From the NCBI GenBank assembly GCA_003164755.1, contig PLUB01000010.1, positions 1 to 64,000 on the forward strand: a DNA stretch of 64,000 nt. Reading direction: 5' to 3'. The first letter of the stretch is position 1. Every line of letters starts with the position of its first letter. The stretch comes from Methanosarcina sp. (GTDB lineage Archaea > Halobacteriota > Methanosarcinia > Methanosarcinales > Methanosarcinaceae). The notes beneath the pieces are model-generated. The model was not told the DNA's origin. It was given only the letters and a program-made list of their open reading frames with translations, and ran no database searches. This document shows, piece by piece, positions 1 to 64,000 of the stretch. The position numbers were made by a program, and so were the translations under genes.

Positions 1-303
1 AAGTTACTCTGTTCTTAATGAAGTCAAATACATTAATCTACTGTTTGGTATAGTTTTATAATGTTAGTACATTTTCCTTGAATATTTTGATTTTTATTAA
101 TTACTTATAGATTTACATATTTTTTTTAGATTTTTTGCAACGGAACCCGAAAAGATATATATGATCACCATTGTATCGATTGCATCAAAATCAAAACATT
201 ACCGATTCCAATTTTAAAGTAGATATATTTCAAATAGTTAATACTATAATTATTTAGAAGAAATTTTAAAATATACTTCATACAAAAGACCATGTAATAT
301 CTT

Positions 304-335
304 AGAGAATTTCGATAAATCTCTATGCATTTGAT
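304..335. repeat. Half copy of the ~90-bp palindromic element (family A)
   Basis: One arm of the family-A inverted repeat (core GATAAATCTCT preceded by an AGAGAATTTC-like end) is visible here without a convincing partner arm. Complete copies lie near 970, 6361, 20734, 23110 and 23771. Confidence 0.4.
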
Positions 336-374
336 TATTGGGATTTTTAAATCCCTTAATAATAATTTTTATTC

Positions 375-594
375 ATGAAGACTCTTATTGATTTTGCTCT
401 TAAAGAAGAATAAAAATATCCTCAGTAAGTTGGAGACAAACAGGCTTGAATTGATTTCTTCAATTTACTGGAAACATTTTTGCATCATTTTTGAGTTCAG
501 ATATCTCAATAAAACCGTTTTTTTAGGCAAACCTGAAGATTACATTAGAAGAAATTATATCACTCAATTTCTAAGAAAGCCAAAATATATTTAA
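375..594 (+). pseudogene. IS5-like transposase N-terminal relic
   Basis: The reading starts ATG at 375 with MKTLIDFALKEE and then a stop. In the next frame it continues with a piece reading LETNRLELISSIYWKHF and, near the end, FRYLNKT-FLGKPED. This order resembles the start of IS5-family transposases common in Methanosarcina (an FALKEEYKRLQSVGDKL-type beginning, then a WKPFRPI block, then NKT-GGRPE). No DDE region can be followed downstream, so only the N-terminal piece remains. The family assignment is from memory of the motif order, and the function is lost in any case. An alternative is chance resemblance of an AT-rich ORF. Confidence 0.4.
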
Positions 595-1417
595 TGTGAA
601 GATTGTGAAAATTCAAACGTTGCCGACAAAGCAAACAACTGTGTGAGCTTATATTTGTAAAACTCCATAATTCTCTGAAATTGCAAATTAAATGTGAAAA
701 CAAAAAAGCTTAGCATGAATAATTTTTGTAAAATCATTAATTTTAATAAAAATATAGAGTGAAAATATATTATATCAGAAGAAACAATTCATGAAGCACA
801 CAAAAATTTGACTTTGAATTACATTTTTCATTAGTAGTAACATATATTTGCGAAACAAAATACATTTTTATCGTGAGACTTGAAAATATCGTATCGAAAA
901 AAATACTTTTTTTGATCAACTTATTTGCTCATGGTGACAGAAGAGAATACCAAAGTTCAACAGAAGTTGAGAGGATTTTGATCAGTCCCTAATTTTCGTC
1001 AGATACTCATAATAGGTATATATGTGATTCGTGAAAATTAGAGATTTATCGAAATCCTCTATATTTAATGTAGTAGATATATTCATAGATTTTATTAGAA
1101 AGCAACTTCAAGAGATGGAGTCACTACAAAATAAGTTACTACTGGTAAAATAGGTTAATAAGGAAGGTTGCGGCGGTTATTTCATAAACTTGGTTCAGAT
1201 AGATCCGCTATAATTTATTAAGAAATAAAATATTGAACTAAAAACAATATTTGAAAGTAAAAATTTTTAGACAATTCATAAAGTTAAAGGCATAGCTAGA
1301 GATAAGTTTGATATTAGAAAGTGTCCTTTAGCAATTGATCAAATAGGAAAAAATGAGTAGGCTTCCTATCTTGGAGAAAAAAATGGATATTGACTTATGA
1401 TTATGATTTTCGACAAC
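595..1417. other. Gene-free AT-rich tract
   Basis: No ORF with a credible start, ribosome binding site or recognisable family is seen on either strand. The only structured item is a family-A palindromic element at 970-1060. It may be the rest of the eroded insertion sequence that begins at 375. Confidence 0.5.
970..1060. repeat. Family-A palindromic element, copy 1
   Basis: The two arms are GAGGATTTTGATCAG...AATTTTC on the left and GAAAATTAGAGATTTATCGAAATCCTC on the right, read inward-facing and about 90 bp apart end to end. The right arm is nearly identical to the right arms at 6361-6450 and 23771-23863. Confidence 0.65.
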
Positions 1418-1831
1418 TCATGAACACAACCAAAGTTTCCAATTACGAAAAATAGTTCTAAAACTTCTACTGATCGGGAATAAAATTAATTTTGGAATAA
1501 GCTCATAGTTTGCTATAACTGTCCCATTTGCCTGCATGGATGTGATTTTTACATAACTGGGTTTCAATTCAATACTATAAATTATGTTTGTGCCTTTAAC
1601 ACTTATTGAGTGCAGTATATTTTGAGAATCTACCAGTGCAACTGTATTATTCCAGTATTTATCGCTGGAATCTGATTTATCACCTTTCAAATACCAATTT
1701 TGCCCGTTGCCGTTAATTATTCGCTGTGTAGGTGGTGCATTCGCTCCTGCAAGAACAACCGAACTCAACACAACCGACAGAGTAAATAGACAAATTAAAT
1801 ATTTAATCTTCTTCATGATTGTTTTCTTCAC
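1418..1831 (-). CDS. Small secreted hypothetical protein
   Basis: A 137-residue ORF. Residues 1-30 form a classic signal peptide: a basic start (MKKTIMKKIK), a hydrophobic stretch (YLICLFTLSVVLSSVVLA) and a small-residue cleavage region (AGA). The mature part begins with NAPPTQRIINGNGQNWYLKG and reads like a short beta-rich extracellular domain with WYLKGDKSDSSDKYW and SVKGTNIIYSIELKPSYVKI. I do not recognise a family. The C-terminal residues (FRTIFRNWKLWLCS) look unlike the rest, so the end may be frameshifted or truncated. It stands alone, about 1.5 kb from pta and on the other strand. Confidence 0.5.
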   Translation of the reverse strand: MKKTIMKKIKYLICLFTLSVVLSSVVLAGANAPPTQRIINGNGQNWYLKGDKSDSSDKYWNNTVALVDSQNILHSISVKGTNIIYSIELKPSYVKITSMQANGTVIANYELIPKLILFPISRSFRTIFRNWKLWLCS

Positions 1832-3300
1832 AATCCCCAGTGTATATTTCTAAACTTTTGCTCAATTTAATGCTGTTTTTAAATCTGGTTTAATTATAAT
1901 ACTGCCCGGTTGTTTTTTTCCAACCGAATGGCGAACTTGTTCCAAATACATCTTTTATTCGCCAAATTGAACCACAAAAACCAAGTTTTCCCAAAATAAT
2001 TTAGTCAGCAGCCGTAACATTTAATTTTTATAGAAATGTTTAAATAAATATATTAATATAACTTGCTGTATATTATACTATTATAAAACTTCGAAAAACA
2101 TTCATTATATAAAATAACCATCAAATATATAATTTTGATAGCAATATTTCTCCTGAAGTTTGTTCCTCCATATGTTAGGTAGTCTATCAAAGTAGTAGTT
2201 GATATTTTACCAAGATGCTCACCTACTCGCATCCTGCCCATTTTCTATCCTCCTCACATTTTGGTCGAAAGAGGAATAAATGGTAAAATATCCACGTGAT
2301 TTTTGATATCCGTATGAGTTTGGGAAGTAAAAATAGTAGTGAGACACAAATGTGAAAATAGAAACCTTTTTGCATGTGATCACTAGCTGTATCGTACAAT
2401 TAGAGGTTAAAAATAAACTTGATGAAATAGTTTGGCTTCCACAGTTCAAAGAGTGGAGGAGCACCCAATTGCAAAAGAGAATTATAAAAATTAACTCAAT
2501 TTGGCAGTTACCTAAAAAAATCGATTGATTTTTTTAGTTGTTAAAAATTGATAACTTCCAAAAAATTCAAACATGAAACACACAATCATTAGCCAATAAT
2601 TTGAGAAACTGAACTCAAACATACTTGGGAATTAAATTACACATATCGATTATTAATGTTATTTTTTATCTCATAGTCTAGTTAAAAATTTTTTTTATAA
2701 GGATACTTTTTAACTGCAGCACTGTTATGACCCTCATCTTCTTAAGGGGGAATGTTAACCTCCAAACAAACATCCTATCATCAATCCGTTTTTTGGAAAG
2801 ATATAAATTACTCATCGATCCCCATTTGATTCCTTTTTCCTGACTAATCAAGCCGGGAAAAATAATACATAGCCATCTTTACTAGGATTCATTATTGATT
2901 CAACTTTCTGCTATTGAGCATATCTTTTATTTATCCATCAGTTAGTAATCAGAAGTCTCTATTGCATCAAAGAGACATCTCGAACTGTTTTTAGAGGGGA
3001 TTAACAGTTACGATACTTTTTTATTGTCACACTCCTTTCGGAATTCTGTTATATTAATTTATTATTAATATTTGAGATAATTTTGATAAACCTCCGATTT
3101 CAATAAATTGATTACATATGCTTTGTAAGAAATCAACAAAAAATTGGATTCATCTAAATTTCCTAAGTTTATTGTTAATAAAAACTATACCAGATTTCAT
3201 GAAAAAAAAAAATATTCTTTTATTGATTTTGAATATAAATGTTTGCAAATAAGTATAATAGGTTAGTAGATAGGGATATATAGTCATCTTTAGATAAATT
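1832..3300. other. Intergenic tract with short minus-strand ORFs of unknown status
   Basis: Two short minus-strand ORFs (2053-2241 and 2219-2464) overlap. The first has a good GGAGGA ribosome site before its ATG, but its sequence (MGRMRVGEHLGKISTTTLIDYL...) matches no family I know. They may be the remains of a larger gene. A degenerate family-A palindrome lies at 3074-3165. Otherwise I see nothing. Confidence 0.35.
3074..3165. repeat. Family-A palindromic element, degenerate copy 2
   Basis: The left arm TTTTGATAAACCTCCGATTT is well kept, while the right arm (AAATTGGATTCATCTAAATTTCC) has several changes. It lies about 200 bp upstream of pta. Confidence 0.45.
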
Positions 3301-3320
3301 TCTCTGAGATTTTTACGTAA

Positions 3321-3330
3321 ATTTATATAT
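3321..3330 (+). promoter_or_regulatory. Likely TATA box of pta-ackA
   Basis: The ATTTATATAT sequence sits about 50 nt before the pta start. Given the usual archaeal spacing of about 25 nt to the transcription start, it predicts a short leader of roughly 25-30 nt containing the AGGAGGT ribosome site at 3364-3370. Placement is by motif only. Confidence 0.45.
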
Positions 3331-3377
3331 CAAGACCGGTAAATTTAATCATCCGAATTATATAGGAGGTTGGTTGA

Positions 3378-4379
<1,002 letters not shown>

Positions 4380-4483
4380 TTGAAAATGCACAACGAAAGT
4401 GCTTTACAAATTTTATAAATTATATTTTAACCGAAAAACTGTGAACGTGACTTAAAAGCAATGAGTTGAACTGGTGTGTATAC

Positions 4484-5710
4484 ATGAAGGTACTTGTAAT
4501 AAATGCTGGGAGCTCGTCTCTCAAATATCAATTAATTGATATGGCTAACGAATCCGCCCTTGCAGTAGGTCTCTGTGAGAGGATAGGTGTCAATAATGGA
4601 ATTATTACCCAGAAAAGATTCGATGGCAAGAAACTGGAAGAGCAAACTGATCTACCCACTCACAAGCTAGCACTCGCAGAGGTCGTAAAAGCTCTCACCG
4701 ACCCAGAATTCGGTGTAATCAAAGATATGACCGAAATAAACGCAGTCGGACACAGGGTTGTGCACGGTGGCGAGCAATTCACGACATCTGCTTTAATCGA
4801 TACTAGTGTGGAACAGGCAATCAAAGATTGCTTTGAACTAGCTCCTCTCCACAACCCTCCAAACATGATGGGGATAACTGCCTGTGCTGAAATCATGCCC
4901 GGCACACCAATGGTAGCTGTATTTGATACTGCATTCCATATGACACTACCTGCATATGCCTACATGTATGCTCTACCATATGATTTGTACGAGAAACATG
5001 GAATTAGGAAATATGGTTTCCATGGTACATCTCATATGTACGTTGCCAGAAGAGCTGCTGCTATGCTTGGGAAATCAGAAAAAGATGTTAAAGTTATAAC
5101 TTGCCATCTCGGAAATGGTTCAAGCATTACCGCTGTAAAAGGTGGGAAATCCATTGAGACTAGCATGGGCTTTACCCCGCTAGAGGGGGTCGCAATGGGG
5201 ACCAGATGCGGTTCCATAGACCCAGCTGTCGTTCCATTCATTATGGAGAAAGAAGGGCTTTCAACCAGAGAAATTGACAGCCTTATGAATAAAAAATCCG
5301 GGGTACTCGGAATCTCTGGAATAAGCAACGACTTCAGAGACCTTGATGAAGCAGCTTCCAATGGTAACCAGAGAGCAGAACTTGCCCTTGAAGTCTTTGC
5401 ATACAAGATTAAAAAATTCATAGGTGAGTATTCAGCCGTGCTCAACGGTGCAGACGCAGTGGTCTTTACCGCAGGTATTGGAGAAAACAGCGCAACTATA
5501 AGACAAAGAATTCTTTCCGGTCTTGAAGGCCTGGGTATAAAGATTGATGATGAAAAGAACAAAATAAGAGGTCAGGAAATAGACATTAGCACACCAGATT
5601 CGAAAGTAAGAGTTCTTGTTATCCCAACCAATGAAGAACTTGCCATTGCAAGGGATACTAAAGAAGTATGTGAGACAGAATACAAGCTACATAGTTCTAT
5701 AACTGTCTGA
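4484..5710 (+). CDS. ackA: Acetate kinase
   Basis: Phosphorylates acetate with ATP to acetyl phosphate, the first step of acetoclastic methanogenesis, feeding Pta just upstream. The 408-residue protein starts [16 protein letters not shown], the N-terminal phosphate-binding signature of the acetate kinase family. It contains VDAFDTAFH-like ([13 protein letters not shown]), the KYGFHGTSH signature, the [11 protein letters not shown] phosphate-binding loop and FTAGIGENS near the C-terminus. An in-frame TTG 18 nt upstream would add six residues, but the ATG at 4484 gives the family N-terminus and is preferred. A hairpin terminator follows directly. Confidence 0.97.
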
Positions 5711-5752
5711 TGGTAAAGAGAATTTATCTCCTTACCATTCTTTTCTATTTTA
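5710..5752 (+). terminator. Hairpin terminator after ackA
   Basis: ATGGTAA-A-GAGA pairs with TCTC-C-TTACCAT around a 5-nt loop (one A-C mismatch), followed by the T-rich TTCTTTTCTATTTTA. It begins at the last base of the ackA stop codon region, which suggests it ends the pta-ackA transcript. Confidence 0.75.
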
Positions 5753-6185
5753 CTTCTGAGTTTTAACTGCAAATATTAAGATATTTTAATGCGAACTCCA
5801 GTTTGAACTTTATCCTTATTTTATTCTAATCTTTACAAAACCATATTTATTTGGGTCTATGTATAATTTAAGCCACATTTTTGCTTAAGAACTTCTATTT
5901 TTCGATTTTGTTTAGGCATCTGCACAAAAGTACATATTCATCCTCAAAAACCGAACTTAAAATTATAATAAAATCAATATCTTTAAATGATAATTGTCCT
6001 GAATATACCATCAGATCAGAAACTTTTAATATCCCAGCGAATCACTAAAATTTACATTAATTTCTCTGGAAACTAACTCCAATCAATGAAAAACAAACAA
6101 GAAAAAAAAATTCCTTGTTGGTCTTTTTTTTCATACTTTACCCCCCTTTCCGACTTGCTACAGTCTTGAATACGATCCATCGCTT

Positions 6186-6325
6186 CGAATGACTACTCTT
6201 ATTTGTTTTACTCCTGATTAATTTACCATTTATCCTCAATAATTCACACGAAAAAACTTAATTCATACATCCTAATTCCATTTTTTTGTAACCGCCTATA
6301 AAAATTTAATATTCTGGAAGTAGAG
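6186..6325. repeat. Dispersed repeat C, copy 1
   Basis: A tract including ATCCTCAATAATTCACA, then AAAACTTAATTCATACAT and CTAATTCCATTTTTTTGTAA recurs in the same order at 28764-28895. It has no coding potential. It may be the remnant of a small mobile element or an intergenic repeat family. Confidence 0.5.
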
Positions 6326-6360
6326 AGATTCCTTAAATTATAAGGGAATTAAAAACGAAG

Positions 6361-6450
6361 ACCATTTCGATAAACCTCTGATTTCCACAAGTAATTTACA
6401 TTTCTGTTATAAGCATATGACTAGATTTAAGGGTTTATCGAGATCCTCCA
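6361..6450. repeat. Family-A palindromic element, copy 3
   Basis: The left arm is CCATTTCGATAAACCTCTGATTT and the right arm AGATTTAAGGGTTTATCGAGATCCTCC, with the shared centre ATAAGCATATGACTA. It lies downstream of both convergent flanking genes. Confidence 0.7.
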
Positions 6451-6566
6451 TATCTGATATCCTTACAAACAAAATAGGAGACTTCTCCAAAAAAATTACA
6501 CTATAAATATACATAAAAAGTTAATTTAGAACACCCTCAAAGGAAATTTTTATTTAGTTATAGAAA

Positions 6567-9026
6567 TTAGATTTTTATTTTGTTTCCATTTAAAACGTCA
6601 CTTTCTTTTATATAAATTGCTGGTCCAGTGATATTTCCTTCTGCACTCAGTTTATAAGCTGATATAGCATTGGTTCCACTGTCAGTTTTTTCTGTAGAAT
6701 AGGGTACAGTTATTTCAAATGAACCGTCCATATCTGCCTTTGCTCCATTTTCATACTTGAACTCTCTGCCTGCGTTTGATTTGAGATAAAGTGTTACATT
6801 GACAGGTTTGTTAGGGGTTGAAGTACCTGTAATCTTGGCCCCTCGAACATATTCAAATATTTTTACAATATTACTTTTGTTATGGGCTACATTCAGGACA
6901 ATGCTTTCGTGGACAAGCCGTAGATTTCCAAGATTTGCTCCATTACGGTCGTGAAGCTTAAATATCTCAGTATTCAAAAGTTTCTCTTTAGCAATCACAG
7001 AAGTACGGTTAACTTGCTTAAAATAATCCTTTGAATCCTTTCCTGCGAAATGAGCAATAGCTCCAAACTTACCATTTAACATCGGTGTATCAGTTATCAC
7101 ATATTTTACCTTGAGTTTGTCCATTACAGCCTTTGCTTCCTGTTCAGACTCAGACATAAAGAAATCTGCCGAATCCTCAACACCGGTCTGGAAATTATTC
7201 GATATTGCAGGCCTCTTGGAGATGTACACTATCCAGTTACCATAATCCCACCAGCTCAGTACTCCATATTCTGGAATTTGGAAAGGTTGAAGATAATAAG
7301 AAGTCTCAGGGCTGGAATTTTTGAGCCAAATGAGCGATTTTTGCCATTCTGGACCTGGAACAACCAAGTCTGAACTTTTTGCAAAAGCAACTCCTATCCA
7401 TATGCAGGGTATAAAAACGAGCCCTATCAACGCCAATGCTGAAAAAACTTTGAAGTAATCAGGTCTCTGCTTATTTTTTGACCCTGAAAAATCCCTTTTT
7501 TTGAGTCTTGGTATTGTGTTCACATTTACTTTTTTTTCGGTTTGAGAGTCAAGTGAGATTTTTTTCCAATTTTTTAGTCCAGATATTACCATTTTTACTT
7601 CAGTTTCAAAGTTTAGGGATTCAAACAGAATCCATAGTATATATGAAGTAAGGATTGCAATATTTACTGCGAGCTGATATGAAAAACGTCTTTGTGAAAA
7701 TGTGATATATGCAGAAAAGATTGTCCATAATAGGAAAAAAACCCTCTCTGGTTTTGATTTATCCCCTTTCCACTCAAGAACTAGCAGGAAAAAAGCTGCA
7801 AGAGCAACAAGCAAGCAAAGTCCGAAATTTCCTAATGCTTGCGTAACAGTGAAGTTTCCTGTTGAAGTTAAAAACAAAGGAATTGCTTCGGAAATAGTAC
7901 CTAAGTATTCACCTTTTCCCGAGAAAAAACCTATTCCTTCTATCACAAAAGCGTAAGATCCAGCTGAAAAAAAGCGGAGAAACCAAAAGCTTGTACACAA
8001 AACCAGTATTAAAGTGCCAGGATAATACTTCCAGTCCATGCCTTTTTTTGAGATATATACGGAAAGGCCCCAACAAAAAGTAGTGGCTGCTATCATGCTA
8101 AGTATATAGAGTACCTGAAACCAGGAAAGATACATAGCACTCATTTCTAGACCCGAGCGTACATATCCTAATGATAATGGAATAGTAAATAAAAGTGTTG
8201 CAAAAAGACTTGTTACTAAGCAGATGAAAATGTCATCAGATCGTTTTCCGGCTTTAAGGTCGAGAATAGTCTGTACAACTGCATACAATACTATCAAGCT
8301 TACAAAAAACAAGGCCCCCAACCATGTAAAAATAAACAGCGCTAAGAATATCCCCGATGCTCCTGCAAAAGCCAGTGATTTAATCAGTTTCTTTTCTGAA
8401 TAAATATTTTTAAGAGAGCTGAGGGAAAAAGAATCTTCCCTTATCCATTTTAAAGCAAGTATGATTAATGCATATGATGCAGTTGTGAGAAATGTTTCTG
8501 CTACATGATGGCTAACGTTTCCAAACTTGGATGCGTATATATGAGCTGGCATAAATGCAAAAACGAAGGCGGCAAGAAGTCCTGTTTTTCTGTCAAGAAT
8601 CGTAGCAGCTGCTATATAAAGTGGAATTATAGTCAATACCCCGAGAAGTACCGGTAATAATGCTCCTGCAAATTCGATAATATGCAAATCTGGCTGGCCT
8701 CCTCCCAAGATTTTTGCAAGCAGAGCACCTAACAGATCAAAAAAAGGCGGCCATCCTATTTCAAAACCGTAAGGATAATTGAGGTAAGAATCGAAATTAA
8801 GAGTATGTGGAAAATTGTATGCTGTATAAAGAATACGTCGCATATGATAAAATTGATCATATCCGCTGAAGGTTATACCTCCGTTTGCAGTGACTGAGGT
8901 ATAAGAGAGCATGCGTATGAAAAAAGCAACTAAAACAGCTGCTGTTAGAGTAATAATTCTAAGTTTTAAACCATTGTGATGTCCTTCTGCAACCGAATAT
9001 GCCATGCCTTTAGTCATTGCAACCAT
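6567..9026 (-). CDS. aglB: Oligosaccharyltransferase AglB (STT3 family)
   Basis: Transfers a lipid-linked glycan to Asn in N-glycosylation sequons of exported proteins, outside the cell membrane. The 819-residue protein has an N-terminal half of about a dozen membrane segments (roughly residues 25-490) and a soluble C-terminal domain. The STT3 hallmark WWDYG is present in GVLSWWDYGNWIVYISKR. The first external loop has YDQFYHMRR (the GXD-type acidic site near residue 55), and NVSHHVAE matches the second metal-binding loop. A basic, poorly conserved segment (near residues 485-510) connects the halves. It stands alone between convergent ackA and an IS110 relic. The start is uncertain, since Met residues at 1, 4 and 8 are all possible. 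Confidence 0.92.
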   Translation of the reverse strand: MVAMTKGMAYSVAEGHHNGLKLRIITLTAAVLVAFFIRMLSYTSVTANGGITFSGYDQFYHMRRILYTAYNFPHTLNFDSYLNYPYGFEIGWPPFFDLLGALLAKILGGGQPDLHIIEFAGALLPVLLGVLTIIPLYIAAATILDRKTGLLAAFVFAFMPAHIYASKFGNVSHHVAETFLTTASYALIILALKWIREDSFSLSSLKNIYSEKKLIKSLAFAGASGIFLALFIFTWLGALFFVSLIVLYAVVQTILDLKAGKRSDDIFICLVTSLFATLLFTIPLSLGYVRSGLEMSAMYLSWFQVLYILSMIAATTFCWGLSVYISKKGMDWKYYPGTLILVLCTSFWFLRFFSAGSYAFVIEGIGFFSGKGEYLGTISEAIPLFLTSTGNFTVTQALGNFGLCLLVALAAFFLLVLEWKGDKSKPERVFFLLWTIFSAYITFSQRRFSYQLAVNIAILTSYILWILFESLNFETEVKMVISGLKNWKKISLDSQTEKKVNVNTIPRLKKRDFSGSKNKQRPDYFKVFSALALIGLVFIPCIWIGVAFAKSSDLVVPGPEWQKSLIWLKNSSPETSYYLQPFQIPEYGVLSWWDYGNWIVYISKRPAISNNFQTGVEDSADFFMSESEQEAKAVMDKLKVKYVITDTPMLNGKFGAIAHFAGKDSKDYFKQVNRTSVIAKEKLLNTEIFKLHDRNGANLGNLRLVHESIVLNVAHNKSNIVKIFEYVRGAKITGTSTPNKPVNVTLYLKSNAGREFKYENGAKADMDGSFEITVPYSTEKTDSGTNAISAYKLSAEGNITGPAIYIKESDVLNGNKIKI

Positions 9027-9699
9027 CTCATTTGATTTTATAATACTGTAATCTCAAATTTGTTTTAATATTTATAGTTATCCTATATACAGTATTTTCA
9101 ATTTATTATAGCTCCAATTGACTACATTAATTTGTTTCCAATTTTCCCTCAAGAGTTGACACTAAAAATTTGTATACACACAGCTTAATCCCAGACTTTA
9201 TAATATCTTCAGGATCGCAAAAAGCTATCATTATTTACTGCGTTCTGAGACTGCAATATATAAAAAAACCTGAAAGATAATAAAAATCTCTGATTATTAA
9301 TTTTTACGATGAAAAGTCATAATGCTTCTTCAAGATAATTTGTACTTACTTTTCCGAACTTTGATAATTTTAAGATAAATTTGATTATACTTATTTCTAT
9401 TGTTCAAACTACAATAAGTCTCAAGCCTTCAATAATATCATGATAGTACTTGAGGCTACCTTCTTCATATGCTTCTCCAATCCTCTTTTTTTGTAGTTGC
9501 TATTACCTGACAAATGAGTATAAATTTATCAACAGAATAGGTTTCAGTCTCAATAAGTTTCCTTTCTTGAATTTCTCCTTTTTTTATACCTGTTTCATCT
9601 TTGTAGATCTATAATTTATAATGAGATGCCATATTATTGTAGCAATTTTACTTACTAGGTAAATACTTGACTTTATTGGTTCAATTGATTTCTTCTTCC
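9027..9699. other. Intergenic region upstream of aglB
   Basis: AT-rich. No gene, tRNA or strong repeat is seen. The aglB promoter should lie near its right-hand side of the start (around 9050-9080). Confidence 0.4.
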
Positions 9700-9960
9700 G
9701 GTTAAAAAAATAGTTTAACTTGCTGTTTTGTTCTTGCTGCTGCCTGAGCAATCTGTTTTAGAATCCAACTTACTGCCTTTGATACTCTTTTTGTAATTAT
9801 CCAGTTGAGAATTTATCAGCGACTTATATACATTCGGAACTACCATGAGCCATGAAACAAGCTTATAGTCTAAAAAACCATTGAAATTGCCTATTTCACC
9901 AATTAGAAGTGCTGCAACAATTTTCCCAATACACTGCACAGGCACGAAAATTTCAATCTA
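9700..9960 (-). pseudogene. IS110-family transposase C-terminal relic
   Basis: The minus-strand reading IGKIVAALLIGEIGNFNGF...KLVSWLMVVPNVYKS is the transposase_20 block of IS110/IS116/IS902 transposases. It starts the pattern (I)xxIGxxxAxxLxxEIGdxxxFxxxKxLvswxGLvPxvyqS. After a frame slip near 9760 the sequence continues WILKQIAQAAARTKQQVKLFF, the family's C-terminal block. The N-terminal DEDD half is missing and the region to 10400 shows no clear reading frame, so it cannot be active. Confidence 0.75.
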
Positions 9961-10420
9961 ACCCTTACGTTTCCAATAAGCATAGTTGAAAATTTATCTC
10001 TCCAAATTTTGGATTTCATCGTTAAGATATTTTATAAAATTTAGATATGTTTGAAGCCTAAATACAGCGCTTGATATAATTATCTGTCAAAAGTTTTTCA
10101 TATCTGATAACTTTTTTACGAACATTTGGAGAAAAATTTTTCTATGATTTGGTCAACGGTCTTCCAGTAAGAGATTCCTGATTGAATCACTATACAGTTT
10201 CTACAAAAAATATCGATCAATACATCACTTAAATGTAGCATTTGAGACGAAGAAAATAGCAGGAGCTTCATTTTTGACATCTAGTATTTTTTGTAGAAAT
10301 TTTAACTGAAGTCGACATAAGAAACAAAGACATTAAGGCGAAAATTATCAAAACAATTCCCATTTGAGTGAAAATGGATTGTTACATCTGCAAAAATTAG
10401 TTTAATTAGACAATAGAAAG
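9961..10420. other. Intergenic tract, probably eroded transposon DNA
   Basis: It lies upstream of the IS110 relic in its reading direction and has no continuous frame. It may hold unrecognisable N-terminal transposase sequence. No other feature is seen. Confidence 0.35.
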
Positions 10421-11467
10421 TCACTTACCTTGTTCTATTTCAGTTCCATTTTCGGTTTCCTTATTTTTCAAATATATCCTCTTTTCGTAATAACTCAGAG
10501 GATGTTTGATTTTTTCACATAATCTATCTTTCCCAATGCAATTGCCATAGGTCCTCATGGTATCGCAGGCAGGTGGTTTATAGTGATATCCTGTAGAACC
10601 TGAAATGTGCTTTATCTGGTAAAGAGTTTTTTCTGCTCCAAAATCAGGAGAGATGTTGAAAAGATTGAGAATTTCATCCACTGACATTCCAATGCTAAGC
10701 AGGAAAGATGTCATGGCAAAACGCATCGAATGTGCAAGATTCGCCCCCCTCTTTACGTTTGCAAGGGCATGTAAAATACATGGGGGAAAAAACTCTGGCT
10801 CAACAATCCCAAAATCCGTTGCACAAAATTTATTCTTTTGGATCTCGAACTGATCCTTTATCTCGGCAACATACGGAGCACAAAAATTAGAAACTTCTTC
10901 AGAGATCTCAGAAATAGGTAAGAAGTGTTCGATCCGCTCTCTGATTGCTTCTTCAAGGAGCCTTGCAAATTCTTCTTTGGTAATACTTACTTTTCCAGCT
11001 CTGAAAGTGCGATTTGTAAGTTTCCAGGCGGGATCTTTAAGGGAGTTTGAAAAGTGAATATAATCCGTAAAATGCATGATGAAATAAGTATCTTTGAATT
11101 CTACTGAAATTCTAAAATCTTCTCCGAACTCAAGCAAAAAAATCGGATTTTCATTTTTGAGAATATTATAAGCAGCTTTAGCTTCTGCCAAAGCATACCG
11201 ACGGGTGAAAAGTTGATCATTCACGCATGCAACCAGCATCCTGGCAAAAGGGTATGAAAGAAGCTCAGAGAGAACCTGAGCTTCCCCATATAAATGAGAT
11301 TTATTAATTTCCCCTTCAAGAGCCTCTTTTACTCTTTCAATCCCCCGGACCCTTGCAGTCCGAAAAGCACGTGAATTAAGCAGATTATCCAAAGAAATAC
11401 CTAGACTTTCAACATGGGTAGATGCTTCTGAAATAAAAGGATAATATGCAAATTTATCTGCCTGCAT
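10421..11467 (-). CDS. priL: DNA primase large subunit
   Basis: Regulatory subunit of the archaeal/eukaryal-type primase that starts DNA synthesis at replication forks, partner of PriS. The start chosen is the ATG at 11467, which lies four nt after the PCNA stop and gives 348 residues beginning MQADKFAYYPFISEAS. A longer reading with 23 extra residues would overlap the end of pcn and is less likely. The C-terminal third carries the four conserved Cys of the primase iron-sulfur cluster: PPCILHAL, PPACDTM, GNCIG and RLCEKIKHPLSYY. It is co-oriented with and almost touching pcn, so the two are translated from one message. Confidence 0.93.
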   Translation of the reverse strand: MQADKFAYYPFISEASTHVESLGISLDNLLNSRAFRTARVRGIERVKEALEGEINKSHLYGEAQVLSELLSYPFARMLVACVNDQLFTRRYALAEAKAAYNILKNENPIFLLEFGEDFRISVEFKDTYFIMHFTDYIHFSNSLKDPAWKLTNRTFRAGKVSITKEEFARLLEEAIRERIEHFLPISEISEEVSNFCAPYVAEIKDQFEIQKNKFCATDFGIVEPEFFPPCILHALANVKRGANLAHSMRFAMTSFLLSIGMSVDEILNLFNISPDFGAEKTLYQIKHISGSTGYHYKPPACDTMRTYGNCIGKDRLCEKIKHPLSYYEKRIYLKNKETENGTEIEQGK

Positions 11468-11471
11468 ACTA

Positions 11472-12209
11472 TTAATCCGATTCGATTCTTGGAGCCAGGA
11501 AGTAAGAAATCTTTCCGGAACCATTTGCAATTTCAAAATCTATAAGGATAGGAAAATCTTTTCCAAGAGAGAGGGTAACCTCATTGACTTTGTTTGTAGG
11601 TTTGACTATATCTGTCAGATAGTCCAGGGAAAAAAGAGAACAGACTTCGCCTGCCTTCAAGTCAATTAACTGGTCTCTACCCATCTCCAAGCGAACTTGG
11701 TCAGTATCACCTCTTGCTTCCATATAAAAAGTATCACCAGAAACTCCCATGAGCATATGATCACTTATTTTTTCTGCGGCTTTCACCGCACGCCTGAGAT
11801 CTGCACCGTTCAGAACAACTTTTACAGGCAACTCAAGCTGAGGAACTCTTGGTTCTGCACGAATTGTAGAGGGATCGAGAAGAGAAAGGGTATAAGACAG
11901 CCCTCCAACATTAATCAGGAGTTTATGATTTTCCTCTTCGAGTTCCATCCTAATTGTGTCGCCCCTATCAGTAATTCCTAGCAGATCCGTAATCTTGTTC
12001 AGGTCAATTCCTATTTCACACTCATCAGCGCTATATTCATCGAAAGCTGATGATCCAAGCTCAAAAATCCCCATTGCAACGTTGGCAGGATCAACAGCTT
12101 TTACCGAAATGCCTTCCGGTTTTATCTTAAATCTAACCTCATCTACAATTACAGCCAGTGAGGCAATTGCGTCTTTCAGAAGCTCTGCATTAATTGCTGC
12201 CTTGAACAT
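11472..12209 (-). CDS. pcn: DNA polymerase sliding clamp (PCNA)
   Basis: Trimeric ring clamp that tethers replicative polymerases and other PIP-box proteins to DNA. The 245 residues are typical. It begins MFKAAINAELLKDAIASLAVIVDEVRFKI and contains the KAVDPANVAM segment of the first domain, the LLGITDRGD interdomain region, the LDLKAGEVCSLFSLDYLTDIVK-like second-domain segment, and the C-terminal FAIANGSGKISYFLAPRIES-like tail (DFEIANGSGKISYFLAPRIESD). It is the first gene of a pcn-priL unit on the minus strand, joining clamp and primase functions of the replisome. Confidence 0.96.
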   Translation of the reverse strand: MFKAAINAELLKDAIASLAVIVDEVRFKIKPEGISVKAVDPANVAMGIFELGSSAFDEYSADECEIGIDLNKITDLLGITDRGDTIRMELEEENHKLLINVGGLSYTLSLLDPSTIRAEPRVPQLELPVKVVLNGADLRRAVKAAEKISDHMLMGVSGDTFYMEARGDTDQVRLEMGRDQLIDLKAGEVCSLFSLDYLTDIVKPTNKVNEVTLSLGKDFPILIDFEIANGSGKISYFLAPRIESD

Positions 12210-12508
12210 AATTCTTCTCCGCTAAATAAATTTAAATCTCAACTCTTTATTACCCTTGCAATATATATTTCTTTACAGATTTGGAAGTTTTGGTCTTTCC
12301 AAGGGGAAAACTTCCAAAAAAAGATTGGTAGCTATCTGAAATCTGGAAAATCATTAATCCAAACTCTTGGTAACTATATAAATCTTGGTCAGAATACAAG
12401 AAGGCTTTAGGATCTGCCTTAAGCAGAAAATAACTCTTATCTCACATCTGAGAATTTACTTTTCTGAGAATGTGCTTTATAAAGATCGTGTAGAAAAACA
12501 TCTGATTT
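12210..12508. other. Intergenic region between pcn and tfs
   Basis: About 300 nt, which should contain the pcn promoter (on the minus strand near 12240-12265). No gene is seen. Confidence 0.4.
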
Positions 12509-12823
12509 TCAGTCGTATTCTCTCCATGTGAACTTACATTTTGTACACTTGAAGAAACGGGTTTCCGACTCATCTGCAGACCTAAGCTGCCTGAGCCACC
12601 AAGAAGCAGTGTTATTCCCACACTCTGGGCATTTTGCACTTGTTGTTGGCAAACCTGAAATCTGTTCACCTTCAAGAACCACTACTTCACGATCTTCGAT
12701 CATGGCTTTTGAAACAAAATTCTGTGCATTATTCTCAATGGGTATCATGTTCCCACATTTTCTGCACAGGTAATTACCATCCTTAGGAAACATCATGCTT
12801 TTGCATTTGGTACAGAACTGCAT
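12509..12823 (-). CDS. tfs: Transcription factor S (TFIIS-like RNA cleavage factor)
   Basis: Stimulates transcript cleavage by stalled archaeal RNA polymerase. The protein is about 104 residues when started at MQFCTKCKS (12823). A longer start at 12844 would add MMQKVIS. The N-terminal zinc ribbon has FCTKCKSMMFPKDGNYLCRKCG. The C-terminal TFIIS-type ribbon has CPECGNNTASWWLRQLRSADESETRFFKCTKC followed by FTWREY, with the acidic DE pair in the ADESET tip that reaches the polymerase active site. Its start lies inside the 3' end of the upstream Nudix gene, so the two overlap by about 40 nt in different frames, pointing to translational coupling. Confidence 0.93.
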   Translation of the reverse strand: MQFCTKCKSMMFPKDGNYLCRKCGNMIPIENNAQNFVSKAMIEDREVVVLEGEQISGLPTTSAKCPECGNNTASWWLRQLRSADESETRFFKCTKCKFTWREYD

Positions 12824-13217
12824 TGATATCACTTTTTGCATCATTTATCATTTTATTGTGGTCAAAAGCCAATTCAGGAATCGACTCAAGCTCAAAAAGT
12901 TTGGAAGAAGATGCGTCCGAACCTGATTTCAACCTTCCTGAACCCGTTGTAAGGTAACATACTGAAACTATATGTCCTCTGGGATCACGTTGAGGATCGG
13001 AATAGACCCCAACCAGTTTTATAATATCTACAATAAGGAATGTTTCTTCAAAAGATTCCCTTACAATTGCTTTTTCAGTACTTTCCCCTCTTGCGACGAA
13101 ACCCCCAGGAAGAGCAAAGTTTCCCTTATAAGGAGGATTTTTCCTCTTTACAAGGACAAGCCTATTTTTAAAGAGGATTATGGCATCAACGGTTAAACTA
13201 GGGGTTTGAGGTACCAT
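12783..13217 (-). CDS. Nudix hydrolase, ADP-ribose pyrophosphatase-like
   Basis: Predicted to hydrolyse a nucleoside diphosphate linked to another group. The 144-residue protein begins with the beta-strand region TPSLTVDAIILFKNRLVLVKRKNPPYKGNFALPGGFV. The Nudix box reads G-FVARG-E-STEKAIV-RESFEET, matching Gx5Ex7REUxEE, with the later glycine replaced by Phe. The downstream HIVSVCYLTTGSGRLKSGSDAS resembles ADP-ribose pyrophosphatases. The exact substrate cannot be read from the sequence. It is the first gene of a two-gene unit overlapping tfs. Confidence 0.85.
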   Translation of the reverse strand: MVPQTPSLTVDAIILFKNRLVLVKRKNPPYKGNFALPGGFVARGESTEKAIVRESFEETFLIVDIIKLVGVYSDPQRDPRGHIVSVCYLTTGSGRLKSGSDASSSKLFELESIPELAFDHNKMINDAKSDINAVLYQMQKHDVS

Positions 13218-13739
13218 AAAGTGCCTTATATTTACCTTTGGAAATCCTTTCTGCAGACAATTACTTTCTGAATCAGCTTTACCGGCAGAAACGTCAGGTT
13301 AAATAATTAAGGATTCAGATAAAACTCTGATTTTAACGAGTCATATATATACCACTTATATGCATATGAATAAACTCGGTGTACATAGAAATCCTCAATT
13401 TACTATTATTATGTATAACGTAGAAACTCGTCATCCTATTTCAATTATCCTTACAAATCTTTTTAAGCATGTTCTCAAAAGTTCCTTTTATTGTAATTAT
13501 ATTAACTCTATCGGAATTAATAGTATCAACCTTTAACACTCTTAATATAATTTCTATCAAGCAGAATAGATTCCTTATGTAGTGAACGCCCTTAAATGAT
13601 TCTCGTTCATTAAAATTAAAAACTTTTTGGAACTATTCAGATAGCTTTGGAGGTAACTCCATAATTTCTCATCGAAACGAGGGATAATTGAATGCAAAAT
13701 GAATTGTTTTTATTGCTGACGAAACATAAATAGATTCTC
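13218..13739. other. Gene-free region
   Basis: No supported gene. It separates the Nudix-tfs unit from an eroded IS66 element, whose left end may lie inside it but cannot be delimited by eye. Confidence 0.4.
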
Positions 13740-15125
13740 AATCTGTGTGCTTCAAACCCTAAAGTTATTGCTTGTATCAAGAGACTCGGATCCCAATAAA
13801 AAACTCACTGGAAGATTAATCTTATTAAAATTTCACTTAAATCAAAACAGTCGCAACATTATCAAACCTCCTTCTACTAATTTGTTGTCAAAGAGAAACC
13901 CAATTCCAAGAATCTTCACAAAAAAGGTTGCAAAAGACCAGGAGGTCAAAGTGGTACTCTACTAATAACTCATGACATGGTTAATGATTTTGATTGGCTA
14001 AGAAAATATTCTTCGAACTACTGTAAAAAATGCGAACACTCTCTTGAGGAGATTGAGGTTAAAAAGCTTAGTAGAAAAAACAACGTTTTGAGATTCTACC
14101 CATAAATCTTATTGTTACAGAACATCGAATTCAGAAGAAGATCTTTCCTGATCATGGAAGATTAAATTAAACTATTTTTCATAGATCAGTGAAATATTTA
14201 GATCAGCATGGCCTAATATTTTAGCTTCAGCAATCTACTGTAAAAACTACCAGCTTATCCCCTATAGAAAGTATTTCGGATTTTTTTACTGGTGTTATGG
14301 GATGAAAATCGGTTCTGCTATCATAATTAGAACGGAAAAAGAATGTTTCCAGAATTTGGAAAAATTTGAAAACTTGATTATGGATAAGCTAATAACTCCT
14401 CTTGTCATCCATTGTGATGAAACAAAGATGAAAATCGAGAAATTGGACATTGGCCATTTAACTTCCAACGACAAATACAATGGTATCTTTTTCATCCAAA
14501 AAGAGAATTTTAAATAATAGAAGTATGTGACTTCTTTTGAAGTTCAAAGGAATAGCAGTTCATGATAAACGGAAATCCTACAACAGTTATGAATGTGCTA
14601 ACTCTCTCGCAATGTTCACATTCTAAAATAACTTAATGAGATTGAAGAAAATTATACACAGCAATTAGCTGAAGATATGAATAAGCTTTTAACAGAAATA
14701 AACAAAATACACTGATGAATACAAAGAGTAAATTCAAGAGTTGAATTTAGAGCAAATTAAAGCATTGAAAGAAAGGTTCGATTCCGTAGGCATTAAAGGA
14801 AGGGGAGTAAATCAGCCTTATTCAAACCGTCAAAAACAAGGAAAACGACGTTCAATCCCACAATTAAAGACATAAAATATACTTGATAAGTTTGTACGAT
14901 ACAAAGCAAGATCATGAGAATCCTTACGGAACTGATAGTTCTGAAAATAATAGGCATAAAGATGCATCAAAATAATGAAACTACAGCAAAAAATGTCAGG
15001 AACTTTTAGAAGCATACAATGAACTGCAGCTTGCTGCAAAAGTAGAGCCTACATTTACTACATCCGAAAGAATAATTTACCGGTTATAGAAGTTAATTTC
15101 ACCAGTGCTCAAGGTAGCAAAGATA
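13740..15125 (+). pseudogene. IS66-family transposase, heavily eroded
   Basis: Recognisable pieces occur in the right order but in different frames. The first is LNQNSRNIIKPPSTN around 13830 (the family N-terminal RLNQNSRNSSKPPSSD-type block). Next come a zinc-finger-like YCKKCEHSLEEIEVK at about 14020 and PLVIHCDETKMKIEKLDIGHL at about 14400 (the DDE block VVHADETG). FKGIAVHDKRKSYNSYECA follows at about 14540, then QLAEDMNKLLTEINKI at 14670, and NRQKQGKRRSIPQL at 14830, followed by a degraded NNRHKD stretch. Many stops and frameshifts rule out activity. Downstream of 14970 the C-terminal end becomes unclear. Confidence 0.75.
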
Positions 15126-15631
15126 AAAGATACTCTGAATAGTTACAATTTCTTTCGCTCTATTTCCATAATTTATTTCATCCCGCCAGTTTTATATAAA
15201 TAACCATACTTTTGTAACGCTATTTTTGTATAATAGAAATTTGTTATCTTATCTACAATGTTCATTTGACCCTTTATATCTATGGAGGTAAAATTCCATT
15301 ATGTGAAAAAGTAAAATCCAAAATCTTTGAATTACTTTAATATTATGTACATGAATATATTAGGAATTTGGGATATATTCTAGGGCCTCAAAAATACACC
15401 GTTAATTCCACTAGCAATTGACTGCAATCAATCAAAACCCATCAAATAGTATGAAGGTCTCATATAGTGCAAACCATTAGAAGTATCTAATGGAAATCTA
15501 TTAATTATTTTAGAGAATTTCATATGTACTTTCCAGAAACTTCAATTGCCCGAGATTTTTCTCAGGAATCAAAAATAAGGAAAAAGAAGATATAATTTGT
15601 CTTTTTATCCTGGCCAAAAAGGTGCGTAAAA
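15126..15631. other. Intergenic region upstream of artA
   Basis: It contains repeat B (15401-15462) and the presumed artA promoter. No gene is supported. Confidence 0.45.
15401..15462 (+). repeat. Dispersed repeat B, copy 1
   Basis: A segment with TTAATTCCACTAGCAATTG, then ACTGCAATCAATCAAAACCCAT and a conserved GTCTC end. Related copies lie at 23941-24007 (same strand) and 20868-20912 (opposite strand). Confidence 0.5.
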
Positions 15632-16501
15632 ATGATAGAGAATATACTCTGGCTCGCAGTAGGGTTAATGGTCACTTCATCCGCCGTCCCCAGAACATTA
15701 AGGATTCGTAAACTTGTCGGAGGGATAGGATGGTGTACATTTTCCATTTATTGGAGTTATCAGCCTTTCCATTACCTCAAGGTCTTAGATTATGTAAATG
15801 TACTCCTGTCAATAGTTGTTACTTTATTTTGCATATTTGTGGCATTTATTATGTTTCACGAGTACAGAGAAGGCCCCCTTCGTCTACTAAATAATGGAGA
15901 GATCCTGCACTCGAAATTTTCAACTCTGGATATAGTTGATTTCCGAAATGTGACTTCGATGCTTACAAGTGCCTGTGCACTAGGAGCTCTAGTTTACTTT
16001 CCATTTGCTAATTTCACCTACCTAAATACCTGGATTATAGGAGGAGTTACCTCTCAGGTAGTCTGGATTCTCCAGTATTTTGATATTCCTGCTTACATGA
16101 AAGACTGGAATATGATAACCCTTAATGGACATACAGTAGAGATCATTCTTGCCTGTACAGCAATTGAGAGCATTGCTCTCTTTATGGGGCTTATAGGTGC
16201 AGTTAGAGCTCCCCTTAGTCGCCTGGCTACAGCTTTTGCCGTATCCGTACCTGTGATTTATGTACTTAATCTTATAAGGGATATTTTTGTGGTAGTGGCC
16301 TATGGGGAGCAATGGTTTGGTGCTAATAGCTTTATAATCGCGCATAATTACATCGCAAAGGTGGGTTCAGTAATTGCTCTTTTTGTAATTTCATACATAG
16401 TGCTCCGAATTCTACCTGAACTGCTGGAAATGATTGATGGCCTTTGGATCATACTTTCCGAAGAATTGAGATCCCTCGTGAAGCTACATGGGGAGGACTG
16501 A
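15632..16501 (+). CDS. artA: Archaeosortase A
   Basis: A membrane transpeptidase-like enzyme that cuts surface proteins near a C-terminal PGF-CTERM signal and, in haloarchaea, is needed for their lipid attachment. The 289-residue protein has about eight predicted membrane helices. The exosortase/archaeosortase triad is visible: Cys in ILACTAIESIA, Arg in LNLIRDIFVVVAY and His in FIIAHNYIAKVG. The start is the ATG at 15632 with an AAGGTG ribosome site. It is followed immediately by two lipid genes, the decarboxylase starting 4 nt after its stop. The same association of artA with phosphatidylserine-type lipid genes is known in Haloferax. No PGF-CTERM substrate was found in this window. Confidence 0.9.
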   Translation: MIENILWLAVGLMVTSSAVPRTLRIRKLVGGIGWCTFSIYWSYQPFHYLKVLDYVNVLLSIVVTLFCIFVAFIMFHEYREGPLRLLNNGEILHSKFSTLDIVDFRNVTSMLTSACALGALVYFPFANFTYLNTWIIGGVTSQVVWILQYFDIPAYMKDWNMITLNGHTVEIILACTAIESIALFMGLIGAVRAPLSRLATAFAVSVPVIYVLNLIRDIFVVVAYGEQWFGANSFIIAHNYIAKVGSVIALFVISYIVLRILPELLEMIDGLWIILSEELRSLVKLHGED

Positions 16502-16505
16502 AGTC

Positions 16506-17144
16506 ATGATTGCGAAGGGCTCAGAACCCTGGATTTTTACGGCTGTATCTGTAACTTCACTGTTTGCAATCCTCTCCAGGGTGATGAACAGTTCTTCAAT
16601 CAATCATGCTGTTTACGTAGGAATAGCATTAACTTTCTTTGTGGTTCTTTTTTTCAGAGATCCAGAAAGAAAAGTGGAAGTTTCGGACACTTATATGATT
16701 TCACCAGCAGATGGTACAGTTATAGACATCAGAGACCGAAAAATCTGTATTTTCATGTTTTTCCAGAATGTACATGTAAATAGAGCTCCAATTTCCGGAA
16801 AAATCAAGGAAATAACCTATAAAAAAGGTGGATATCTTCCTGCTTACCGCAAAGACTCTGACAGAAACGAAAGAAATGAGTTCATTATCCATAGCAAATA
16901 TGGAGATGTCAGCGTTATACAGATAGCCGGCGCAATTGCCCGCAGGATTGTCTCGTATTCAAGGGTGAATGATGTCATCGAGCAGGGACAACGCATAGGA
17001 ATGATTCGTTTTGGATCAAGGGTCGACGTAACAATTCCGGAAGATTTCGACATCATTGTAGGAAAAGGTGAGAGAGTACTTGCAGGCAAGACAGTTATAG
17101 CAAAAATAAAATATGGTAGGGACTTTGAATATGAACGTATTTAA
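16506..17144 (+). CDS. asd: Archaetidylserine decarboxylase (phosphatidylserine decarboxylase family)
   Basis: Predicted to decarboxylate archaetidylserine to archaetidylethanolamine at the membrane. The 212-residue protein belongs to the short archaeal PSD class. It has two N-terminal membrane segments (about residues 8-50), the ISPADGTVIDI block, the NVHVNRAPISGKI segment and the GS self-cleavage site in RFGSRVDVTIP, where Ser becomes the pyruvoyl group. The start chosen is the ATG at 16506 because GGAGG lies 9 nt upstream. The ATG at 16488 would overlap artA by 14 nt and lacks such a site. The end overlaps the next gene. It could also act on other polar headgroups. Confidence 0.87.
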   Translation: MIAKGSEPWIFTAVSVTSLFAILSRVMNSSSINHAVYVGIALTFFVVLFFRDPERKVEVSDTYMISPADGTVIDIRDRKICIFMFFQNVHVNRAPISGKIKEITYKKGGYLPAYRKDSDRNERNEFIIHSKYGDVSVIQIAGAIARRIVSYSRVNDVIEQGQRIGMIRFGSRVDVTIPEDFDIIVGKGERVLAGKTVIAKIKYGRDFEYERI

Positions 17145-17868
17145 AATGTTAAGACTTCCGGATTTTGTCTCTCTTTTGAACCTTATCTGCGGAATTAGCT
17201 CTATTTCAGTTAGCCATAATGGCTCGTTGGATCTTGCTTTGATCTTGCTCCTGCTTGCGGTAGTTGCAGATGGAGCTGATGGCTACATTGCTAGAAGGTT
17301 CGAAGGAGGAGAACTTGGGAAAAATCTTGATTCTTTTGCTGATGCAGTTTCATTCGGGGTTGCCCCTGCTTTTCTGATATACATAGGATTCGGAGGAGAA
17401 GATCCTATTGTTGCGGTACTTTCGGCTTTTTACACTGTGTGTGGTGTGCTAAGGCTCGCACGTTTCAATTCATCAGTATCTCCCCAGAAAAACGGATTTG
17501 AAGGGCTTCCTATTCCCGCAGGTTGTGTTATGCTGGTGACCTATCTTTTGCTGGACAAATATTTTGTAAGGATAGATTTCCTTCTTGCTCTTACCCTTGC
17601 TCTTTCTCTTCTTATGGTAAGTAGCGTGAGCTATCCGAAGATCAGAAACATAAAGATCCTAGTTTTAATAGCTTCCATTTTCGGGCTCATCATGCTTCTC
17701 TATTTTATTAATATGGTGGAGTATATGCGAATTTTTTCCATTTTGCCCTTTATCCTGATGCTAATTTATCTGTTATCTCCCTTTTTCAGGATTCCTTTGC
17801 TTAATAATTTTAATAGCAAAGAATATCGAGATAAAAAACTGGAAGCTGGGGAAAGAGAGGAGAAGTAA
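17131..17868 (+). CDS. pssA: CDP-archaeol serine transferase (CDP-alcohol phosphatidyltransferase family)
   Basis: Predicted to attach serine to CDP-archaeol, making archaetidylserine for the decarboxylase just upstream. The 245-residue membrane protein has the full catalytic signature D-xx-DG-xx-AR-x8-G-x3-D-x3-D at residues 47-71 (VADGADGYIARR through GKNLDSFADAVSFG) and about seven membrane helices. The start at the ATG at 17131 overlaps the asd stop by 14 nt. An upstream ATG at 17113 would add six residues. The close packing artA-asd-pssA argues for one transcript and for linked lipid and surface-protein chemistry. Confidence 0.88.
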   Translation: MNVFKMLRLPDFVSLLNLICGISSISVSHNGSLDLALILLLLAVVADGADGYIARRFEGGELGKNLDSFADAVSFGVAPAFLIYIGFGGEDPIVAVLSAFYTVCGVLRLARFNSSVSPQKNGFEGLPIPAGCVMLVTYLLLDKYFVRIDFLLALTLALSLLMVSSVSYPKIRNIKILVLIASIFGLIMLLYFINMVEYMRIFSILPFILMLIYLLSPFFRIPLLNNFNSKEYRDKKLEAGEREEK

Positions 17869-17924
17869 TAAACCGGATTCATTTTGGCACGTTTACTTGC
17901 AAATTCCAGCAGGGAGAGATTTAT

Positions 17925-18293
17925 TTGAGTCGAGAAAAGATAACTGATAGGGACAACGCACTCTTTGAAGCAGGAATTAAGCTTGGAGCACTCTACCATC
18001 AATTTATAGGATCGCCTATAAATTTAAGCACCGTTTCTAGTTTTGAGCAGGCTATTCAGAAAAGCATTTCAGTCCAACCTTATATAAACGAGATTTCTGT
18101 AAATATCGACAGAGAAATACTGAAAAGCAAACTGGAAAATAAATTCGGCTATTCTGAACTTCAGGGTCCAATGCTTAGAGTAAAAATCACTGTAAAATAT
18201 GGTTCTGTAAAGGCGAAAGTTGGGATGGAATTTGACACAGAACTCAATTATCCGCTGATGAAAATTGAAGAAATCAAGGAATTAAGTGTTTGA
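17925..18293 (+). CDS. mptD: Dihydroneopterin aldolase, archaeal MptD type
   Basis: Cleaves 7,8-dihydroneopterin to 6-hydroxymethyl-dihydropterin in tetrahydromethanopterin/tetrahydrosarcinapterin synthesis. The 122 residues match the archaeal DUF372/MptD family: the EAGIKLGALYHQFIGSPINLSTVSSFEQAI beginning, PYINEISVNI in the middle, and LRVKITVKYG near the end. The start is TTG at 17925 with GGGAGAG about 10 nt upstream. The reading frame begins close after pssA on the same strand (about 57 nt), so it may share that transcript although the pathway differs. Confidence 0.85.
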   Translation: MSREKITDRDNALFEAGIKLGALYHQFIGSPINLSTVSSFEQAIQKSISVQPYINEISVNIDREILKSKLENKFGYSELQGPMLRVKITVKYGSVKAKVGMEFDTELNYPLMKIEEIKELSV

Positions 18294-18344
18294 AAACAAG
18301 AATTTAGAAGAAATAAACACTTGTTAATGAAAAAGTAAAAGTTT

Positions 18345-19448
18345 TTAAACTTCCTTTTTTACAGCTTTAAAAGAATTGACAACCTTTTTGTTTTGTTCGG
18401 AAGTGCCGACTGTTATCCTGATAAAGGTTTCTCCGGCATCTCTAAAAGAATCACAGGGGCGTACGATTATCCCTTTTTTCATTAGGATTTCTGCGACTGC
18501 TTTTGCTTTCAAAGGAGCAACATCAACAAGTACGAAATTTGCCTGCGAAGGATAAACCTTGAAAGGAATTTTTTTTTTTAGATATTCTCTGCCCTCCCTT
18601 GTAATTTTTATGGTCTTTCTTATGTGTTCGACATCCAAAAGAGCAGCTATTCCTGCTTTTAAGGCCGGAAAGCTTACTGAGAATGGAGTTGCTGCTTTAA
18701 TATATTCTTTTGCTAACCATTCAGGAAGAATTCCATAACCAAGGCGCAGGCCTGCAAGACCAAATACCTTGGAAAAAGTTCTACCCACAACAAGATTATC
18801 ATACTCCTGTACAAGACCAACAATGTTCCTGTCTGCAAACTCTACATAAGCTTCGTCAACGAACACAAGGGCCCTGGTATTTTTGAGTATCTTTCTAAGG
18901 CTAGATTCTGGAAGAAGGTTACCTGATGGATTGTTAGGGGAACAAAGGAAAATTATTTTTGTCTTGGAAGACTCGGCTTCCAGAACTTTCTGAGGGTCTA
19001 GAGAAAAGTTTTGGTTTCGCCTTATAAATACTGGTTTTCCTCCGCATGCTCGAGCTGCCAGTTCATAATAGGCAAAGGTAGGAATAGGAATTATGACCTC
19101 ATCTCCTTTTTCGATCATGAGCCTACAAAGTCCATCAAGTAGCCCATCCATTCCAGGCCCTGATGCTACGATGTTCGAAACTGGAAAAACTGTATATTTC
19201 GATAGAGCTTCTCTAAATTCCAGAGCATCTGCCGATGGGTAAATATTTGCATAAGGGGCTGCGTCTATCAGAGCCTGAACAGCTTTTGGAGAGGGGCCGA
19301 GGGGATTTTCATTCGAGCCTAGCTTGATAATCGAGGCTTTATCAAGACTGTAGACAGAAGCTATCTCTTCGATTGATTTTCCGGGAACATACTCTGAAAT
19401 GTCGAATATTTCTTTTTTTATTAATTCAGGCCTGCTCAAGTACATCAA
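18345..19448 (-). CDS. hisC: Histidinol-phosphate aminotransferase
   Basis: PLP enzyme of histidine synthesis, class I/II aminotransferase fold. The 367 residues include the N-terminal [15 protein letters not shown] block that is typical for His[12 protein letters not shown] (cofactor contacts), FVDEAYVEF and the [18 protein letters not shown] segment whose Lys binds PLP. The C-terminus carries [19 protein letters not shown]. The start (ATG at 19448 or 19445) overlaps the end of argD by about 20 nt, so the two are probably coupled. The related aromatic aminotransferases are less likely given the residues listed. Confidence 0.93.
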
Positions 19449-20613
19449 CTACCGTATCAATCTGCTCTTTCGTAATTACTAGCGGAGGAACCAGACGGAG
19501 CACTGAGTCTGAGATACAATTTAAGAGTACGCCTTTCTCCCTTGCAAAATCTACAAACTTGCTGCAGGGATATTTTATCTCGATTCCTATCATGAGTCCC
19601 ATCCCACGCACTTCCACAACATCTTTCCTTCCCATGCCCCTCAGTTTGTCCATAAAATAAGTTCCGTTTTCCTTCGAACGCTTAACTAGGCCATCTTCCT
19701 TAATTGCTTCAATAGAAGCAAGGGCTGCTGCACAGGCGAGAGGGCAACCTCCGAAGGTAGAAGCATGCTGTCCGAGTCCGAAACCAATATCTCCCAGGGT
19801 AGTGATGGCACCCATTGGAAAGCCTCCTCCGATTGCTTTTGCCAGACTCATGATGTCAGGCTCAACTCCGAATTGCTCTTTACAAAACCAGGTGCCTGTC
19901 CTTCCAAAACCTGTCTGCACTTCGTCAAATATAAGAAGGGTTCCAGTTTCATCACATATCTCCCTCACATCCTGGAGGTATTCTGGCTTCGGTATATTTA
20001 CTCCTCCTTCGCCCTGGATAGGCTCAAGGATAACTGCGGCAGTATTTTTTGAAATAGCCTGCCTAATGGCATTAGTATCTGAATATGGAACAAATATAGT
20101 CTCAGAACTTACAGGAGGCATGAATGGATCTCTGTAAATATCCTTGTGAGTTACGCTGAGTGATCCGATTGTTCTGCCGTGAAAAGAATGTTCAGCCGCT
20201 ACAAAAGCGCTTTTCCCAGAAACTAAGCGGGCCAATTTCATTGCGCCTTCCATAGCTTCAGCTCCTGAATTACAGAAAAAAACACGTTCCATACCTGTAA
20301 CCGAAACCAAAGCTTCAGCAAGTTCAGCCTGGATTTCGGTATAATAAAGATTGGAGACATGAATCAATTTCTCAGCCTGAGCCTGTATTGCCCTAACAAC
20401 TTTTGGATGGCAATGTCCAACATTGTTTACTGCAATTCCTGCAACACAGTCAATATACTCCTGGCCATTAATGTCCTGAACAAGTGCCCCCCTCCCTTTT
20501 GAGAGTACAAGGGGCTGGCGCCCATAGGTTTGCATCACGTATTTAGAATCTTTTTCCATAACTAAATTACACATTGCCCGTAGACCCTTAGGGTCAGTAA
20601 CATCCTCTGCCAA
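19426..20613 (-). CDS. argD: Acetylornithine aminotransferase
   Basis: PLP-dependent class III aminotransferase of arginine synthesis. The 395-residue protein shows [21 protein letters not shown], the [14 protein letters not shown] block, [42 protein letters not shown] and the PLP lysine in [15 protein letters not shown]. The start ATG at 20613 gives [10 protein letters not shown]; an internal Met near residue 18 ([19 protein letters not shown]) is an alternative closer to family starts. It overlaps hisC downstream. Confidence 0.93.
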
Positions 20614-20733
20614 GTGAATTCCCTTCCTGATATTTGTAAAGATAAAAAGACCTAAATTATGACCTATGCTTATAAATGAGAGATAAATAACTCATAAAAA
20701 TCAGAGGTTAATCAAAATACTCCTGAATTCATA

Positions 20734-20823
20734 AGAAATTTCTATAAACCTCAGATTTTAATAAATTGCTTATATAGGTATTGTAAACAATCAGCCAAAA
20801 TTGGGGTTTATCGAAATCCTCCA
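20734..20823. repeat. Family-A palindromic element, copy 4
   Basis: The left arm is AAATTTCTATAAACCTCAGATTTT, the right arm AAAATTGGGGTTTATCGAAATCCTCC. The arms face inward around an AT-rich centre. Confidence 0.65.
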
Positions 20824-20867
20824 TAAATTAAAGTCTAAATCTCAAAATTTGAGCTTTTGTATCATTT

Positions 20868-20912
20868 TCTGGGTTTTTAATTGATTGAAGTCAATACTAG
20901 TGGAATTAATGA
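20868..20912 (-). repeat. Dispersed repeat B, copy 2 (inverted)
   Basis: GGGTTTTTAATTGATTGAAG followed by TCAATACTAGTGGAATTAATG is the reverse complement of the repeat-B core seen at 15401 and 23941. Confidence 0.5.
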
Positions 20913-21463
20913 TAAATGTCGGAAAGCCTACAATAAATTAGAAAGTCTCTATAATTTAGATCTTGAAATTTAATTGATGAACTCAAAGATATATATCAAG
21001 AACTTATATTGTAATCCATAGCTCAAAATATGGACTTGAATGGAATAATATGTTTAAAGCATTATTGAGTGGTTCTGAAACACGGTAACTGAGGTCTCGC
21101 AGATTGCTAGTTTAAATTTAACCTTCACTGAAGCTCACATAATTCCCTGCTTCCCTAAAAATGTTACTGTTGCCTCTGAAAAAAATGTCCTCTGCACTTT
21201 CGTTTAATGAGATATGGAATTATCTGGTATGAGAATAAATACTGATTTGTAGAAAGATCACTGACAGAATCTAAAAGTTCAGGGAACAAGCCACTTTAGT
21301 ATCATAACCATTTAATAATTTTCCATCTAAATAAGCTATGGATACACTTCTTGTTATTAGAAGCTATACAAGTATTATGTTCTATAATTAAATTGCCATG
21401 ATAATAGAGCACTCATAGTAGGAAAAAACCGGCTTCGGCAGGTCTGATTAAACACGAATTAGA

Positions 21464-22615
21464 TTAATCGTAGGGTTTTCTGGCTTCATGCTTTCTTCTA
21501 AATCTTCTTACTCCTCCAATAAGCCGAGTCCTTCTTAATACCTGAATTCGGGCAGACGTTTCTTCCCTGCCAAGCACAAATTTTTTGTTACCTCTTGCAC
21601 TTGTTTTAATGATTGAATTTATCTCGATTAATTCCAGAGTTTTTAATAACTCAATTTGAGGTTTGACTCTGCTCTGCGCAATTATATCATTTTTAATCTC
21701 TTTTCCTAAAACATTAACTTCTGCAAGAACTTGTGGTTTTTCTGCAGCTTCTCGCAAGAAAGATACTCCTGAAGAGGCCTTTATTGTGCCATCTACCATT
21801 GCATTTCCGTGCAGTAATACGGATTCGGCTTTTATACCCCCGAAGACCCTACTATTTTTGCCAATATTTACCTGGCCCTTTGAAGAGAGATTCCCATAAA
21901 CAGTGCTGCTTTCCCCTATGCTGATATTTTCCTCTGAATAAACGCTTCCCTTCAGAGTCAAATTTTTTCCTGCCTCAACTGCATGTGCTTTTATATCTCC
22001 TATTAAAAGGCAGCTACTACCGATAACAACTTCTCCAGCGACTTCAATTGCTTCGGGAGAAATTTTTGCGCCGGCAGGAATGATCATTATCTTTTCACTA
22101 AGCTCTTTTCCTTCAATACCCTGAAAGTCTTCTGAATCTTCAAATAGTTCTTCTAGGGCTTTCTCTATTTCCTCACCTTTTCCTAGGTGCATCATTTCTC
22201 TTATGTAAAGAAATATAAAAATAATTACAGGAACCGGATTTCTTACCATGATCCATCCTTTGACCTCGAATCCCCCTCTGATTTTAACTTCTTTTCCAAT
22301 GTCTAGGTCCCCTTCTACTATCAGTTTTCCGTCAATGGTTACGAATTCTCCCAAATAAGCGTTTTTGCCGACCTCTACACTGCTCCCCAGTTTAGACCAC
22401 ATGTCAACTCTGACATCGGAACCTGACAGTATATCCCCATACACGTTAACTCCTTCTCCCATTATGACCATATCCCCACGTATGCCATATTTAATGCTTG
22501 AGTGATTGCCAACAATAACGTCCCCGTCGACTATAATCCTATTTGCTTCGATTCTGGTGTTATCTGGAACCAAGAGGTTTTTTAGAATCTGATCTGGCTC
22601 TGGAATGTTTTTCAC
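21464..22615 (-). CDS. Bactofilin-like / polymer-forming beta-helix protein
   Basis: A 383-residue protein built largely of short beta-helical turns with alternating hydrophobics and Gly (IEANRIIVDGDVIVGNHSSIKYG, then GEVVIGSSCLLIGDIKA, ISIGESSTVYGNLSSKGQVNIGKNSRVFGGIKAESV). This is the pattern of polymer-forming (DUF583/bactofilin) proteins. One hydrophobic stretch (VPVIIFIFLYI, about residue 130) followed by an acidic helical segment could be a membrane contact or linker. The tail is strongly basic (RRTRLIGGVRRFRRKHEARK). The likely role is a scaffold at the membrane or envelope, which is inferred from fold only. It stands alone. Confidence 0.7.
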   Translation of the reverse strand: MKNIPEPDQILKNLLVPDNTRIEANRIIVDGDVIVGNHSSIKYGIRGDMVIMGEGVNVYGDILSGSDVRVDMWSKLGSSVEVGKNAYLGEFVTIDGKLIVEGDLDIGKEVKIRGGFEVKGWIMVRNPVPVIIFIFLYIREMMHLGKGEEIEKALEELFEDSEDFQGIEGKELSEKIMIIPAGAKISPEAIEVAGEVVIGSSCLLIGDIKAHAVEAGKNLTLKGSVYSEENISIGESSTVYGNLSSKGQVNIGKNSRVFGGIKAESVLLHGNAMVDGTIKASSGVSFLREAAEKPQVLAEVNVLGKEIKNDIIAQSRVKPQIELLKTLELIEINSIIKTSARGNKKFVLGREETSARIQVLRRTRLIGGVRRFRRKHEARKPYD

Positions 22616-23155
22616 TCTCCGAGTGAACTATTATATGATTCACTTCTATACCTGACTTTAGGATATATGAATAGAAGAATATGATTTTGTGACTGTCTTT
22701 TGAAATGTCCTTTATCTACTTTTTGGTCGTGTCAATGAGTTATTGCAAACAGTAAAACCAAAACTATTCCCACATTTAACCATAAATTAGAGGATACTCG
22801 TTTTTCAAATTTGATCAATAACTCAAAGACATGATCTACTTTTTTGATTATAATTATCACAAATAACCGTCTATAATATATTCTTATTCATTTTTTCCAT
22901 TTACTTAAGAACATTCAAATAATAATGATAATGTATATCTAACTATATGTTATCCAAAATTAAAAACCATTTATTTTCAGCATGAAAACTAACATGAAAT
23001 TCTTCGAAGTACATGCATAAATAAATGACAGTACTTGCAGGTTAAACAGTACTTTCATGCTAAACTAAGAATTGTTTTTGTTATCATACACCCAATACTT
23101 CTTCAAAATTGGAGTAATTTTGATAAATCCTTAAATTTCATCATATGCTTAGAAA
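22616..23155. other. Intergenic region
   Basis: No gene is seen. The right edge runs into the family-A copy at 23110-23194. Confidence 0.4.
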
Positions 23156-23194
23156 TTACTCGTGAAAAATAAGAGATTTATCGAACTTCTCTTT
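23110..23194. repeat. Family-A palindromic element, copy 5 (inside a gene end)
   Basis: The left arm is GGAGTAATTTTGATAAATCC, the right arm GAAAAATAAGAGATTTATCGAACTTCTC. The right arm overlaps the last codons and stop of the PUA-domain gene. Confidence 0.6.
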
Positions 23195-23689
23195 GTTTTC
23201 TGAAGCTGGATTACTTTTTTCCGAAGCAACTCCTACCCTTACATCCACAGCTGCCCCGCTGTCAAGAGCTAAGATCTCTTCAGGGGAAAGGAGTAATTGC
23301 CCTGTTGCGAGGAGTCTGTCAGCTTGATCTGTCAAAAGTACTTCTTCTCCTGCCCGGAGCTCCGGATCAAGTTCAACCACATGTTTTGTAAAAGCGGTTT
23401 TCCCTCTTTCCACAAAAGGAACAGCTTCTTCCGAAATAACGACCCTGAGTTTATTTCCGGGCAAAAGCCTATGGATAACGGAAGCTCCTTCAATACTAAG
23501 TATAAAAAAACCGTCTCTTGCTCTTGCAGTAGCTATGCGGTTTCCCGAGTAGAATACCTGCCTTACTCTTCTAGTCCGAGATAACTGAAATGTCACCCCA
23601 TCAGGAAAAAGTTCTTTCCCAACATTCTTCCCAAACTGGTAATCCGCGATAATACGAACCTTTGTAAGTCTTTTTATATCGCAATTCAT
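23156..23689 (-). CDS. PUA-domain protein (putative RNA-binding)
   Basis: A 177-residue cytoplasmic protein. The N-terminal part (about 1-75) starts MNCDIKRLTKVRIIADYQFGKNVG and holds a second small domain with SRTRRVRQVFYSGNRIATARARDGFF. Residues about 78-155 form a PUA domain (NKLRVVISEEAVPFVERGKTAFTKHVVELDPELRAGEEVLLTDQ...LLATGQLLLSPEEILA), the RNA-binding module also found in archaeosine transglycosylases. The exact role is unknown. The last ten residues (KFDKSLIFHE) and the stop codon are encoded by the arm of a dispersed palindromic repeat, so the native C-terminus was probably different. Confidence 0.75.
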   Translation of the reverse strand: MNCDIKRLTKVRIIADYQFGKNVGKELFPDGVTFQLSRTRRVRQVFYSGNRIATARARDGFFILSIEGASVIHRLLPGNKLRVVISEEAVPFVERGKTAFTKHVVELDPELRAGEEVLLTDQADRLLATGQLLLSPEEILALDSGAAVDVRVGVASEKSNPASENKEKFDKSLIFHE

Positions 23690-23770
23690 GAGGAGAAGTA
23701 ATTAAGATATGAACTTTAAAACTGTTCCGGTTATTCCATCCTTTGGATTCAGGTTACAAAATTTTGGCTA

Positions 23771-23863
23771 TGGAGGATTTCAATAAACCTCTTATTTTTC
23801 ACGAATAATTTATATGCAATTTATAAGCATATGACTAAATTTAGAGGTTTATCGAAATCCTCT
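23771..23863. repeat. Family-A palindromic element, copy 6
   Basis: This is the best-preserved copy. GGAGGATTTCAATAAACCTC on the left mirrors GAGGTTTATCGAAATCCTC on the right, with the centre ATAAGCATATGACTAAATTT. Confidence 0.75.
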
Positions 23864-23940
23864 TAATCTTCACAGTAAAAAGTAACATTCAATAATTTAG
23901 AGAAATGATATTTTTTGATACCTCTTAGCATCATAAAATC

Positions 23941-24007
23941 CATCATTAGTTTCATTGGAAATTGGCTGAAATCAATCAAAAACCCATTAAATAATACAAA
24001 ATATCTC
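23941..24007 (+). repeat. Dispersed repeat B, copy 3
   Basis: ATTGGCTGAAATCAATC followed by AAAAACCCATTAAATAATAC matches the core at 15401. It follows the family-A element at 23771 by about 80 nt, as copy 2 follows the element at 20734. Confidence 0.5.
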
Positions 24008-24391
24008 AATAGTAAATTTTGGAGATCCAGATTAAATTAAAAATCATTGAGAGATTTTTGAACACCTAGTCTATTTTGTTCAGATAGTTAGTCTAAAAAA
24101 GCAAAATTTCGCACAAGCGTTATATAGTCAAGGATAATTAACCGTATTACTTGTCTACCTGCAGATTAATTCTACAGGAACCCAAGTCAAGAACAAATTC
24201 AGTTCATCTATACGAGAAGTTAGCACACCATAAGATGAAAAAGAGACAGGATTAAAAATTAGAAAAGCCTTCTTGTACTACTTCATAGGACTAAATCCTG
24301 GGAAAGTTTTTTCAGCAAATCCGGTATGACGTTTACAGATATTTATGGAGCCTTATTTAGAGACATATTTTAGATATATGGGAGAATCGCT

Positions 24392-24778
24392 ATGAAACAG
24401 CAGGTAGAAGTAAAGGATCTTAAAGAAGGGAAATATGCAATAATCGACGACGAAGCTTGTACCATAAAGAGCATTTCGAAGTCCAAACCCGGGAAACATG
24501 GATCTGCAAAAGCCAGGATCGAAGCTATTGGTCTCTTTGACGGCCAGAAACGATCCTATATAGGTTCAGTTTCAAACAAAATTTACGTACCGATTGTGGA
24601 AAGAAAGAATGCGCAGATTATCTCAATTACCGGTAACATCGCCCAGCTCATGGACATGGGGGATTTTTCAACTTTTGAAATTATAATTCCTGATGAGTAC
24701 AAGGATAAAATCAAAGAGGGCGAAGAGATTTCATATATTACGGCTCTTGGCAAGATCAAACTCGATATACGATCATAA
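24392..24778 (+). CDS. eif5A: Translation initiation factor 5A
   Basis: Binds ribosomes and helps peptide-bond formation at difficult sequences. The 128-residue protein has the N-terminal SH3-like domain with the hypusine loop KPGKHGSAKARIEAIG, in which Lys35 is the residue modified to (deoxy)hypusine, and a C-terminal OB domain (YVPIVERKNAQIISITGNIAQLMDMGDFSTFEIIIP). A GGGAG ribosome site sits about 8 nt before the ATG. agmatinase follows about 80 nt later on the same strand, which is a sensible pairing since the modification needs a polyamine made from agmatine. Confidence 0.96.
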   Translation: MKQQVEVKDLKEGKYAIIDDEACTIKSISKSKPGKHGSAKARIEAIGLFDGQKRSYIGSVSNKIYVPIVERKNAQIISITGNIAQLMDMGDFSTFEIIIPDEYKDKIKEGEEISYITALGKIKLDIRS

Positions 24779-24796
24779 ATTTTCGAATCAGATGAA

Positions 24797-24826
24797 GACT
24801 CAGGTTAATATCTGAGCCAATTTTTT
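24797..24826 (+). terminator. Possible weak terminator or attenuator after aIF5A
   Basis: CTCAG and CTGAG pair around an 8-nt loop, followed by AATTTTTTAAG. The stem is short. It may end part of the aIF5A transcript before speB. Confidence 0.35.
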
Positions 24827-24857
24827 AAGCAAATCATTTTTTATATCAGGTTATAGT

Positions 24858-25733
24858 ATGTTTTTACCTAATTCCTTTGTAGATGCTCTTGCAGACTATA
24901 AATCTGCATATTATGTTATCTTCGGCGTGCCTTTTGACAATACCTCCTCCTTTCGGGCAGGCAGCCGCTGGGCTCCGGACGCCATACGGCAAGTCTCTGC
25001 AAATTTTGAGAGCTATAACCCAACTTTCGACATCGATCTTGTGGACCTTCCTATTTATGATGCAGGAAACCTGGAAACTTCAGCCTCGGTTAATGAGACT
25101 TTGCAAAACCTTTATGAAGCCACAAAGAACATCCTGAGAGATGGAAAACTTCCCATTATGCTTGGAGGGGAGCATTCCCTTACCTTTGCTATGGTAAAAG
25201 CATGTTCCGAATTCGCAGGAGAGGATTTTGGAGTCCTTATTCTTGATGCCCATTTCGACCTGAGAGAAGAGTATAGGGGATTCAAGCACAACCATGCTTG
25301 CGTGTCTAGAAATATTCTTAATCAGATCACGGAAAATATAGTCTTTATAGGAATCAGAAGCGGCCCGGAAGAAGAGTGGATTTTTGCAAGGGAAAATAAC
25401 CTGAAGTATTATACAGCCGATGATGTAGAATACATAGGTGTGGTAGAAGTACTCAAAAAAGCTATTGAATGGCTTGACTGCAAACATCTCTATTTATCCC
25501 TTGATATGGATGCCATAGACCCGGCTTACGCTCCCGGCCTGGGTACCCCTGAACCTTTCGGGATGAATGCCAGGGATATCAGAACTGCAGTAAGAACTCT
25601 TGCTCCTTTTACAATGGGTTTGGATATTGTAGAAATTGCCCCAGAATATGATTCAGGGCAAACTGCAATGTTGGGAGCAAAAGTGATGAGAGAATTCATA
25701 GCTTCCCATGCAAAAAGTAGAATGAACCTGTGA
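24858..25733 (+). CDS. speB: Agmatinase
   Basis: Hydrolyses agmatine to putrescine and urea. This is a manganese enzyme of the ureohydrolase family. The 291-residue protein carries the metal ligand motifs GGEHSLT, DAHFDLR (with the paired His/Asp) and SLDMDAIDPAYAPGLGTPEP. The start is the ATG at 24858. The stop codon TGA (25731-25733) lies within the sequence GTGAACTACC, the right end of an IS200/IS605 element, so the last residues or the stop may have been set by insertion. The total length is normal for the family, so function is expected to be intact. Confidence 0.93.
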   Translation: MFLPNSFVDALADYKSAYYVIFGVPFDNTSSFRAGSRWAPDAIRQVSANFESYNPTFDIDLVDLPIYDAGNLETSASVNETLQNLYEATKNILRDGKLPIMLGGEHSLTFAMVKACSEFAGEDFGVLILDAHFDLREEYRGFKHNHACVSRNILNQITENIVFIGIRSGPEEEWIFARENNLKYYTADDVEYIGVVEVLKKAIEWLDCKHLYLSLDMDAIDPAYAPGLGTPEPFGMNARDIRTAVRTLAPFTMGLDIVEIAPEYDSGQTAMLGAKVMREFIASHAKSRMNL

Positions 25734-25830
25734 ACTACCACTCAACTGAAGATGAAGTGTCTTCTTGATTCAGTTCTTTCTCTTTTGAGAACAAGTCCCT
25801 AAGCACATTTCCCATATTCCACGGGTTCAG
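25730..25830 (-). mobile_element. Right end and putative omegaRNA 3' region of IS200/IS605 copy 1
   Basis: Read on the minus strand the segment ends GAGTGGTAGTTCAC, the same GTAGTTCAC terminus found at 52394-52402. It contains an imperfect hairpin with outer arms AACTGAA/TTCAGTT (25744-25750 with 25769-25775) and inner GAAGA/TCTTC. In IS605 elements this region encodes the guide RNA scaffold of TnpB. The end touches the speB stop codon. Confidence 0.55.
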
Positions 25831-26806
25831 ATTCCAATTAGATTTTGATCAATGAGAGAGAACTTTTTGATGTTAATTGCAGCCTTAACGGCTCTATCAT
25901 GTTTTGTCTTGCAAACAGAAAACTTTCATTCTCTATCCTTTTAGTGTTAGATCAGAGTGAGAGTATTCAATACATGACAGATCTTAGATGCCGGTTCAAA
26001 TTTACCTATCCTAAGAATGGTTTTTTCTGACCATTCTGATTTATATGCTAATTTTGTTACAATACTACTCCACGCCGAACCACCTATAAACTATGATAAA
26101 TGGTGATTATGAATCATGCCTTTAACATTCAGAGTTTCAACAGCTATTGTTTGGTTTTCGCTAACAAGTTTAAAAGAAAATTTGTGTTGGAAATTATTTC
26201 TCTGATTTGTTATTTTTTCATGAAGTATATAAAGTTTTTGTTTGGCTTTTCCTCTGTTTTTAGAACCGTTCTGTTTTTGACTAATTCCTTTTTGGAGTAC
26301 TTTAAGTCTCTTCAAAGAGTTTTTCAAGTACTTAGGAGTTTCAAACTTTTATCCAGTTGAAATAACAGTAAAATCTCTTATCCCAACATCTACACCAATA
26401 GTCGTAGATTCAGAAAATACTTGTTTAACTGAAAGTTCTTTTCCATTTTCCACTAAGATACTGAAATAGTATTTTCCTTTGCAAGACTTCGAAATAGTAG
26501 CGGTTTTTAATTTCCATTCAAATGTTTTGTGAATAACTGCTTTGATTTCTCCAATCTTAGGAAGCTTAACAGTATTATTTTCAAAATCCACATTGTAGTG
26601 TTATAGTCTCTGGAATGACTGAATTGGGTTCTTCTTTTATCTGAATTCAGGAAAACCATTCTTTCTCTAAAAAACCTCGTGAATGCAGATTCTACATGTT
26701 TAATCCTACCCTGAAATGATTGGGAATTGACTTCACCTAACCATGGATTTTGCTTTTTTAGATTTGGAATTAGTTTGTTTAGGTCAAACCTAAAAATTGA
26801 TTTCAT
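25831..26806 (-). pseudogene. TnpB (IS605 OrfB), decayed
   Basis: RNA-guided nuclease of IS200/IS605, broken into several frames. From the N-terminus: FRFDLNKLIPNLKKQNPWLGEVNSQSFQGRIKHVESAFTRFF (26600-26806), then KLPKIGEIKAVIHKTFEWKLKTATISKSCKGKYYFSILVE with GVDVGIRDFTVISTG (RuvC-I Asp, near 26360). Next come NSLKRLKVLQKGISQKQ through AVETLNVKGM (RuvC-II Glu, near 26120) and the C-terminal CKTKHDRAVKAAINIKKFSLIDQNLIGI (near 25850-25920). The zinc-finger segment is partly lost. Frameshifts and stops separate the parts, so it is inactive. Confidence 0.8.
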
Positions 26807-26994
26807 GATTTGCCCCTATGTTTTTATTTTCTGATCAGGCGCCCAATTATAGACAAAATTATAAATATCAATATTTTGTTTAAGTAGGTTAGATTGATCA
26901 ATTGTTGGATATAGCCTAAACTTGAATGCTTTCGTCATAATATACTTAAAATAATTTAGCAATATAATTATTTTTTGTTAAATATAGTGTATAA

Positions 26995-27420
26995 ACATAA
27001 GAACCGTATTAAATTTTGGATAATGTACCACATTATCTTTGTGTGCAAGTATCAAAAAAGATACTATAAACGATTGACTAAGAACTCAAACAGATAATTT
27101 ATGACATTGAAAAGGAGGCAAATTTTAAATACTGGAAATGGAAACGAACAAAGATCACATCCATTTACTCGTTAAGAACAAGCCAAAAGTCAGCACTCTT
27201 GCAATTATTCGAAAATTGAAACAAGAGACAACAATTAAGCTATGAAAAACTCAAACCGAGTATTCGAAAAAAATACTATTGGAGAGAACATACATTTGGA
27301 ATGATAGACATTTTGCATATTCTATCGGCATTGTTAGCAAAGAAGCAGCAGAAAATTACATACTGAACCAGGGATGAAGTTGAAGCTTACATTCACTGGG
27401 CTGAAGACCTAGTGATTTTA
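26995..27420 (+). pseudogene. TnpA (IS200-type Y1 transposase), decayed
   Basis: The reading IKFWIMYHIIFVCKYQKRYYKR is the start of the Y1 transposase family (HxxxxxVWxTKYRxxVL-type). It is followed, across frame breaks, by KDHIHLLV-like TNKDHIHLLVKNKPKVS and QETTIK. The HUH-region stretch is present only as ruins. The segment is divergent from the tnpB relic, and both form one IS200/IS605 element ending near 27420 (CACTGGGCTGAAGACCTAGTG hairpin-like tail). A second copy of its 3' half lies at 34795-35130. Confidence 0.7.
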
Positions 27421-27494
27421 CCCTTTGTCCTATAAAAAAGCCGTTTGTAATATGTAATTCCCTTAGAGTGAATTATTAAAAGAAAAATAAATAT

Positions 27495-28667
27495 TTAGAC
27501 AATCAGGTATTTTCTATCTTTTATGTGAGCTCTGCTATCTACCCCAAGTATTCCGGCAATCTCTACACCTTCACTTCCGACCTCTGCGAGTTGGGCGTAA
27601 ATCTCTGCCCTAGATATATACTTTTCTGCCCTTTTCCCATCAGTTTCTTCCATTTTGATGGTTATCTCATCTCTATTGTTTCCTTTTGCTAGACATTCTT
27701 GAAATATTACACCATACTGCTCAGCAATTACTTTTAGACAGTCAAATATTTGATTGGTTGAAACTGCATCTTCCTCGTCAAGCAAAACTTTTGAAAGAAT
27801 ATAAGTGCGGATATTTGTCCTGAGATAAGCCCGGACTTTTTCCGGGATTTTTGCTAAATTTTTCATGTCAACAAAGACCCCTAGTTCTTTGTCGGTGGTA
27901 ATTTCCTTATTAGCATCATATACAAAATATTTTAATTCGCTACCCTCAATCCTGAATTTTCGATTTGCTTTTTTGTTTTCAAGGATTAGGCAGATATTTT
28001 TCTGGCTGTCATATTCCAGGAAACTTACAATGAACTCGGAAAGATCTAGCATTTTTATTTTTTCTTCTTTTCGAAGGATACCTGAACGTATCCAGCCTGG
28101 TAAGCTCAAATTTCCAATAAGTTTATCTATTGTCAGTGAATCTTCTGCGAATCCGAGTGTATAGCAGTACTGAAGACCTGATACATAACCTTCCATTTTT
28201 CCTGAAACACCATTTACACCACTAGAAAGCTTAAACCTCTTCTCAGCTCCGTAGATTCCTGAGATTAAAAATCTGTTGAGAACCTCCAGGATTCTGCTTT
28301 CAAATTCTCTATATTCATGAGCAGTTCCATTTTCTATTTTTCTGCACTCTGCTTCGAGCACTTCCCTTTTTTTCCAAAGATTTTCACTGCAGATTTGGAG
28401 TATTGCATTGGCGCAGGGTACAATGTCATCAATATCTACTTCGTTCACTAATCCCTTAATCAATACGTTAAGTTTCTCTTCAAAATTATTCATTCCATGT
28501 ATTCTGCTTTTCAATTCATAGAGAGCTTCTTTATGTTTGCACTTAATTTCTATTATGGAATTTTCCAGAGGAATTACCCTGGAAGTAATATCTAAAAATG
28601 TTTTCAGATCCTCAATGAAATCCCGCTGTACAGACAGTTCCGTAGAGTCCTGGTAAATATATTTCAT
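27495..28667 (-). CDS. Hypothetical protein with N-terminal coiled coil
   Basis: A 390-residue cytoplasmic protein without membrane segments or recognisable domain. The first 150 residues are highly charged and helical with heptad-like spacing (IIEIKCKHKEALYELKSRIHGM, LWKKREVLEAECRKIENG). The middle contains LILENKKANRKFRIEGSELKYFVYDANKEI, a beta-rich stretch, and the end IYAQLAEVGSEGVEIAGILGVDSRAHIKDRKYLIV. The clean codon structure and length make it a real gene, but I do not recognise the family. It has no operon partner: the nearest neighbours are an IS relic and a spacer. Confidence 0.6.
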   Translation of the reverse strand: MKYIYQDSTELSVQRDFIEDLKTFLDITSRVIPLENSIIEIKCKHKEALYELKSRIHGMNNFEEKLNVLIKGLVNEVDIDDIVPCANAILQICSENLWKKREVLEAECRKIENGTAHEYREFESRILEVLNRFLISGIYGAEKRFKLSSGVNGVSGKMEGYVSGLQYCYTLGFAEDSLTIDKLIGNLSLPGWIRSGILRKEEKIKMLDLSEFIVSFLEYDSQKNICLILENKKANRKFRIEGSELKYFVYDANKEITTDKELGVFVDMKNLAKIPEKVRAYLRTNIRTYILSKVLLDEEDAVSTNQIFDCLKVIAEQYGVIFQECLAKGNNRDEITIKMEETDGKRAEKYISRAEIYAQLAEVGSEGVEIAGILGVDSRAHIKDRKYLIV

Positions 28668-28763
28668 AAAAGCACCCTGGATAAATAAACAACCCTTAAG
28701 CTTTTATGACTTATACCTATATAAGATTTTATCCAAGATCGGGAATTCCGATTTTCTGTAGTC

Positions 28764-28895
28764 CCGAATGAATATTCTTATTCTTTTACAATTTACCCTC
28801 AATAATTCACAATAAAAAAAACTTCGTTTATACATCTTAATTCTATTTTTTGTAATTAACACTAGAGAATTCAATATTGTTGAATCCTAAAGTAG
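28764..28895. repeat. Dispersed repeat C, copy 2
   Basis: TACCCTCAATAATTCACAAT, then TATACATCTTAATTCTATTTT and AATATTGTTGAATCCTAAAG match the order at 6186-6325. It has no coding potential. Confidence 0.5.
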
Positions 28896-29115
28896 AAATT
28901 ATGCATATTCACCACTAAAATATTTTGTTATTTTTTTGAAGATATTTTTGAGGCTATATATATTAATCGAGCGCAAAGAGCTAGATTTCTTTCCCGATTA
29001 ATTTCAAATAAGAGGACTGATGATGTTGTTTTTTCCAAGATGGATAATTACAAAAACTGTAGATAAAGTTAACTGAGATAAAAGGGAAAAGAGAACGAAA
29101 AAGATAAAAAGAAAG

Positions 29116-29147
29116 TATCATAGTATCATAGTATCATAGTATCATAG
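29116..29147. repeat. Tandem repeat, TATCATAG x 4
   Basis: Four perfect 8-bp units followed by CATCAT. It sits 3 nt past the stop of the small ORF at 29150-29404 on the minus strand. It is a simple tandem array without spacers and not a CRISPR. Confidence 0.9.
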
Positions 29148-29149
29148 CA

Positions 29150-29404
29150 TCATTTCATATATCTTCTGCTATATTCGTTACCCAAACTGCACCGATAATC
29201 CGAACGAATCTGATTTAGGGACTTTTCTTCAAGCAGTGATTCCAAATAGTCTTTTGTCTCCTCTTCCCTTTCACAGCGATATTTTTCCCCTGTCACTGTC
29301 ATCCCCATTTGTATTTGGTTAAGGAATCTATTAACACTAAAATGACTACTACAATAAACTATTTGTCTTGATTTGCATTTATATGTTTCCAGAAAAAAAG
29401 CCAA
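29150..29404 (-). CDS. Doubtful small ORF
   Basis: An 84-residue reading with MAFFLETYKCKSRQIVYCSSHFSVNRFLNQIQMGMTVTGEKYRCEREEETKDYLESLLEEK. The second half is charged and plausible as protein (EREEETKDYLESLLEEKSLNQIRSDYRC), the first half less so. The middle includes one arm of a 19-bp inverted repeat. No family is recognised. It may be the remnant of a larger gene. Confidence 0.25.
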   Translation of the reverse strand: MAFFLETYKCKSRQIVYCSSHFSVNRFLNQIQMGMTVTGEKYRCEREEETKDYLESLLEEKSLNQIRSDYRCSLGNEYSRRYMK

Positions 29405-29449
29405 AATGACACACTTCTTATAGATTGTATCTTAACCAAATACAGATGG
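29305..29449. repeat. 19-bp inverted repeat pair, 107-bp spacer
   Basis: CCATTTGTATTTGGTTAAG (29305-29323) and CTTAACCAAATACAGATGG (29431-29449) are reverse complements with one mismatch. They resemble the terminal repeats of a very small element. The spacer is not clearly coding. Confidence 0.6.
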
Positions 29450-29655
29450 AATTAATTTCATTGAAATTAAAATTTTATTGTTTTGCAAGATTTAGAGCAA
29501 AAATACAAAAAATCTTGACGTCTAATCTACTCGTTTTTGTTGTAGGAACTAATAGTTGCATTAGTAATATCATTCATAATAAACATATCCAAGCTCATAA
29601 TCAAACTAATATACGTATATCACATAAAACAATGTTGCATTATATTCGGTGGTAG

Positions 29656-29970
29656 TTATAGCTTTCCTGGCATATACAACCTCAATTTTATTAAACTTTT
29701 TTTTCCACACCTACGTAATTCTTTAATCTCTTCTTGGTATGCAAAAGCTGTTGGCACTATTATAAATGGGATAGTTACCGCAGCTGTTGTTACTTCTGAA
29801 ACAGGAAATGCAGCTAAAGCACTTGCCCCAGTAACACCATAAATCGGAACTATAGAAATAAGCATAGCTAAACCAAATGTTCTTCTTAAATGTAGGCCTA
29901 ATTTAGCAGCCAGGAAATCATTGTACCCTATGAGCAACACAATACCGAAACTTGGTTCTATAATCTCCAA
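29656..29970 (-). CDS. Putative membrane protein, possibly partial
   Basis: A 104-residue reading with two to three hydrophobic segments (FGIVLLIGYNDFLAAKLGLHLRR, FGLAMLISIVPIYGVTGASALAAF, AAVTIPFIIVPTAFAYQ) and a basic, cytoplasmic-looking end (EEIKELRRCGKKSLIKLRLY). The start is not certain. A frame upstream to about 30050 has no good ATG, so the gene may be truncated. No family is recognised. Confidence 0.4.
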   Translation of the reverse strand: MEIIEPSFGIVLLIGYNDFLAAKLGLHLRRTFGLAMLISIVPIYGVTGASALAAFPVSEVTTAAVTIPFIIVPTAFAYQEEIKELRRCGKKSLIKLRLYMPGKL

Positions 29971-30289
29971 AAGATTATACGATGTCCAACATTGAATCCA
30001 AAATCTATGCTAAACAAAGAAACAAGACCGTGGAATTAATTCCTATCATGACTGGAGCTTCCTCCAATGTTTGATAGAACTATGCCTATATACAGGTTGC
30101 ACAGGTCCTCTTTGTACTCTTCTTTCGTTCATTAGATCATTGTTTTCCCAAATCAATAATATAGTTTACTGCTACGATGATACTACTCTATTTTAAACCT
30201 AAAATTAATTATAACCAAACTGTCCTTCTATTACGAATTATACCATTTATTCAATTGTTTTATGAAGATTATTACTATTAAAAAAAATT

Positions 30290-31237
30290 ACATGATGGAG
30301 ACAGATCTTTGATATATTAATAGAGAATTTAGAGTAACTATCAAACATGTCATCCATTTACTCAGATCCCTTCTGCTGACAACATAAGCTGCTGTGAGGA
30401 TTAAACCGCAACCCGAAGGGTTGAGATGTAGACTGGATTTTTTAGAATAGTAATATCAAAGAAGATTCCGGATACTGGTTCTAAAAGAGCAAGAATGCTA
30501 CTTGTTTGTGCCCTGATTTCTGAGATTCCTCTAAGATAAACAATGGCAGCAAATGTAATAGTGAACCCTAACATCATTAGAATATTAATGTTTTTAAAGA
30601 AAAGGGGAAGAGGGGTGAAAAGTGCAGGAGGAGGCATAATGAGAAGACTTATCCCAGTCATCCAGAATGTCTGAGTTATCCCTTTGTAATCATGTCTTAA
30701 GTAACGGACCGTGATTATAGTTATACCTAATGACAGCCCTGACACTAGGCCAAAAATAAGGCCTTTCTGAAAATTTGACCCTGTATCCACGCTCATCAGA
30801 AATCCCCCCGGATGAGCAATAAGTAACACCCCTGCGGCTGCAAGAAGAAGGGGCAAAAGGCTTTTTCTACTATTTTGTTCCCCAAGGATCGTGGGAGCAA
30901 GCAGATTAACATATACTGGAGCTGTATAAAGCAGAAGAACTGCAACTGAAATCCCACTATATTTGATAGACGAGAAGTAGCATATGCTTGTAATTGAATT
31001 CAGAAGAGCTAGAAGCATTAGGTATCTTCTATTTTTCCTAAGTCTAAGCTGTCTCAGCCCTCTACTTAACAGCAGATAAATAAAAATCATGCCGAAGCCA
31101 AAAAAAAACCTTGAGAAAAGTATGGACTCAATGGACATATCCTGAACTTTATCTAGGAAAACCCCTATTGTACCGTAGATTATACTGCCGATTACAACTT
31201 CGGAATAGGGCTTATAAGAACCTTCTTTTAAAGGCAT
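30290..31237 (-). pseudogene. EamA/DMT-family transporter with C-terminal frameshift
   Basis: Inner-membrane exporter of the drug/metabolite superfamily (two EamA repeats, about ten membrane helices). The likely start is the ATG at 31237 (MPLKEGSYKPYSEVVIG); a longer reading from 31321 adds 28 residues. The first EamA repeat ends with SSIKYSGISVAVLLLYTAPVYVN, the second with SEIRAQTSSILALLEPVSGIFF. After STL near 30420 the frame changes: the open frame gives RVAV and stops, whereas the next frame gives SGCGLILTAAYVVSRRD, the expected end of the second repeat. A single-base slip is therefore inferred. It could be a sequence error. Confidence 0.7.
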
Positions 31238-31377
31238 AGTCGAGGATTTAAAGGACTGCAGATTTATATTTTTTGGCACCTGGAAAAAAGATAGTTGTAA
31301 ATATGGACATTGAAAACACAAATGTTTTTACACAAAAATTCTATAAAAGAATAGAGAAAATAAAATAAAAAACAGTT

Positions 31378-31572
31378 TCAAAAACTACGCCTATCTAGCA
31401 GTATAATAAGTTCAGCTTCAATCAGTTGTTCCAAAAGTTCACTTTCAATATAGTCATACTGTAAAGCGATATTGACTAGCCGTTGATATGTGTCATCATC
31501 TACATAGGCGATGTCCAATCTTTTTAACATATTTGCTATCGCAATTTTTATTTTTTCGCTTTCCAAGTTCAA
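31378..31572 (-). CDS. Small hypothetical protein
   Basis: Sixty-four residues, helical and acidic (IANMLKRLDIAYVDDDTYQRLVNIALQYDYIESELLEQLIEAELIILLDRR). It could be a small regulatory or binding protein, but no family is recognised. It is short but clean. It lies upstream of the DMT gene on the same strand. Confidence 0.4.
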   Translation of the reverse strand: MNLESEKIKIAIANMLKRLDIAYVDDDTYQRLVNIALQYDYIESELLEQLIEAELIILLDRRSF

Positions 31573-31849
31573 ACCAACGCAAAATACATTTAATTGGATT
31601 ATTAATGTCGAGTTTCTGGATTAAAATTCAACCTATTGTGGGTTTATAGAGGATTTATACATTCCATGATTCCTATTTCCGAGCTTCCATTTTATTTTTT
31701 CAGAGTCACTTTCTTTTACTGAAGTGACACCACTGGCTCACCCTACAGCAAGAAAGTTATATTCACTCCATTTTCTCTGTGGCTCTATAAGTTCCCAAAG
31801 TTTCATCCCGCAGCAAGCTATGGGGTACTTGACTAAAATAAAGAAAGTA
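31573..31849. other. Intergenic region
   Basis: No gene is seen between the small ORF and the end of the NfeD gene. Confidence 0.4.
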
Positions 31850-33152
31850 TTAGGTTTTTATCTTTACTAGAAGTACTTCCTTTTCTTTTCCAATTATTTC
31901 AACTTTTTCTTTAACTCCTATTTCTTCCTCAGATCCAGCTTGCCAGTATTCTCCATTATACCGAAAAAACCCTGACTTTCCTGGTTCCAGAGGATCTATT
32001 GTTCGGGCTGTATCACCGACGATTGTTCCTATAACTGGTTTTTCTTTCGGATCTCGGTTACTTTTAAATTGCGAAGACGAGGAAAATCCCGAAGACAATT
32101 GTAGGGACAATAACTGTCAAAATCATAAGCCTCCTGAATTCGGGAGTATAGATGTTTTCATCTCCGATAGGTACAAAGAGTACACTTCCTATTATAAGGC
32201 TGATGAAACCGGCAAACCCGATAATTCCGAAGCCTGGAATCTTAATTTCCAAGGCCAGAAGCCCTACCCCTATAATTATGAGGAAGAGTGCACCCACATT
32301 GATATTAAAACCTGTACCTATCAGCCCAAGCACTATCGCAATGATCCCAAAAACTTCTGCCCCTGATCCAAGACTTGAAATCCCAAAGATGATCCCATAA
32401 AGCCCAATAATTAGGAGAAGAGAAGACAGAATTGGGTTTGAGATTAGCTCCAAGAAAGCAAGAGAAAGAGAAGGTTCATAATTTTCGATGCTGACGCTTT
32501 CAGTTCTGAGAATCTTTCCTTTCACAACCTTCCCGTTGATCTGGGTCAGCAAATCAGAGATAGAGGGAGCTACATATTCTATTACACCTGCTTTTAGTGC
32601 TTCTTGACCGTCAAGATTTTTGTTTTTGGTTATAACTTCTTCTGCAAAGGTCTCATTTCTTACGTGTTTACTGGCGGTTGTAACCGAATATTTGATAAGG
32701 GCATTGATTATCTTTCCGTCTTCTATAGGTTTTGTCCCCTCTACTGATATCTGCACTGGCTGCGCTGAACCCATCACAGTGAAAGGAGCCATTGCAGCAA
32801 TATCAGTTCCCATCAGAATAAAAGTACCAGCTGACCAAGCTTTTCCACCCTCAGGTACATATCCAATAACAGGAACTGTTGTGTTCCTAATTCTCTTTAT
32901 AATTGCCTGTGTTTCTTCCAGCCCTCCCCCAGGTGTGTCAAGGCTAATTACAAGAGCTTCAAAGCCTTCATTTTCAGCTTTCGCTATTGCATTAGCTATG
33001 ACATCATCTGAAGCGGGGGTGATGGCTCCTGAAATTTTAAGCACAAGCACCTTATTGTCAGATCCTGCCCCAGCAACATGAGCAGAGATGACTATAAGAA
33101 TGGAGCATAAGAATAAAACAAAGAATGAACATATAACCCTTCCCATAAGCAT
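31850..33152 (-). pseudogene. nfeD: NfeD membrane serine protease, frameshifted
   Basis: A membrane-bound ClpP-class protease known to work with slipin/stomatin proteins. Residues 1-30 form a signal peptide. The protease domain has ALVISLDTPGGGLEETQAIIKRIRNTTVPVIGYVPEGGKAWSAGTFI (Ser in WSAGT) and the Lys in ITKNKNLDGQEALKAG. Four membrane helices follow (LILSLLLIIGLYGIIFG...). The first frame ends FLVFAI-stop near 32064. The C-terminal OB-fold continues in another frame (FKSNRDPKEKPVIGTIVGDTART...EVLLVKIKT). Adding one base at the ATTTAAAAG site would join them as FAIYKSNRDPK. Adjacent to the broken slipin gene, both appear decayed. Confidence 0.85.
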
Positions 33153-33201
33153 GTTTGTCGGTCCTTTCTTGATCGTTGCTTTCCTTCATACTCTTTCAAC
33201 T

Positions 33202-33981
33202 TTATTGCTCTTTCTTTCTAGAAATAGCCTGAGATAAGGCTGCTATGTTTCCGGTTTCAAGAGCTTGAGACTGAGTAACCACTATCAGATTCTTTTCCCT
33301 AGCAATCTCAGCAAGAGTCTGCAATTCCCTCAGTTTGATCGCTGTAGGTACCCCCTGATAGAAAGCTGCTGCTTCCGACATCTTCTGGCCAGCTTGAGAT
33401 TCTCCTTCTGCAAGGATTATTCTTGAAAGCTTTTCTCTCTCGGCTTCAGCTTGTTTGGCAATTGCTCTTTTCATTGTATCTGGCAAGGATACATCCCTAA
33501 TTGTAACCCCTGTAACCATAATTCCCCAAGGGTCGGTGTACGCGTCTAGAAGTTCCTGAATTCGCGTGTTGATACTTTCTCTCTCCGAAAGCAGCCCATC
33601 AAGTTCCATCTGACCTAGCACGTCCCTAAGTGTTGCCTGTGAAAGGGCATATGTTGCGAACTTATAATTCTCAACTTGAGTTATAGCGGCTCCCGGCTCA
33701 ACTACCTTGTAATAAACAACGGCATCGACATCAACCGTAACGTTGTCCCGCATGATTACTGCCTGTTAAGGAATATCAACTGTAACAACTCAAATGTCTA
33801 GTTTAATAACTTTATCGACACGTTGGATAATCAGGAAAATGCCAGGTCCTTTTACTCCACTAAGACGACCTAGCCTGAAAATAACTACCCTCTCATATTC
33901 ATTAACCATTTTAATAGATTGAGAGAGTATTAAAAATACAACTATTAATGCGGGAAATAAAGAGGCACTGAAATCAACCAT
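33202..33981 (-). pseudogene. Slipin/stomatin-like SPFH protein with two stop codons
   Basis: Partner of NfeD in membrane proteostasis. The N-terminal anchor and start of the SPFH domain (FPALIVVFLILSQSIKMVNEYERVVIFRLGRLSGVKGPGIFLIIQRVDKVIKLDI) are followed by an in-frame TGA (33790-33792). Eight codons later there is an in-frame TAA (33766-33768), within what should read VVTVDIP-K-QAVIMRDNVTVDVDAV. The SPFH domain then runs intact to AISRKKEQ, including YALSQATLRDVLGQMELDGLLSERESIN. TGA and TAA are not pyrrolysine codons, so no recoding is expected. Two independent nonsense changes suggest true loss of the gene. Confidence 0.85.
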
Positions 33982-34014
33982 AATCTACAACCTCCAGTTT
34001 CACAACCTCTAGTT

Positions 34015-34503
34015 TCATAATACTTGTACGAGATTTAACAATACATTTTCAGTAGTTTCTTTCCTTACAACAAGAACTGCTATTTTTGAGTGTTTGACCA
34101 CTTTTTCTGCTACGCTTCCGATAAGGAATCTCTTAATTGCGGATTTTCCGTGTGAACCCATAACGATAAGATCAATATCGTTTTTTTCTGCAAAGTCAAT
34201 AATCTCAACCGCAGGGCTTCCTTCTAGAATAATTGATTTGACCTCAACATTTGAGGCTCGACCAACGTTTTCGACATAAGCTGTTGCTTCCTGACCTTCT
34301 TGCCAGAGGTGTTCTTTCATTGCTTTTTCCCATTCTGCGTTTATATATGGAGTTATCGAATAGCCCCCCTGTACAATCACATGTATAGCATACATCTGTG
34401 CTTCGCTTAGCTTTGCAATTTCAATTGCAGAATCAACTGCTTTTCGTACTAGTTCCGAGCCGTCGGTTGCAATCATTATCTTCTTGTAAACAGTACTTCT
34501 CAT
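34015..34503 (-). CDS. Universal stress protein (UspA family)
   Basis: Cytoplasmic ATP-binding stress protein. The 162 residues start MRSTVYKKIMIATDGSELVRKAVDSAIEIAK, the UspA N-terminal strand with the ATDGS motif. The nucleotide-binding pattern G-x2-G-x9-G-S is seen in GSHGKSAIKRFLIGSVAEKV, followed by VVKHSKIAVLVVR. The gene is directly upstream of the slipin/NfeD pair on the same strand, so it may once have belonged to that unit. The specific target is unknown. Confidence 0.88.
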   Translation of the reverse strand: MRSTVYKKIMIATDGSELVRKAVDSAIEIAKLSEAQMYAIHVIVQGGYSITPYINAEWEKAMKEHLWQEGQEATAYVENVGRASNVEVKSIILEGSPAVEIIDFAEKNDIDLIVMGSHGKSAIKRFLIGSVAEKVVKHSKIAVLVVRKETTENVLLNLVQVL

Positions 34504-34794
34504 ACATGATTCCCCTTTTTTTTATTGTTTCGTTCTTTTCTCAATAAATTTAAATTTCAAGGTATACATACACATTGGCTAATTCGTCACGGGTTAAAGA
34601 CCATCCTTATTTATCAAGGTCGTCTGTTTTTTCTAGGACAGATTTGTTAATCCTAAGGTTATAATCGTTCCTACTAGAAGTTCTATGAAGTCTTCGGGGA
34701 TAGACCCTCAGAAACAGGGGTGTAAAAACTCGGGAGATTTTGTTGAGAAAATAAAAGGCTTATGGTAGGTTTGATGATTTTCAAAATATTAAAA
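34504..34794. other. Intergenic region
   Basis: It contains the uspA promoter and structured-looking GC-rich pieces (GGGGATAGACCCTCAGAAACAGG near 34698) that could belong to an eroded element end. No gene is seen. Confidence 0.35.
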
Positions 34795-35130
34795 TTATTG
34801 AAAAGGAGGAAGATTCTGAAATACTAGAAATGGAAACGGAAAAAGATCACATCCATCTACTCGTTAAGAGCGAGCCAAAAGTCAGCATTCTTGCGATCAT
34901 TTTAAAACTGAAACAAGAGACAACAATTAAGTATGGAAAACTCAAAAAGAGGATTGGAAAAAAATACTATTGGAAAGAAATCCACTATGGATTGATGGAT
35001 ACTTCGTATCTTTTATCGGCAACATTAGCAGAGAAGCAGCCAAGAATAACATACTGAGCCAGGGTTGAAGTTGAAGCTTACATTCACTGGCCTAAGACCC
35101 AGTGGTTTTACACTTTGTCCTATTAAACCT
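34795..35130 (+). pseudogene. TnpA (IS200-type) 3' fragment, second copy
   Basis: The reading METEKDHIHLLVKSEPKVSILAIILKLKQETTIKYGKLKKRIGKKYYWKEI contains the HIH histidine pair of Y1 transposases and a better-kept version of the segment at 27115-27420. It starts mid-protein and is missing the N-terminal third. The same terminal segment (CATTCACTGG, AGACC, CAGTGGTTTTA) follows, with a hairpin-forming CACTGG/CCAGTG pair, as in the first copy. Confidence 0.75.
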
Positions 35131-35560
35131 TGTGAGTCCTCATCATCCACGTCACATAAAAAGCAGCTAATTCTATGTTACCTTCCAGAAGTAGCAAATA
35201 ATAAAAAAGTTGTTCCCAATCATCAGGTACTTCCTATATCAAGACGTGGAGTTGAAAGATCTCTTCATAGGTAGAGCTAATTTCAAGAGAATGGATTTGA
35301 GCTTCAAAAACGGATGCTTAACCCATTACTATGCAATCTTACCCCTGTTTATAGACAGAGGAGATGAAGTAACCCGAACATGAACATTATGGAGGCTAGT
35401 GAAGTCTTCTGGATAATGCTATTTATAGTGAGCCTCAAGAAGCATTATTCTGCCAGTTTAACCTTTACACCTGTAATGTGGGAATGAGAGTCGACTATCC
35501 CAGCATGACCATCGTACCCAAGGAATTAATAACAATTGCCATTTTTAATTAGGTATATGA
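35131..35560. other. Spacer with possible protein relics
   Basis: On the minus strand a short open stretch reads EISSTYEEIFQLHVLI then EVPDDWEQLFYYLLLLEGNIELAAFY with one stop between. It looks like former protein, but no family can be named. No intact gene is seen. Confidence 0.3.
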
Positions 35561-35689
35561 AGAGCTTTTACAGCTATTCTGTACTTAATAAATATATACA
35601 TGATTTTCCCTTTTATTTCGTTGAAGAGATCAAGGATGTATCCATTCTTGATTGCAGTTGTTCTTGTCATTCATTTAACCTTTCTTTTC

Positions 35690-37070
35690 GCGAGCTTGAT
35701 AGCATTAACTGTGCAGATAAGGGCACATGCTCCATCTGCTCCACATAAGTCCTGATTTAAGATCGAAATTCTCCCGTTCTTAACCTCAATAAGGGATTTT
35801 ACGTCCATGTCATTCAAATACTCTGCAGCAAGTTCAATGTTATTGAGAGAATTTACCGGACAAACGATTACACAGTTTCCCCAGCTTAAGCATGCAATTT
35901 CATCCTTTTCCAGACAAGTGCAAAGAAGAGCCTTCGGAACAGGAACTTCGAGTATCTTTTTATCTAGGGAACCTTTTATCTATACAGCCAACCGAATTGC
36001 AGTTCTTCTGACATCAATGACGTGCAAGGGCAGGCGACTTCGAAGGCTTCGTTGTAAATACAAGCATCTGAGCGGTGAGTGATCTTTTCGACTCTTTCCC
36101 ATATATGGCCTTTTTGTTATAAAGAGCAGGGGGGACAGACTTTTACACAAGAAAAGCACGTCTAACATACATTATCAGCTCAAATTAAGTCTCCTTCAAA
36201 GGACTTTTCCACGGAAATTGCATTCATTGGGCACAATGCAGCACATCAGCCACAGTGAGCGCAGCACACCGAATCAATGAGGGTTTATCCAATAGCTTCA
36301 GGCTTCCGTCCTTTGAAATATCCCGAATCACCTCAATACATGCTCTTGGGCAGATATCTCACAACGTCCGTAGTGGATACAGTTTTCATTCGACATCATC
36401 TGTTTCATGGCTTCGAAGTATAGACATCATTGAGGGTTTTTCCTTCTTGCCTCAACTCGAGAGCACCAGTGGGACAAACTCTCGCACAAATTCCACAGAT
36501 AAGTCAGTCTTCAACCATTATTTCCAAAAAATCCATGCCGTGCAACCCTCTTACTATAGTTCCCACGGATCCTACTGAAAGGTTACCTTTGGAACATTCC
36601 CGTACGCAGATCCCGCAGCAATGCATTTTTTGAGCTTATAGATCAGCTGTCTATCTTTTTTCCGGAAAAAATAGCAATCGTTTATCTTCTTTCATTTTGC
36701 TTACATCTCAATGCTATTCTTGAATGCGCTGCACAGCAGCTGATTATTATTCTGAATGAACATTTCATCGCAATTTTCACAGCAATGAATCTACTTTTTC
36801 TTCCGAACATGGACTTCGATGTCCACAAGCTTTCAGAAATACACTTTATCTCCTGCGCCAGAAGGATTTGAAAGAACATCTTCATGATGGAGTTTTCCAG
36901 TGTCCAGATAACAAGAATGGAATTTGGAAAATATTTTGTCTTTTCAGGGTTGAGATAGTTCAGAAAACAGTTATGCCAAAAAGTCCGTCCGGAATCCTTT
37001 TGGTCGTGTTCCCAAAGATCCTGGTCTGCAACCCATTGTTTTTGACGGCAGCTCAGGCAAGTATCTGAAA
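35690..37070 (-). pseudogene. Polyferredoxin (methanogen FwdF/FmdF-like), heavily decayed
   Basis: Iron-sulfur electron-transfer protein with repeated [4Fe-4S] motifs, now in ruins. On the minus strand four or five blocks survive in order. They are GICVRECSKGNLSVGSVGTI (36600), LICGICARVCPTGALE (36500), CPRACIEVIRDISKDGSLKLLDKPS (36350) and ACLSWGNCVIVCPVNSLNNIELAAEYL (35880). The last is LCGADGACALICTVNAIKLAKRK (35740), each with CxxCxxC..CP spacing partly lost. Stops and frameshifts separate them. The upper part to about 37070 is weaker. In methanogens such proteins serve formylmethanofuran dehydrogenases or hydrogenases, but the exact type cannot be fixed. Confidence 0.65.
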
Positions 37071-37860
37071 TGAGTCAGAAATGCAACTGAGTATTCCGCA
37101 AGTCACATATATACACTCTACTTCCAGATATAGAAAACCTTCATTGTAATATTGAGCATCTACATTCGATTAGTGCTCCAGAATTAAGAAAAACATGGCC
37201 ATAGACTACCTTTTTAATATGTGAAAGCAGCTCAGGATCCTTTGCCTGTTATAAAATTGATTTCATTTGTTGTGATCCTAAATCTGAGTTTTTATACAAT
37301 GTACACACATCCATGAATTTAATCGTTATGGCTTTTCCAACATGACATGGATAATATTGAAGCCAGAATATGAGATATAAGAAAGAAGTGTTAATTCGAT
37401 ATCAAATTATGCTGGACAACAATAACTGAGAGGGAAATAAATCGTGTCAGTGAGTTGGTGATCAAATTGAAAAAACTGTCACATAAGATATATTCGAACA
37501 ACTTTGAAAATAAATTGTATGTTTACGATTTTCAATAATTTAACCCACAAATAGAAATGTACTATGATTTAATTTTACTTTTGACAGAAAATTAGCCAAA
37601 TTTATAGAGCTAGGTCGACAAATTTAGGTCTTCAGTAATAGATACCTACGGTAGAACCAACAAAATAAGATAAAAGAATTTGAAACTAGTTTCATTTGTG
37701 TATATATATTGGACTAAGCATATTCATTTGAACGAAGGCGAGTTTATTACTTTGATAAGTATAATAAATAGACATATAATTATCGATTAAAGATGACTAC
37801 TCTTAAGCAAAAAAGATAACAGTAGATATCTTATTTTGAAAATATATATAGGAACTCAAG

Positions 37861-37918
37861 CGGTTGAACTGCAAAATTAATAGCATTAAATATTTAATTG
37901 TCTTAAAATTAAACTTGA
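37861..37918. repeat. Dispersed repeat D, copy 1
   Basis: CGGTTGAACTGCAAAATTAA followed by TAGCATTAAATATTTAATTG is repeated with changes at 58935-58995 (CAGTTAAACTGTGAAATCAA, TAGTATTAAACCTTTAATTG). Confidence 0.45.
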
Positions 37919-38881
37919 CCATAAAAAATATTGTATTTGATTCTGGACTTCAAGTGCTTAAGTCCCAATTATTTTTTAGAATTTTACTTTCTACAGCTAT
38001 CCTTCCAATTTTTATAATATGTTTTACGATTGTTTTTTTCTGAAACTTCCTGCTTATTCAAAAGTTGTTTTTGAAAATATCTTACACTTTCGATCTTTAT
38101 CTTCATTGAAAGTTCCTAAAATTCTATTCCCAGGAGCTTCAGTTGAGAGAATAATTGCAAATTTCTAACCAAATTTCCAAAAACGGTAGATGTATTATTT
38201 TTTTCCCAAATGTTGTCAATTACTCACGGGCATGATCCCAATTTTTAAGGGCTAAAATTACATAATCTCTATTGAAACGTCATTCCTATTTTTCACAGGA
38301 TCTATGAGAAGAGTAAAATGAAAAAAGACATATAATCCATTTTAATCTGGTTATTGTAGAACCCTATATTCTGAGGAGGTACACCAATGTAGAGTTTTTT
38401 TGACTATTTGCACACTATTAATCAGTGAAAGTTAGATTCATTTTTAAGCTACTGCCATACTGAGAAAATAGATGGTATTCTTCTGCACATCTGCAAAAAG
38501 GGAGTAGAATATATGTATGATACTTAGGTACCAAATCCATTGTATAGGACGAGTTATCTGACTATAACTATAGATAAAAGTATTAATCAAATGCTTATCA
38601 TATCCAAGTAAGAGGTGGCGACACTATATCTGACCAGGGTGCCAAAAATAAACTCATTTTCAAAGAAACGATGATTTAAGGTTCTATGGAAACAGAAAGA
38701 TTTGAGAGTACATGTACCCTCCGACCTAAAAGAGAGGGATTCATAACCCTCCACACTATAGAAGCACTACAAAACTCGATTAGTTATTTAAATTACAAGA
38801 TTCAAGAAAACAAGTTTTAATTTCCTTGATGAGTTCATTTTAAAAGCTTATTCACAAAATAACTTTCCCCTATTAGGAGGA

Positions 38882-38927
38882 AAGTGTCTGGCTAGGTAAG
38901 AACTTCGATACGAATTGCCAGACACTT
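38882..38927. other. Hairpin-forming inverted repeat
   Basis: AAGTGTCTGGC and GCCAGACACTT pair perfectly around a 24-nt loop. It has no T-rich tail of terminator type and no neighbouring gene. Confidence 0.6.
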
Positions 38928-39967
38928 ATGAATTCACTCCCAAACTCGCTCTTTTGGGCTGTCATTACCTTGAAGTTCGTGAGTTCTTTAAAAATTGTAA
39001 GAATCTGATAGCATTTTTAGACTTACTCCCAAGATTCAAACCGAAACTATAGATATTTACTCACGAAGTTACAGTTTTTAAAAATGTCTAACTATTTATT
39101 GAGATTAGAATATAATCATAGATTAGACAAACTGTAAGGACAAAAGTGAACCAATTAAATGATCCTTCAGGTTATGCCAGTCCTTGACACATTTTAAAGT
39201 TTTTAGTACAGATTGTACACTGTTTTAGCATATATATATACAGAGTTGTGAATCAGTATTATCTATTCTTGATTATTTGTCACTTTTTAACTTGATAATA
39301 AAAAAGTTCAATTTGAATAAAAAGATTAAGTACCTTTAGACCCATTTTATTCTTAGTTGAACAATACAATGTACATTGGATATAAAATCCAATCTTTTCA
39401 TCAAAAATCAATTTAAAGCCTTTAAAATTTATAAAAATTATATCTGAGGTATATTTCCCACATTATAACTAAACGAAATAGAGAAAGATACATTTTTTTG
39501 TTCCATCTCAGCATTGTAGTTATTCGATTTTTCATACAATATTTAATATTTTTTCCATTACCATGCAATATATCAAATTCGACATAAAAAACTCGATCAA
39601 AAATTGAAAAAAATAAAGATCAAATAGCAGAGAACAATATATAAAATAGAATCAAAAAACTAATAAAAAATTTGTTGACTATAGAGAATTACGATAAATA
39701 CTTAATTCCCATGATTTATTTTGGGAGGATCTAATTACATATGAAATAACTTAAATATTTATTGTAATTACTACTAATAAGATGCCGTTTATGTCTAAGA
39801 ATGTGATGAACGATATAGCAAAAACCCAAGAATGCCGACCAATTAATTTATTGTACGCCGAATAGTATGAATATAATATATTTTGGGATGAGATTTATCA
39901 ATAAATTACCAAAAAATAACACTAAATAGAAAGATTTAATATTTAGTAGTACTTACCAATATTATAA

Positions 39968-40052
39968 AGAGGATTTAAATAAACTTCCATATTTCGTAGT
40001 ATGCTTATAAATGGTATACAAGCTAGTTGTGAAAATAAAAGCTTATCAAAAC
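39968..40052. repeat. Family-A palindromic element, degenerate copy 7
   Basis: The left arm is GAGGATTTAAATAAACTTCC, the right arm GAAAATAAAAGCTTATCAAAA. It retains the ATGCTTATAAATGGTATACA-like centre. Confidence 0.4.
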
Positions 40053-40222
40053 ATGCTATATTAAAGCAATAAGTGAAGTTCCTAGATTTTGGAAAACTTT
40101 TCTTGATAAAAAAGAAATTTTCTAAATTTTAGAATGGGAGCATGAGTAAATCCGAATTTTTTAGCATTAATAATGAATCGTAGTATAAAGGACCAGAAAA
40201 TCGGATCTTGTAGGGTGAAAAT

Positions 40223-41332
40223 GTGCTGATCAGAAAAAATATATCCCTCGATGATAAGTACCTTAAAAAATTACAGCCCCTTCTGGATACCAATGATGGA
40301 AACCTGAGCGCGGCAGTCAGGGATACTATTGAAGTCGCTGATACAGCTCTGACATATCACAAAAGTATCGACGAAGCAATCAAATTTCTAAAGGAAAATC
40401 CTGCAAGAGAAGAATTAAATGATACAATACAGAATGGAGAAAATGTCGTCATAAATAAAACTATACTAGAATGCCTGTTCAAATACATAAAAGGGCGACT
40501 TATGAGTGAAGAGCTTGTTAATGAGCTAATTAACCCATTCGAAATTCAAGATATGAAACAGCTTGAAGAGTACCTGAATAGGATTTTTAGAAGTTACCAA
40601 TGGGCAATCAGGACTTCGATAAAATGTGAGGATATTCATAACCCAGAATCTGCGCTAGTAATTTTTTCCAATGCTACAGTAAATAGTCGTGATTTTTTTG
40701 CTCAGCTTGTGGCTCACTTTTTAGCCAGGTGGAAACAACTTGATGTTGAGAATATATTCAGGAGAGCAAACTCGACCCAGATTTCTTTCAAAAAAAATTC
40801 ATCTATATCTCCTAACGAGACTATGCCAGGGATCCGAAAACATTTTGGATACCTTGACATTATATGTAAGGAACTTGATGAAAATACAGATTTTTGGACC
40901 CAGGTTATGTATACTTATAATTGTGAAAAATATAATCTAGTGACTCTACACAGGAGTCAATTAGAAGTTTTTGCAACTGGAGATATCCCAAACCCGACAA
41001 AAATTCTTGAACGCATGTGCAAACAGTCAGTAAGTGATATGACTCTTCCTGATTTGTTGATTCAATTTAAAAGGATGTACCTAGCAACTCAACTTGTAAA
41101 AAATATAGAAATTTGCCTTGAACCTGAGAGAGAGTCCGTGACGATCTTCCATGACTTCAAAAATGAAAAGTTTATCCGTAACCTTGTTGAATATTTTTCG
41201 AATATATTTCGGGAAAACGGCACGTCTTTTGAGACTTCTTCGTACTCAAGCATGATCGAATTTAGATTTAATACGAATTCTAAGCTTTACATTCCAAACT
41301 CATATATCATGGAAGAACAAGAAGATACATGA
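40223..41332 (+). CDS. Hypothetical protein with ribbon-helix-helix-like N-terminus
   Basis: A 369-residue protein starting GTG at 40223. The start (MLIRKNISLDDKYLKKLQPLLDTNDGNLSAAVRDTIEVADTAL) has the look of a ribbon-helix-helix DNA-binding module: a short strand, then two helices with the LSAAVRDTI turn. The rest is a large alpha/beta domain without a family I recognise, with conserved-looking QWAIRTSIKCEDI and SRDFFAQLVAHFLARW. It is the only intact gene in a long sparse tract and is convergent with rtcB. If the N-terminus is truly RHH, the protein may act as a regulator with a sensing domain; this is inference. Confidence 0.6.
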   Translation: MLIRKNISLDDKYLKKLQPLLDTNDGNLSAAVRDTIEVADTALTYHKSIDEAIKFLKENPAREELNDTIQNGENVVINKTILECLFKYIKGRLMSEELVNELINPFEIQDMKQLEEYLNRIFRSYQWAIRTSIKCEDIHNPESALVIFSNATVNSRDFFAQLVAHFLARWKQLDVENIFRRANSTQISFKKNSSISPNETMPGIRKHFGYLDIICKELDENTDFWTQVMYTYNCEKYNLVTLHRSQLEVFATGDIPNPTKILERMCKQSVSDMTLPDLLIQFKRMYLATQLVKNIEICLEPERESVTIFHDFKNEKFIRNLVEYFSNIFRENGTSFETSSYSSMIEFRFNTNSKLYIPNSYIMEEQEDT

Positions 41333-41469
41333 TATACTGAGAAAAATGAAAACAGCTTACATGATCATATGCCAAAAATTGGAAGAAAAATTAGGCTTAA
41401 AAAAATTCTCCTGCAGATCAAAGCTTTCACCCAATACTGATTTAGTATTCATCTCGAATTTTTTAGCGT

Positions 41470-42972
41470 CTAACCTTTCGCAACCCCGAGAGGAAGAACT
41501 CTTGCGACCTTATGAGCAATTCCGAGCTCATGAACGACATTTACTACATCGATGCTGGACTTGTATACATTTGGAGCTTCTTCTGCAATTACAGAAGGAT
41601 GAGTTGCTCTCACTGTAATACCTTGAGCTTCAAGGTTTTCCTTTACTTTCTGCCCGCATAATTCTTTTTTTGCATGCATCCTGCTCATTATCCTACCAGC
41701 TCCATGGCAGCAACTGCCGAAAGAAATGTCCATAGAATCTTTTGCGCCACATAGTATAAAAGAAGGAGTACCCATACTACCAGGGATCAGGACCGGCTGA
41801 CCTACATCTCTATATAAGATCGGAACTTCCGGATTCCCGGGAGGAAATGCTCTTGTTGCCCCTTTTCTGTGGACGTATACCTCTTTTTTCTTACCAGCCA
41901 CTATATGCTCTTCAAGCTTTGCCACATTGTGAGCAACGTCATAAAGGAGATCCATTCCCAGATCATCGGCATCTCTCCGAAATATTTTTTCAAAAGATTC
42001 TCTTGTCCAGTGGGTGATCATCTGACGATTTGCCCATGCGTAATTTGCAGCACAGAGCATGGATTTAAAGTAGTTTTGCGCCTCTCTAGACTGAGCAGGA
42101 GCACAGACAAGCTGTTTATCTGGGATATTGATCCCATAATTCCTTACAGCCTGATAGAGTTCCTTGAGATGATCTGTGCATATCTGGTGCCCCAGACCAC
42201 GCGATCCACAGTGGATCATAACCGTGATCTGTCCTTCTTCAAGCCCGAAAGCTGATGCTATTTCTCTGTCGTAAATCTCATCCACATACTGAATTTCAAG
42301 AAAATGGTTCCCACTTCCAAGAGTTCCCAATTGAGGTTTTCCCCTCTTTCTAGCCTTCGTGCTAACCATGGAAGGGCAGGCTCCTTCAATATAGCCATTT
42401 GCCTCACAATGTTCAACATCAGCTTCTACGCCATAGCCGGATTCTACAGCCCACTTTGCACCGTGAAGAAAAGCATCATCCAATTCCTTGTCAGAAGCCT
42501 TGAACTTACCTTTGCAACCGACACCTGAAGGCACATTATAAAACAACTCATCGATTAAATTCTTTACACATGGAACTACGTCTTCCTTCTGAAGGTTGGT
42601 GCGAATAAGCCTTACACCACAGTTAATATCAAAGCCCACACCACCAGGGCTGATAACTCCTTCCTCTGAATCAAATGCCGCAACACCCCCGATAACAAAA
42701 CCATACCCAAGGTGGGCATCAGGCATTGCCATTGAATACTTTTGAATGCCAGGGAGAGTGGCCACATTTGCAATCTGATCGATAGTCCCAGTTTCAATGT
42801 CTTCAAGCAAATGTTTGGACACAAATAAGCGACCTGGAACTTTCATGTTTGGAATATGGCCTATAGGGATATCCCAGATGTTTTCAGAAAACTTCCGAAA
42901 AATGCTTTTAACATCTGATCGTACAGTTTCTGTAGCTAATTCCTCAGTATCTATATTTTCATTTCCTGCCAT
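41470..42972 (-). CDS. rtcB: tRNA-splicing ligase RtcB
   Basis: GTP- and Mn-dependent 3'-phosphate RNA ligase joining tRNA exon halves and repairing RNA. The 500-residue protein contains MAMPDAHLGYGFVIGGVAA, the metal-binding DINCGVR loop, GSGNHFLEIQ, MIHCGSRGLGHQI, and near the C-terminus SCCHGAGRIMSRMHAKKE, where the His is guanylylated. No intein is present, unlike some archaeal copies. Its cofactor archease is encoded about 600 nt upstream on the same strand, which supports the assignment. Confidence 0.96.
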   Translation of the reverse strand: MAGNENIDTEELATETVRSDVKSIFRKFSENIWDIPIGHIPNMKVPGRLFVSKHLLEDIETGTIDQIANVATLPGIQKYSMAMPDAHLGYGFVIGGVAAFDSEEGVISPGGVGFDINCGVRLIRTNLQKEDVVPCVKNLIDELFYNVPSGVGCKGKFKASDKELDDAFLHGAKWAVESGYGVEADVEHCEANGYIEGACPSMVSTKARKRGKPQLGTLGSGNHFLEIQYVDEIYDREIASAFGLEEGQITVMIHCGSRGLGHQICTDHLKELYQAVRNYGINIPDKQLVCAPAQSREAQNYFKSMLCAANYAWANRQMITHWTRESFEKIFRRDADDLGMDLLYDVAHNVAKLEEHIVAGKKKEVYVHRKGATRAFPPGNPEVPILYRDVGQPVLIPGSMGTPSFILCGAKDSMDISFGSCCHGAGRIMSRMHAKKELCGQKVKENLEAQGITVRATHPSVIAEEAPNVYKSSIDVVNVVHELGIAHKVARVLPLGVAKG

Positions 42973-43574
42973 AATTAATACTCTCTGCTACTTTACTCTT
43001 AATATATATAAACTCTGGAACTATTATAGTAAACTCATAAATTAATTCCAATTCCTAAAAATAGAAATACAGTTTATGATATAACCATTCAAATTTAAAT
43101 CATCTACGAGTACATAACCACAGGAAGGCGGGACGAAAAGAAATACATGAGAAGATTTACTCTTCTTCCTATATTTACCGTGCTTTCCCTTCTTTATACT
43201 TCCATTTATGATTAGCGGGAGATGTATGGACTTGACGATAAATCTATTTTTTTAAGTTTTTGAAGTATTAATTTTTACTGTGAGGTTATAATTACCCTCC
43301 AACTCCCAAAGTTCTGTAAATTGCTATGGAAATTTGATTAAGATACATGCTACAAGGAAAAATCCATTTTGAAATATCGGAGAATGATATCCAGCTTGGT
43401 AAACGAAGTTCGGTCGGAACATGATTAAATCAGTTTAGGATTAGAGAATTAAACTTGAGATTTTATAGTGCAGACTGGGATAATAAGTTACATAAATAAA
43501 GATATATATAACACCAGAAGATTAAATGGAAAATAACAGCTATATGTAACTAGGAATCTAAATTTCTTGCTCCC
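42973..43574. other. Intergenic region between rtcB and archease
   Basis: It contains the rtcB promoter (a TATATATATT run near 43005 on the minus strand). No gene is seen. Confidence 0.4.
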
Positions 43575-44015
43575 CTAAATATCTAAAACGACTTGAACAT
43601 TCCAGCCATCTTTGATCCTCTCTACTTTTAACTGGTTGTAGGTAACAGCCTTGATTTCGGTTTCAAATGGATGGCTCTTTGGATAAAATTTTTCTCCTGA
43701 TGCCCAGGATGTGATCGAATATTCACCGTCCTCTTCTGTTATTCTGTCAACATGAAACTTACTAAAAACAATTTCATCAACTTCAAAGATGTATAGATGC
43801 TCAGAAAGCCAGTCCACAATTAGAGACTCCAGATCTGGTGATTTCAAATAAACATTTTTTATCAGCCCTCCTGAAATCTTTCCGGTATCTATCATAACAT
43901 TGAACATAGCAAGAGCAGCATTTTCAAATACTTCTTCCAGGGTTTTTCCATAAGCCAGGAATTTCACATCTGCAGTGTGTTCCAGGTATTCATACTGTTT
44001 TTGTTGAGACTGCAT
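43575..44015 (-). CDS. Archease
   Basis: Small activator that helps RtcB turn over and accept GTP. The 146-residue protein has the archease signature YEYLEHTADVKFLAYGKTLEEVFENAALAMF with the conserved Asp, and the C-terminal EIKAVTYNQLKVER with VQVVLDI, where the final Asp-containing tail forms part of the metal site. It lies upstream of rtcB in the same orientation. Confidence 0.94.
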   Translation of the reverse strand: MQSQQKQYEYLEHTADVKFLAYGKTLEEVFENAALAMFNVMIDTGKISGGLIKNVYLKSPDLESLIVDWLSEHLYIFEVDEIVFSKFHVDRITEEDGEYSITSWASGEKFYPKSHPFETEIKAVTYNQLKVERIKDGWNVQVVLDI

Positions 44016-44122
44016 AGTTCACTATTGGATTTTGTCTTACATCAACTTATCTGCCACAGTGACAGTTTCCAGGCTCAAAAAAAATCCATTTGAATTAATC
44101 CAAAAAACACTCAAAAAGTTAA

Positions 44123-44734
44123 CTACTTCAGCCTGTTCCATATATATAGAATTCTCTGGATCGCAGTAATATGACTGGTTATAGCAATCAGGACAACAGC
44201 CCAACCCAGGATGGAAAATCCTGCAATTGAATCCAAGTAGATAGAATTAGCGAAAGCAGCAAGCATTACAACTACAAGACGATCTGCCCTACCCATAAGT
44301 CCTCCATAATATCTTCCGAGATTGAGGGCTTGAGACTGAATACCAAGATAGCTAGTAAGGAGCACGCCTACAATTGCTGCAACCCCGATCTCCCAGTTTA
44401 CATAACCTGCAAAAAATATGCTGCATATAATGAAGACATCTGAATAACGGTCTATAACGTGATCCAAAAAATCACCCCTTATGGTTGCCCTGTTGGATTT
44501 TCGTGCAATTACTCCATCAAGGGCATCAAAAATTGAGTTAAATATTACCATGATGCCTGCCAGCAAAATAAGTTCCTTCGATGCAGAAGAATAGTAAAAA
44601 CTGATTCCTGCAAAAAAAGCACATATAAGGGAAGCTATGGAAACTGCATCAGGTGAGACCTCATATCTGATAAAAAAATCTGCAAGTGGTTCAATAACTT
44701 TTGAGGCAAAAGGTCTCAGGGTATTCAAAGCCAT
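44123..44734 (-). CDS. Archaetidylinositol phosphate synthase (CDP-alcohol transferase)
   Basis: Predicted to join CDP-archaeol to inositol phosphate, making the precursor of archaetidylinositol at the membrane. The 203-residue protein has about six helices and the family signature in FDALDGVIARKSNRATIRGDFLDHVIDRYSD. The spacing is DxxDGxxAR then GxxxDxxxD, with the DHVIDRYSD form typical of the archaeal inositol-phosphate class. It is a second CDP-alcohol transferase besides the pssA-like gene at 17131, with a different headgroup expected. It lies 100 nt upstream of archease on the same strand. Confidence 0.8.
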   Translation of the reverse strand: MALNTLRPFASKVIEPLADFFIRYEVSPDAVSIASLICAFFAGISFYYSSASKELILLAGIMVIFNSIFDALDGVIARKSNRATIRGDFLDHVIDRYSDVFIICSIFFAGYVNWEIGVAAIVGVLLTSYLGIQSQALNLGRYYGGLMGRADRLVVVMLAAFANSIYLDSIAGFSILGWAVVLIAITSHITAIQRILYIWNRLK

Positions 44735-45031
44735 AGTATTTGAGATTCTTCCTTTAATTATATATCAGCGATAGAAAACTATCCAAAACCAGGTAACCAG
44801 TCTCATATCACATACCCGGTTAGATCTGCTTATTGATATTATTCTGTATTTTATCTGTTTTTGCATAGTTATGAGACTTGTTATTCTTTTCTGGGTTCTT
44901 GATGTATTGCAATCGTAGAATGCAGTAAATGATGAAAAAGTTTGTCTATCCCATAAAATTTTAAAAAGAATCATGATTTATACTTAAGCTGTGTGCATGA
45001 TTGTCCACATAATCAATATAGATAATTTTAC

Positions 45032-45592
45032 TTATTTCCTTTCCGAAGATGCAAGCTCATATAAATATTTAATTTTGCATGAATGCTCAAGCTGTGTTGT
45101 TACTATATAAGCATCTCTAAGAGTTTGCCCAATTGCAAAAGTTCCATGACCATACACGATAGCACCTCTACGTCTAGAAAGTGCATTTGCAAGATTATCT
45201 GCAAGCTTGCAGCTACCTATTCCACCTTCGACGATAGGAATATCTCCTAGGAAGTACTGCCCTTCGCTGTCTAAAGGCAGAATTATCCCTGCAGGGCCCT
45301 CAAGCAGAGATTCTACAACAGCATATTCACAGTGAGCGTGAATGATTGCAAGAGCTGGGGTCTGACGATAAATCTCTCTATGGACAACGGATTCAGATGA
45401 TGCAATAATATCCAAAGACGAAGTATTCTGAATATCTACCTCAACGACCTTATTTCCTTTGATCTCATCAAGCGCAGCCCCAGTCCTGGTAATAAGCATT
45501 TTATCTACAGCTCTGAGACTGATGTTTCCGAAATTTGATTCGACAAGCTTATGTTCAACTAACTTGCGCCCGTATTTTGCGATTTTCTGCCA
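45032..45592 (-). CDS. fucA: L-fuculose-phosphate aldolase-like class II aldolase
   Basis: Zinc aldolase. In methanogens the homolog makes lactaldehyde from fuculose phosphate, a precursor used in coenzyme F420. The start used is MWQKIAKYGRKLVEHKL at 45592 (about 187 residues). A longer reading to 45640 adds a hydrophobic MHIILMVFFIYTLFR that is probably not translated. Zinc ligands are seen in IIHAHCEYAV (two His) and YGHGTFAIG. NFGNIS near residue 25 is the phosphate-binding turn. The exact sugar substrate is not provable from sequence. Confidence 0.8.
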   Translation of the reverse strand, partial: WQKIAKYGRKLVEHKLVESNFGNISLRAVDKMLITRTGAALDEIKGNKVVEVDIQNTSSLDIIASSESVVHREIYRQTPALAIIHAHCEYAVVESLLEGPAGIILPLDSEGQYFLGDIPIVEGGIGSCKLADNLANALSRRRGAIVYGHGTFAIGQTLRDAYIVTTQLEHSCKIKYLYELASSERK

Positions 45593-45740
45593 CATCCTAA
45601 ACAATGTATAGATAAAGAATACCATAAGAATGATGTGCATAATTTATAGAGAAAGGCAAAAGCAAAGAGAAGGGTGAGAGCTAAAACATCAACCTTTACT
45701 TCAGAAAGAGAAAACTGTCATAAAGTTTATCTGTGAGTAT

Positions 45741-45752
45741 TGTATTTAGATA
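45741..45752 (+). promoter_or_regulatory. Likely TATA box of tRNA-Thr
   Basis: TGTATTTAGATA lies about 25-30 nt before the tRNA start, the usual archaeal spacing. Confidence 0.45.
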
Positions 45753-45774
45753 AGTCTGCAGTCAGTTGTAACTT

Positions 45775-45847
45775 GCCTCGTTGGCTCAGCCCGGTAGAGC
45801 GAGTGACTTGTAATCACTAGGTCGCGTGTTCGAATCACGCACGAGGC
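45775..45847 (+). tRNA. tRNA-Thr (anticodon TGT)
   Basis: A 73-nt cloverleaf with acceptor GCCTCGT/ACGAGGC and D-arm GCTC/GAGC. The anticodon stem AGTGA/TCACT encloses loop CTTGTAA (anticodon TGT, Thr for ACA), and the T-arm GCGTG/CACGC has loop TTCGAAT. The discriminator is T. A recombinase gene starts 45 nt after its 3' end. A 64-nt degenerate copy is at 63336-63399, which marks the tRNA as a likely attachment site. Confidence 0.96.
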
Positions 45848-45860
45848 TTCTACTGTTACC

Positions 45861-45878
45861 TGTTCGGAGCCTATTTCC
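45861..45878. repeat. Element-end inverted repeat, left
   Basis: TGTTCGGAGCCTATTTCC, 13 nt past the tRNA. The reverse complement matches 63277-63294 in 16 of 18 positions. Confidence 0.55.
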
Positions 45879-45892
45879 AGGAGTTTGTTTGC

Positions 45893-46971
45893 ATGGGAAT
45901 AGGCCTTTATCATAATTTGAGTGTTGAAAAGCGTCTAGAGTCATTAAAAGACGCCCAAATTTCTGACATGAATAAAAAGCTAATTTTTGACTTTGTAGAT
46001 TGCTGTTTTTCCGAAGGATTGAGTAAACATCGAGTTTTTAAATATATCTCGATACTAAAAAGTATTGCTATACAAACTCAGCTTGATTTTGATAAAGTTG
46101 AAAAAAAGGATCTCTATATGTTTATTTCTAACCTTGGAAGATCCGATAGAAGTGAATGGGTTAAGCATGACTATAAAATTTCCCTGAAAAAATTCTACAA
46201 TGGCATTGTAAGGAAGAGACGCCGGAACTTACTAAATGGATAAAAACGACGATGAAAAAAAGGAATCCGAAATTGCCTGAAGAGATGCCTACAGAGCCAG
46301 ACGTTTTGAACTTAATCGAGAATGCTTATAGCATTAGGGATAAAGCCATTATAGCTCTCTTATGGGATATAGGAGCGAGAATTGGAGAAATCGGTATACT
46401 AAGCATTAAGCACATCAAATTTGACGAATATGGCACAATTGTTAATGTCAAAGGAAAGACTGGATATAGGCGAGTAAGGACTGTTTGGAGTGTAGAGTAT
46501 CTGAAAGACTGGCTGGAAGTACATCCTGAGAAATATAACCACAAGGCACGTTTATGGGTAACTCTAGATACCGAAGAGGGTTCATTAAACCCTTTATATT
46601 ATGATGCTATAAGAATGAAATTAAAACGTTTAGCAAAGAAATCAGGGATTAACATAAGGATTCACCCACATCTTTTTCGTCATTCTCGATGTACCTATAT
46701 GGCTAACTACTTGACAGAGGCTCAAATGAATGATTACTTTGGATGGGGACAAGGTTCAGGTATGCCAAGTGTATATGTTCATTTATCAGGTCGTGATGTT
46801 GATGATGCTATTTTAAAGGCAAACGGAATTATTTGCAATGGCATGTCAAAAGCAAATATCCAAACAGGAGCCGAAAGCCCAAAGCTGGACATATCTTCAA
46901 TAATAGAAGCAAAGGTTTGCAAATTGGTTGAGGCAAAAATTGCAGAGTTAATGGGGTCTCAATTTTCATAA
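45893..46971 (+). pseudogene. Tyrosine recombinase (integrase), frameshifted
   Basis: XerC/D-like site-specific recombinase. Residues 1-110 form the core-binding domain (SVEKRLESLKDAQISDMNKKLIFDFVDCCFSEGLSKHRVFKYISILKS). At about 46205-46215 the frame slips. The open frame ends in RKRRRNLLNG-stop, while the next frame gives EETPELTKWIKTTMKKRNPKLPEEM and continues as the catalytic domain. Catalytic residues are Arg in ARIGEIGIL, Lys in KGKTGYRR, His-x-x-Arg in HLFRHSRCTYM and Tyr in VYVHLSGRD. With a one-base correction the protein would be about 360 residues. It starts 45 nt after tRNA-Thr, the typical place for an integrase. Confidence 0.85.
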
Positions 46972-48865
46972 CTCAATCTTTTTCCTACAGGCAGTATCTT
47001 TTTGATATGCTGCGCTTACTTTGCATAATTATTAAGCATAACAGCTATCCATCGGCACTGCATTTGAGATGTCAATACATGGTGATTACGCTTGTGTGTA
47101 ATTTTTCTATCGACGAAGCTAAGAATATACGTACTTGAAAGGTGATGTTGGCTCACAGGCCAATTGCCAATCTTAATTTCTGTTATCTAAATAAAGGCTC
47201 ATTCTCAGCCTATTGGGATGATTTTTACGTGCAGTTCCTTAGGATTTTATCTATCTGAGCCACAAAAATGTCTTAAAAAGTCCCAAAATCGGTCTTTGAT
47301 GCAGATTTCGCCATTCCCAGTACTTACTGCTACAGCTGTCATTAATAGTAAAAAACCAATTAGTACCAAAAGATGTAACCAACGGAAATTAAACCTAGGA
47401 TTGTTAAAGGTATTTTTAGTAAAAGAAAATCCAACTAATGTTTATTTGCAATACTATGGGTACGGGTCCAATCTTTAAGCAAATGAACTATTATGAAAAT
47501 CAAAAATCATAATGAATTGGTTTGAGAAATACTGTTGATGATGCACACACCAACAGTATCTAATTTACTGTATGAGGATTTGTTTGTCTGTTCGACAAAA
47601 CAATATTCGCCTTATAACATTATAAACTTTGGTTAGTAGTCTGTTGTCTTTTAAATTTGATATAGCTTGCCCAGAAATGCTGCAATCAAGACATTTTATA
47701 GTTATTTGAACTAATAAAATATCCCGAGTCCATTTTTGGTTCACTTACTTTAAGATTACAGCTAGTTAAAGGGTGTTGAAAAGTAATACAGTTATTGTGT
47801 AGCTCGGATAAGGAGATTGTTTTCTAAAGCTGATGATTGGTGATAATTTTAATTATTTTTATTGGTGAAATAATTCAAATTACAACTACATCAATATAAA
47901 AATATTATTGAATCAAATAACTGTCAAATCATTGTTTTGAGTGGGTATGCGATTTATAGAACAGATAAGTATGTATATTTAGGCGTCTTTATTAATATAT
48001 GATTACCTATTGAATCAGCATCATAAGCCACTTTAGACATATTTTTGTAATAATTATATCTAATTAGGTATAACACAAAAAGAAGGTGATAAAATATAGA
48101 GAAGATAGCTAGTATCTAGAAATATCAATCCAAGAACGGTTTCGTTTCTTTGAATGCAAAAGAAGATGTTGCGCGCAAATCATAATCATTGCGGCCACTA
48201 ACATATTGAAAATTTACTAAGTATATGAGATGGGAACAAAGGCTAAATTTCCTGAATTTTTTGGAAGTTAAAAGACAGCAAAGAAGCTAAAAAGAATATA
48301 ATTGGTTAAAAGAAGCTACATTGATAAAAGGCAATAAGAAATGTAGGGGCTGAGATTAAGTCTATTCACTGATATAGTTCTCCGATCTTTAGTCTAATAT
48401 CATTTTTTTGTAATTCTGTCTATCATATCCCTTAATAAGAATCTAAGTCACCTTTAGACGTTCTTCAGCGCTTCGAAGAATACTAAAAGATACCGCTATA
48501 AATTTTTGGCTCTTATCTTATATGACATTTTATTTTTAATAATATATAAATTTACATTAATTTTATTATTTGAAATCGTTTTTCGGTTGTTAAGGTGTGT
48601 ATTTTTAAAGTGGGATATCCTTCATAACAATTATCACATAACAAAGTTCACATGGGACTATTGAAATATTCTTAATAGTCCTAATTAAATAATGATTTCA
48701 AGCTACTGTTAATATCAATTCATAAAGTGTTAGCTGAAGCAAAAAGATGGGTTTTGATACAAAAGTGATTTAATTTAATCCAAATTATGCTTAAAATGAA
48801 TAGTTAAAACCTTTTACAAAACTAATTCCCATCTTTGATCCACCTTGTTGCTTTAAAGTAACCTG
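46972..48865. other. Gene-poor tract inside the candidate island
   Basis: Only short, unconvincing ORFs occur (for example 47218-47478). No repeats of note are seen. It could be eroded island DNA. Confidence 0.45.
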
Positions 48866-49753
48866 TTAAATGTATTTTTCAATTATCGATTTGAGATGTG
48901 GATCCATGAAATAAACGATATATGCAACGATCATAGTAACGAATACATATGTAATTATATTCAGATTATACGTGTCTGGAATTTTCCACATGATTTCCTG
49001 CAGAAAATAATGCACAAGAAATATTGGAAAACATAAGTCGCTACAAAATTTTATCAGGATTGAATCGTTTATGGTTTTAATATAATATCCATTCTGAACA
49101 ATATAAATCCCTAACGAAAATTCTAACATTCTGGACAATGGGAACCAATACCAACTCCTCCCTCCGAATCCTGGAGGTATGGCTATTCTAACGAACATGG
49201 CAACTAAAAATATTGTGAAGAGACCTGATATACCATTCTCTTTCAAAAATTTTGATAAACAGGGATACATAAAGTAAAGACATACTATGGTCCCTATGAA
49301 CCACCCTATTCCATCAATAGTGCCACTCCATGTAGTTGTGGGAACACCAGCTAGTGTGAAGGCTGGATAAAATCCGGTGATTGTCATTACGAGTTCCGAC
49401 AATTTTAAATTTGAAAGTATTCCATCACCGAATACCACTGCAAGTAAAACAGTAAATAGATACACCGGATAAATCCTGATAAGCCTTTTTTTCATAAAGC
49501 CGTTCACATCAAAATTATTTACTGGGCTATGGATTTTAGTTCCATATGTATATTCTAAAGCAGCTCCACTTATCAGAATAAATATAAATACCCCCCACCC
49601 TCCAATGCTTTCATATAAACCTATAGCGTACATTTCGGGTATTCCAAAGGACTGCTGCGCTACACCATAAAACCAGCCTACATGGCTTAAGACGACCATC
49701 ATTATTGCTACAATCCGCAGCACATCGAACATCATAATTCGATCCTTGCTCAT
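48866..49753 (-). CDS. Membrane acyltransferase (acyltransferase 3 family)
   Basis: Transfers acyl groups to surface sugars or similar molecules. The 295-residue protein is an all-helical membrane protein (about ten helices). Its N-terminus is typical: MSKDRIMMFDVLRIVAIMMVVLSHVGWFYG, with the catalytic His in LSHVGWF. The family block IFILISGAALEYTYG, the basic KKRLIRIYPVYLF and the middle IDGIGWFIGTIVCLYFMYPCLSKF follow. The protein is somewhat shorter than most family members (about 350), and the end FMDPHLKSIIEKYI is usual. It stands alone in the island. The acceptor is unknown. Confidence 0.8.
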   Translation of the reverse strand: MSKDRIMMFDVLRIVAIMMVVLSHVGWFYGVAQQSFGIPEMYAIGLYESIGGWGVFIFILISGAALEYTYGTKIHSPVNNFDVNGFMKKRLIRIYPVYLFTVLLAVVFGDGILSNLKLSELVMTITGFYPAFTLAGVPTTTWSGTIDGIGWFIGTIVCLYFMYPCLSKFLKENGISGLFTIFLVAMFVRIAIPPGFGGRSWYWFPLSRMLEFSLGIYIVQNGYYIKTINDSILIKFCSDLCFPIFLVHYFLQEIMWKIPDTYNLNIITYVFVTMIVAYIVYFMDPHLKSIIEKYI

Positions 49754-50237
49754 AACACCACCTAAATATATTAATATCTATAATAAGTTTCGTTAATTCT
49801 TGTCGGTTTAACGTTAACAAAAAATAATTTATTATTATTACATTTATGCATAGGTTTTTAAAGTAAAAGCATAAGTTTATTTTCAATGTCACCTTTATAT
49901 TACAATTTGTTGCACTATTATCCTAACTTACAAGCTTAAGAGTAATAAATAAACGCCGACTAATTTGATTTTAAACAAACTCGCTTTTTTCAGGCTAATT
50001 ACCTTTTCTGCTTGGAAGGCTAATGATGACCTCAATAAATCAGAAAGTAATCGGAGCACCAGGAGAGAAGAGGCTTTGGTAGATATTCTGGTAATAAAAA
50101 TATGGAATAATCAAGTAGGTCTGATATATCAATTATTAGATGCTTTAATCTGTTATATTACTATGTGGTGCAAATACGTCAAGAAAACAAAAAAATCGAA
50201 TTCCAAAATATTCACATGATCAAATCAAACACTAATT
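49754..50237. other. Spacer between acyltransferase and CHAT relic
   Basis: No supported gene. Confidence 0.4.
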
Positions 50238-51715
50238 TCATGCCCCATTAACTGTGAAAGCTGCCCAATAAAATGGATGATGGAAAGGCTTCTCTTCGTG
50301 AGATTTTTTGGCCATTTCGAGATAGCGTTCCCTATACTGTTCTATGAACTCCTTGCTCTCGCCTTTCCATTCTCTCGAACAGTAGCATTTTTCTATATAA
50401 CCCGCCACTTGGCTATAAGTAAGATATCTTACCCAGAGTTTAGCTTCCTGCAATGCCAAGGGAATATCTATTCCGCTGAGACAACATGATTTGAGTAGAA
50501 ACGCTGCATAAGTATGGTTGTAGAGATATCCAAAACTGACCAGAGACTGCTTATTACCCATGGAACACCCGCAAGCATAAAACCTGCAGGTAATCCAACG
50601 AACTCATCGGCACTGCCTATCATAACATCTGTAATACCTATCTCACAGGCAGAAAGAGTAACTAACCATGCTAAAGACATATCCACTACGTTATTCTGGA
50701 GATCTGCCAGGCTCAGGAGTCGTCCTCCAAACAAGTACAATCCAGAATGTGGTGGATCGATCCAGTTATACCTACCGTGGCAAGAGAAGTGGAGATATGT
50801 CCATTTAGGTATCTTGTCTAAGACTGTAGCTTTGGTACCAAATTCACCAATATCCATTTGGGAAAAACTGAATAATTTGGATATAGTTTGGCCTTCGCAT
50901 CCTGAAAAGACTAGAGCAGGATCTTCCCCATGATTTATGACTGCATAGAAACCTTTTCCTTCAATGATCTCAGCTTTATTCTGCATTTCCCTAAGCAGCT
51001 GAATGGAAGGAGCATAGCTTACACAGTATCTTTGGCAGAGAGGCTGGCCGTCAGACAGAGGGACCACATGCAAAGGTAATAAAAATAGACCGCCAGATGG
51101 TAAAATAATTAATCTTTTAATTTGACCTGGAAGCTTTTCCAGGAGTGGATAGAGAAGCTTGATATCAATGTTGAATAAGACATTGTTTAAAGTCTTTTGC
51201 CAAGCTTGGAAGTAATATTCACGATTTTTATATTCTTCAAGAAGCTGATTCTCTATTTCGAATGTAACCTTATTCTGCTCAATAATATTATAAGTATTAT
51301 AGACCTGACGATAAATGCTGGAAGCATTAAGGTAGCTCTGATAATCACCTACCCAGCCACCTGTTATAAATCCTCGCTCATCGGGCTCGAAAAGTAGACG
51401 GTTTAATTCCTCTGTTTTGAAGCCAGGTATGTCCACTGATTGTATGCCGTTTGATCCACTAACTACTATACTACATTTATCAGTGATGGAAAATGTCATC
51501 AGCACTGTTTCTTTGTCTGCTATTGACAAGATATCTGAGACATCAATTTCCTGTAGAACTCTGGATTAGATCTCTGTATAACTTTTACTGCAGCATCTAA
51601 CTCTTGCAGGACCTTTTGAACCTCCTTTTCTCGTTAAGTATAATCTTCCTTACTATCAGATGGCTTTGTAGAAGTACGGTACTTTTTTGCAGCTTCTTCA
51701 TACTGTTTTAATCCT
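50238..51715 (-). pseudogene. CHAT-domain protease, frameshifted and truncated
   Basis: Caspase-like peptidase domain known from defence and cell-death modules. From the N-terminus: EVQKVLQELDAAVKVIQRSNPEFYRK (51550-51660, with an in-frame TAA before it), then IDVSDILSIADKETVLMTFSITDKCSIVVSG in a second frame. The catalytic His is in YLHFSCHGRYNW and the Cys in LVTLSACEIGI. The region AGVPWVISSLWSVLDISTTILMQRFYSNHVV slips frame near 50480 into GIDIPLALQEAKLWVRYL...FHHPFYWAAFTVNG, the usual end. Everything N-terminal to about 51715 is replaced by an IS605 TnpB relic, so any repeat or sensor domain is lost. Confidence 0.85.
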
Positions 51716-51719
51716 TATT

Positions 51720-52293
51720 CAATAGGCATTGATGTCGTATCAAAGACTTTGTATTCCTTTCTACCGGAGAAAAAGTTGAGAACTCAAAATACCTGCAAAA
51801 CTCACTTATTAGGCTGAAAGTTCTACAAAGAAGAGTAAGTAGAAAAGTTAAGGGTTCGAAAAATCTGGATAAAGCAAGACTACATCTGTCTAAATTCCAT
51901 GAAAAAATAAGCAAGCAAAGAAACGATTTCCAGCATAAAACTTCATTTAAAATAATTAGCGAGAACCAAGCTATTGCGCTGGAAACTTTGAATGTTAAAG
52001 GGATGCAAAAGAATCAGTGTTTAGCACAGGTTATAGGAGATTCTGCTTGGAATAGTTTTGTAACAAAGTTGGAATATAAGGCCAAATGGTTAAGAAAAAC
52101 TATTCTTCGAATAGGACAGTTTAAACAATCTTCTAAACTTTATAATGTTTGTGGATTCCATAATTCGAATCTAACCTTGAAAGATAGAGAATGGATATGT
52201 ACCGATTGCAAGACAAAGCATGATAGAGATATAAACGCAGTAACCAATATCAATAAATTCTCTCTTCAAGATCAAAATCTAATAGTTATATGA
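51720..52293 (+). pseudogene. TnpB (IS605 OrfB) C-terminal half
   Basis: It begins near AIGIDVVSKTLYSF (RuvC-I Asp; frame slip after about 51780). Then VENSKYLQNSLIRLKVLQRRVSRKVKGSKNLDKARLHLSKFHEKISKQRNDFQHKTS continues to ENQAIALETLNVKGM (RuvC-II Glu). The zinc ribbon reads KLYNVCGFHNSNLTLKDREWICTDCKTKHDRDINAVTNI; the first Cys of the expected CxxC pair is replaced by Tyr. HDRDINA gives the third acidic residue. The N-terminal half and tnpA are missing, so transposition in cis is not possible, but the guide region follows. Confidence 0.8.
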
Positions 52294-52402
52294 CACCTAT
52301 GGAACGTGGGGAAATGATTGGGGACTTGTGAACAAAAGTTTAAGGGATGAACCATGAAGCTCCTTCCTAGCCTTCATCAGAAGGCAGGGAGTAGTAGTTC
52401 AC
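52294..52402 (+). ncRNA. Putative omegaRNA / right end of IS605 copy 2
   Basis: Immediately after tnpB comes a structured region with hairpin GCCTTC-ATCA-GAAGGC (52370-52385), flanked by CTCCT/AGGGAG, and the terminus GTAGTTCAC. IS605 guide RNAs overlap the 3' end of tnpB and stop at the right end. The identity of the last 9 nt with those at the speB junction supports the boundary. Expression is unknown. Confidence 0.5.
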
Positions 52403-52403
52403 C

Positions 52404-53421
52404 TCAGTTCTCTTCGCAAAAATCTTCTTGAGAGATAGAAATATTTCTTTGCTTTGCAGTGTATCTCTCTGGCTCTGTGTATTCGATGAGTTTTCCATCT
52501 TCAAGTACAGATACCGAGCCATGCCCACAGCAGATCAAGCATTTTTCACCCTTTCCTGTGAGCCTTTCATCGATTTCGGAGATCAGGGAATGAAGGGCAT
52601 TTCGCTCTTCCCGAGCAAGCTTACTGTCAACATTTACAGAGGTCATAAGGTAATCAACGAGCAAATTATATTCCGTCCTATCAGAGCTCAAACTTTTAAA
52701 ATTGATGACAGCATCCTCAGGGAAAATCAACCCCTCTTCAGGGCAAAGATAGAAAACTTCCCCATGCATATGCCCTCCCAATCCTGCAAGAGCTTCAAAG
52801 TTCAAATCTCCTATGTGAAACCGAGCAATTATAGAGAAGGCCCCTCGTTTTTCAATGTTTTCATCAGATGCTGAGATTTCAGGAAAAAGCACTACATTCG
52901 AAGGCGGAGTAAACTTGGAAAAAATATTGATTATTTTCGTATAGACTTCTTCAAGAATACATCCCTGATTGCAGGATCCGTATGCTCTGCTTGTTTCCTG
53001 TGTAATCAAAAGAGTTTCATGATTAAGATAAGAAGGAGCAGAAAAAAAGCCTGCGGCTCCACAGTGATCTGCATCAGCATGGGTAATGTAAATCCTTTTG
53101 AGCCGGCTTAAATCCCCAAGCCTATAGTGCTGGAGCATAGTCACAACGTCCTGGTAATAGACGCCATAACCTGTATCAATCATAGATCCTTTCGGAAGGG
53201 GTATCGAAAAGGTAGATATTTCCCCCGCATGGAAGCTGAAAACAAAATAGTTCGACGTCATTTTTAATTAGTATTCGCTGCACATCAGCATAAAAGTTTT
53301 CCCCCGAAGTCCGGTCCAGGCAGTCCCCTATTTTCAGGATGTTTTCAAAGACCTCAACAGGATCTTTCCGAAGGTTTGAAAGTTCCTGTGCAATATGGTT
53401 AATATCGTGCAAAAACCTCAT
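52404..53421 (-). pseudogene. MBL-fold metallo-hydrolase, one frameshift
   Basis: Metallo-beta-lactamase-fold hydrolase. The N-terminal 70 residues (MRFLHDINHIAQELSNLRKDPVEVFENILKIGDCLDRTSGENFYADVQRILIK, then LFCFQLPCGGNIYLFDTP) run into a stop. The next frame supplies LPKGSMIDTGYGVYYQDV, the metal motif ITHADADHCGAAGFF (HxDxDH form), LAGLGGHMHGEVFYLCPEEGLIFPEDAV and CCGHGSVSV. Removing one C from the CCCC run near 53190 joins both as DTLPKGSMIDTGYG. The start overlaps the stop of the ACT-domain gene (TGATG). The substrate is unknown. Confidence 0.8.
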
Positions 53422-53969
53422 CAGAAATGCATCTTCAGCACTTTCAATAAAAGATTTAAGTTTTTGAGCCAGCTTGAGATAAAATACCGTTCATCAAGTT
53501 TCTCACCGGTTGTGTCGTACTCGATAATCTCTAGCCTGTACCGTGATTTGAGCTGGTTTAGAAGGGAATCGATTAGGCTGGTATTTTCGATATTAAGACC
53601 TACAACAAGTCTTTCAGGATGCTGTCCCCGATCATCAAAATCAAGAAAAGTGATATTTGCCCCCGATGAAGTAATATAATTAAGGAAATCGAATAAGGCG
53701 CCAGAACAGTTCGGGAGATATACATAGAATTTTAGAAAAGCTACAGGCTGGAGGGAAGTCTGGAGATAACCTATTTTTTCCAGTTCCTCACGGATTTTGC
53801 CATAAACCTGTGGAACGGCAGTCACTTCAAAAAAAACAGTATGTCTGTCGATCCTGCGGTCATATTGAATTATATTAAGATTTCCTTCGTACCGGCTTAT
53901 TATCTCGGCTGCCCTGTGCAATGCTCCTGGTCTGTCAGGCATGAAGGCAATAAAAGAAAAATGCTCCAT
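53421..53969 (-). CDS. Double ACT-domain protein
   Basis: Likely amino-acid-sensing or regulatory protein. It has two ACT-like modules. The first starts MEHFSFIAFMPDRPGALHRAAEIISRYEGNLNIIQYDRR (residues 1-75), the second PVAFLKFYVYLPNCSGALFDFLNYITSSGANITFLDFDDRG (about 80-150). Both have the beta-alpha-beta pattern with Gly-Ala after the first strand. The start at 53969 is preferred over 53987. The stop overlaps the MBL gene start, indicating coupling. The ligand is unknown. Confidence 0.75.
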   Translation of the reverse strand: MEHFSFIAFMPDRPGALHRAAEIISRYEGNLNIIQYDRRIDRHTVFFEVTAVPQVYGKIREELEKIGYLQTSLQPVAFLKFYVYLPNCSGALFDFLNYITSSGANITFLDFDDRGQHPERLVVGLNIENTSLIDSLLNQLKSRYRLEIIEYDTTGEKLDERYFISSWLKNLNLLLKVLKMHF

Positions 53970-54070
53970 TCGATGTCCTCTAATCAAAAAGCCTTATTTC
54001 TGATAACGTAGAATAAATCCTGTTTTACCTTAAGCTTTCCTGTTGATGTCAAAGAAAAGAAACAGAAGTT

Positions 54071-54508
54071 TCATAATTCAATCATAATAGGCGAAAGCCC
54101 AAGATTTTCAAAAATTTCAGTGATCTTACCAATAGAGCTTTTTCTTCTGTAAAAAAGGTGAGAATTGCAGGTACAATCCGTACATCCAAAACCGGAAACG
54201 TATTCTCCTTCTATCCTGCTGGCAAGTGCGCATTCAAGTCTTGTAGAGGTAATGGCATAAACTGTCGAAACCAGCTTGAAAGAAGGATTTAGGTGGAGAT
54301 AATCTACATGCCAGCTGGGATTTCGGTCTTTGTTCCCAAAAAAGTTAATGTGCCTTTTTACTCTTTTCAGATCTCCCGACCCAAAGGCTGAACCAACGTA
54401 TATATGAAAGCCTGAAGTGAACGAGAACTCACCTTTTTTCCCTACTTCAAATTTACAATCCTGGTTTTCAAATATAAGACAGTAAACCCCTTTTTCTGGA
54501 AAATCCAT
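54071..54508 (-). CDS. GIY-YIG nuclease-family protein (DUF123)
   Basis: A 145-residue protein of the archaeal DUF123 group, distantly related to GIY-YIG nucleases. Motifs are GVYCLIFENQ near the start and FHIYVGSAFGSGDLKRVKRH with Gly, Arg and Lys residues of the catalytic face. PSWHVDYLHLNPSF follows, and a Cys pair FGCTDCTCNSHLFYR near the end. Such domains may cut DNA or be fused to endonuclease III, and the real activity is uncertain. A GAGGTC ribosome site overlaps the end of the upstream ADP-ribosylglycohydrolase gene, so the two are coupled. Confidence 0.8.
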   Translation of the reverse strand: MDFPEKGVYCLIFENQDCKFEVGKKGEFSFTSGFHIYVGSAFGSGDLKRVKRHINFFGNKDRNPSWHVDYLHLNPSFKLVSTVYAITSTRLECALASRIEGEYVSGFGCTDCTCNSHLFYRRKSSIGKITEIFENLGLSPIMIEL

Positions 54509-54509
54509 T

Positions 54510-55481
54510 TCAAGACCTCATTTTATTATCTGAAATCTGAAAGTATTTTTCAAGCAAAGGTCTGACCATTTCCTCAAGTTTTTCTTTTTCCTTAAGAGCC
54601 TCAGTCCAGGAAGCAGGAACTTCTTCAATACCCAGCTTTGCTCCAATAATTCCTCCTGCAACGCTTCCTACTGAATCAGAATCACCTGTGATATTCACGC
54701 CTGTTTGCACTGCTTTTTTATAGTCTTTTGGATAACGCAAAATGCAGAAGTATGCAAGGGCAAAGGTTTCATTTGCATACCATCCCTGCCCAATTTTTTT
54801 CAAAGCTTCTTCATCTCCCAACCCAGAATAAGCTATTTGATATGAATTTTTCAGAGCATCAGTAAATTCCTGAGAAATTCCTTCAGTTACGCCATGAAGA
54901 GATTCAAACATTTCCTCGTGATTTATTCCATCAAGAGCCAGTTTTACTGCATATGCTCCTGCAATGGATGCAGCGTCTAAAACTGTATGTGAGTGAGTAA
55001 TTCTTCCGGAAAACAGAGCAGCTTTAATCAGTTTTTCAGGATCATTTCTGTAGATAAAACCTATAATTCCAACTCTCATCAGACTCCCACATGTTTTGGA
55101 TTTGATTCCTGATTTGCTCCAGTGAATCCCATCCTTTAACCTCAGGGCTGCGCCTCTTGAAGTCGATCCTGCTCCTAGGTCATGCTCGTCCAGCCAGAGC
55201 ACAAGTTCCTGTGCAATATATTCCATAAGCTCGGAAATTTCACATTCTGCTCCCCGAAGCAGGCTTCTTGCAATTACAAGCATCAATTGGTTATCATCAG
55301 TCCAGGAAGCAGAAGGTTCCACTTCAAGAATTCCCTTTACTCCATACTTCTTTTGTATTTGTTCAAGAGTCAGGTGTTCCACTGGTCGCCCAAGTGCATC
55401 CGCACAGGCAGTGCCAAAAAGGTATCCACGAAGCTTTTTCTCGAAATCCACCGACGTATCCTGTATATTACCTGTGCTCAT
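54510..55481 (-). CDS. ADP-ribosylglycohydrolase (DraG/ARH family)
   Basis: Removes ADP-ribose from proteins or nucleic acids. The 323 residues show the all-helical ARH fold. The N-terminal GYLFGTACADALGRPVEHL is followed by SWTDDNQLMLVIARSLLRG, the first Mg site (TDD). HSHTVLDAASIAGAYAVKLAL comes next, and the C-terminal second Mg site NITGDSDSVGSVAGGIIGAKLG (GDSDS). It heads a four-gene minus-strand run with DUF123, ACT and MBL genes. The matching transferase was not seen in this window. Confidence 0.88.
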   Translation of the reverse strand: MSTGNIQDTSVDFEKKLRGYLFGTACADALGRPVEHLTLEQIQKKYGVKGILEVEPSASWTDDNQLMLVIARSLLRGAECEISELMEYIAQELVLWLDEHDLGAGSTSRGAALRLKDGIHWSKSGIKSKTCGSLMRVGIIGFIYRNDPEKLIKAALFSGRITHSHTVLDAASIAGAYAVKLALDGINHEEMFESLHGVTEGISQEFTDALKNSYQIAYSGLGDEEALKKIGQGWYANETFALAYFCILRYPKDYKKAVQTGVNITGDSDSVGSVAGGIIGAKLGIEEVPASWTEALKEKEKLEEMVRPLLEKYFQISDNKMRS

Positions 55482-55518
55482 GGTTCCAATCCTCTCTTGT
55501 TCTTAATTCCTGCCTTAA

Positions 55519-55968
55519 TCCTTTAACACGCATAAAAGAAAAGTAATCATATCAAAACAATCACATAGAGGCAATGAACCTGAACTATATAAAGAAAACC
55601 GTATTACATTAAAAGAGTTTAAAAAATTAGTCAACAAAAAAGGACTTTCTCTAGATTATTTACACAAGTCTGATGAAGCAATAAAAGCATATGATAAAGC
55701 AATTGAAATTAACCCACAGGATTCAGATGCTTGGAACAATAATAGAAACTTTCTTTCTAACTTGAATAAATCTGATGAAACAATAAAACCATATTACAAA
55801 GCAACTGGAATTAATCCGCAGGATTCAAAAGTTTGGAATAATAAAGGACTTGATCTAAGCAAATTAGGTAAGTACGATGAAGCAATAAAAGCCTATGACA
55901 AAGTAATTGGAATTGATCCACATAATTCAAAAGTTTTGAACAATAAAGTAATTTATCTAATACAATAA
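55519..55968 (+). pseudogene. TPR-repeat protein fragment
   Basis: An open frame without start codon reads SHRGNEPELYKENRITLKEFKKLVNKKGLSLDYL. It runs directly into tetratricopeptide repeats, roughly HKSDEAIKAYDKAIEINPQDSDAWNN, then SDETIKPYYKATGINPQDSKVWNNKGLDLSKLG and KYDEAIKAYDKVIGIDPHNSKVLNN, about three and a half repeats, and ends in a stop. The lack of an initiation codon and the abrupt N-terminus indicate a deletion remnant. The nearest ATG in frame is at 55762. Confidence 0.65.
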
Positions 55969-56393
55969 ATCAGATTTGTAATTTGAATATTATTTTAATT
56001 TTCATTTTGTTATGATAATGTACTGAAAGTTCTGTAAAATTCAATTGACTCTTGAGTCTTTTTTCCACAGCAAAAAAGCAGGATGCTGAGTCGATTGTTA
56101 TGTTAACATAGTTCTGCGTTTATTGTTTCATTGATGCAGAGTTCTTTGTATCAAAAGCTCTTAGTTTCCTAAGTTCCATTTGAAATAAGAAAAGGTAACT
56201 GATCTATGATTCCTGGAACTATGGAACTAATAGAGCATATGGAGCTCATCGAACACTTGGAACTAATTAGCTTAAACAACCATCGTAAATAGAAAATAAC
56301 AGAACGAAATAAGCTTTAAAGCACCTGTTGATTATCTCACTAACTATACAACCAATATTTTATTGTTGTTTTCCCTAGACTGAATAATTACGA
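55969..56393. other. Spacer
   Basis: No gene is seen between the TPR relic and the methyltransferase. Confidence 0.4.
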
Positions 56394-57318
56394 TTATTCG
56401 ATAACTGCACATGCAAAGTGCTCATGCTCATCTGTGTGATATCCATCCATGCGTCCTTTGAAATAATGTTCTTCAATGTCTGTTGGGCTCAAAGTCTCTT
56501 GGAGACTAAATCCCAAACTTGCGAGTTCTTCGGCCAAGTTTGACGGATTGAAGCCGCTGCTTTTTAATGGTTCATCTATTTTACTTAAATACTTAAATTG
56601 CTCTTGCATTTGTGGAGACGATTTCTCAGGGATAAATGCATCGGTATCTAAATAATCAAAAACGATAGTGCTGTTAGCAGGGGTAACCTCAGCGATGGAT
56701 CGTAGTGTTGCACACACCTCATTTTGGGTCAAGTAAGGTGTGACACCAAGCCAGCTAAAGAAGCTTTTAACATTTGGATCATAAGATGATGAGCGAGTTA
56801 GTGCTGTCATCAGGCTTTTCTTTGTGAAATCTATAGGAATGAAGTGTAATTTTGCTGGATGTTCCCATTCCAACCCAGCAAGGCGCTGAAGCTTAAATTT
56901 TTGTGTGGCTGGGTGATCCAACCTCAAATACTTCCAACTTTTCCAACATTTCCGGGCGCCGAAACGCAAATATATCCATTCCTGCCCCAAGAATTACATA
57001 CTGCTTCACTCCTTGTCTGACAGCTTCCTCTAAGGTATCTTCCGTGTATCGAGCACGACTGATAACAATATTAATTGCTTTCGTAAAGTGCATCGATGTA
57101 GTAATCTGATCGGAGAGTAATGTGGCATGCTTAGAATTATTTGATTCTTCACTCAAATAATGTTCAATCAAATGTTGTTCAATTAGTGCTCTGTTTTCTT
57201 CAGGTATCAAATCATAGGCCAGAAAATCGTCAAAAATTTTATCGGTAGAATGTATGGCGTGATAAGCACGCAAATAGGCCGCACCAATCGCAGTAAAACT
57301 AGCTTGATTTTCTTTCAT
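56394..57318 (-). pseudogene. SAM-dependent methyltransferase (PPM/LCMT-like), one frameshift
   Basis: Leucine-carboxyl-methyltransferase-related family of unknown substrate. The N-terminal half reads KENQASFTAIGAAYLRAYHAIHSTDKIFDDFLAYDL with YVILGAGMDIFAFRRPE (SAM loop), up to LEVFEV. The frame then slips near 56920: an extra G in GAGGTTGGATCAC breaks EV-DHPATQKFKLQRLAG. The second half carries SFFSWLGVTPYLTQNEV, IVFDYLDTDAF and CAVIE. The upstream ~210 bp, including the start codon, is duplicated in front of the cytidylate-kinase-like gene at 60263. Confidence 0.8.
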
Positions 57319-57516
57319 TCAAGTATCCCTTTTGCTATTTTTTTTAATAATTTGAAAAGTTTATATATTTAAAACATACATTATACAAAAAACTTAACTT
57401 TGAAGTTACAGCAAATTTGTAACACTGCTCTTTTTCTTGCTTCTCTGTTTTATTTAAAAATATACAGTCATTATTTTATTAGATTTTTATCAGGATTCAT
57501 ACACAGTTTTTGAATG
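57306..57516 (-). repeat. Duplicated upstream region, copy 1
   Basis: The sequence from the fifth codon of the methyltransferase through about 200 nt upstream is nearly identical to 60251-60459; I count roughly 15-20 differences by eye. It includes the promoter-like TTTTAAATATATAA (57361-57374) and the palindrome GTTACA-n7-TGTAAC. Confidence 0.9.
57405..57423. promoter_or_regulatory. Operator-like palindrome, copy 1
   Basis: GTTACAGCAAATTTGTAAC has 6-bp arms GTTACA/TGTAAC. It lies about 90 nt upstream of the start codon on the minus strand and is kept exactly in the second copy. Confidence 0.4.
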
Positions 57517-59125
57517 ATAAAACCTATGCATTCTTAGTTAAATAGCCTATTTGTAGCCATCACCCTATACAGTATTGTAACCACCCTAGTAGTCGTTTGG
57601 TTTATACCAAACTGCCATAAATACCTATATTGTTTACAGCTTTCGTTAATTTTGAATTGAAAATTAATTAATATTTCTTCAGTAAAATAATAAATATATA
57701 TTTATTCTGTGACTTTCCAAGACAGCAAGTAGAATATATCATTCAATATCTTTCTGAGTTATGAATATTTGTTTTATCGTATGTAGCTGGTGACGGTATG
57801 GTTACGGTTTCTGATAACAAAAACATAGATTGATTTCACTTTTATTTTCAGGGGCGGAATATAAATATATCTAGCTATGTTCTCAGGCACGTGAATTAAG
57901 ATGTCGGTATCCTAAACCCTATGCTCATAAATATAACCAAATACTAGGACACTAATAGGCTCAAGGTAAGTCCTCATTCGATTGCAATTAGAAAAATATG
58001 CTAGCCATCATAAAATTGATCATGCGGGCTAAGGAGTTTTGGTAACCATGCTTAACTTGTGATAGAGGTTATTGCAAGACAATGACTGTTTCTGTGGATT
58101 TGTTGGCAATAGCAATTTATCTGATGATTTTTCGATAATTACAGCCTTTTTATGCTAATTAATCTATTTTATTCGGTATTCATTGGTATTATTACTGATT
58201 AAATAGAATTAATTTTGGGATTTATTCGTCAGTTTATATCAAAAATTGGTATTTATTTGAGACTTAATTTTGACGAAAATGGGTAAATTGGTACTTTTTG
58301 AAGATCAGTAGAATTAATTTAAGCTTTGAATCCAAATGCGGAAGACTAAAAAAGAAATCGGGCACTATTTATTACCTTAAGGAATCTCATTATTGCCCTA
58401 TTTAGTTTTTGAGTCTTCAGCAGTACTTATTATTTTATCCTTTGTTGAAATTACTGGAAAGTCAACAATTTGACTGACAAATTTTCTGGCTTTTATTCTA
58501 TCATATTTTTGTTTCTCCATATTTGTATACACTCCTAACTTGTTTTAATTTTGCATTATTTTTTAAGGCAGTTGATTTTTCAATTTACTTCCAACTGGCA
58601 AGTGCATTGGTTAACAGTATTTGATAACTGAATCATCCAGTTTTAGTTTTTGAAGAAGAAATATTTTTCTAATAAATAAAACTTTACTATTTGCAGACAT
58701 GCGATTCTACATTATGCAACAAATGTAATTAAAATTTTGGTATATAACAAACTTTTTTTTAATTGCAAAAACCAGTAATTAGGGTTGTCAGATTATATTT
58801 CATCAAGTAATTACATAAATGACAAAATGATAATATTTGATGAAATATTTCCTTAGATAATGTTTTTAAATTTGTCATTACACCAACTATTTAATGGTTT
58901 AGCATGATATATACTAATCTGTGTTAGGATTTACGCAGTTAAACTGTGAAATCAATAGTATTAAACCTTTAATTGTTTAAAATGCAAACTTAAATAGCAA
59001 TGTTTCTTATACTTTGTTTTGTGAATTAAGTACGTAAGACAGAAGCCATAATTCAAGGTCTTGAACTAGTCTCAGAGAATAAAAAAGACTTAAAAACTAC
59101 TCCGTAATCTGATACTAAGCAATCA
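57517..59125. other. Gene-poor tract
   Basis: No supported ORFs occur. Repeat D copy 2 lies at 58935-58995, and the rest is AT-rich. Confidence 0.45.
58935..58995. repeat. Dispersed repeat D, copy 2
   Basis: CAGTTAAACTGTGAAATCAA and TAGTATTAAACCTTTAATTG match 37861-37918 with changes. A coiled-coil relic follows within 140 nt. Confidence 0.45.
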
Positions 59126-59336
59126 ATGTTTGAAGAACTTGCACATCCCCGTACAAAATCAGAAAAACTACAAGCTCATAACGAAACATTAAAAAGAGAA
59201 CTTGAAAAAAAACCAGTCAGGATAAAGAGGATCTCAAAAAATGTTTGACAATTATATGATGCAGGTCCAGACTCTCATTAATCAGAAGGTAATTAAAGCT
59301 CGAGGAGCAAAGAAACCTTGGTTGCGATTTTGGTAA
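59126..59336 (+). pseudogene. Small coiled-coil protein relic
   Basis: MFEELAHPRTKSEKLQAHNETLKRELEK runs in one frame. After an A-run near 59205-59215 the next frame continues KTSQDKEDLKKMFDNYMMQVQTLINQKVIKARGAKKPWLRFW and stops. The joined product would be a highly charged helical protein of about 70 residues with heptad spacing. Family unknown. It lies between the methyltransferase and the kinase-like gene on the opposite strand. Confidence 0.4.
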
Positions 59337-59636
59337 CATCTATTAACTTATCAACACCGATCAAAATTCGCTAAAATTTGTTTTCTAATTTCATCGCTGT
59401 CCTTTATGATTATCTCAATTGTCTCATTTTTATTCTCTGAAATCTCGTATTTCAAAAAGTGAATAATCAAACGTAGCTATTCTTTGTATTTTAGCAGTTT
59501 ATCGAGTTTTCTATAAAATAAGTTTTTTGAAGCTAGTGATTTTACAGACTTCTAGTACACTATCAAAAAGAAGAAGACCAAAAAATAATAAAAAGTCTCT
59601 TTTTTTGAGACACTAAAAACAGAATTGATATATCTA
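59337..59636. other. Spacer with terminator-like T run
   Basis: AAAAAGTCTCTTTTTTTGAGACACT near 59592 forms a GTCTC/GAGAC hairpin that could end the kinase-like gene transcript on the minus strand. No gene is seen. Confidence 0.4.
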
Positions 59637-60263
59637 TCAAACTAATTCAAGGTATTGCAAAATAAGCTGCACACCATTATCTACTCCCGTTTTACTTGTA
59701 TCTATTGAAAGACCATACTGCCTTGCATCAGTCCATTCCTTTCCAGTAAGCTTATAGTGATAACGAGATCTTTCACTATCGCTTTCCGCAATCCTTTTAT
59801 TGGAAACTTCCTGCAAAACATTATATAACTTTTCAATACGTCTCTTACGGAACTCAATATCCGCATGTAAAAATATGCTGGTATGATTCGGGCAGGCACG
59901 CAAGATATAAGAGCCACATCTTCCTATAATTACCGCTGAACGATCATTAGCAATTCGTTTTATTATTTCGGCTTCGGCTTCAAAAAGCTCCCTGTCTGTT
60001 GGAACAAGAATATGTGGCGGTATATAAATATCTGGACCAATATATCCTTTTGATTGAAAAAAGGATTCCCAAAAAGAGAGTATTCTTTCATCATGTGCTT
60101 CCAACTCATCTTCTAATACTGAGAGCTTTTTAGCAGCCAGTCTAATGATTTCGTGATCCAAATAAGAAATATTCAATTTTTTTGCCAGTTGCTGCCCTAT
60201 ATACGCTCCCCCACTTCCTAGCTGGCGGCTAATTGTAATTACAATTTGTGAATTTTCTTCCAT
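59637..60263 (-). CDS. Cytidylate kinase-like protein
   Basis: Nucleotide kinase of the cytidylate-kinase-like family. The 208-residue protein starts MEENSQIVITISRQLGSGGAYIGQQLAKKLNISYLDHEII, with the phosphate-binding SRQLGSGG loop. It contains RSAVIIGRCGSYILRACPNHTSIFLHADIEFRKRRI (base-binding and lid residues) and the ending TGKEWTDARQYGLSIDTSKTGVDNGV, which is characteristic of this family. The actual substrate is unknown; such proteins also occur beside phage and resistance genes. Its upstream region is a duplicate of that at 57306. Confidence 0.85.
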   Translation of the reverse strand: MEENSQIVITISRQLGSGGAYIGQQLAKKLNISYLDHEIIRLAAKKLSVLEDELEAHDERILSFWESFFQSKGYIGPDIYIPPHILVPTDRELFEAEAEIIKRIANDRSAVIIGRCGSYILRACPNHTSIFLHADIEFRKRRIEKLYNVLQEVSNKRIAESDSERSRYHYKLTGKEWTDARQYGLSIDTSKTGVDNGVQLILQYLELV

Positions 60264-60459
60264 TCAAGTATCCCTTTTACTATTTTCTTTAATAAATTGA
60301 AATTTGTATATATTTAAAACATACATTATACAAAAAAATTAACTTTGAAGTTACAGCAAATTTGTAACACTGCTCTATTTCTTGTTTCTCTGTTTTATTT
60401 AGAAATATATAGTCACTATTTTATTAGATTTTTATCAGGATTCATACACAATTTTTATG
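60251..60459 (-). repeat. Duplicated upstream region, copy 2
   Basis: Nearly identical to 57306-57516, and includes the start codon, the first four codons (MEEN versus MKEN), the AT-rich promoter box and the GTTACA/TGTAAC palindrome at 60350-60368. Confidence 0.9.
60350..60368. promoter_or_regulatory. Operator-like palindrome, copy 2
   Basis: Same GTTACAGCAAATTTGTAAC as at 57405 at the same distance from the start codon. Confidence 0.4.
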
Positions 60460-60733
60460 ATATAAATTTGCATTTTCTCAGTTTCAGCTTAAATTATAGG
60501 TTATTTTTAGTCAAATTTAGGAAAGGACATATATATTTTATCAAAATAGCTGCAATAATTAACTGCTTTTTTACGATACTCTTTTAAATTTAACTTTTAC
60601 GTCTGTATTATGTAAACAAGTTTTTATAGGAATATACGACTATATATATACAACGTTACTTAATTACCTACTGATTGACATAATAATCATTTTTTACTAG
60701 TTTAGTTAGTGATACTAGTTTTTTTAACGCCTG
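60460..60733. other. Divergent intergenic region
   Basis: It separates the kinase-like gene from the YVTN relic and should hold both promoters. No gene is seen. Confidence 0.4.
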
Positions 60734-62042
60734 ATGAAATCAATGGTTAATAAACAAAAGTTGTATTAGATAACCTTAGTTTCAGCAGCTATGTTTTTAA
60801 TGCTGTTGAATACCGCAGGCTCTGCGCCATTTGCAGATATCACAAACTACTACGGCCACAATGTCTCTGTAATTGATACTGCCACAAACAATATTACAAC
60901 TAATGTGACTGGATTAAACTATCCTTTTGAAATTGCATTCTCCCCTGATGGAACAAAGGGATATGTGGTGAACTTAGGCAACAACACGGTTTCTGTAATT
61001 AACACAACAACCAATAAAGTTACAGCTACTGTGGATGTAGGAATCAATCCTGAAGGAGTTGCTGTCACCCCTGATGGAAAAAAGGTATATGTAACAAACG
61101 CTTACAACACAATGTCTCTATAATTTACACAGCAACAAACGCTATTAACGCTACAATCCCATAGATAACTGTAGGAACGTGACCTTGGAGAACTGCAGTC
61201 AGCCCAGATGGAAGAAAAGCATATGGAGTAACGGCTACAGCTACAATATCTCTGTAATTAACACATCAACAAACAATGTTGCAGCCACAGTAAATGGATT
61301 ATACGGTCCTTATGGAATTGCAGTCACCCCGGATGGGAAAAGGTATACATTGCTAATCTAGGCGACAATAATGTCTCTGTAATTAACACAACTACAAAAA
61401 CTGTTGAATTCAGTGTGCCTGTAGAAATGGGTCCTTTTGTAATTCCAGTCCTGAAGACAATACCTACAATTACCTGGAGTAGACCTGCTAACATAACCTA
61501 TGGAACAGCATTGAGCAGCATCCAACTAGACGCAACTGCTACATTTAATGGAAATATGGTGCCTGGAACCTTTGCATATACTACAGAATCGGAAACTCCA
61601 GTAACGACAAGAACTGTATGGGGTGCAGGTACGTATATCTTAACTGCTACTTTCACACAAATGATCTTAACTATGTTTAAGGTGGAACAATAACTGCTTC
61701 AATCATTGTAAATCCGGCTACTCCTACAATTACATGGAGTAACCTGCCGAAATATGTAAGAGCATTCCATCTAACTTTGATCAGTTAGATGCAATTGCTA
61801 CAAGTTCAACTATAACAGAAGGCTCTGGAGTACCTGGAACTTACTACTATGACCAAAACGTAGGCACGGTATCAAGTGAAAATCAGCATCAACCATTGCA
61901 TGTTACTTTCGTACCAAGTGATACTGCAAACTACACCACAGCATCAAAGACTGTTTATATTAATGTAATCCGATGCCCAGAAAAACACGAATTCTACCAT
62001 GAATCGGAGTATAGTACATGGCTTCCCTTCCAATGGGGATAG
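60734..62042 (+). pseudogene. YVTN beta-propeller surface protein relic
   Basis: A secreted or cell-surface protein with propeller blades and a following Ig-like domain. The signal-peptide region starts MKSMVNKQKLY, then an in-frame TAG (60767-60769), then ITLVSAAMFLMLLNTAGSA. Blades are NVSVIDTATNNITTNVTGLNYPFEIAFSPDGTKGYVVNLG and SVINTTTNKVTATVDVGINPEGVAVTPDGKKVYVTNAY, then after frameshifts SVINTSTNNVAATVNGLYGPYGIAVTPDGK. A MBG-like domain follows: TPTITWSRPANITYGTALSSIQLDATATFNG, VPGTYYYDQNVG and VTFVPSDTANYTTASKTVYINV. Several frameshifts and stops lie between pieces, so it is not expected to be made. No PGF-CTERM tail is visible. Confidence 0.75.
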
Positions 62043-63276
62043 AACTTCTACGATTAATCAAAAAGCAAGGAGTTAAAATAATTTCATTATTTTTAAGATA
62101 TGTCGATAGATCATATCGATAGTGAGATAATTTCGCCAACGAACGGTCAGCTACTGATTGATTCAGCAAATTATATCATTAATTCTTTGAGCAATCAAGT
62201 TAGGCAGATAGAGATTATTTAAATTAGATAATGGAGAAACCTAAATAGATGATAGGGAAATTTTGAAACAAATGATCAAAAGTATTAAAGTTGTGTATGT
62301 GTGTCTCTATGATTTTAAGTTTGTAAGTTAGGGTGCTAGTAAATAAAATAGATAAGAATTAGATCAACATATTTTTTTGGTAAAAGAAAAAAAATATAGA
62401 ATGAATATAAATATAAAAATAATCCTATACATTAAAGGTAATAAATACGTTAAGAAATTAGTATAACTTACGTTCTCATCTGCTATTACCTAGCAGCAAT
62501 CTATCCCGAAAAAAATTACCAATCCAATACTCACAAAAATTTACTCAATGGAATGAAGAGATAAAATCAAAAAATATAACTAGTGGTTCCAATACCAAAT
62601 CCTTTCTATGTTGGATTGTGCATTTCCGAACTTCAATAAGTTTTAAGATGAGAACGTAACTACTCGTGCGAAAAAACTGGTAAATAAAAGTTGACGTGCA
62701 GAAGCACCCACATCCTATATTTCTTGCTTTAAACTGTTTTTCCTTGGATTCATGCTTAAATATATTCTTTTTATTCTCTAAAACAGTACCTATTTGCCGT
62801 TTTCGTTAAGATTAATTCTCAAATAAATAACAATTATACGCACGATTTGACAAATAAATCCCAAAATGAATTCAAGTTGTTCAATCAAAGTATCAAATGA
62901 TACTGGAATATGCTAACCAACCCACATAAAAAAGCTACCGTTAACGAAAAATTATCAAACAAATCGCTACGGCCAAACATTTCATGGAAACTATGCTGTT
63001 TTCTGTTATGGCCCCTATCATAATCAAGCTCCCTACTACATTTATTTCTTAGTCATTCAAGCCACGACCCATTTACCAAACATCGGTCAAAAAGTCCTTC
63101 TTTTTTGAAAATCCAATTAATTTAGGACTCTAGCATAGGGTATGTGATCCATAAATGATACGTGGGGTATTATCAAAAAATAAACAAATAGAAGAAATCA
63201 AAAGTGCTGTGCAAGACTCAAAAAGAAACAATATATATATGGCTCTCTAAATTTACTGTATTTATAATCAATAAAA
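62043..63276. other. Gene-free right part of candidate island
   Basis: No ORF can be supported. A small inverted-repeat-bounded segment lies at 62468-62659. Confidence 0.45.
62468..62659. repeat. 192-bp segment with 14-bp terminal inverted repeats
   Basis: TTACGTTCTCATCT at the left end and AGATGAGAACGTAA at the right end are perfect reverse complements. The inside is non-coding. The size and ends fit a miniature transposable element. Confidence 0.5.
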
Positions 63277-63294
63277 GAAAATAGGCTCTGAACA
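63277..63294. repeat. Element-end inverted repeat, right
   Basis: GAAAATAGGCTCTGAACA matches the reverse complement of 45861-45878 in 16 of 18 positions. It lies 42 nt before the tRNA copy. Confidence 0.55.
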
Positions 63295-63335
63295 CTTAAC
63301 TCTACAGGTCTGTTAATGTAAAATCACGTAGCTTA

Positions 63336-63399
63336 GGCTTAGCCCGATAGATCGAGTGATTTGTAATCAATAGGTCGCGTTTTCGAATCACGCACGAGG
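63336..63399 (+). pseudogene. Degenerate tRNA-Thr copy (candidate attR)
   Basis: A stretch of 64 nt matches tRNA-Thr positions from the D-arm to near the 3' end with six differences. GGCTTAGCCCGATAGATCGAG is followed by TGATTTGTAATCAATAGGTCGCG, then TTTTCGAATCACGCACGAGG. The acceptor 5' strand is missing, so it cannot fold into a working tRNA. It has the same orientation as the intact gene at 45775. Confidence 0.85.
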
Positions 63400-64000
63400 T
63401 TTCCAAAAATTTGTTCAAAGCACCCTTATTCTATTTAGCTAAATACTTGATATCTTAAGCGTAACTTGAGGAATTTGGAAGATAAGTTTGGTGCTGTAAT
63501 ATCTAATAGGAGTAGGTAACATATCATTTAAATTTTGATAACTATGAGTAGTTAAAATTGAGGCAAGAATAAACAGATGTTGGTAGTTGAGGATAGCGAC
63601 TCTTAGCCCATATAAAATTTCTATTTTTTATTGATTCATACCATGTAGCTCAATCCAGTAGAAGAAATATCTTTGCTCCGAGATCTCCCTTAAAATCAAA
63701 TAATGATTTTGGCCTTTGAACCACTTGTAAATTTAATTTTTTTGAGCTTTTGATTGGCCTACATCTTGATTTATCTAGATTCACACAAAATATTACTCTC
63801 ATCATGAGTAATGAATAGATTATTAGAGTCCAGTAATCTTTTTTTGAAATTCAACTATAAATTAGTTCTTAAGTGCCTTATTTCTCCTTTTTGATCCAGA
63901 TTTAAAGTTATTTACCTAAACCCTAAATATTTAATAATTAATCTCATTCTTGATTTGGAATAAGATATTTAAAATTCCCCTTTAACAAATTGAATTGTAT
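63400..64000. other. Region beyond the island boundary
   Basis: AT-rich. No gene or repeat is recognised up to the window edge. Confidence 0.4.

Follow-up and report, generated by a model that had tools for sequence, protein, structure and literature searches.

RESULTS

artA is closely followed by two archaetidyl lipid genes in a Methanosarcina genome

The window, by which we mean the whole 64,000-nucleotide stretch of DNA that was analysed, belongs to a 3.47-Mb draft genome (92% complete). Its nearest named relatives are Methanosarcina, in agreement with the methanogen context proposed in the initial annotation. The following features were located, all on the forward strand:

15480..15631, + strand: artA-proximal upstream segment (tctattaattattttaga ... 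aaaaggtgcgta), presumed promoter and leader (alignment with 11 relatives)
15632..16501, + strand: artA, archaeosortase A, a membrane transpeptidase-like protease (289 aa; TIGR04125; Cys175, Arg216, His238)
16490..16496, + strand: GGGGAGG, Shine-Dalgarno-like, before asd and within the 3' end of artA (from the sequence)
16506..17144, + strand: asd (pssD), archaetidylserine decarboxylase (PF02666, NF003685; 16506 is the probable start, the longest ORF running from 16488)
17131..17868, + strand: pssA, archaetidylserine synthase, a CDP-alcohol phosphatidyltransferase (TIGR04217; 17131 is the probable start, the longest ORF running from 17113)
17925..18293, + strand: archaeal dihydroneopterin aldolase (PF04038, 146 bits), outside the lipid-anchoring unit

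Profile searches bore out the identities that had been given to the first three genes. ArtA matched TIGR04125 with 261 bits (cut-off 75) over model positions 1-270 of 271 and is thus full-length; Cys175 (in ACTAIES) and Arg216 (in NLIRD) fall in invariant alignment columns and correspond to the conserved ACT and NxxR positions of archaeosortases. The third basic residue of the catalytic region is His in Methanosarcina ArtA, whereas it is Arg in the haloarchaea-like sequence aligned. Asd scored above the cut-offs for PF02666 (138 bits, cut-off 22) and for NF003685, the NCBIfam phosphatidylserine decarboxylase model (274 bits, cut-off 183), and below those for TIGR00164, the archaetidylserine decarboxylase equivalog (174 vs 230), and NF038088, the protein-sorting-system decarboxylase (165 vs 240). 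Its Gly-Ser autocleavage site is FGSR (Ser171), a motif that is invariant among the relatives aligned. PssA was recognised by TIGR04217 (archaetidylserine synthase; 293 bits, cut-off 200) and by TIGR00473 (pssA; 126 bits, cut-off 107), and its CDP-alcohol transferase motif is DGADGYIARRFEGGELGKNLDSFAD. One copy each of asd and pssA was found above threshold in the genome, both inside the artA operon.

When the proteins were aligned with those of relatives, conservation of Asd began at MIAKGSEPW (ATG 16506) and that of PssA at MNVFKMLRLPD (ATG 17131), and the Shine-Dalgarno-like GGGGAGG at 16490-16496 precedes ATG 16506. Judged from these features, the real starts of asd and pssA probably lie downstream of the longest-ORF starts. 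With these starts, artA and asd are likely separated by a 4-nt gap, and the end of asd runs 14 nt into pssA, consistent with the earlier description of three genes that overlap or nearly touch.

The upstream region of the operon appears unbroken

The gene preceding artA encodes a nudix protein, and the distance between the two is 2414 bp in the window versus 579-885 bp in other Methanosarcinaceae loci; in Methanococcoides it is 72 bp. The extra DNA (13650-15110) is a decayed IS66-type element, one fragment of which matches PF03050, and dozens of related pieces are scattered in the genome, the longer ones mostly at ~70-77% identity. A further gene of the system within this 2.4-kb gap was considered and rejected, the gap being occupied by the decayed element. 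Because the ~150 bp adjoining artA are kept in an alignment of 11 relatives, the operon's own upstream region was apparently not interrupted by the insertion, and the segment at 15480..15631 presumably holds its promoter and leader. The co-directional dihydroneopterin aldolase gene downstream is usual in Methanosarcina artA loci. On the opposite strand, 6.6 kb upstream of artA, positions 6567-9026 encode an AglB oligosaccharyl transferase that belongs to the archaeosortase-A-associated subfamily (TIGR04154, 708 bits).

The gene order is conserved among relatives and dispersed in haloarchaea-like genomes

All Methanosarcina loci that extend far enough to reveal it keep the order artA-asd-pssA, and so do four loci of Methanococcoides and six belonging to other families in the taxonomic order, indicating that the arrangement is not due to chance. 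We extended the comparison across the phylum to 147 genomes with a completeness of 90% or more, of which 145 carry artA, 108 asd and 107 pssA. The two lipid genes are concordant in their presence or absence in 142 of the 147 genomes, leaving five disagreements. No more than 5 kb separates artA from each of the lipid genes in 67 genomes, spread over many families; all three genes were this close in every sampled genome of the family of Methanosarcina (24/24) and of the next family of the class (7/7).

The initial annotation had placed artA next to the pss lipid genes in haloarchaea as well. The reverse proved to be the case: artA is within 5 kb of asd or pssA in none of 24 genomes of the haloarchaea-like families f13, f22, f23 and f29, which we take to be haloarchaea on the basis of base composition, dispersed genes and one named Halobacteriales locus (L054) without those neighbours. 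This agrees with published work on Haloferax volcanii, where the genes are unlinked (PMC7157517). The dependence of ArtA on the lipid genes, also part of the initial annotation, does hold in haloarchaea, since cleavage by ArtA is blocked in H. volcanii strains deleted for pssA or for pssD (PMC7157517). Several haloarchaea-like genomes (G133:C27, G156:C1, G146:C1, G174:C1, G160:C2) have a PGF-CTERM gene within ~1.3 kb of artA, suggesting that the neighbour of artA there is likely a substrate rather than a lipid gene.

Two further observations concern individual loci. Many Methanosarcina PssA proteins (e.g. L033, L034, L036, L039) contain two extra loops of about 14 and 7 residues, which are absent from the window and from L040, L041 and L042; gene replacement as the cause of the low identity (65%) of the window's pssA to many relatives was rejected, as the alignment shows that most of the difference comes from these two loops, which are insertions on the relatives' side. 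In one Methanosarcina metagenome assembly (L052, and L026) artA, nudix and asd look frameshifted, and these are probably assembly indels, not real pseudogenes.

Candidate ArtA substrates are encoded elsewhere in the genome

Whole-genome searches for PGF-CTERM proteins gave one match to TIGR04126 at its strict threshold and three with a two-sequence tail model, and on these grounds a genome lacking ArtA substrates was rejected. At least three such proteins are therefore encoded (L098, L099, L108). One protein (670 aa) has a pair of PF07752 S-layer domains, carries its PGF-CTERM (PF18204) at the C-terminus and ends in the tail TPGFGVVLGITGLLAVVYFVRRNR; another (700 aa) contains DUF7507 and has the tail IPGFEIICGITGLLAVFLCRKK; the remaining one has the tail MPGFEIISGITILLAVFLYKRK. 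None is encoded on the contig of the window (C80), the matches lying on three other contigs, just as the initial annotation had found no such substrate within the window. Refined models give a mean of about 20 PGF-CTERM proteins for Methanosarcinales (PMC9723798), and the three found here are thus a minimum.

About a quarter of artA-positive genomes lack asd and pssA

Both asd and pssA are absent from 36 of the 145 artA-positive genomes (e.g. most of L058-L092), and at least one PGF-CTERM candidate was detected in each of the 147 genomes surveyed. The genomes lacking the pair belong to families f8, f16, f19, f24, f25 and f26, which have one common artA neighbourhood and which we infer to be Methanomicrobiales; to f14, perhaps Methanocellales; to f20; and, as single genomes, to f12 and f18. 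The Methanomicrobiales include Methanospirillum hungatei, which has an S-layer protein with a PGF-CTERM (PMC11641113) and appears to belong to this group. Besides the standard artA, two further, diverged copies of the gene stand in tandem next to conserved neighbours at two loci of f26 (L089, L091), and the second of these copies has SCTP in place of ACT or GCT.

Within the six Methanomicrobiales-like families, artA adjoins an opposite-strand gene for a CDP-alcohol phosphatidyltransferase in 26 of 29 genomes, and in most loci examined the two genes overlap tail to tail by 29 bp; one example is L084:7373-8005, with 16 similar loci in the same cluster (c6). The best NCBIfam match of this transferase is archaetidylinositol phosphate synthase, below its cut-off (98 vs 180). 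Its high-scoring form (>200 bits) occurs only in families without asd and pssA, among which one exceptional genome has a PF02666 match. Genomes sampled without asd and pssA mostly contain two or three CDP-alcohol transferases, and Methanosarcina-like genomes three or more. The simplest reading of these sequences is that the artA-adjacent enzyme would be an inositol-phosphate lipid synthase in an inherited neighbourhood; a role in anchoring is possible and unproven. That it replaces PssA is not favoured, as the census of CDP-alcohol transferases suggests that it serves as the archaetidylinositol-phosphate synthase of these genomes, and its gene lies on the opposite strand.

DISCUSSION

The most probable reading, to which we assign a probability of about 0.72, is that this locus represents the ArtA lipid-anchoring operon already known from Methanosarcina, with archaetidylethanolamine, or a lipid made from it, as the anchor. 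Both the artA-asd-pssA arrangement and the archaetidylethanolamine hypothesis are already published. Abdul-Halim et al. (2020) described the same artA-pssD-pssA synteny in Methanosarcina (PMC7157517), and they cite Haft et al. (2012) for the adjacency of artA and pssA in methanogens; the present locus has the same three genes in the same order and genus, and differs only in species and sequence. Three protein families with their catalytic motifs, a tight and conserved gene order, and PGF-CTERM substrates encoded on other contigs form the basis for reading the locus as this operon. That the three genes are co-transcribed, which lipid is attached, and that the reaction in this methanogen is the same are matters of inference.

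According to this model, PssA would combine CDP-archaeol with serine to give archaetidylserine. Asd, after autocleavage at its Gly-Ser motif, would decarboxylate this product to archaetidylethanolamine. ArtA would cut PGF-CTERM proteins, chiefly the PF07752 S-layer protein, at the C-terminal signal through a Cys thioester, from which the amine of archaetidylethanolamine (or of a lipid derived from it) would release the protein, now anchored to the lipid. Bacterial sortase A and rhombosortase are analogues of such a reaction, in which cleavage of a C-terminal signal is followed by transfer to a membrane-linked amine; they are not homologous to ArtA, and the ArtA acceptor would be an ether lipid. 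The Haloferax volcanii system (ArtA, HvPssA, HvPssD) comprises the same three protein families and has PGF-CTERM substrates including the S-layer protein, but its genes are unlinked in haloarchaea and adjacent in Methanosarcina.

The choice of archaetidylethanolamine as the ArtA lipid is speculative: it is supported by the H. volcanii knock-outs and is chemically unproven. It was proposed as the amine nucleophile in PMC7157517, where the model is itself marked as speculative. Against the reading of the locus as a whole stand the scores of Asd below the cut-offs of TIGR00164 and NF038088, the ArtA genomes without the lipid genes, and mass spectrometry, cited in PMC7157517, in which the lipid on the S-layer glycoprotein was identified as archaetidic acid, from which the head group may have been lost.

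An unlikely alternative is that asd and pssA supply the bulk of membrane archaetidylserine and archaetidylethanolamine, that artA adjoins them through a shared envelope function or an inherited order, and that the lipid used by ArtA is a different one. As the sole copies found in the genome, asd and pssA must also serve any bulk aminolipid synthesis, and the genomes with ArtA and without both lipid genes fit this account as well. It is harder to reconcile with the block of ArtA cleavage upon deletion of pssA or pssD in H. volcanii, where no linkage of the genes is involved (PMC7157517), or with the linkage of artA and the lipid genes across so many families. The tight linkage of pssA to artA would also suit a scheme in which archaetidylserine itself, rather than archaetidylethanolamine, is the nucleophile or anchor and Asd has a separate role. 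Serine, too, has a free amine. We consider this scheme highly improbable, given that asd is placed between the other two genes and seldom occurs without pssA, and that PssD is required for ArtA processing in Haloferax (PMC7157517).

While archaetidylethanolamine or a derived lipid remains the preferred anchor for Methanosarcina, archaetidylethanolamine made by PssA and PssD cannot be the ArtA lipid in the 36 genomes that lack both enzymes. As a general rule for all ArtA systems, the model therefore fails: supposing that PssA and Asd are the obligatory source of the lipid, it is not universal, since all the sampled genomes have PGF-CTERM candidates. We hold it fairly probable that the anchor lipid in these Methanomicrobiales-like, Methanocellales-like and related genomes does not derive from PssA and Asd. 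The fuller proposal, that it is a different lipid made in the Methanomicrobiales-like genomes by the artA-adjacent transferase, is decidedly unlikely.

In summary, the operon confirms the published arrangement, and the new angle offered here is one of distribution only, namely the size of the ArtA group without the lipid pair, which we did not find in the literature examined. These genomes bear on the generality of the archaetidylethanolamine model, not on the Methanosarcina locus, and they add a usable test of that model.
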